In this document: positions 1-25,785 of the stretch, piece by piece | How the letters are laid out: every line of letters starts with the position of its first letter | How positions within the stretch are numbered: position 1 is the first letter of the stretch | From: a virus | Virus record (IMG/VR): IMGVR_UViG_3300029448_000361 | Span: 1-25,785 of that record | DNA: 25,785 nucleotides | Strand: one strand, 5' to 3' | Translations under genes and position numbers: made by a program | Notes under the pieces: generated by a model | What the model saw: only the letters and a program-made list of their open reading frames with translations | The model's database searches: none | What the model was told of the DNA's origin: nothing

Positions 1-1
1 T

Positions 2-82
2 AGACAAGAGCTTAGAGATATTACTAAAGCATCTGACTTAAATAATGTAACATTCCCAACTAAACCAGAGGATGCTGACTAA
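2..82 (+). CDS. C-terminal end of an upstream gene (partial)
   Basis: An open frame enters from the left edge and stops at TAA 80-82, giving 26 residues that end in TKPEDAD. No domain can be named from so short a piece. It lies just upstream of the small-protein and lysis run and is read in the same direction, so it probably belongs to the end of the structural or tail-fibre region if the genome continues from the right edge of this window. That link is inference. Confidence 0.45.
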   Translation, partial: RQELRDITKASDLNNVTFPTKPEDAD

Positions 83-117
83 TTTTAACTTTAATGTACA
101 ACAACAAAAGGTGACGT

Positions 118-234
118 ATGCCACATATCTATGACTTAAATCCTCACTTAGCTCCTCCAGGCTGGGGTAAAAAGAAACAGGAACCTAAGAAGAAGGAGCC
201 TAAAGAAAAGAAAGATAAACCTAAAAAGAAATGA
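118..234 (+). CDS. Small lysine-rich protein, unknown function
   Basis: A 38-residue protein begins at ATG 118 after a good ribosome-binding site (AAAGGTGA, 107-114). The first 16 residues are ordinary (MPHIYDLNPHLAPPGW); the rest is almost only K, E, P and D, so it is probably disordered and strongly charged. Its stop codon overlaps the next start in an ATGA junction (231-234), which implies translational coupling to the membrane protein that follows. Similar Lys/Pro tails occur in short phage proteins of unknown role. No function is assigned. Confidence 0.55.
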   Translation: MPHIYDLNPHLAPPGWGKKKQEPKKKEPKEKKDKPKKK

Positions 235-401
235 AACCGACTTTGCATGAATTAGATAAACGTCTAACTGCTTTTGAAACTGTTTCGGATGAGAGATGGA
301 AGGAAACGATACTGCGTATTAAAAGGCTAGAGGGGGTATTAATCGGTACTGCTGGAACAACTATTCTGTTGTTGGTTGGCGTACTTATGAGAGGTTCGTA
401 A
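231..401 (+). CDS. Small single-pass membrane protein, holin- or XhlA-like layout
   Basis: This 56-residue protein overlaps its upstream neighbour by ATGA and its downstream neighbour by one base (TAATG). Residues 1-33 form a charged amphipathic helix (KPTLHELDKRLTAFE); residues 34-52 are a hydrophobic segment (GVLIGTAGTTILLLVGVLM) followed by a short basic tail. An N-terminal helix plus a C-terminal membrane anchor is the layout of haemolysin XhlA-type and some small holin-associated phage proteins. The resemblance is one of architecture, not sequence. Its place in a run of membrane genes before the holin supports a role in lysis or the membrane. Confidence 0.6.
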   Translation: MKPTLHELDKRLTAFETVSDERWKETILRIKRLEGVLIGTAGTTILLLVGVLMRGS

Positions 402-883
402 TGGACCCCGTTAGTTTATTCGCAGTTGCTACAAGCACATTTAAAATTTTAGAGAAAGGATTTAATGCTGGTCGCAGAATAGAAGATATGACCCAGGACC
501 TGGGCCGTTGGATGGGAGCTATATCAGATGTTAAACACGCTCACACTATGGCCCAAAAGCCTAGTATTTTTAAGAAGGTATTTAATGGATCATCAATAGA
601 AAAAGAAGCCCTGGATGCATTTGCTTTTAAGAAGAAAGCTATTGAGATGGAAGACCAGCTACGCACACATATTAATCTAGTGTACGGACCTAATTCCTGG
701 AATGAGCTTTTGAAGCTACAGGCTAAAATTAGAAAGGATAGACAACAGCAAGTGTATGAAGTTGAGGAGTTTAAAAGAAAAGTTTTTAACATAGTCGGTA
801 TCATACTTTTATGCACCGTTGTTGGTGGTGCAGTTATGTGGATTGGATATTTAATTTATTTAAAAAGAATGGGTAGTTTATGA
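401..883 (+). CDS. Conserved phage protein with C-terminal membrane segment
   Basis: A 160-residue protein starting at ATG 401, directly on the previous stop codon. The N-terminal half is helical (MDPVSLFAVATSTFKILEKG) with the stretch DLGRWMGAISDVKHA. The middle, including EALDAFAFKKKAIEMED, is helical and charged. A basic, Gln-rich helix follows (residues 105-128), then a membrane segment (about 130-153, VGIILLCTVVGGAVMWIGYL). I recall proteins of this pattern from marine podovirus genomes, where they are uncharacterised; this is memory, not a search. The position among lysis-region membrane proteins suggests the inner membrane. No catalytic motif is visible. Confidence 0.7.
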   Translation: MDPVSLFAVATSTFKILEKGFNAGRRIEDMTQDLGRWMGAISDVKHAHTMAQKPSIFKKVFNGSSIEKEALDAFAFKKKAIEMEDQLRTHINLVYGPNSWNELLKLQAKIRKDRQQQVYEVEEFKRKVFNIVGIILLCTVVGGAVMWIGYLIYLKRMGSL

Positions 884-1101
884 CAAAGATGAGCGAACAT
901 ATAGAGCAATGGTCACACGCTATTGACAGCCTAAAGATAATACCCAGGGCATTGATACTACTTTATATGTATCTGACGTATGCCACGGTGTTTTGGTATA
1001 TGGGATTAGAGAACCCTACCCTACAGCAATCGGGCATGGTTTCAGTTATTACTTCTGCACAGGCTGTGGCCCTTGGATTATTTATGGGTCGGTCTAGTTG
1101 A
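880..1101 (+). CDS. Small two-pass membrane protein, holin-like
   Basis: A 73-residue protein whose ATG overlaps the previous stop (ATGA, 880-883). After an N-terminal amphipathic stretch (EHIEQWSHAIDSLKIIPR) there are two hydrophobic segments, about residues 24-41 (ALILLYMYLTYATVFWYM) and 53-70 (MVSVITSAQAVALGLFMG), joined by a short loop ENPTLQQSG. Two helices in a very small protein fit a class II holin or a holin partner, but a clearer three-helix holin lies downstream at 1886. It could be an accessory holin or antiholin. Translation of the next gene appears coupled to its stop codon. Confidence 0.6.
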   Translation: MTKMSEHIEQWSHAIDSLKIIPRALILLYMYLTYATVFWYMGLENPTLQQSGMVSVITSAQAVALGLFMGRSS

Positions 1102-1280
1102 TATGGGTATTGATTGTGTTGTTACAGGGAACAGATATAGAGCCAGACCATGTGTTCTTTAGTGATCTCAAGACTTGCATTGAGTACAAGAAACTGGTCG
1201 TTGACCAGAACATCACGCAAAGAGTTGCTGGGGATAAGGTTTACATCAAGGCTTATTGCATACCTCAAAAAAATAAATGA
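1098..1280 (+). CDS. Small protein with N-terminal hydrophobic segment and two cysteines
   Basis: A 60-residue protein that can only start at TTG 1098, which overlaps the previous stop (TTGA). That favours reinitiation, since no strong ribosome-binding site is near. The first ten residues are hydrophobic (MIWVLIVLLQG), a short export signal or anchor. The rest is polar with two cysteines (TCIEYKK and AYCIPQ) that could form a disulfide if exported. Size, position and layout would suit a small periplasmic lysis-accessory protein, but there is no lipobox and no Rz/Rz1 signature, so function is open. A competing 20-codon frame at ATG 1103 is less likely. Confidence 0.5.
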   Translation: MIWVLIVLLQGTDIEPDHVFFSDLKTCIEYKKLVVDQNITQRVAGDKVYIKAYCIPQKNK

Positions 1281-1435
1281 CCGAACTAGAAGAAAAAGTT
1301 TACCAGATAAGATTAAGAATAAACAAATTGAAACATGATCTTAAAGAGCAATTAGAAAAGAGGACCGAAAAAGAAAAGGCTGTATTTATTTTTGATAAAA
1401 AGGACCCACATTTTTTAAGGAAGAACGATGACTGA
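1277..1435 (+). CDS. Small charged coiled-coil protein
   Basis: A 52-residue protein starting at ATG 1277 in an ATGA overlap with the previous gene and ending at TGA 1433-1435, eight bases into the next gene. Almost the whole chain is one charged heptad-like helix (VYQIRLRINKLKHDLKEQL, then EKRTEKEKA), followed by VFIFDKKDPHFL. It has no membrane segment, which is unusual in this run. A small coiled coil may pair with the coiled-coil membrane protein encoded next, at 1428; that is inference from neighbourhood and overlap only. Confidence 0.5.
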   Translation: MTELEEKVYQIRLRINKLKHDLKEQLEKRTEKEKAVFIFDKKDPHFLRKNDD

Positions 1436-1736
1436 ACAACTAAGTATATCTGATAGTAGCAATATAACGATACCATTGAGAAATCTTATAAGCATGATTG
1501 CTCTTACTGGGTTGTCGGTATGGTTATACTTTGGATTAACTGAAAGGCTAACCTTCCTCGAACACCAGATGGAGATGCTGACAATCGAAGTTGAAGAGAA
1601 TGATACTTGGATAGATACATGGCAACCACCAGAGTCGGTCAAAGAAAGTATTACAAGGATGCGTGAAATAGAAATGAAGTTAAATTTATTAGACCAGAAG
1701 GTCACATTATATACGGAAGATGTAGTAATTGAGTAG
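1428..1736 (+). CDS. Membrane-anchored coiled-coil protein, spanin-like layout
   Basis: A 102-residue protein with a short cytoplasmic head (MTEQLSISDSSNITIPLRN), one membrane segment at about residues 20-38 (LISMIALTGLSVWLYFGL) and a long charged helical region after it, with the stretches LTFLEHQMEMLTIEVEEN and IEMKLNLLDQKVTLY. This resembles the inner-membrane spanin (Rz) design: N-terminal anchor, periplasmic coiled coil. No outer-membrane lipoprotein partner with a lipobox was found inside or beside it, so the spanin reading is only a possibility. It is the last gene before a 149-base gap that precedes the holin. Confidence 0.6.
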   Translation: MTEQLSISDSSNITIPLRNLISMIALTGLSVWLYFGLTERLTFLEHQMEMLTIEVEENDTWIDTWQPPESVKESITRMREIEMKLNLLDQKVTLYTEDVVIE

Positions 1737-1782
1737 AGTTATGAGGGGGGTTCACAGGGGTGTCAGCCTTCCTCACCAGTTA

Positions 1783-1865
1783 TGAGGGGTGTTTGGTTTC
1801 TTTTTAACTTAATACTTATTTTAAAATGGATACCAATATTTAATGATAATGCTAAACACCTCTCG
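1783..1865 (+). promoter_or_regulatory. Long RNA stem upstream of the holin gene
   Basis: The 149-base gap 1737-1885 holds a potential RNA stem: 1783-1797 pairs with 1851-1865, about 15 base pairs including four G-U pairs, with a loop of about 53 bases. An 11-base direct repeat, GTTATGAGGGG, occurs at 1738-1748 and 1779-1789, the second copy leading into the stem. The right arm ends nine bases before the ribosome-binding site (AAGGAG, 1873-1878) of the holin. There is no T-run after the stem, so it is not a simple terminator; control or processing of the holin message is more likely. Confidence 0.35.
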
Positions 1866-1885
1866 CCAAACAAAGGAGTAATACA

Positions 1886-2266
1886 ATGGTTTTATCTAGC
1901 TTAATAGCACCAGCAACTAAAATTTTAGACAAGTTTATACCAGATGCTGATACAAAAAATAAACTTGCACATGACTTAGCTACAATGGCTGACAAACACG
2001 CACAAGAAGCGTTGATGGCTCAACTAGCTATTAATAAAGAAGAAGCAAAGGGCAACTGGTTCCAATCATCCTGGAGACCGTTGTGTGGTTATGTATGTGT
2101 TATAAGTTTAGCCATTAATTATATGATCTCGCCTATTTGTGCTGGGTTTAATGTAATTATTCCACAAGCTGACATGACAGTAATGATGCCATTGTTACTA
2201 GGAATGTTAGGCATTGCTGGGATGAGAAGCGTAGATAAATTTAACAAAACTGATAGTAAAAAATGA
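1886..2266 (+). CDS. Holin, three membrane segments, GTA_holin_3TM family
   Basis: A 126-residue protein after a good ribosome-binding site (AAAGGAG, 1872-1878). Residues 1-50 form an N-terminal helical region (TKILDKFIPDADTKNKLAHD and a following amphipathic helix). Then comes the family hallmark around residues 53-66 (NWFQSSWRPLCGYV) followed by hydrophobic segments, about 64-80, 84-90 and 97-113 (MMPLLLGMLGIAGM), and a short charged tail. This is the pattern of the holin family first described in gene transfer agents, common in alphaproteobacterial phages. Holins make pores in the inner membrane to release the endolysin. The muramidase follows 70 bases downstream. Confidence 0.88.
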   Translation: MVLSSLIAPATKILDKFIPDADTKNKLAHDLATMADKHAQEALMAQLAINKEEAKGNWFQSSWRPLCGYVCVISLAINYMISPICAGFNVIIPQADMTVMMPLLLGMLGIAGMRSVDKFNKTDSKK

Positions 2267-2337
2267 TCTCGCTTGAGCTTGAGATAATACTTATGGGCCA
2301 CGTTTTAGGAATAATATTATTATTAACAGGGAGTTGA
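2263..2337 (+). CDS. Very small hydrophobic peptide between holin and endolysin
   Basis: A 24-residue frame, ATG 2263 to TGA 2335-2337, starting in an ATGA overlap with the holin stop and ending one base before the endolysin start. The peptide has a short acidic head and a hydrophobic segment (IILMGHVLGIILLLTG). Overlap with the holin stop and the exact fit into the gap suggest a coupled gene, perhaps a holin modulator or a device that carries ribosomes to the endolysin. Its last codons hold the AGGGAG ribosome-binding site of the endolysin. It is too short for homology, so confidence is modest. Confidence 0.35.
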   Translation: MISLELEIILMGHVLGIILLLTGS

Positions 2338-2338
2338 T

Positions 2339-2854
2339 ATGAAAGGTAACTTTGAAAGAGCTTTGGCTATAGTGTTAAGGCATGAAGGAGGTTTTGTAGA
2401 TAACCCTAATGATCCAGGTGGTATGACTAACAAAGGAATTACCAAAAAAGTTTATGATGCTTATATGGAAAAGGTAACTACTGAGCAAGAGATGCGAGAT
2501 ATGCCAGACAATCATGTATCAGAAATTTATAGAAAACAGTATTGGGATAGAGTTAATGCAGACAGCCTGGCATCTGGTTTAGATTTATCTGTATTTGATT
2601 GGGCTGTTAATAGTGGCTGTGGTCGTGCTGTCAAAGCCTTGCAGAAATGTGTAGGTGTAAAACAAGATGGTGGTTTAGGTCCAATAACTTTGAAGTCAGT
2701 TAATGAACATGATGCAGAAGAACTTATAGAAATGATATCAGTTGAGAGGGAAACTTTTTATAGGAAGTTAAAAACCTTTGAGCATTTTGGAAAGGGATGG
2801 CTACGAAGAAACAAAGAAACCCGTAGCCACGCCCTGGCAAATATAGAAGATTAA
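2339..2854 (+). CDS. Endolysin, GH108 N-acetylmuramidase
   Basis: A 171-residue lysozyme of the glycoside hydrolase 108 family. The N-terminal motif RHEGGFVDNPNDPGGMTNKG (about residues 14-33) is the family signature; Glu16 in HEGG is the expected catalytic acid. The middle (YWDRVNADSLASGLDLSVFD) and the C-terminal part, including ALQKCVGVKQDGGLGPITL, match the peptidoglycan-binding helical half of the family (PG_binding_3). It should cleave cell-wall glycan after the holin opens the membrane. There is no signal peptide, so it depends on a holin. The start follows AGGGAG with five bases of spacing. It is the last gene of the rightward lysis run; its stop overlaps the end of a minus-strand gene by four bases. 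Confidence 0.93.
   Translation: MKGNFERALAIVLRHEGGFVDNPNDPGGMTNKGITKKVYDAYMEKVTTEQEMRDMPDNHVSEIYRKQYWDRVNADSLASGLDLSVFDWAVNSGCGRAVKALQKCVGVKQDGGLGPITLKSVNEHDAEELIEMISVERETFYRKLKTFEHFGKGWLRRNKETRSHALANIED
2798..2829. other. Hairpin at the convergent gene junction
   Basis: An 8-bp perfect inverted repeat, TGGCTACG at 2798-2805 and CGTAGCCA at 2822-2829, lies in the end of the endolysin gene, with a 16-base loop. No T-run follows on either strand. Leftward transcripts reach it about 22 bases after the stop of the LexA-like gene. A 10-base palindrome, AGATTAATCT, spans the junction itself at 2848-2857. With no intergenic space between the two converging units, these are the only candidates seen for a stop signal here. 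Confidence 0.25.
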
Positions 2855-3093
2855 TCTAATATACGAATAGCCCTGGGTCTACCAGGCTGTCTTTCTATTG
2901 CTTGTCTATTTACTAAGCCATTCATAATACCCTGGACCGTGCCTTGTGATTTTCTTTCAGCAATAACTTGTTGTCCTTCTATTTGACCTTTAGCTATTTC
3001 ACGGACCGTAGGGTAAACACCGTTAACATTGTGGTATCTTTTTAAGAAAGCCAGTATGTCTGCCTGGTCTGCTGTCAATCCAAAATTATTCAT
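2851..3093 (-). CDS. Small LexA-like winged-helix DNA-binding protein
   Basis: An 80-residue protein. Residues 6-37, including LTADQADILAFLKRYHN and YPTVREIAKG, follow the LexA N-terminal DNA-binding layout: first helix, then a recognition helix region (TVREIAKG), then a helix and wing (SQGTVQGIMNGLVNRQAIER followed by QPGRPRAIRIL). There is no peptidase domain, so it cannot self-cleave like LexA. It probably binds operators as a small regulator. It is the last gene of the leftward unit, overlapping the preceding gene by four bases (3090-3093), and may act on the divergent region at 9127-9250; that target is a guess. Confidence 0.72.
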   Translation of the reverse strand: MNNFGLTADQADILAFLKRYHNVNGVYPTVREIAKGQIEGQQVIAERKSQGTVQGIMNGLVNRQAIERQPGRPRAIRILD

Positions 3094-3644
3094 TGTATTG
3101 CTCCTGTTTTTCTATTTGAATGACCTTGAACCATTTTATTAAATTTATTTAAATTAGTTTTAGTAAATTCAAAATCTGGATTTTTTTGATAATCTTCTGT
3201 TAAACACCATTGGACTAAACCTTCAAAAGTATCATCTTTATAAGTTCTAGCTTTAAACTTTTGTGCTTGGAAACCCAAAGCCATTAATGAAGAACCAGTT
3301 TCATTAGGTTGGGTATAAGTAATTATAGCTTTATAACCCATAGCAAAACACGCTGTAACAGCTTTGCTTAATAAAAAACTAGCCACATTTTTACAGCCAT
3401 CTTTTACAACAAGCCTACGAATTTCAATATGATCTCTTCTTTGTGACCAAGAGTGACTAGAACAAGTATCAACCGTTACTAACCCAAGCAAATCTTCTTC
3501 AATAACTATTGGAGATATATACTTAGATTTATCAAATGCACCGATTGTAAACTTATGTCTTTTTAATGGTTTACTGTGCCTATGGTATAGCTGTGTAAAT
3601 AATCGAGCTTCATTTAGTTTCAATCTAATTGTATTAAGTTTCAT
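3090..3644 (-). CDS. XF1762-type phage protein, GNAT acetyltransferase-like
   Basis: A 184-residue protein with the features of the XF1762 family of phage and prophage proteins. They are: an N-terminal YHRHSKPLKRHKFTIGAFD (about residues 20-38), a central IEIRRLVVKDGCKNVASFLL (about 73-92), and ITYTQPNETGSSLMALGF (about 108-125). The central part is the acetyl-CoA-binding region of a GNAT fold and the last is the usual β-strand and helix after it. The substrate is unknown. In other phages such proteins sit in early operons with recombination genes, as here. The start lies inside the end of the recT-like gene (11-base overlap). The last 50 residues are polar and less family-like. Confidence 0.8.
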   Translation of the reverse strand: MKLNTIRLKLNEARLFTQLYHRHSKPLKRHKFTIGAFDKSKYISPIVIEEDLLGLVTVDTCSSHSWSQRRDHIEIRRLVVKDGCKNVASFLLSKAVTACFAMGYKAIITYTQPNETGSSLMALGFQAQKFKARTYKDDTFEGLVQWCLTEDYQKNPDFEFTKTNLNKFNKMVQGHSNRKTGAIQ

Positions 3645-4527
3645 CTTCTGTAGCTCCTAAATATTTATTATATTCAATACGCTTATCGTAAAGCTCACTC
3701 CTTAGAGCTTCTTCCATAACCTCTTCTATAACAACCTTGTTAATTGTTTCTAATTCTTTTAGCTTTGTCCTTTTTTCAGAATTAGTGAAGCCATCGTAAT
3801 CCATACAGCTTTTCATCATCTCCAGATATTTAACCACCCAATGCTCTATTTTATTAAATTTATCTATTTTTCCATTAGGAAGGTGAAACACAAAGTCTGA
3901 TGGTACTTCTTTGTCGATTTGAGGAGCTTCTATGGGTGGTAACTGCTCATGGAGTGGTTTTGTATGCGTTAAGGTATCTATAGGCTCTTGTACAGGCTGT
4001 ACAACAGTCATATTTTTATTGACAGGATAATCTCCTAATTCTTCTGAAGTGATAAGACCTTTTAATGTATCTGGGAAAGCATCTCGCAAAGCAAACCCTC
4101 TGGCCCTGGCTTGTAACATCCTAATTGGATATTGTGACCAAGGACCTTGCTTACCCCACAACTTAGCTTTGACAGCATCATCTTTGCTAAAGGTTCTAAC
4201 AATCTCTTCAACGGTTCCATCAATGTGTCTACGCTTTACAGTACAGACAGCCGTATCCTCATTCATTTTTTCTTCAACACCGACACAGCGTTTATCAGAA
4301 CGGGCTAATGCTAACAAGGCATCACCATATAATGATGGCTTACCATTTATGACAGCAATGTTTTGTAATGATTGCATTGGATTAAGATTTATTTCTTGAC
4401 CCCATTGTATAGCAACAAAACAATTAGCTGGTTTGCCCTGGTATGCCTGTGGAACTAATGCTGACTTTGATACAACTTCTGCTATTTGCATCATGCCTGG
4501 CATATCTAACTTCATTAAATTACTCAT
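3634..4527 (-). CDS. recT: RecT-family single-strand annealing protein
   Basis: A 297-residue protein. Residues 1-165 carry RecT features: ALVPQAYQGKPANCFVAIQW near residue 25, then LNPMQSLQNIAVINGKPSLY at about 48-67, and WSQYPIRMLQARARGFALRD near 131-150 followed by the family ending AFPDTLKGLITSEE. The C-terminal 110 residues are charged and variable, as usual. RecT proteins coat single-stranded DNA made by a partner exonuclease and anneal it to complementary strands. The partner is encoded just upstream in the same unit, with an eight-base overlap (4520-4527), a classic recE/recT-style pair. It should support replication fork repair and recombination during infection. Confidence 0.93.
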   Translation of the reverse strand: MSNLMKLDMPGMMQIAEVVSKSALVPQAYQGKPANCFVAIQWGQEINLNPMQSLQNIAVINGKPSLYGDALLALARSDKRCVGVEEKMNEDTAVCTVKRRHIDGTVEEIVRTFSKDDAVKAKLWGKQGPWSQYPIRMLQARARGFALRDAFPDTLKGLITSEELGDYPVNKNMTVVQPVQEPIDTLTHTKPLHEQLPPIEAPQIDKEVPSDFVFHLPNGKIDKFNKIEHWVVKYLEMMKSCMDYDGFTNSEKRTKLKELETINKVVIEEVMEEALRSELYDKRIEYNKYLGATEDET

Positions 4528-5428
4528 GTGATATCTCCTTTATAGAAAAAATGTGACCTGGTACATCTTCATCGGTCTGTATTTGTTTACGTTTCTTACG
4601 CATTATGTCCTGGCTTTTAAGCTGATAGTTATTAGTGTAGCCTTGTTCAACACCAATGCTTTCAAGTTTTATTATGATCCCGTCTTTTATATTTTGGGCT
4701 TCTTTAGTTTTCTTCCGAGCTTCAGCCATGCATGATAAATAATCACCACATAGATCATCCAGGTAATCGTTACTATCTTTTAGGACCTCAACCAAATTGA
4801 CAGCTTCTACTGTTGGCTCTTTGTACGGTGGATAATCTTCACCACTATCGACCAGGCTCCAAAACTGATTAACTTTATAAATAATATCATCAATCAAATC
4901 TTCATCTCTGGGTACAGGATATATTTTAAGATGGCCCTTTTGATTTAAGACAGCAATAATTCCCCAGGTATAATCAGAACAAATCATTTGATGATGGACC
5001 TGGATCACCCATTCTTCCCTTGGTTTATCCATGTGATAAAAGTCTGTTTTGATTTCCAGGATACCGTCACCGTTAAAAGTAAATTCTTCCTGGGTGATAG
5101 GATCAGATATATTAATACCTAAATCTGATGATATAATTGCATCAATCGAAGCACCCATTTTTAATTCTTTATTTTGGTGAGCAAACTCTGGCATTTCAAA
5201 ACTAGCGTGTAATTGTTTACAAGCCCATTTAGCTATCCCTTCTTCCAGGAAGTTACCACGGTCCTGTGCCTGGCTAGGTCTGTACTCATTTAATTTTTCG
5301 ACACCAGCAATCGTAGCACGATGATTTTCCAGGACCTTTTGATTTGTAGTATAAGCAGTCTTGCCTAATACAAGTGCTGGACATTCGCTTGATCCAACTT
5401 CTTTTCCAGTTTCTGTAAACTTTGGCAT
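4520..5428 (-). CDS. YqaJ-type PD-(D/E)XK exonuclease, partner of RecT
   Basis: A 302-residue nuclease of the YqaJ/lambda-exonuclease fold. Visible parts: N-terminal GSSECPALVLGKTAYTT; QDRGNFLEEGIAKWA, with the early Glu; the acidic residue in MGASIDAIIS; the core GDGILEIKT (D…E-x-K, about residue 125-133); and QVHHQMICSDYTWGIIAVL, the QxxH helix after it. It should degrade one DNA strand from an end to load RecT. The longer frame would start at GTG 5440, but that GTG is part of the ribosome-binding site GGTGGAG. The site lies six bases before ATG 5428, so I chose 5428. Its stop overlaps the recT-like start. Confidence 0.88.
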   Translation of the reverse strand: MPKFTETGKEVGSSECPALVLGKTAYTTNQKVLENHRATIAGVEKLNEYRPSQAQDRGNFLEEGIAKWACKQLHASFEMPEFAHQNKELKMGASIDAIISSDLGINISDPITQEEFTFNGDGILEIKTDFYHMDKPREEWVIQVHHQMICSDYTWGIIAVLNQKGHLKIYPVPRDEDLIDDIIYKVNQFWSLVDSGEDYPPYKEPTVEAVNLVEVLKDSNDYLDDLCGDYLSCMAEARKKTKEAQNIKDGIIIKLESIGVEQGYTNNYQLKSQDIMRKKRKQIQTDEDVPGHIFSIKEISHE

Positions 5429-5429
5429 A

Positions 5430-5696
5430 CTAAACTCCACCGTTATAATAATAACAACTATCGGTTAGTACACAGCCAAACATTAACAAGAAATATGTCA
5501 TTGCTAGTACACCACCAAATGCTATAACTGAGAGGACAATTCGGAATACAGATCGTAACAGAAATCCTGTTTCTGTCTGTCTGTTATCCCTATTCTGTTC
5601 TATAAGGCTATTAAGTAGGAACTCAAAATTACGGTTAATATATATTATGCGACATCTTGTTATAAAGATATCCACCAGGTGTAGTAATACACTCAT
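5430..5696 (-). CDS. Small membrane protein, unknown function
   Basis: An 88-residue protein with a start supported by GGAGTG six bases upstream of ATG. The N-terminal half is weakly hydrophobic at first (VLLHLVDIFITRCRIIYI), then polar (LIEQNRDNRQTETG). A strong membrane segment follows at about residues 51-76 (IVLSVIAFGGVLAMTYFLLM), then a short cysteine-containing tail (CVLTDSCYYYNGGV). Its final codons supply the ribosome-binding site for the exonuclease, so the two are tightly coupled. A membrane protein inside a recombination unit is unexpected; superinfection exclusion is one possibility, with no direct evidence. Confidence 0.6.
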   Translation of the reverse strand: MSVLLHLVDIFITRCRIIYINRNFEFLLNSLIEQNRDNRQTETGFLLRSVFRIVLSVIAFGGVLAMTYFLLMFGCVLTDSCYYYNGGV

Positions 5697-5782
5697 TTTT
5701 TACACTCCATTTATTTTATACAAGCTCTAAAGGTAAACCTACACCCCGTTTGATGCTTGTACATCTGTTATATTTAAAGATT

Positions 5783-6169
5783 TCAGCCAGTAAAGCTATC
5801 ATCATCTTTAAACCTTTTCTTTAAGCTCTCCTCGCCACGGTTACTTCTAAGGCCGTTCCATTCATCATGGATTAATCCACCTTCGCCACGGTGATCCTGG
5901 TATAATTTACGAGGGTCTTTCCATTGCTTTTCTAACCTGGCATGAGCCATCATAAGAGAAGATTGAGCCATGAAACATTTCTCTGAATTATCACTTCTGG
6001 TATTCTTCAGAATTTTATCTAAATCATACGCAAGGTCCTTAAATACATTACTAGCTGTTTTTATATGGTCTGGATGTATCATTGGTACATTTATGCGTTT
6101 CGACATCCTTAGTATACCAGCCCGTATCGACATCATGGTAGCGTTATGTTTTAGTCTTGTATTTCTCAT
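5783..6169 (-). CDS. Unknown helical protein, possibly with an Acb2-like hairpin
   Basis: A 128-residue protein with a good ribosome-binding site (AGGAAG, eight bases before ATG). The first 25 residues are basic (RNTRLKHNATMMSIRAGILR). Then two helices joined by a short turn can be seen, about residues 36-56 (IKTASNVFKDLAYDLDKILK) and 62-80 (EKCFMAQSSLMMAHARLEKQ). A polar, disordered tail follows with DHRGEGGLIHDEWNGL. The helix-turn-helix hairpin with a small Ala/Ser/Met-rich second helix is reminiscent of the Acb2/Tad1 hairpin proteins that sequester immune cyclic nucleotides. This is a loose pattern match; unknown function is the safe call. Confidence 0.65.
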   Translation of the reverse strand: MRNTRLKHNATMMSIRAGILRMSKRINVPMIHPDHIKTASNVFKDLAYDLDKILKNTRSDNSEKCFMAQSSLMMAHARLEKQWKDPRKLYQDHRGEGGLIHDEWNGLRSNRGEESLKKRFKDDDSFTG

Positions 6170-6183
6170 AGTTCAATCTTCCT

Positions 6184-6212
6184 AGTATCAATATAACCAT
6201 TTAATTTGTAAA
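6184..6212 (-). promoter_or_regulatory. Candidate sigma-70-type promoter, leftward
   Basis: On the minus strand the hexamer TTTACA (6212-6207) lies 17 bases before GATACT (6189-6184), five and four matches to the -35 and -10 consensus. It sits in the 69-base gap upstream of the 5783-6169 gene and would start a transcript covering that gene and the recombination genes below it. AT-rich sequence throws up such matches by chance, so this is a candidate only. Confidence 0.25.
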
Positions 6213-6238
6213 TAATATGCACAATAGCTATCCATATT

Positions 6239-6871
6239 TTATGCATCTTTACGGTCATAAACCTTTAATTGCCTAGTGCAATAAAGATAAGTACGATAAC
6301 TATCTTGCCATTTTCCATAATCAGTATCTGATAATTGAATTTCAATATATGAAGCAAAATTGTCATAAACAAAGCTCGTGGTAACGTATCCTAATTTTCT
6401 TTTGTCTCTTGGGAATTCATAATTATTAGCCCAGCCATACGACAACCAATCAGCAATCAGTTTCCTTGCTGTGGTCCTGGTAATATGCATTTCATCGACA
6501 AGCTGGGTTATTGTAACTGGTTTATCTTGCAGATAAGAAACAACCATCCAGTTTGCAAAGAAGAAATTAACACGGCTGTGATTAACCCATCTTTGTATGG
6601 TTGTGTCTTTTCTGGTTTGTTGCATTGAGAATAGTTTTTGATTTCTAAGGGCGAAGTTTTGGCAAAGTTCTTTAAGGGCTACATTTTTAGTATATGTCAA
6701 ATGTACTGGTGGAGCATTAATAGGATTTCTAAATGTCGATGTCTGTATTCCCCTTGTTGAACCAGTTTCACATCTTGGGTTCATACCCTTACCATTACGG
6801 CTTGTCGTTTTCTTTTGCCCGTTCCAATAGTCTAGCTGACTATTTAGGGTTAAGTTTTTAGTATTGTTCAT
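6239..6871 (-). CDS. Winged-helix DNA-binding protein, MarR-like
   Basis: A 210-residue protein. The first 75 residues are basic and probably disordered (for example NGQKKTTSRNGKGMNPRCET). From about residue 95 a winged helix is visible: VNFFFANWMVVSYLQDKPVT, then ITQLVDEMHITRTTARKLIA (residues about 120-139, the helix-turn-helix), DWLSYGWANNYEFPRDKRKL (wing) and a C-terminal helix. This arrangement is close to MarR-type regulators that sense nothing obvious here. It lies immediately after the serine recombinase gene (stop TAA 6874-6872, start 6871), so it may regulate lysogeny or recombinase expression. The target is unknown. Confidence 0.7.
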   Translation of the reverse strand: MNNTKNLTLNSQLDYWNGQKKTTSRNGKGMNPRCETGSTRGIQTSTFRNPINAPPVHLTYTKNVALKELCQNFALRNQKLFSMQQTRKDTTIQRWVNHSRVNFFFANWMVVSYLQDKPVTITQLVDEMHITRTTARKLIADWLSYGWANNYEFPRDKRKLGYVTTSFVYDNFASYIEIQLSDTDYGKWQDSYRTYLYCTRQLKVYDRKDA

Positions 6872-7771
6872 TTATTTGTTCCCCTTTCTAGGTTTTCTAG
6901 GTGTTTTCCTTCTTTTAATAAATCCTTTATCCTTCTCTAAATATTTATTAAATGCTTCATTCATTACATTAATTTCTATATCTTTATGTTTCGCCCTTTT
7001 TACGATGTTAGATATAGTTGATGCATACCATTTGTAACCATTAACACTATCGTCTTTGGTTGCCCTGGTAGCACGGTTCGTTTTATTAAATAGTTGTGCT
7101 ATTCCACGGTACGAATAACCAGCATCAAGGAGAGCTTTAATCTCTGGGTACAATTCCATTGCAAATTGATTAGCATTAGCCTGTGTACTTTCTACAGCTT
7201 TCTTCCTTGCTTTTTTAAGGACCTCTTCAGACCTACCGAGCTTCTTTATAATATTCCCAGCTTTGGATTTATACAAACCCTTCTCTTTAATCTCAGCTTG
7301 AATACGGTCAAGAGATGCTTGGGTTCTTTCCTGGATCATGTGCCTTTCTAAATATGCCTGATTAGCAAACCAGCCCACAGTTTTATGATCCAGCATTGGA
7401 TTATCCAAAACAACCATTTTAAAGCCCTTCTTATGGACCTCATCAGAAAAAAATTTATTGGCTTCCCAATTTGTTCTGGATAATCTTGATAAACTAGTAA
7501 TGATTAAAGTTGCATCTTCTTTACGGCAATATTCCATCGCTTCTTGCAATACGGGTCTGCGAATGAAGGGAGTACTACCCGTAATCCCCTCTTCCTTAAA
7601 CCATTTAACCTGGTGATCTCCACCGTTTAAATATTCCTTAATCAAATGCATCTGGTTCTCAACCTCCTGTTTATCAGTCGATACTCTCACCAGACCAGCA
7701 AACTTGCCAGAATGTGGAACCCCGTGGTCTTGCCTATAGATTGGCATACGATCAATTCCGAAACTATGCAT
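6872..7771 (-). CDS. Serine site-specific recombinase
   Basis: A 299-residue serine recombinase (resolvase/invertase superfamily). The catalytic motif GLVRVSTDKQ places the nucleophile at Ser31. EEGITGSTPFIRRPVLQEAM and LIITSLSRLSRTNWEA (about residues 90-105) carry the conserved arginines. The long E-helix region is MIQERTQASLDRIQAEIKEK. A helix-turn-helix follows near residues 218-265 (DAGYSYRGIAQLFNKTN, then ASTISNIVKRAK), and the C-terminus is very basic. It should join or invert DNA at specific sites, for instance integration or a genetic switch. It is much shorter than large serine integrases. The start has AGGGAG eight bases upstream and overlaps the gene before it by eight bases. Confidence 0.92.
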   Translation of the reverse strand: MHSFGIDRMPIYRQDHGVPHSGKFAGLVRVSTDKQEVENQMHLIKEYLNGGDHQVKWFKEEGITGSTPFIRRPVLQEAMEYCRKEDATLIITSLSRLSRTNWEANKFFSDEVHKKGFKMVVLDNPMLDHKTVGWFANQAYLERHMIQERTQASLDRIQAEIKEKGLYKSKAGNIIKKLGRSEEVLKKARKKAVESTQANANQFAMELYPEIKALLDAGYSYRGIAQLFNKTNRATRATKDDSVNGYKWYASTISNIVKRAKHKDIEINVMNEAFNKYLEKDKGFIKRRKTPRKPRKGNK

Positions 7772-7997
7772 TAAATGTACTCCCTATGTTTACACTTTGT
7801 ACGGTGCTGTTGTCAAAATTAAATTCATCTTTATTTAAAAGGCCCTGGTTCTGGATATGAAGAAGCATATAACGGGCGTAGCTGGTAAGGATATCGCTGT
7901 CCATAAATACGAACTGATCCCTACCCTCTGATTTAGCCTGGTTATATAATTCTAGTAGCTCTAATGCACTATCCCGATTAATTTTAAGCATTGTCAT
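7764..7997 (-). CDS. Small protein of unknown function
   Basis: A 77-residue protein that starts in an ATGA overlap with the preceding 56-residue gene and ends eight bases inside the recombinase gene. The N-terminal part is helical (SALELLELYNQAKSEGRDQ), followed by FVFMDSDILTSYARYMLLHI and a polar tail (NFDNSTVQSVNIGSTF). There is no recognisable motif. Strict coupling to the recombinase through its ribosome-binding site (AGGGAG inside the last codons) suggests that the two are made together. Confidence 0.6.
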   Translation of the reverse strand: MTMLKINRDSALELLELYNQAKSEGRDQFVFMDSDILTSYARYMLLHIQNQGLLNKDEFNFDNSTVQSVNIGSTFNA

Positions 7998-8164
7998 TTA
8001 CTTTCTCCCCACTCTTCAGTTTTCTTTGTGCCTTCAAATATGTCTGAATAAATGTCATTGATCTTATCTTCAAAATCACCAGCATCATCAGCACTTTCAT
8101 AAAGCTGTATAGCCATATCTTTAAACAAACCTATGTCTACTTTTAACTTTTCTATATCGCTCAT
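7994..8164 (-). CDS. Small acidic helical protein
   Basis: A 56-residue protein from ATG 8164 to TGA 7996-7994, joined to both neighbours by ATGA overlaps. It is helical and acidic (MSDIEKLKVDIGLFKDMAIQ, then YESADDAGDFEDKINDIYSD). Its last residues, WGESK, are encoded by the GGAGAAAGTAAATGA cassette, which doubles as the ribosome-binding site of the next gene. No family recognised. Confidence 0.6.
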   Translation of the reverse strand: MSDIEKLKVDIGLFKDMAIQLYESADDAGDFEDKINDIYSDIFEGTKKTEEWGESK

Positions 8165-8349
8165 TTACTTTCTCCCTGTATATATTGTGCGACAGCATTA
8201 TTAATATTATTTACAAATTGGTCTGCTTTTTTCTTTGTTGGAAAAGTATCAAGGATTTTACCATATCTATTTTGAGATAATTTGTTAGCCCCTATACCAG
8301 CTAATCTTACAATCCATTGTCCTTCAAATTTATATACTTTTAATGTCAT
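8161..8349 (-). CDS. Small basic protein, unknown function
   Basis: A 62-residue protein in ATGA overlap at both ends. It reads as a short β-hairpin (VYKFEGQWIVRLAGIG) followed by TFPTKKKADQFVNNINNAVA. That pattern recalls small phage-integrase N-terminal arm-type folds (strand, strand, helix), where a KKxA-type helix follows a β-hairpin; the resemblance is weak. It is basic overall and may bind nucleic acid. It ends in GESK from the shared ribosome-binding cassette. Confidence 0.55.
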   Translation of the reverse strand: MTLKVYKFEGQWIVRLAGIGANKLSQNRYGKILDTFPTKKKADQFVNNINNAVAQYIQGESK

Positions 8350-8633
8350 TTACTGTCTCCCCTCTCCCACGTACTCTCACCTAAATGCAGATCAACAACA
8401 AAATTAGTTCCCTTAAGTGTTTCATAAATCATATCAAAACTAGATTTATTTTCGGTTGTTATAATGCCATCATCTAAATTCTTTACAAAAGCCCACTTAA
8501 AATCTGGACCAGACAGCTTGTTTAAATAGTCAGTAGCTGATTTAGTTTCAGCATGAAAAAACCATCCCTCTCCAAATGTGTAACACACTAAAATATCCCT
8601 GGTGTCACTAGATTTCCAATCATATAGTCTCAT
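8346..8633 (-). CDS. Small protein of unknown function
   Basis: A 95-residue protein coupled by ATGA to both neighbours. It looks like a mixed α/β fold (DILVCYTFGEGWFFHAETKS, DYLNKLSGPDFKWAFVKNLD, FDMIYETLKGTNFVVDLHLG). It ends in ERGDSK, a variant of the recurrent C-terminal GESK. No motif indicates an enzyme. Its place in the early leftward run suggests a host-takeover role, by position only. Confidence 0.58.
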   Translation of the reverse strand: MRLYDWKSSDTRDILVCYTFGEGWFFHAETKSATDYLNKLSGPDFKWAFVKNLDDGIITTENKSSFDMIYETLKGTNFVVDLHLGESTWERGDSK

Positions 8634-8893
8634 TTACTTTCTCCATATTTAGTAATTAATTGATCTTTATGCCTTGTAATGTAGCTGTCTAAGTTTTTAA
8701 GGCTTGATGACCAATGTATCTGTTTTCCCATACCTTTGATGGGTTCACATACATCAGTTACATTTAATGACCATCCTCTAGGACCAGAATTATATTTAAC
8801 GATAAAAAAACCTAATAAGAATAAATCTGAAGTCAGTATATAACCTTTTTTATGTTTGGTAAGTTTGGTCAATTTAAATTCTTTGTATCTCAT
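8630..8893 (-). CDS. Small protein of unknown function
   Basis: An 87-residue protein coupled to the next gene by an ATGA overlap, with its own ribosome-binding site GGGAGAAATTAA just before ATG. The N-terminus is basic (YKEFKLTKLTKHKKGY), then a hydrophobic strand (SDLFLLGFFIVKY), then GPRGWSLNVTDVCEPIKGMG and a final helix before KYGESK. The hydrophobic stretch is short for a membrane helix and fits β-strands better. Function not recognised. Confidence 0.58.
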   Translation of the reverse strand: MRYKEFKLTKLTKHKKGYILTSDLFLLGFFIVKYNSGPRGWSLNVTDVCEPIKGMGKQIHWSSSLKNLDSYITRHKDQLITKYGESK

Positions 8894-8904
8894 TTAATTT
8901 CTCC

Positions 8905-9126
8905 CTAACAGCTAACTATTTCTTCTACATCTTTACGATAATTCTCATAAAGATAATCACATACCTTCTTCCAGGTATTTAATTCTTCAGCATCTACGTC
9001 ATCAGCTATGCCATCATAATCTTCATCAGCACATACAAGTTCAAAGTTGCTATCATCTTCTATTTTGCCATAACAATGTGTTGTGCCACCGTCTGGTCTT
9101 TTATATATATAATCTGTATTGCTCAT
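8905..9126 (-). CDS. Small very acidic protein, first gene of the leftward unit
   Basis: A 73-residue protein with about 20 Asp or Glu against about 7 Lys or Arg, so it is strongly negative. The acidic residues cluster in CADEDYDGIADDVDAEELN. It has four cysteines (THCYG, LVCAD, KVCDY, VSC). A ribosome-binding site (AGGAG) lies just before the ATG. Being first in a leftward early unit and highly acidic recalls DNA-mimic inhibitors of host nucleases, but no sequence family is recognised and many acidic small proteins are not mimics. Confidence 0.6.
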   Translation of the reverse strand: MSNTDYIYKRPDGGTTHCYGKIEDDSNFELVCADEDYDGIADDVDAEELNTWKKVCDYLYENYRKDVEEIVSC

Positions 9127-9167
9127 CTAATTTCTCCTAATATTCCTGTTTCGTATTTAACATTAAT

Positions 9168-9234
9168 GGCGTTTGTACGCCTTTACATAATGAATGTAAT
9201 GTTTATTATCGTGGATTACAAGTGTTAAATGTAA
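9168..9234. promoter_or_regulatory. Divergent control region with inverted repeats
   Basis: The 124 bases between the leftward gene start (9126) and the rightward start (9251) contain three inverted repeats. They are GGCGT-TTGT-ACGCC (9168-9181), TTACAT-N5-ATGTAA (9183-9199) and TTACA-N9-TGTAA (9216-9234). The last two share the half-site TTACA and are centred 34 bases apart. A candidate leftward promoter, TTGTAA (9221-9216) with 17 bases to TACATT (9198-9193), overlaps the first TTACA repeat, as does a rightward one. This fits operators for a repressor that controls both directions. The phage DNA-binding proteins at 2851 and 6239 are candidates. Confidence 0.42.
9173..9200 (+). promoter_or_regulatory. 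Candidate sigma-70-type promoter, rightward
   Basis: TTGTAC (9173-9178) is followed after 16 bases by TGTAAT (9195-9200), matching four of six and five of six consensus positions. A transcript starting near 9207 would lead into the DUF1064 gene about 44 bases later. The inverted repeat at 9183-9199 lies across the spacer and the -10 element, so a bound protein would block it. Confidence 0.33.
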
Positions 9235-9250
9235 CTTTTAGTAATTGTAC

Positions 9251-9607
9251 ATGAAATATAGAGCAAAAAGAGTAGAATTAGATGGACATAAGTTCGACAG
9301 CCAGGCTGAAGCCAAGCACTATTGGTTTACGTTAAAGCCGTTGTTGGATAAGGGTGAGATAAGTCATTTACAGGTCCATCCTAAGTTTGAAATTAGAATA
9401 GATGGAGAAAAGATATGCAGTTATATAGCCGACTTCAGTTATTTCAACCAGAGGGAACGGGTCGTGGAGGATGTAAAGGGGTTCAAGACACCAGTATATC
9501 GCTTGAAGAAGAAGCTGGTAGAAGCCACACATCGGGGGGTGAAAATCTTGGAGATATTGCCGAAACAGTATCAGTCAAAAAAATACTCCTTGCCCTCTCA
9601 GACGTAA
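9251..9607 (+). CDS. DUF1064 family, nuclease-like phage protein
   Basis: A 118-residue protein of the DUF1064 family. Signatures: KYRAKRVELDGHKFDSQAEA at the N-terminus (with FDSQAEA), GEISHLQVHPKF, then CSYIADFSYFN and VVEDVKGFKTPVYRLKKKL. The residues E in the first block, D in IADF and E-D-VKG resemble a compact PD-(D/E)XK nuclease core; such proteins sit in phage replication regions. A TTG at 9245 gives two more residues, but ATG 9251 fits the family start. No clear ribosome-binding site precedes it. Seven codons before the domain-free C-terminal end lies an A-AAA-AAA heptamer, so part of the product may be extended into the DnaA-like frame. Confidence 0.85.
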   Translation: MKYRAKRVELDGHKFDSQAEAKHYWFTLKPLLDKGEISHLQVHPKFEIRIDGEKICSYIADFSYFNQRERVVEDVKGFKTPVYRLKKKLVEATHRGVKILEILPKQYQSKKYSLPSQT

Positions 9608-9849
9608 CGGGCTGTCCACCATTGGAATTGATTAATCATAGAAGGTCCAGGGAAGTTATGCCCTATCGTCACCTACTGTATGCATTAGCCAAAGAATTAA
9701 CCTGGCAGTCATTTCCACAGTTAGGAAAGACATTAAACCGTGACCACAGCACGGTCTTACACGGAGCCAAAAGAGGTCAGAAACTTATTGAAACGGACCC
9801 AAAGATAACCAAGGTTTATAAGCAAGTAAAAAGAAAGCTGGTAGCGTGA
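9415..9849 (+). CDS. DnaA domain IV-like DNA-binding protein, probably made by frameshift
   Basis: The recognisable part is the DnaA C-terminal DNA-binding domain: KKILLALSDVTGCPPLELIN, RRSREVMPYRHLLYALAKEL, then FPQLGKTLNRDHSTVLHGAK, containing the DnaA signature DHSTVLHG. The AAA+ ATPase part is absent. This domain begins at about 9577; everything before it in this frame is an out-of-frame reading of the conserved DUF1064 gene. ATG 9415 does have GGAG seven bases upstream, but there is no usual start near the domain. Frame -1 relative to DUF1064, with the slippery site at 9577-9583, would give a fusion of about 199 residues. Start therefore uncertain; end is TGA 9847-9849. Confidence 0.75.
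   Translation: MQLYSRLQLFQPEGTGRGGCKGVQDTSISLEEEAGRSHTSGGENLGDIAETVSVKKILLALSDVTGCPPLELINHRRSREVMPYRHLLYALAKELTWQSFPQLGKTLNRDHSTVLHGAKRGQKLIETDPKITKVYKQVKRKLVA
9577..9583 (+). other. Candidate -1 frameshift site, A-AAA-AAA
   Basis: Seven A residues lie in the exact X-XXY-YYZ phase of the DUF1064 frame: TCA-AAA-AAA-TAC at 9575-9586. Slipping back one base leads straight into the DnaA domain IV frame (next codon ATA 9583-9585). GGAG at 9550-9553 lies upstream, farther than in dnaX. Eight bases downstream GCCC (9592-9595) can pair with GGGC (9609-9612), a weak stem. The zero-frame stop TAA is at 9605-9607. A homopolymer sequencing error would look the same. Confidence 0.55.
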
Positions 9850-10064
9850 TGTTTGTCGATGATCCAATAGCAGAAGAATACGATAAGTACGGGCGTTACT
9901 ATCGTAAAGAAACGGTTATAAATCAATCAACCAGCATTGGTAGTGTCATGGGTAATGCCGATAATGACAGCCTGGATTTATTTCATCGTGGCAACAGGGA
10001 AGCTCAGATAAAGCAATTAATACACATGGGCTACGGATTGGACTTTTTTAAAAATGGTAACTGA
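9849..10064 (+). CDS. Small protein of unknown function
   Basis: A 71-residue protein from ATG 9849, which overlaps the previous stop codon (TGATG); GTG 9846 would add one residue. It is polar and acidic at first (DDPIAEEYDKYGRYYRKE), then has NADNDSLDLFHRGNREAQIK and ends with GYGLDFFKNGN. No motif is recognised. It is coupled between the DnaA-like frame and a zinc-ribbon protein in the replication block, so a replication or regulatory role is likely but undefined. Confidence 0.55.
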   Translation: MFVDDPIAEEYDKYGRYYRKETVINQSTSIGSVMGNADNDSLDLFHRGNREAQIKQLIHMGYGLDFFKNGN

Positions 10065-10209
10065 TAAAGAAACACAAAAGAAGCTGGATATATGTCCTAG
10101 CTGTAAGTCTCAACTTAGTATAATGCGAACCGATAAGGACCGTGTAGAACGTCAATGCCCGACTTGTAGGCTAATAATAGTGGATACCATTAAGAATGAA
10201 GATAAGTAA
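10054..10209 (+). CDS. Small zinc-ribbon protein
   Basis: A 51-residue protein from ATG 10054 to TAA 10207-10209. It contains two CxxC knuckles, DICPSCKSQL and RQCPTCRLII, 22 residues apart, the plan of a single zinc ribbon. The first overlap (11 bases) is with the gene before it and the second (14 bases) with the replication initiator. Zinc ribbons of this size often bind nucleic acid or a polymerase. Its place directly before the initiator suggests a helper in replication or transcription, by position only. Confidence 0.62.
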   Translation: MVTDKETQKKLDICPSCKSQLSIMRTDKDRVERQCPTCRLIIVDTIKNEDK

Positions 10210-11296
10210 GTTAACACCAGACCCATTGCGTGATCCCCCAAAAGGACAAGGTGAGCATCAATGTCCAGGTCCATTTATTATGCTACCACCCAGGGCTTAC
10301 GGAGATGTACGTTTTAATAAATATCCTACGACCTTCAGATGCCTGGCAATATGTTCAGCACACGCTAAACAGAATACATCTATCTTTTTCGTTAATCACA
10401 TAACGATATCTAAGATTATGGGTAATACCAAGTCAGCTATCTCACAGCACTTTAAACGCCTGTTAGAATGGGGTTACATACAGAAGCTAAAGAGTAGCAA
10501 CCCTAAACTGCCTTACGGTCAGAGAGGAGCCAAGTGGCGTGTTATATTCGATGAAAGAGTGAGCATAGAAGATCAGTTAGCTGGAGCTACAGATATAGAC
10601 GATAACCAGGTAGTCGAGACACTTAATAAAATAACACCTATGCATAAACCATTGTCAGAGAAACAGATCGCTATGGCCAATGATATAGCCCAGAAGTATA
10701 TGAAGAACTCCAATGAGTATTATCAGCCAGGTAAGATCGCTAAAGATATACAGATATGGTTACAAGGTGAACAGACAGAAGCTACCTGGAAAGCTATCGG
10801 AAATGGTCTACGTTCACCCTTTGAAGCTGGTTATTTAAAGGATAAGAAAGTTAAGCCACAGCTAAACTCTTCACATAATAAAGTTAAGGTGGGGCTAAAC
10901 TCTTACAATGATAAAGTTAAGCTGGAGCTAAACTCGACCCCTAAAAAAGTTAAGATGGAGCTAAACCATAACTATAAAGTACTAACTAATAGTACTAGTA
11001 GTAGAATTTTAAATAAGAATTTATGTGATATTTATATGAATGTAGTTAGAAGCATATACAATTCTGAATGGAGATATGATGATAGACAGATGATGATTGC
11101 TGGTCAGTTGATAGAAGCTGGATACACCTCAGATAAGTTTAAGTCAGAAGCAATGTCAGTATTGCAATGGACCAGGTCCAATAACAAACAACCACCACAA
11201 TCATTACAATACTTCCTTACTAAGCATATAAACAAAGACAAGCCAATAACAGTAGATGGTATAGTCAAAAGACTAGGAGCAAAGATGAAGCTATGA
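10196..11296 (+). CDS. Replication initiator-like winged-helix protein
   Basis: A 366-residue protein. The N-terminal third has a winged helix like phage and plasmid initiators: FNKYPTTFRCLAICSAHAKQ, FFVNHITISKIMGNTKSAIS, QHFKRLLEWGYIQKLKSS (residues about 40-100). A helical middle (PLSEKQIAMANDIAQKYMKN) precedes a linker at about residues 218-258 in which K-V-K-x-x-L-N-S repeats every 11 residues. The linker DNA forms four iterons. The C-terminal domain (QMMIAGQLIEAGYTSDKFKS) may contact a helicase or loader. The layout equals lambda O: N-terminal DNA binding, iterons in the middle of the gene, C-terminal partner contact. That function is inferred from layout. Overlaps the zinc-ribbon gene by 14 bases. 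Confidence 0.75.
   Translation: MKISKLTPDPLRDPPKGQGEHQCPGPFIMLPPRAYGDVRFNKYPTTFRCLAICSAHAKQNTSIFFVNHITISKIMGNTKSAISQHFKRLLEWGYIQKLKSSNPKLPYGQRGAKWRVIFDERVSIEDQLAGATDIDDNQVVETLNKITPMHKPLSEKQIAMANDIAQKYMKNSNEYYQPGKIAKDIQIWLQGEQTEATWKAIGNGLRSPFEAGYLKDKKVKPQLNSSHNKVKVGLNSYNDKVKLELNSTPKKVKMELNHNYKVLTNSTSSRILNKNLCDIYMNVVRSIYNSEWRYDDRQMMIAGQLIEAGYTSDKFKSEAMSVLQWTRSNNKQPPQSLQYFLTKHINKDKPITVDGIVKRLGAKMKL
10847..10968 (+). repeat. Four iterons inside the initiator gene
   Basis: Four 23-base copies of AAAGTTAAG-N6-CTAAACTC start at 10847, 10880, 10913 and 10946, exactly 33 bases apart. The six variable bases are CCACAG, GTGGGG, CTGGAG and ATGGAG; the fourth copy ends in CTAAACCA. Each copy is a partial inverted repeat (GTTAAG against CTAAAC). 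The 33-base spacing is three helical turns, so all sites face the same side of the DNA. They are in frame (11 codons) inside the initiator gene. Confidence 0.85.
10847..11040. other. Probable phage replication origin
   Basis: The four iterons (10847-10968) are followed at once by an AT-rich stretch: 10981-11040 has only 11 G or C in 60 bases, with the repeated AGTACTA at 10978-10984 and 10991-10997. Iterons plus an AT-rich unwinding element in the initiator gene is the design of the lambda origin. No polymerase gene is in the window, so host replication proteins would be recruited here. The DnaA-like domain encoded at 9583-9849 might take part. Confidence 0.65.
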
Positions 11297-11336
11297 CTAG
11301 AGTGTACAAATACTATACGTTGGTTAAGAGCTTGTA

Positions 11337-11424
11337 CACCCAGGCTGTATGCCAGGTAAGGCAAGGGTCCTCTTATATAAAAAGGCACCTTATCCCCCCC
11401 CTGGGTGCTATGTGCGTATGGGGG
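11337..11424 (+). promoter_or_regulatory. Structured GC-rich leader before the terminase genes
   Basis: The gap 11297-11466 is GC-rich against an AT-rich genome. An outer stem pairs CACCCAGG (11337-11344) with CCTGGGTG (11400-11407). Inside, GGTAAGG (11355-11361) pairs with CCTTATC (11388-11394) with one G-U pair. A competing pairing joins CCCCC (about 11396-11400) with GGGGG (11420-11424). No T-run follows. It may be a leader RNA for the terminase genes or lie at the DNA packaging site, which is often next to the small terminase gene. No other gene is convincing in this gap. Confidence 0.4.
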
Positions 11425-11466
11425 TCTCACAAAAATATTTTCCAATTTTACAACAAGGAGTTTTCG

Positions 11467-11484
11467 ATGGAGAAAAATAAATGA
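11467..11484 (+). CDS. Five-codon leader peptide frame
   Basis: ATG GAG AAA AAT AAA TGA (peptide MEKNK) follows a strong ribosome-binding site, AAGGAG at 11455-11460, with six bases of spacing. The stop overlaps the start of the next gene (ATGA, 11481-11484). It looks like a device to load ribosomes onto the next start rather than a functional peptide. Confidence 0.3.
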   Translation: MEKNK

Positions 11485-11633
11485 TCAAACCTAAATGCAT
11501 TAAATGCATCAAATGCAACAAAGAAGCTACAGTTATCGAACATGGTAAATATTTATGTTCTCAGCATGGAAAACAATACGTTTTAAATAGTGCATATAAA
11601 ACAAATAGAAAAACAGGAGAAAGAAATGGATAA
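11481..11633 (+). CDS. Small zinc-finger protein
   Basis: A 50-residue protein from ATG 11481. Its N-terminus has a cysteine cluster, KPKCIKCIKCNKEA, followed by KYLCSQHGKQY. CxxC paired with CxxH is a common zinc-binding plan for short nucleic-acid-binding domains. The last codons carry the AGGAGA site (11615-11620) for the gene after it, which starts eight bases before this one ends. It directly precedes the terminase block. Exact role unknown. Confidence 0.6.
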   Translation: MIKPKCIKCIKCNKEATVIEHGKYLCSQHGKQYVLNSAYKTNRKTGERNG

Positions 11634-11847
11634 AAAATATGACGTAGTACAATCACAAGGTACTTATCAAAAAGACGGTCAAGAAAAGACCAGGTGGATG
11701 ACCATAGGTGTTTTGTTAGAAAAGCCAGATGGTAAACGCTCTATCAAGCTCAATGCCCTTCCCTTGCCGAATAAAGATGGTGATATCTGGCTCCAGGTCT
11801 TTGAAAGCAAACCGATGGATAAGCCGAAGGTGGAAGGCTGGAATTAA
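11626..11847 (+). CDS. Small conserved β-rich phage protein
   Basis: A 73-residue protein starting at ATG 11626, six bases after AGGAGA; a longer reading from 11590 overlaps the zinc-finger gene and is unlikely. It is β-rich: KKYDVVQSQGTYQKDGQEKT, WMTIGVLLEKPDGKRSIKLN, LPLPNKDGDIWLQVFES. Small proteins of the form KYDVV-TGxY…K-R are common in phages and plasmids, and are possibly OB-fold-like nucleic-acid binders; this is from memory. It ends one base into the terminase small subunit. Confidence 0.62.
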   Translation: MDKKYDVVQSQGTYQKDGQEKTRWMTIGVLLEKPDGKRSIKLNALPLPNKDGDIWLQVFESKPMDKPKVEGWN

Positions 11848-12242
11848 TGCCGAGAGTTAACAAACGCTTTCCAGCAGTTGGTGAAGTAACCAAACGGCTA
11901 AAAGGTTCGAGTATTATTTATGATAATCGGGATCAGTTAGCCGAACAGTTATTGATGTTAGCTGGAGCCAATATAACCGATGTACTGCAATGGGAGGATA
12001 ACAATGTCAGTATTAAAGAGATCAAGGACATCCCACCGTCAGCGTTACAGGCAATTAAAAAGATCAAGGTTACGCCTACCAGGTCGGGTGATCAAATCGA
12101 AGTCGAGATGATAGATAAGGTCCGTGTGTTACAGATTTTATCGAAGTCTGCTGGATTACTGGACCAGGAAAAAGATAGTGAGAAACCAGCCGTGGTGGAT
12201 ATCACGATGATTATGCCTGGCGAATTGGAGAAGAAGAAATGA
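11847..12242 (+). CDS. terS: Terminase small subunit
   Basis: A 131-residue protein. An N-terminal helical region (QLAEQLLMLAGANITDVLQW) is followed by PPSALQAIKKIKVTPTRSGD, then IEVEMIDKVRVLQILSKSAG, the pattern of the Terminase_2-like C-terminal part. Small terminase subunits bind the packaging site and regulate the large subunit. It overlaps the large terminase gene by four bases (ATGA, 12239-12242), the usual pair arrangement. There is no clear helix-turn-helix at the start, so a shortened DNA-binding part is possible. Confidence 0.82.
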   Translation: MPRVNKRFPAVGEVTKRLKGSSIIYDNRDQLAEQLLMLAGANITDVLQWEDNNVSIKEIKDIPPSALQAIKKIKVTPTRSGDQIEVEMIDKVRVLQILSKSAGLLDQEKDSEKPAVVDITMIMPGELEKKK

Positions 12243-13765
12243 GTGATGAAATACCGAGTGGATTAAAGCTGGATTTTTCTGGCTCTCCTGTCGTAGCTAA
12301 GTTTTTAAGGAGCAATTCTTTTGTCCGAGGTATCATGGGTCCTGTAGGAAGTGGCAAGTCCTATGCCTGTTGTGCTGAGATATTTAGACGGGCCGTTATG
12401 CAGAAGCCCTCTCCCCGTGATGGTATTAGATACAGCCGATTTGTTATCGTAAGAAACTCTTATCCTATGTTGAGGACCACGACATTAAAGACCTGGATGG
12501 AATTGTTGCCCGAACATATCTGGGGCCATGTACGACACGCTCCACCGATAACGCATCATCTGAAACTGCCACCCAGGGGCGATGCTTCTGGTATTGACTG
12601 CGAGGTTATTTTTTTAGCCCTGGACCAGCCCAAAGATGTTAGGAAGTTGCTGTCATTAGAATTGACGGGAGCCTGGATAAACGAAGCGAGGGAATTACCT
12701 AAAAGCATAGTCGATGGATTAACGCACCGTGTCGGAAGATACCCGACCAAAGCTGACGGTGGTCCTTCCTGGCATGGAATTATCATGGATACGAACCCCT
12801 GTGATGATGACCATTACTGGTATCGTCTGGCAGAAAAAGAAACGCCCAGGGGAAAATTTAAATGGGAGTTTTTTAATCAAGCTGGTGGTGTCCTAGAAGT
12901 TAAACCAGAGAATGTTCCCGATGATATGCCCGAAGCTCAAGGGTTTATTTCCCAGGCTGGTAGATGGTGGAAGGTTAATGAGAAAGCTGAGAATATAAAC
13001 AATCTACCCGAAGGCTATTATGTGCAGTTACTAGGTGGAAAGAACCTGGATTGGATCAGATGCTACGCTGAAGGCAAATACACCTATGTCCAGGAAGGCA
13101 GACCCGTCTGGTCCGAGTATGATGACACCACTATGTCGGCTGACCTGGAGCCTGTTCCGAATATTCCTATTAATATCGGCTTAGACTTTGGATTAACCCC
13201 AGCTAGTGTTTTTGCTCAAAAATTGCCGAATGGTCGTTGGCATATACTGCATGAGGTTGTGACGTTTGATATCGGTCTTGAACGCTTCTGCTCTGTACTT
13301 AAAAGCGAATTAGAGATGAGGTTTCCTGGCTTTGAAGTCAATATGTGGGGTGATCCTGCTGGTATGCAGAGAGATCAGATATTTGAGACAACTGCCTTTG
13401 ACCATCTTAAAACGCATGGCCTTTTAGCCAGGCCGACTGCGACCAATGATTTTAGAACCAGGCGTGAAGCTGTCGCTATGCCTATGGGAAGATTGATAGA
13501 CGGTAAACCTGGTTTCATGGTCAATCGTAAATGCCAAAGATTAAGAAAAAGCCTGGCTGGTGGTTATCATTTTAAGCGTGTTGCGATTGGTGCTGGACAA
13601 GAAAGATTTAAAGATAGCCCTAATAAAAATGAACACTCCCATGTTGGGGATGCTGTCGGTTACTGCCTGTTAGGTGGTGGCGAACATAAACGTATGACCG
13701 TCAGACCCCGTTCTGAATATGGCAACTCAACTGCGAAGGTATTGGATTTTGATGTTTTCTCTTGA
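12239..13765 (+). CDS. terL: Terminase large subunit
   Basis: A 508-residue protein with both terminase activities. Walker A is MGPVGSGKSYACCAEIF (residues 33-49, GPVGSGKS at 34-41). The Walker B and coupling region is LLSLELTGAWINEARELP, about residues 140-155. The nuclease has an acidic residue in INIGLDFGLTPASVFA (about 312-327), one in NMWGDPAGMQRDQIF and one in HVGDAVGYCL (near 470). It hydrolyses ATP to pump DNA into the procapsid and cuts concatemers. The length is near that of other podovirus terminases. The start overlaps terS, preceded by GGAG. Confidence 0.97.
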   Translation: MSDEIPSGLKLDFSGSPVVAKFLRSNSFVRGIMGPVGSGKSYACCAEIFRRAVMQKPSPRDGIRYSRFVIVRNSYPMLRTTTLKTWMELLPEHIWGHVRHAPPITHHLKLPPRGDASGIDCEVIFLALDQPKDVRKLLSLELTGAWINEARELPKSIVDGLTHRVGRYPTKADGGPSWHGIIMDTNPCDDDHYWYRLAEKETPRGKFKWEFFNQAGGVLEVKPENVPDDMPEAQGFISQAGRWWKVNEKAENINNLPEGYYVQLLGGKNLDWIRCYAEGKYTYVQEGRPVWSEYDDTTMSADLEPVPNIPINIGLDFGLTPASVFAQKLPNGRWHILHEVVTFDIGLERFCSVLKSELEMRFPGFEVNMWGDPAGMQRDQIFETTAFDHLKTHGLLARPTATNDFRTRREAVAMPMGRLIDGKPGFMVNRKCQRLRKSLAGGYHFKRVAIGAGQERFKDSPNKNEHSHVGDAVGYCLLGGGEHKRMTVRPRSEYGNSTAKVLDFDVFS

Positions 13766-14243
13766 TGAATTAAACAAAGTTATGCGTATGGATACGCCCA
13801 GGCATCGGATTATTCCGTTTCATATATCTCACCTGGACCGAATAGAACTGAATGACCACGACCACAAAGTATTAACGCAGTTTGAGGATTATCGAAACTA
13901 TATGATGGCTTTTGCTGACTACGGTGTCGCTTATACGGCTGTCGGTGATGATATGTTTTATGCTTTTTTTGGCGTGTTTCCATTATGGAAAGGTGTAGCC
14001 GAAGCCTGGCTAATGCCGAGCCGACATATCAATAGAAAAACGATATCTATGCATAGAGCTTCTTTAAGATTTTTTGAGCATTATGCACAGAAAAACAACC
14101 TTGTACGGCTTCAGTTTACCGTTCATTCGCATAATTCACGGGCTGTAACATGGGCTGAAAGGTGTTATTTTAATCGGGAAGGAATTTTAAAACAATACGG
14201 TCCAGATGGATTGGATCATTTTATGTATGCGAGGTATTTTTAA
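13752..14243 (+). CDS. GNAT-like protein, T7 gp13/DUF2833-type
   Basis: A 163-residue protein from ATG 13752; a longer reading from 13719 lies within the end of terL and is unlikely. The C-terminal half has GNAT-like parts: EAWLMPSRHINRKTISMHRA, SLRFFEHYAQKNNLVRLQFT, then VHSHNSRAVTWAERCYFNRE, ending GPDGLDHFMYARYF. It may modify another protein with acetyl-CoA, or keep only the fold as the T7 gp13-like virion-assembly proteins do. It lies between terL and portal, a position this family often takes in podoviruses. It ends one base into the next gene. Confidence 0.72.
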   Translation: MFSLDELNKVMRMDTPRHRIIPFHISHLDRIELNDHDHKVLTQFEDYRNYMMAFADYGVAYTAVGDDMFYAFFGVFPLWKGVAEAWLMPSRHINRKTISMHRASLRFFEHYAQKNNLVRLQFTVHSHNSRAVTWAERCYFNREGILKQYGPDGLDHFMYARYF

Positions 14244-14500
14244 TGGGTTCATTATTCTCCAGACCAAAACCACCACCACCACCTCCTAAAGCAGTAACGG
14301 ATACTTTGACGGCTAAAGAAGCACAAGTCCAGGCTGATGAAGCACAGGAGACAAAAATTACTCAAAGCAGAAGAAAGTCAAGAGCAAGAGGTGGTATGTC
14401 GGGAATGATGATGGCTGGTGGTCAAGCTAGACCCGATTATCTGGAACCTCCAAAAACTAAACTAGGTGTTTCTGGTCGTAATCCAAGGAATATTGGTTAA
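14243..14500 (+). CDS. Small proline- and glycine-rich phage protein
   Basis: An 85-residue protein beginning MGSLFSRPKPPPPPPKAV, with a charged middle (QADEAQETKITQSRRKSRAR), a Gly/Met-rich stretch (GGMSGMMMAGGQA) and a short tail. It is disordered and has no fold. Short proteins with this MGSLF…PPPP start are common before the portal in marine podoviruses, by my recollection; they are not characterised. Start and stop overlap the neighbours by one base (TAATG on both sides). Confidence 0.6.
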   Translation: MGSLFSRPKPPPPPPKAVTDTLTAKEAQVQADEAQETKITQSRRKSRARGGMSGMMMAGGQARPDYLEPPKTKLGVSGRNPRNIG

Positions 14501-14634
14501 TGGCTGAAGAAGAAAAGGAAGAAGAAAAGGAAGAGGTTAAGGTTTACGAATTTGTTGAAAAAAAACCAGATAAAGTTTGGCGTAGAAATCCTAAGTTCAC
14601 ACAAGCTGTACATCATGAAGAGGAAAAGAAATAA
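14500..14634 (+). CDS. Small acidic charged protein
   Basis: A 44-residue protein from ATG 14500 to TAA 14632-14634, with a Glu/Lys-rich start (EEEKEEEKEEVKVYEFVE) and a C-terminal part PDKVWRRNPKFTQAVHHEEE. It overlaps both neighbours by a single base. Not recognised. The W-R-R-N-P-K piece looks conserved, the rest low complexity. Confidence 0.45.
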   Translation: MAEEEKEEEKEEVKVYEFVEKKPDKVWRRNPKFTQAVHHEEEKK

Positions 14635-14765
14635 TGTCACTTTACAAAAATATGAACGCTAGAAAAAAAGCTGGTACTTCAAGAAGTAAAAAAAATACAA
14701 CGGTGTCTGCCAAGGCTTACAAAAACATGAAAGCTGGATTTCCTAAAAAGAAAAAGAAAGCGTAA
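14634..14765 (+). CDS. Small basic phage protein before the portal gene
   Basis: A 43-residue, very basic protein (MSLYKNMNARKKAGTSRSKK at the start, KNMKAGFPKKKKKA at the end). Short proteins of the form MSLYxN…RKKAGTSRSKK are frequent before the portal gene in marine podoviruses, as I recall; they may be small virion or ejection components, like the small T7 proteins 6.7 and 7.3, but that is inference. Single-base overlaps (TAATG) link it to both neighbours. Confidence 0.6.
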   Translation: MSLYKNMNARKKAGTSRSKKNTTVSAKAYKNMKAGFPKKKKKA

Positions 14766-16330
14766 TGGCTGAACTTACCCTAACCGAAATAAAGAAACGC
14801 TTTAAACAAGCAGAAGCCCATAAGGATCATTGGAGAGCTATCTACGAAGAAGCCTATGAGTTTGCTTTGCCTATGCGAAATCTTTATGACGGCTATTATG
14901 AGGGTGATACACCTGGTCAAAATAAAATGAAACGGGTATTTGATAGTACGGCTGTACATTCTACGGCTCGATTTGCGAACCGTCTGCAATCATCATTGTT
15001 CCCACCACAAAGGGAATGGTGTCGATTATTACCTGGTGAAGAAATACCCGAAGATAGAAAAATAGAAGCACAACAAGCCCTGGATTTTTATTCAACTAAA
15101 ATGTTTTCCATAATGAGACAATCTGGATTTGACTTGGCTATGGGCGAGTTTCTTTTAGATTTAGCTGTAGGTACATCGGTTATGCTGATCCAGCCTGGAG
15201 ATGCCGAAACACCGATACGTTATGAAGCGATACCGAGCTATCATGTTTGCTTTGAAGAAGGACCAAATGGGAAAGTTGATACGGTTTATAGGCGATTAAA
15301 AAAACCTTTTAATGTATTAGACCGTGAGTTTCCAGATGCGAAAATACCAGATGAACTATCTAAAAAATATGAAGAGGACCCGACAGAAAAGGTAGAATTG
15401 TTAGAAGCGACTTATACTAATGACGGGTTTATTTATTATTGTATTTCCACAATGGAAGAAGATTTTAAATTAGTAACGAGAACTTTAAAAAGTTTTCCGT
15501 TTATTGTTTCCAGGTACATGAAAGCCAGTAATGAACGATACGGTAGAGGTCCTGTATTGTATGCATTACCCGATATTAAGACATTGAACAAAGTAACTGA
15601 GCTAACACTTAAAAATGCTTCATTGTCTATAGGGGGAGTTTTTACTGCTGTCGATGACGGGGTTTTGAATCCAGAGACAGTCTCCATTGTACCTGGAGCC
15701 GTTGTAAGTGTTTCATCGAATGGTGGTCCAAGAGGTCCTAGTTTGCAACCGTTGCAAAGAAGTGGTGATCCTCAACTGTCACAAATAGTATCGTCTGATT
15801 TACGGGCCAATATTAAAAAGACTTTATTGGATGAAAGCCTACCACCCGATAACATGAGTGCCAGGTCAGCTACAGAAATTGTAGAACGAATGAAAGAATT
15901 ATCTCAAAATTTAGGATCAGCTTTTGGTCGATTAATTAGTGAAACTATGAACCCGATTGTCCGAAGATCATTAGAGTTAATGAACGAAATGGGAATGATA
16001 GATTTACCGTTAAAGATAAACGGTCTGGAAGTACAGATTTTACCGACATCACCGTTGGCAATGGCTGGTAATATGGACCGTGTAAATGATGTCATGTCGT
16101 TTATGCAGATATCTCAGTCATTAGGTCCAGTTGGTCAGACATTAGTTAAACAAGATGCTGTCGGAGACTACCTGGCTGATCTATTGTCGATACCAGCAAA
16201 TTTAAGAACAACACCACAGGAACGGGTGCAAATGCAACAACAGATGATGGCTACGGCCCAGGCTATGGCAGAGCAACAGGGAATGGATACATCACAGATA
16301 GAGGAAGCAGTTAATGAGCCAAGCAGATAA
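14765..16330 (+). CDS. Portal (head-to-tail connector) protein
   Basis: A 521-residue T7 gp8-like portal of the Head-tail connector family. Visible: YEEAYEFALPMRNLYDGYYE near the start, VFDSTAVHSTARFANRLQSS (about residues 58-77), LFPPQREWCRLLPGEEIPED, DLAVGTSVMLIQPG, then ERYGRGPVLYALPDIKTLNK (about 257-276) and, near the C-terminus, DNMSARSATEIVERMKELSQ. T7 gp8 has 536 residues. Twelve copies form the ring for DNA entry and tail attachment. The C-terminal tail is Gln/Met-rich (MQQQMMATAQAMAEQQ). It ends 17 bases into the next gene. Confidence 0.95.
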   Translation: MAELTLTEIKKRFKQAEAHKDHWRAIYEEAYEFALPMRNLYDGYYEGDTPGQNKMKRVFDSTAVHSTARFANRLQSSLFPPQREWCRLLPGEEIPEDRKIEAQQALDFYSTKMFSIMRQSGFDLAMGEFLLDLAVGTSVMLIQPGDAETPIRYEAIPSYHVCFEEGPNGKVDTVYRRLKKPFNVLDREFPDAKIPDELSKKYEEDPTEKVELLEATYTNDGFIYYCISTMEEDFKLVTRTLKSFPFIVSRYMKASNERYGRGPVLYALPDIKTLNKVTELTLKNASLSIGGVFTAVDDGVLNPETVSIVPGAVVSVSSNGGPRGPSLQPLQRSGDPQLSQIVSSDLRANIKKTLLDESLPPDNMSARSATEIVERMKELSQNLGSAFGRLISETMNPIVRRSLELMNEMGMIDLPLKINGLEVQILPTSPLAMAGNMDRVNDVMSFMQISQSLGPVGQTLVKQDAVGDYLADLLSIPANLRTTPQERVQMQQQMMATAQAMAEQQGMDTSQIEEAVNEPSR

Positions 16331-16613
16331 AATATCATCTATTAATGAACCAGGCTGGGATGGCGTAAATGCTAATAACCAGCAAATTAAAATACAAAAT
16401 CAAAAACTACAATCAGAACTAGACAAGTTCTTTTTTGAAACATTTAAGACTGAACCAGGTCAAAAGTTAATGCATTATTTACGAAACCGATATTTAGAAC
16501 AGCCGTGCTTTGTACCTAATGCTGATCCTTCTTATGGCTATTTGAGAGAAGGACAAAACAGTATTATTCGGGAAATAGAACTAAGAGTGAGGAGAGCAAA
16601 TGAGCCAAAATAG
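16314..16613 (+). CDS. Bbp19-like phage protein
   Basis: A 99-residue protein whose ATG follows GAGGAAG inside the end of the portal gene. The pattern LDKFFFETFKTEPGQKLMHY, then RYLEQPCFVPNADPS and YLREGQNSIIREIELRVRRA, fits the Bbp19 family of short proteins found next to podovirus portal genes. The function is not established; the place between portal and scaffold suggests procapsid assembly. It overlaps the scaffold gene by 14 bases. Confidence 0.78.
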   Translation: MSQADKISSINEPGWDGVNANNQQIKIQNQKLQSELDKFFFETFKTEPGQKLMHYLRNRYLEQPCFVPNADPSYGYLREGQNSIIREIELRVRRANEPK

Positions 16614-17385
16614 TCCAGAAGCTGTACAGGAAACCCCTGTAGAAGATAAAGGTCTTTTAGCTAATATGAGAGCAGAAGAACCAGCCAATGAAGATAATAA
16701 AGATGAAGGCATAGAGCATAAAGCAAAAGAGCCTGTAGCTGATAGACCCGACAATATTCCAGAAAAGTTTTGGGATAAGGAAAAGGGTGAAGCCAGAATT
16801 GATGATGCTTTTAAATCTATCAGCGAATTAGAAAAAAAGTTAAGTCAAGGAAAACACAAAGCTCCAGAGGAATATGATTATGAAATATTGGATAAGAATG
16901 GCTGGACTAAAGATGATCCTGTGGTGGGAAAATTTACTGAATGGTCTAAGCAAAATAACATCAGTCAAGACAACTTCAACGAACTTGTCTCCCAAGTTGT
17001 CGAAATCGCTGGACAAGGCGAAGAGCAAGAAAAAATCAATTCGGAAGAAGAACTTAAAAAATTAGGTAACAATGCCAAAGCAGTTATAAAGCAAAACCTA
17101 GATTGGATTGATGGCAAAGTTAACCAGGGTGTATTTTCAAAAGAAGAAGGTGAATTAATGGATACCTGGGGCAATACGGCACAAGGTATAAAATTAATAT
17201 CTAAACTTAAAAATCTATCGGGTGATCTATCGCCTATTCCATTGGTTGATAGCGTAGACGTTAAAGAAAGCGAAGATGATTTTACGGCTAGAATGGATAG
17301 CATGATGAGCAATGAACGCTATGGTGATGATCCAGATTACACTCGTAAGGTAGAAAAAGAATTTGAGTTACGGTACGGCAATTAA
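16600..17385 (+). CDS. Capsid assembly scaffold protein
   Basis: A 261-residue, acidic, mostly helical protein; ribosome-binding site GAGGAG shortly before ATG. The first 60 residues are disordered and acidic (PVEDKGLLANMRAEEPANED), then IPEKFWDKEKGEARIDDAFK, the typical entry of podovirus scaffolds, then YDYEILDKNGWTKDDPVVGK and a long helical part. The C-terminus (MSNERYGDDPDYTRKVEKEF) is the expected capsid-binding end. It guides coat protein assembly and leaves the shell. A terminator follows 26 bases after the stop, so the capsid gene has separate control. Confidence 0.88.
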   Translation: MSQNSPEAVQETPVEDKGLLANMRAEEPANEDNKDEGIEHKAKEPVADRPDNIPEKFWDKEKGEARIDDAFKSISELEKKLSQGKHKAPEEYDYEILDKNGWTKDDPVVGKFTEWSKQNNISQDNFNELVSQVVEIAGQGEEQEKINSEEELKKLGNNAKAVIKQNLDWIDGKVNQGVFSKEEGELMDTWGNTAQGIKLISKLKNLSGDLSPIPLVDSVDVKESEDDFTARMDSMMSNERYGDDPDYTRKVEKEFELRYGN

Positions 17386-17410
17386 AAGCATATTTCCTCC
17401 TAGCAAACTT

Positions 17411-17454
17411 GGTGAGTAAGTAGCCGTACCGATATGCTTACTCACCATTTTTTT
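17411..17454 (+). terminator. Rho-independent terminator
   Basis: A perfect 10-bp stem, GGTGAGTAAG (17411-17420) with CTTACTCACC (17437-17446), has a 16-base loop and is followed by A and seven T (17448-17454). It ends the scaffold transcript before the capsid gene. It is the clearest terminator in the window. Confidence 0.9.
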
Positions 17455-17510
17455 ATTGTACAAAGTCTAAACGGTGTGCTATTGATTAAGTGTACTACAA
17501 CTCAGCCGAG

Positions 17511-17580
17511 CAGTACTGGCTATGCAGAAATGCATCGTTGCGTTAGCGTGTAACGAAGTCCAAGGCAGTATATTTATACT
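17511..17580 (+). promoter_or_regulatory. Structured leader upstream of the capsid gene
   Basis: Between the terminator and the capsid start (17455-17631) three small hairpins stand in a row: ATGCA-GAAA-TGCAT (17522-17535), CGTTGC-N8-GTAACG (17536-17555, one G-U pair), and AGTATA-TT-TATACT (17567-17580). Upstream, GCC…GGC around CAGTACTG gives a fourth short fold (17511-17518). The capsid ribosome-binding site AGAGGG comes about 40 bases later. This may be the capsid mRNA leader, perhaps a stabilising 5' end, or contain a promoter that I could not place. No known RNA family was recognised. Confidence 0.45.
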
Positions 17581-17631
17581 ATAACCTACTGGCGTTTAAC
17601 TTAAATTTTAACAATAAAGAGGGAAAATCCT

Positions 17632-18486
17632 ATGAGTACTGGATTATCAACAGCCTTCATACAGTTATTCGATGCAGAGGTTAAACAAGCCTATCAAGGT
17701 TCTGCTGTCCTTAACAATGTATGTAGGATGAGAACTGGAGTAGTTGGCTCAACAGCTAACTTTCCAAATGTGGGTAAAGGACAGGCAACTGTTCGTACAC
17801 CACAAACAGATGTTACTCCATTAAATACATCTTTTGGTACAACATCTGTATCGCTAACTGATTACAATGCTTCTGAATACTCAGATGTCTTTAATCAGCA
17901 AAAAGTAAATTTTGATGAGCGTAGAGAATTGGCTTCCGTGGTCGGTAATGCGATTGGTAGAAGGCAAGACCAGGTAATTATTGATGCTTTATCTTCTGCA
18001 TCTGCTGGAACAACTATAGCCAATACTGTTGTAACAACTGGATCAGCTTCTGCATCAGACTTGAATGTTGGTAAAATTTTATCAGCAAAGAAAGCCCTGG
18101 ATGCGAAGAATGTTCCACCAACAGACCGTCATTTAGTTATCCATGCAAATAACTTATCTGCATTGCTAGGTGATGAAAGAGCGATTTCTGGCGATTACCA
18201 AAACATTAGAGCTTTGGTAGCTGGTCAAATAAATAGCTTCTTAGGCTTTACCGTTCACATGATTGGTGATCGTGATGAAGGTGGTTTAGCAATAGACGGT
18301 TCTAGTGACCGAATATGCTATGCATTTCATAAGATGTCAGTCGCTTGTGCAGTCGGTATCGCTCCTAAGACAGAGGTCAATTACATTCCAGAAAAGACTT
18401 CTTTCTTAGTAACTTCAATGCTTTCAATGGGTGCATCTGTAATTGATACAGACGGACTTGTTGATGTAACCTGTAGGGAGAGTTAA
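17632..18486 (+). CDS. Major capsid protein
   Basis: A 284-residue coat protein of the Phage_capsid_2 type. The N-terminus STGLSTAFIQLFDAEVKQAY, the AYQGSAVLNNVCRMRTGVVG block and LTDYNASEYSDVFNQQKVNF are characteristic; later come VGNAIGRRQDQVIIDALSSA and VHMIGDRDEGGLAIDG. It should adopt the HK97 coat fold with no cleaved N-terminal part seen. The ribosome-binding site AGAGGG precedes the ATG. It is likely the most abundant product, consistent with its own transcript after the terminator at 17411. Confidence 0.93.
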   Translation: MSTGLSTAFIQLFDAEVKQAYQGSAVLNNVCRMRTGVVGSTANFPNVGKGQATVRTPQTDVTPLNTSFGTTSVSLTDYNASEYSDVFNQQKVNFDERRELASVVGNAIGRRQDQVIIDALSSASAGTTIANTVVTTGSASASDLNVGKILSAKKALDAKNVPPTDRHLVIHANNLSALLGDERAISGDYQNIRALVAGQINSFLGFTVHMIGDRDEGGLAIDGSSDRICYAFHKMSVACAVGIAPKTEVNYIPEKTSFLVTSMLSMGASVIDTDGLVDVTCRES

Positions 18487-18487
18487 T

Positions 18488-18772
18488 ATGGCTTTTGCAA
18501 GAAGTGGATGGGGTCCATTAGGTGGACAGGCTAAAGCTGGTCAAACTCCAGCATTATACGTCTATACAACAACTGATGCACATACTGCTGTAGATGCTTC
18601 TGGTTACTTTAATGATCTATCTGATACGCTAAGTGTCGGAGACATGATTATGGTACACGGTGCAACTGGTGGTACTAGAACTGTAACCATGCATATTGTG
18701 GTTTCAAATGCTAGTGGTGTGGTTGATATTTCAGATGGTACTACGATTGGTGCTGTCTCTGATAGTGACTAA
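18488..18772 (+). CDS. Capsid decoration or head-fibre-like protein
   Basis: A 94-residue protein one base after the capsid stop region, starting MAFARSGWGPLGGQAKAGQT, then PALYVYTTTDAHTAVDASGY, LSDTLSVGDMIMVHGATGG and a β-rich C-terminus rich in Val, Ser and Asp (VVSNASGVVDISDGTTIG). Short β-rich proteins with the MAFARSGWGPLGGQ start follow capsid genes in many podoviruses and are thought to decorate the shell; function not shown. It is followed by a hairpin at 18779. Confidence 0.75.
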   Translation: MAFARSGWGPLGGQAKAGQTPALYVYTTTDAHTAVDASGYFNDLSDTLSVGDMIMVHGATGGTRTVTMHIVVSNASGVVDISDGTTIGAVSDSD

Positions 18773-18778
18773 ATAAAA

Positions 18779-18825
18779 TTTGGGGAAGGTCTGAGTTCCC
18801 GATTGCTCTCTCCCCCTTCCCCAAA
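18779..18825 (+). other. Long hairpin between head and tail genes
   Basis: A perfect 11-bp stem, TTTGGGGAAGG (18779-18789) with CCTTCCCCAAA (18815-18825), encloses a 25-base loop. No T-run follows on the plus strand, so full termination is not expected. It could be a partial terminator or mRNA processing and stabilising site that lets capsid transcript exceed tail transcript. On the minus strand the stem is followed by TTTTATTT, which would be terminator-like. Confidence 0.55.
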
Positions 18826-18843
18826 CCATAACGGAGTTTAAAA

Positions 18844-19473
18844 ATGGCTTCTGGTGATACAGACGTTAAAATTTGTAACAAAGCACTTTTATTATTAGGT
18901 GCTGGTGCTATCAGCAGTTTTTCAGATGGCTCAACACAGGCCACAGCCTGTTCAACACTTTACCCCGACATTAAAAGTACAACATTAGGAATGTACCCCT
19001 GGAGCTTTACGGTTGCTAAAGCACAACTTACCAGGCAAACAGCAACACCAAATAATGAATGGACCTATCAGTTTACGTTGCCTAACGATATGCTTAATGG
19101 CGTTCCAAGGGCTGTCAGAACAGCTAGTACGGCTGGGTCTCCTATTTATAAGAACTGGGAAATAGCCCAGGCATCAGATGGTACGGCTGTTTTAATGACG
19201 GAAAGTTTAACAATATTTATAGATTATCAAAAGACAGTTGGTGAAACTTTGATGCCACATTATTTTGTAAATCTTTTAGGATATCAAATGGCCTGGCATT
19301 TAGCCGAAGTAATTACGGACCAAACAACTAAATCACAATACTGGAAAGAAATAGCCCTGGGTACGACTGCCGAAAATCTTAGAGGTGGTTTTTTTAGACA
19401 GGCTTGTAACATAGATGCTGGAGGTCAAACACCGTCAGTAGTAGGTGATTATTTATTAACGGATGTTAGATGA
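18844..19473 (+). CDS. Tail tubular protein A (T7 gp11-like)
   Basis: A 209-residue protein (T7 gp11: 196) with the family features: N-terminal DTDVKICNKALLLLGAGAIS, ACSTLYPDIKSTTLGMYPWS, FTVAKAQLTRQTATPNNEWT and FTLPNDMLNGVPRAVRTAS, and MPHYFVNLLGYQMAWHLAEV near the C-terminus. It forms the gatekeeper ring below the portal. It follows a hairpin and overlaps the tail tube B gene by four bases. Confidence 0.93.
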   Translation: MASGDTDVKICNKALLLLGAGAISSFSDGSTQATACSTLYPDIKSTTLGMYPWSFTVAKAQLTRQTATPNNEWTYQFTLPNDMLNGVPRAVRTASTAGSPIYKNWEIAQASDGTAVLMTESLTIFIDYQKTVGETLMPHYFVNLLGYQMAWHLAEVITDQTTKSQYWKEIALGTTAENLRGGFFRQACNIDAGGQTPSVVGDYLLTDVR

Positions 19474-21557
19474 GCAGAGTAAGACAATACCAAAGCAATT
19501 TTACGATAGGTGAGATTGATCCACTATTGCGTGGGCGTGTTGATATTGAACAGTATTATAGCTCTGTAGAAAAAGCTAAGAACGTAATATTTGAACCCCA
19601 GGGTGGTTTTAGCCGTAGACCTGGATTACGATACATAGCTGATTATACATCGTCTATAGGAGTAACTGGTGCTATTCGTTTAATACCATTTGAGTATTCA
19701 TCGGGCCAAACATACTTACTTGTTTTTACCTTAACAAGTGCGACTAATCTTAGAATGTTTGTTTATAAAGATGGTGTTCAACAAACAAACTTAAATAGTT
19801 CGGGTAATGCTTATGTTGACCATACATTGTATCAATCATTTACAGCAACTAATTTAAGAGGTTTAAGTTACACACAAAACGCTGATACAATGATTTTAAC
19901 GCATCGTGCCACCCTTCCATTTACTGTTGTAAGAGGTGCTGGAGATACAAATTGGACCGTAGCTGGAATTACTTTTGAAGGCAGACCACAAGCAAAACCG
20001 ACTATATGGGGTGGAAGTTTTGGTACTTTTGCTGGTACATCAATATCTAATGATCCAACGGTTACTCTTTCAGCAACATCTGGTGTAGCTAAAGCTACAT
20101 TTTCTAGTGCTGTTTATGGAATATCAGTTTTTGAAAATGATAGAATTGTTGTTATACATCCTAAAGGTTTTGGTAGTTGTGAAGTAATTGATTTATTATC
20201 TAGTACAGAAGCTACGGTAAATATATTAATACCATTTCATAAGACAGATGCTATCGATGCTAATAATTATGTTATAGAGCCAGATTGGGCTGATAATTTT
20301 AATGGTAATAGTGGTTTCCCACACACTTGTACTTTCCATGAAGGTCGGCTGTTTTTTGGTGGTACGTCTGTTGAACCAATGACTTTGTTTGCTTCTAAAG
20401 TTGGTGATCCATTTAATTTTAGACCAACAGAAGGATTAGACGATGATGCTTTCCAGGTAACACTTACGACTGACAGCGTTAATACAATAACTGCACTACG
20501 CTCTGGAAGAGATTTACAGATATTTACTACGGGTGGTGAGTTTTTTATTCCCCAGGCAGATTTGGACCCAATAACACCATCGAATGTAGCTGTTAAAAGT
20601 ACAACTAAAAGAGGTGCAAAACCTAACATAAAACCAGTTGCTACTGAAGGTGGTACATTTTTTATACAACGCCAGGGTAAATCTTTGAGAGAGTTTGCTT
20701 TTTCAGATGTTGAATTATCGTATGTTTCTCAAAATGTTAGCGTACTAGCTTCACATTTAATTGTTGACCCATTAGCCATGACTATAAGACCAGCTACCGA
20801 TACAACAGAAGGCGATCTGCTTATGATTGTAAACGGTACTTCTACTACGGGATATCGTTCTGCTAGTTCTGGTTTGGCTGGTAAATTAATTTGTTACATG
20901 ATTAACAAACAGCAGAATATTGTTGCACCGTCTTTTATAGAAACTGATGGAACATTTTGTGATGTTGCAGTTGATTTAGACACCACTTATGTAATTGTTA
21001 AAAGAACGATTAATTCAGCAACAAAATATTACCTGGAAGTATTTGACGATGATTTTACAACTGATAGTTCGGTACAGAAAACTTCTAGTTTTAGTGGAAC
21101 CAGTTACAATCTAGTTTCTCATTTAAATGCAAAGACAGCCAAAGTAATTAGAGATGATATAGTTGAGAGTGACGTAACGGTAAACTCTTCTGGAACTATT
21201 ACTACATCGGCACAACCAACATCTTATATAGAAGCTGGTTTAGATTTTACGGTTGAGGTTATAACCAATCCAGTAGAACCTAGATTGCCAGATGGTGTTT
21301 CTATCAGCCAAAAGAAACGTATATTAGAAGCTACTCCCCTTCTCTATCGTACACAGAATTTAACAATTAACGGGTTTGAAGTTCCATTACAAACATTGCC
21401 TTACTCTGCTGGTGGTGCTGTACCAACTATTACGGGTATGAAAAAGATGCACGGATTAACGGGTTACGATACCGATGCACAATTAACAATTAGTCAATCA
21501 AAGCCAGTATTCTTTACGGTGCTGTCTGTTGATTTTAAATTAGCGTTAGGATTATAG
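19470..21557 (+). CDS. Tail tubular protein B (T7 gp12-like nozzle)
   Basis: A 695-residue protein. The N-terminus has the family pattern RQYQSNFTIGEIDPLLRGRV, DIEQYYSSVEKAKNVIFEPQ and GGFSRRPGLRYIADY. The middle has TMILTHRATLPFTVVRG, NGNSGFPHTCTFHEGRLFFG and VTLTTDSVNTITALRSGRDL, matching β-propeller nozzle proteins that form the tail tube end. T7 gp12 is 794 residues, so this is a shorter version. It contacts fibres and the tube channel. The frame starts in a four-base overlap and ends directly before the next gene. Confidence 0.92.
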   Translation: MSRVRQYQSNFTIGEIDPLLRGRVDIEQYYSSVEKAKNVIFEPQGGFSRRPGLRYIADYTSSIGVTGAIRLIPFEYSSGQTYLLVFTLTSATNLRMFVYKDGVQQTNLNSSGNAYVDHTLYQSFTATNLRGLSYTQNADTMILTHRATLPFTVVRGAGDTNWTVAGITFEGRPQAKPTIWGGSFGTFAGTSISNDPTVTLSATSGVAKATFSSAVYGISVFENDRIVVIHPKGFGSCEVIDLLSSTEATVNILIPFHKTDAIDANNYVIEPDWADNFNGNSGFPHTCTFHEGRLFFGGTSVEPMTLFASKVGDPFNFRPTEGLDDDAFQVTLTTDSVNTITALRSGRDLQIFTTGGEFFIPQADLDPITPSNVAVKSTTKRGAKPNIKPVATEGGTFFIQRQGKSLREFAFSDVELSYVSQNVSVLASHLIVDPLAMTIRPATDTTEGDLLMIVNGTSTTGYRSASSGLAGKLICYMINKQQNIVAPSFIETDGTFCDVAVDLDTTYVIVKRTINSATKYYLEVFDDDFTTDSSVQKTSSFSGTSYNLVSHLNAKTAKVIRDDIVESDVTVNSSGTITTSAQPTSYIEAGLDFTVEVITNPVEPRLPDGVSISQKKRILEATPLLYRTQNLTINGFEVPLQTLPYSAGGAVPTITGMKKMHGLTGYDTDAQLTISQSKPVFFTVLSVDFKLALGL

Positions 21558-22091
21558 ATGGCACAATACTTAGCAGTAGCATCAGCAGTAGTTAGTGGAA
21601 TAGCTGGATACAGAGCTAACCAGGCAAAAGCAGATCAACTTAAAGCTGAAGCTAAACAAACCGAGATACAAGGCAGAGCCGATGCTGTTGAATATAAAAG
21701 GCAAAGTGTAGAAGTAATGCGAAGAATGAACGCTGTTATATCTGCTAATATTGCCAGGGCTGGAGCCAGAGGTTTAAACCCTTATGCAAGTGGTGGCGTA
21801 ACAGAATTAATAAATAATTATAATCGAAGATACGCATTAAAAGATGTAATAACATTAAGACAAAATGCGAAGATGGCTAAAGGAATGGCACAATACCAGG
21901 CTGGTCAATATAGAACTTCAGCTAATACGGTAATGAAACTTGCACCACTACAAATGTTTTCGACTATCGGTATGGGCGTTTCTCAAGCAATGCAAATGGG
22001 TGGACCAGGTAGTGGTAATCCAATGACTAAAACAAGTACTCCTGGTGCTAATACTGGAATAAGCTATAGCAATTATGGACCTGGTTATTAA
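21558..22091 (+). CDS. Internal virion protein B-like (T7 gp14 position)
   Basis: A 177-residue protein: a hydrophobic start (YLAVASAVVSGIAGYRANQA), a long Ala/Gln/Lys-rich helix (KADQLKAEAKQTEIQGRADA), RRMNAVISANIARAGARGLN, and a Gly/Pro/Ser-rich tail (GGPGSGNPMTKTSTPGANTG). Size, gene order and helix layout are those of the T7 gp14 type, an ejection protein thought to form the outer-membrane pore. It is inferred from synteny plus composition. Confidence 0.8.
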   Translation: MAQYLAVASAVVSGIAGYRANQAKADQLKAEAKQTEIQGRADAVEYKRQSVEVMRRMNAVISANIARAGARGLNPYASGGVTELINNYNRRYALKDVITLRQNAKMAKGMAQYQAGQYRTSANTVMKLAPLQMFSTIGMGVSQAMQMGGPGSGNPMTKTSTPGANTGISYSNYGPGY

Positions 22092-22093
22092 TT

Positions 22094-23983
22094 ATGGCTG
22101 AAGAACTACAAAAATATAATTCCCAGGGTGTAGGATTAAGAGTACCTAAAGTAGATTTTACTGCTTCTAAGGTCCAGGCACAATCATTAGCTTCTTTATC
22201 GCAATCTTTAGACAGAATGAGTAGTTATTTTTTTAGGGTAGCTGAAGGTCAAGCTAAGATAGAAGGTGCTGAATACGGTGCAGAAAATGCTCCGACAAGA
22301 GAACAGATAAAAGCAAGTATAGAAAGTGGAGAGCCATTAGATGTTGTTGGCGATCAATCAACAGTATTTGGTCAATACGCCCGTAATGCATCATTAACGG
22401 CTGTCACCGATGAAATAGACTATATGATGAGTACAGAGATGTCTAAAACAATAAAGGCGTTTAATGACAGTTTAGATAATCCTGTATCTGACCCAAACTT
22501 TGAACCAACTGAATTATTAGATAAACTGTCTGCCATTATAGAAGGTCATTCATCAGCCCTAGATGATGTATCACCTGGTACGGCCCGTAAGCTAAGAGCA
22601 TCGGGTGGTATAAAGGCTAATGCTAAATATGTAACCTTTGCTGACAAATGGTCAGATAACGAATTTAAAAAAGCCAAGTCAAAATTCTTTGCTGAAATGG
22701 AACAGGAAGATTTAGCATTATTCGATCAAATATCTGCATACGCTGGTGAACCACAAATACTTGATGATTTAATAAAAACTTTAAAAATAAAACGCTTAAA
22801 CAAAGCATCAACATTTAAATTTTCACAATCTGAAATAAAGAATATTGGCACTAATTTTGATACAAATTTAAAAACATTAGCCACGAAAATTATTAATGAT
22901 GAAATAATTAAATCTGATGCTGATGCACCTGGAGAGTTATTAGAGCAACTTATTAAAGACCCATTAACAAACGAATTACCAGATCAATTAAAAGCTGGTT
23001 TTAACATTTTAGAAAGTTTGGATTTAAGCAGACGGGATATTATTAATACTTTGTTATCAGAAAACCGTAGCCGTATTGCAGACAATGCCAATAAAGAAAA
23101 CACAATTATAAAAAACAACCAGGAAGAAATAAAAGAGAATTTATCCCAGGCATACGTCAAATGGTTTGAAGGAGATGAAATCCAGGCTGATGCAATAATG
23201 AATGAATTTATCAATGCTAATGGTAAACCTATAAACAAAGGTACATCTGAATTTGTAGAAGAATGGGAAAAATTTAAAAACACCCAAAGCAAAGTTGGCG
23301 TTAAAGATAATGATGATGTTTTAGTAACCCTTAAAGCTAAAGGGTCTAATCTCACTATTACCGAAATTGTAAGTGCTTATAATAATGACCAGTTATCACC
23401 ATCAACAACAGCATCACTAATAGATGAAGCTGAAGCGTATAGTGATAAAGAGTTTAATAATGCCATGAAATTTATACGGGCAAAATTAGGCATAACAGAA
23501 GATATATTAATTCTTGATCCAGATGATGATTTGAATATGGACATGAAGTTATTTAATGAAGCACAAAACAAAATGCAATTAGCTTATCAAAAAGCTAAAA
23601 GAGATAACAAATTAGATGAGTTTGATGCTTTTAAATTAGCTCAAGATATAATGACAGAAACAGAAAATGACTTAAAACCAAAAGTTGTTGCACAAGAAAA
23701 AAATTCTGTAATTAGCACAATATTAAGAAACGTAGGTGTATTACCCGATGAATTAAAAACACCATTCCAGGAAATAAAAAGAAGTAAAGCCGATACGCTA
23801 ACTAGCGATAATGTCCAGGATATGATTGATATTTTGTTCCAAATACAAGGTAATATTAGTGCTAGTACTAATCCATCAAGAGGAAGTGGATTAAGGCCAT
23901 TATACAATTCTTATAAAAACAATCCTAGAAAACTAGATAGAGATTTAGAAAAACTTGAAAAAGCTATGGAGTTGTTTCAATGA
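22094..23983 (+). CDS. Internal virion/ejection protein (T7 gp15 position)
   Basis: A 629-residue, mostly helical protein. It begins EELQKYNSQGVGLRVPKVDF, ASKVQAQSLASLSQSLDRMS, SYFFRVAEGQAKIEGAEYGA, a start found in podovirus gp15-like core proteins. The rest is Lys/Asp/Asn-rich helix. It lies after the gp14-like gene and overlaps the next gene (ATGA, 23980-23983). It should be carried in the head and ejected to help build the periplasmic tunnel for DNA entry. T7 gp15 has 747 residues. Confidence 0.8.
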   Translation: MAEELQKYNSQGVGLRVPKVDFTASKVQAQSLASLSQSLDRMSSYFFRVAEGQAKIEGAEYGAENAPTREQIKASIESGEPLDVVGDQSTVFGQYARNASLTAVTDEIDYMMSTEMSKTIKAFNDSLDNPVSDPNFEPTELLDKLSAIIEGHSSALDDVSPGTARKLRASGGIKANAKYVTFADKWSDNEFKKAKSKFFAEMEQEDLALFDQISAYAGEPQILDDLIKTLKIKRLNKASTFKFSQSEIKNIGTNFDTNLKTLATKIINDEIIKSDADAPGELLEQLIKDPLTNELPDQLKAGFNILESLDLSRRDIINTLLSENRSRIADNANKENTIIKNNQEEIKENLSQAYVKWFEGDEIQADAIMNEFINANGKPINKGTSEFVEEWEKFKNTQSKVGVKDNDDVLVTLKAKGSNLTITEIVSAYNNDQLSPSTTASLIDEAEAYSDKEFNNAMKFIRAKLGITEDILILDPDDDLNMDMKLFNEAQNKMQLAYQKAKRDNKLDEFDAFKLAQDIMTETENDLKPKVVAQEKNSVISTILRNVGVLPDELKTPFQEIKRSKADTLTSDNVQDMIDILFQIQGNISASTNPSRGSGLRPLYNSYKNNPRKLDRDLEKLEKAMELFQ

Positions 23984-25785
23984 CAGACTTCATTCAAGAA
24001 TATTTAAATAGCCGTAATCGCAGACAATACGGTTCTAATCCAACAATACAATCTGGACCCGAAGGCAACACGCTTTCTATGGGTACTTTTCCTGGTGATA
24101 TATTTGGTCAAAATGTTGAGATGACTAATCAAACACCAGAGCAGATGCAACAGAATATAACAGCATCACAAGAAAATACTGACTTAGGTAATGTGTTTGT
24201 TGGAGGTGCTAGAGATGCAATACAGGGTGCTGGAGAAACAATATCTGATATAGGTAATTTTATTGGCTTAAAGATACCACCACCACGCTTACCCGAAGTA
24301 GATAAACCAGAAGGCACAGTCAATAATATTGCCAGGGGTTTTGTTCAGTTTGGTGTCGGAATGTTAGCATCACCCGTTAAAGGATTTAGTACGGCTAAAA
24401 ATATTATTAGAGGTGCTTTTAGTGACAGCTACTTTAATCCAGAAGAAGGTGGGTTTATTACCTTTATGAGAGAGTTGGGTGTAGGACCCGAAGTATTAGA
24501 AATATTAGACACCCGTGTAGGTGAAGATGCTTCTGCTTTTGAACGTCTACAAGGTAGACTAGGAAACGCTGTAGAGGGTGCTGTACTAGGTGGTATTGTT
24601 GATACTATAAGACATATAAAGCAAACCCCTCAACTGCTTGAAAAAGCCCGTGGTGCTATTATACAGGCTGGTAAAAACGCTGAAGCTAGAATGGGTGAAG
24701 GTGGTGTTCAATTAAATACGGGCATAGACCCCGATCCTCTTATAGCTGGTGCTGGTAAATTAGTAAGTCGTGCTGTTGGTCCAGGTGGACAGGATTATAT
24801 AGGTTTTTACAGTAAACTTACAGATGAAATAAAAAACTTACCAGATGGCACAAAAGGCAGTTTTGACCAATTAAGAGCTACATTAATAAACAAAGGTGCT
24901 AAAGATGATGAGTTTTATTGGACTGGCTTTGACGATTTTTTTGAGGGTAGAACAGATATAACAAAAGCAGAAATGTTAGAGTTTGCAGAAAAAAATCGTA
25001 TAAGAGTAGAAGAAGTTGTTAAGACAGGAACCGATGATGATACTCAATTAACATTTGGAAATCAAAGAAACCTTACACCACAAGAAGCCCACGGAGAAAA
25101 TCATTTAGAGGAACTAGCTGAAGAAATATTTACTGATGAAGAATACAAATATAATGACCCTGGAAATCCAGGAGTTACATACCCACCTAGTATGGATAAT
25201 GCTAGAGTTGATGCTGAAAAAGAATATTACAATGACCCAATAGTACGCAGAACAGATACTAATACAGGCTTAGTTATTCAAGGGAATGATCAATATGGTT
25301 ATACACTTTTTGAAAATGAAGCTCAAGCTGGAGATTACAGAAATAATGTATTAGAATCGAATGATTTAAACGAAATGGAAATACAAGCACAACATTATGC
25401 TGAGGAAAACGATTTAGTAAAATATGATCACGAAGTAACAAGGTATAGTCAATATACTGAACCTGGTGGCGAAAACTATCAAGAAATAGTATTAACTGTT
25501 CCAAACCTAAACAGGCAAATATCAGATGCTGGTGAAGTGTCAAGTCACTTTGATGATGAAGGATATCTATTACATATAAGAACAAAGGACCGTTATGTTA
25601 GAAATCCAAGTGACGCAACAAGACCTAAAAAGATTTTATACATTGAAGAATTACAAAGTGATTACGCTAAGAAAAGAGATAAATTTGGTTTAAGAGAAGG
25701 TACTGACGAATACGAAAATGCCAAAAAACTTTTAATGGATGCCAGAAAAGAAGCTAACGAAATAGCTGAAAGATTTGGTTTACAG
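23980..25785 (+). CDS. Large ejected internal protein with polyvalent-protein domain (partial)
   Basis: The frame starts at ATG 23980, coupled to the previous gene, and is open for 602 codons to the window edge without a stop. The first 250 residues are disordered or Gly/Ala helical (VFVGGARDAIQGAGETISDI). Then DEFYWTGFDDFFEG with AEMLEFAEKNRIRVEEVV (about residues 308-345), and later PGGENYQEIVLTVPN, GYLLHIRTKDRY, KKILYIEELQSDYAKKRDKF (about 492-565). This pattern I recognise from large polyvalent or ejected phage proteins (domain ending EEIQSDW). It is in the T7 gp16 position. A later catalytic domain may be beyond the edge. Confidence 0.82.
   Translation, partial: MTDFIQEYLNSRNRRQYGSNPTIQSGPEGNTLSMGTFPGDIFGQNVEMTNQTPEQMQQNITASQENTDLGNVFVGGARDAIQGAGETISDIGNFIGLKIPPPRLPEVDKPEGTVNNIARGFVQFGVGMLASPVKGFSTAKNIIRGAFSDSYFNPEEGGFITFMRELGVGPEVLEILDTRVGEDASAFERLQGRLGNAVEGAVLGGIVDTIRHIKQTPQLLEKARGAIIQAGKNAEARMGEGGVQLNTGIDPDPLIAGAGKLVSRAVGPGGQDYIGFYSKLTDEIKNLPDGTKGSFDQLRATLINKGAKDDEFYWTGFDDFFEGRTDITKAEMLEFAEKNRIRVEEVVKTGTDDDTQLTFGNQRNLTPQEAHGENHLEELAEEIFTDEEYKYNDPGNPGVTYPPSMDNARVDAEKEYYNDPIVRRTDTNTGLVIQGNDQYGYTLFENEAQAGDYRNNVLESNDLNEMEIQAQHYAEENDLVKYDHEVTRYSQYTEPGGENYQEIVLTVPNLNRQISDAGEVSSHFDDEGYLLHIRTKDRYVRNPSDATRPKKILYIEELQSDYAKKRDKFGLREGTDEYENAKKLLMDARKEANEIAERFGLQ

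Follow-up and report, generated by a model that had tools for sequence, protein, structure and literature searches.

Introduction

Iteron plasmid origins of the RepE/RepA/TrfA type combine iterons, an A+T-rich element and DnaA boxes. Iteron origins that lie within a gene are already known from lambda, the Stx phages and SPP1. The lambda origin, oriL (ori-lambda), has four iterons in the middle of gene O, and the Stx phages P27 and 933W have six, followed by an A+T-rich tract (PMC7466680); in ori-lambda the iterons are 18 bp long and the A+T tract measures 38 bp (PMC3349717). SPP1 oriL, in gene 38, likewise has direct repeats inside the initiator gene plus an A+T-rich unwinding element (PMC6316719). 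Covariation of an initiator with its iterons, including repeated swaps, is also established: in RepA of the Vibrio cholerae PLE, changes in the DNA-binding domain go along with changes in the iterons, against a conserved C-terminal domain, and several specificity swaps have been ascribed to an origin-directed phage nuclease (PMC8263062). Plasmid copies of ori-lambda block lambda (PMC4488673, PMC3349717).

Here we describe a marine phage family with predicted origins of this general kind, in which the new elements are the family itself, intragenic DnaA boxes at a fixed distance, iterons that are independent of the reading frame, and a two-position recognition code. Our literature search, of partial coverage, found nothing relevant on such origins in pelagiphages.

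Results

Phage record and gene neighbourhood

The window, that is, the whole stretch of 25,785 nucleotides that was analysed, makes up most of the 26.4-kb IMG/VR virus record IMGVR_UViG_3300029448_000361. Its podovirus portal protein shares 58% identity with that of Methylophilales phage MEP301; its relation to the portals of pelagiphages such as HTVC010P is more remote. A rightward block of genes encodes, in order, a DUF1064 nuclease, a DnaA domain IV protein, small products, the putative initiator, and the small and large terminase subunits. The GC skew minimum of the window, near 9.0-9.25 kb, coincides with the strand switch of the genes and is not discriminating. The features that matter for the argument are as follows.

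9415-9849, + strand: DnaA domain IV gene (DnaA-box-binding HTH; PF08299, E 1.9e-13), in the same block as the initiator gene
10196-11296, + strand: putative initiator gene, 366 aa (ORF, AlphaFold2 model, profile matches)
Initiator residues about 30-120: winged helix (AlphaFold2 and profiles)
10427-10453, + strand: recognition helix T-K-S-A-I-S-Q-H-F, residues 78-86, in which S80 and Q84 occupy the two positions linked to the half-site by covariation in the family
10658-10798, + strand: extra helical segment, residues 155-201 (AlphaFold2), within a long linker (>140 aa)
Initiator residues 217-265: disordered linker (AlphaFold2)
Initiator residues 266-364: helical C-terminal domain (AlphaFold2)
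10847-10869, + strand: iteron 1, dyad at 10849-10868
10880-10902, + strand: iteron 2, dyad at 10882-10901
10913-10935, + strand: iteron 3, dyad at 10915-10934
10946-10968, + strand: iteron 4, dyad at 10948-10967
10981-11040, no strand: A+T-rich stretch (81.7% A+T, by base composition), presumed unwinding element
11847-12242, rightward block: small terminase subunit gene, just 3' of the initiator gene

The listed ORF of the DnaA domain IV gene (9415-9849, + strand) overlaps the DUF1064 gene at 9245-9607. Elsewhere in the window, a serine recombinase gene and then a MarR-like winged-helix gene lie at 6872-7771 and 6239-6871, both on the - strand, a pair that is possibly a module for a temperate lifestyle. 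The product of 3090-3644 (- strand) matches a Mom-like DNA modification family (phrog_1384, E 3.3e-19), and its gene adjoins recombination genes of the RecT and YqaJ types.

Iterons and A+T-rich stretch in the window

The iteron, AAAGTTAAGnnnnnGCTAAAC, occurs in four copies at codon offset 0 of ORF 10196-11296, starting at 10847, 10880, 10913 and 10946. This confirms the earlier description of four repeats at an exact 33-bp spacing, in frame in a winged-helix gene. Each copy is also a dyad, AGTTAAG-N6-CTAAACT (the fourth ends in CTAAACC), which the earlier note had overlooked. When three or fewer mismatches are allowed, the pattern has 6 matches in the window against 0.13 expected from shuffles, namely the four iterons, a dyad read on the reverse strand and a site at 21637 with 3 mismatches. 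The array outscores every one of 200 codon-shuffled and 200 synonymously shuffled sequences. Five residues (K, V, K, L and N) are invariant and use one codon each in all four iterons, a uniformity with a chance of about 3e-5 given the codon usage of the phage, and residues between and after the iteron cores vary at all codon positions. The segment falls within the linker of residues 217-265, which is modelled as disordered with pLDDT below 50.

The A+T-rich stretch lies directly 3' of the iterons, as in origins of the lambda O type. Its composition, previously given as 82% A+T, is 81.7% on measurement, which places it in the top 0.4% of the 60-base windows of this DNA; richer ones lie near 3134 and 22853. 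The same peak recurs at homologous loci, where the first and second 30-base bins past the last iteron have 76% and 73% A+T against a locus mean of 55%. Its median rank across these loci is the top 0.33%, and at 72% of them one of the top 1% of the A+T windows of the locus falls just past the last iteron.

Architecture of the putative initiator

The AlphaFold2 model of the protein (mean pLDDT 81) and profile matches agree on an N-terminal winged helix and a separate C-terminal domain, the arrangement of lambda O. Among 40 members, 33 match phrog_270 ("replication initiation protein") and 29 match phrog_391 ("O-like"), the latter owing at least partly to the shared winged helix. None of the 40 matches the Pfam O family (Phage_rep_O) at E 0.01, and their Pfam matches include no plasmid Rep family (Rep_3/RepA). 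The HTH profiles are MarR/ArsR-like, and a PDB fold search with the whole model returns winged helices of the MarR type with weak E-values. No solved structure in the PDB matched the C-terminal domain, whose sole matches are uncharacterised viral proteins.

A family that conserves the DNA sites

As a lone query, the window protein retrieved nothing related from viral contigs, host genomes or a set of 50,697 phage records. With the terminase as the way in, 54 of 80 loci proved to encode an initiator homologue in the corresponding position, and this route plus four further searches yielded a set of 93 non-redundant homologues. All their loci are viral contigs except L297, which comes from a metagenome bin labelled Flavobacteriaceae. 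In MEP301, which by its portal is the nearest cultivated relative, the only related protein is gp55, which has a winged helix but is shorter, and no iterons are evident around it, so that the family has no cultivated member; Rhodobacter phages match it in the HTH only.

Arrays were sought with two detectors, the first of which uses a fixed spacer, excludes two-letter half-sites and takes p <=0.01 against codon shuffles as significant, whereas the second leaves the spacer free and permits two-letter half-sites. Detector 1 finds significant dyad arrays in 67 of 93 linkers (66 of 93 against synonymous shuffles) and detector 2 in 78 of 93; the two combined place dyad arrays in the same linker in 90 of 93 homologues. 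About 20 genes appear array-less under detector 1 because the two-letter half-site ACAAC is excluded and the spacer is fixed. The sites are strongly concentrated in the gene: the dyad of the commonest class, ACAAG-N6-CTTGT (40 loci), has 97 copies within the initiator genes (38.8 kb) and 7 in the 310 kb that surround them.

What is conserved is the DNA and not the peptide, since 63 of the 78 arrays found with free spacers have sites in more than one reading frame. In L009, for example, one site is read as T-Q-A-P-A-C and the next as N-K-P-Q-L-V, and in L012 a site is read as T-S-P-T-L. The peptide K-V-K-x-x-L-N, which the earlier note had singled out, thus has no role of its own, as the DNA site turns up in two or three frames among the homologues. 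The spacing is equally free to vary. The last iteron spacing is 24 bp in 41 of the 67 significant arrays; values of 16, 23, 26, 32-35 and 41-46 bp are found as well, and spacings are clade-specific. The check suggested in the earlier note, whether repeats and phase persist among homologues, comes out positive for the repeats and negative for the 33-bp phase: 33 bp is no rule, and the argument that this spacing keeps all sites on one helical face does not transfer to the family. In four genes (L180, L187, L242 and L233) the dyad arms are constant while the gap between them is 5, 7 or 8 bases within one array, which is unusual for a symmetric dimer site.

DnaA boxes at a fixed distance

The exact DnaA box TTATCCACA is present in 60 copies in the initiator genes (94 kb) and in 4 copies in their flanks (696 kb), a density about 110 times higher inside the genes than outside. 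It mostly lies 19-22 bp before the first iteron, where it is encoded as P-V-D-K/N; the L009-type origin carries the box TGTGGATAA. A box stands beside the iterons in 49 of the 93 genes, which are 49 of the 74 with short linkers and none of the 19 with long linkers. The window belongs to the latter: it contains no exact box, and one-mismatch sites are at chance level. The window lineage has the extra helical segment of residues 155-201 instead. Among short-linker loci with enough upstream sequence, 24 have both the box and an upstream DnaA domain IV gene, 10 have neither, and 4 and 4 are mixed; the long-linker phages, including the window, retain the DnaA domain IV gene without a box. The associations of the box with linker length and with the DnaA domain IV gene both partly reflect clade.

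A two-position code links recognition helix and half-site

The half-site varies by clade and covaries with two positions of the recognition helix, numbered from 1 along T/S-Q-x-A-x-S-y-H/Q-F/M. Glutamine at position 3 is paired with C at base 2 of the half-site (ACAAx), and proline or serine with T (ATAAx and ATTAx; TTTAG/TTAAG in the window). Lysine or arginine at position 7 goes with C at base 5, and Q, E, L or H with G. The code fits all 71 non-redundant genes whose helix could be aligned and 126 of 127 distinct genes. It was derived from the classes that detector 1 had found, and the half-site that it predicts for the 12 genes without a convincing detector-1 array, ACAAC, is present in 3-4 exact copies in all of them. 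The sole exception, L297 (5881-7083), combines a QPA helix with ACAAC sites. In the linker and at the C-terminus L297 agrees with L180 at about 95%, but upstream of the linker its matches are to other relatives, and it is therefore read as a recombinant, natural or assembly-made.

On a tree built without the helix and the linker, residue 3 and base 2 each undergo 7 changes and the pair likewise 7, so that all changes are joint. Path-independent contrasts agree in 7 of 7 cases (two-sided sign test, 0.016); 4 of them lie on well-supported branches, too few to be significant alone. Residue 7 changes only 3 times on the tree. The switches can be seen at close range. The C-termini of L046, L056 and L126/L045 are 90-97% identical, yet their helices read QPAIAKH, QQAVHKH and QSAVSQH and their sites are ATAAC, ACAAC and ATTAG, respectively. 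Four genes with a QPA helix have ATAAC sites; close relatives with QQA have ACAAC. In the tightest pair, L066 and L187, one of nine recognition-helix residues differs (P/Q) and all four iterons are switched, together with other differences. Because site and reader belong to the same gene, a joint switch is possible.

The code does not cover helices of a different pattern, such as those of the L062/L215 and L004/L275 groups, which bear dyads of their own. L004, L275, L279, L281 and L283 form the sister group of the window; their helices (ARTHVTNYM, SEGKISGYI) look unrelated, and their dyads, of the GTAAC/TTACC type, represent further specificities beyond the two positions.

Discussion

Based on these comparisons, the product of the gene at 10196-11296 is very probably a replication initiator of the lambda O kind, with its origin inside the gene. 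The lambda-style intragenic reading of the earlier note is strongly supported at the level of comparison, by the 90 of 93 homologues that keep arrays, by the A+T peak and by the PHROG initiator matches. The confinement of the dyads to the gene, their spread over reading frames, the covariation of half-site and recognition helix, the successful prediction of ACAAC sites, the DnaA boxes beside the iterons in other members and the disorder of the iteron segment speak for it too; the exception L297, the missing DnaA box of the window, the lack of a cultivated member and of a recognised loader of the lambda P type nearby speak against it. We infer that iteron binding, A+T opening, helicase loading and the start of replication take place at the array. 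The winged-helix domain would bind each of the four dyad iterons, probably as a dimer, within the stretch that codes for the disordered linker. The resulting nucleoprotein complex would put strain on the A+T-rich stretch that adjoins the iterons on the downstream side and open it. Recruitment of the host helicase and replisome would fall to the helical C-terminal domain, perhaps aided by host factors.

In architecture the marine family would work like ori-lambda and SPP1 oriL, while by sequence it lies outside the Pfam O family. With lambda O it shares dyad-like sites, a domain of winged-helix type ahead of the iterons and a distinct domain at the C-terminus; unlike lambda, it has other half-sites, wider clade-specific spacings (16-46 bp) and, in about half of its members, a DnaA box at a fixed distance. 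The initiator gene of the window also stands directly upstream of the terminase genes, with no recognised lambda-P partner: no lambda-P-like helicase loader was recognised nearby, where the next genes are small ORFs (part of which were scanned) and the terminase. SPP1 differs in having its own helicase, its own loader and a second origin, whereas no helicase or loader genes were recognised in the window, and no sequence relation to SPP1 was found. Compared with iteron plasmids, the marine family keeps the whole origin inside the initiator coding sequence and yields no plasmid Rep family in the Pfam scan, and the window itself lacks a DnaA box beside its iterons. The PLE origin, in turn, is intergenic and its protein is of the RepA_N type, whereas the marine family has origin and reader within a single gene, and two helix residues suffice to describe the covariation.

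Other functions for the repeats have to be weighed. The dyads could be operators through which a MarR-type winged-helix regulator represses its own gene or its neighbours from inside the gene. The MarR-family fold neighbours in the PDB and the MarR/ArsR-like HTH profiles suit such a regulator, which would also predict the same covariation of helix and half-site. We nevertheless consider it improbable: the sites lie some 650 bases into the gene and are nearly restricted to it (main class: 97 sites within the gene and 7 beyond it), neither an adjoining A+T peak nor fixed-distance DnaA boxes are expected of operators, and the protein has both a conserved C-terminal domain apart from the winged helix and replication initiators among its PHROG matches.

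Repeated sites are also known from pac regions, which, with the nearness of the array to the terminase genes, could suggest a packaging site for the small terminase subunit encoded just downstream (11847-12242). The half-site type, however, tracks the recognition helix of the initiator, and three half-sites are swapped within a clade whose small terminase subunits are 90-95% identical and whose large subunits are 97-98% identical; as the A+T peak and the DnaA boxes are also left unexplained, a pac function is very improbable. The shared frame of the four window copies at 33 bp could finally point to a recent tandem duplication of an 11-residue linker unit, with the DNA similarity as a by-product. 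This is hardly credible, since the array is lost on synonymous shuffling (0 of 200), the unit cores are identical while the spacers vary at all codon positions, homologues encode the same site in several frames, and the segment is predicted to be disordered.

Within the reading as an intragenic origin, a more comprehensive proposal, possible rather than probable as a whole, is that these are marine podovirus origins read by a two-residue code; that origin and reader switch together, probably under pressure from decoys, satellites or co-infecting relatives; and that in lineages with a box it is the DnaA domain IV protein of the phage, and not host DnaA, that occupies it. Evasion is a plausible cause of the type switching because origin decoys inhibit lambda (PMC4488673, PMC3349717).

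Uncultivated marine phages of a widespread group thereby gain predicted origins and an initiator, of which we found none described before; they also offer a natural set of paired switches of protein and site. The two-position code yields sharp and cheap predictions, and its matching rule is directly testable. The switching of reader and site as a unit bears on how replicons escape from incompatibility, decoys and satellites.
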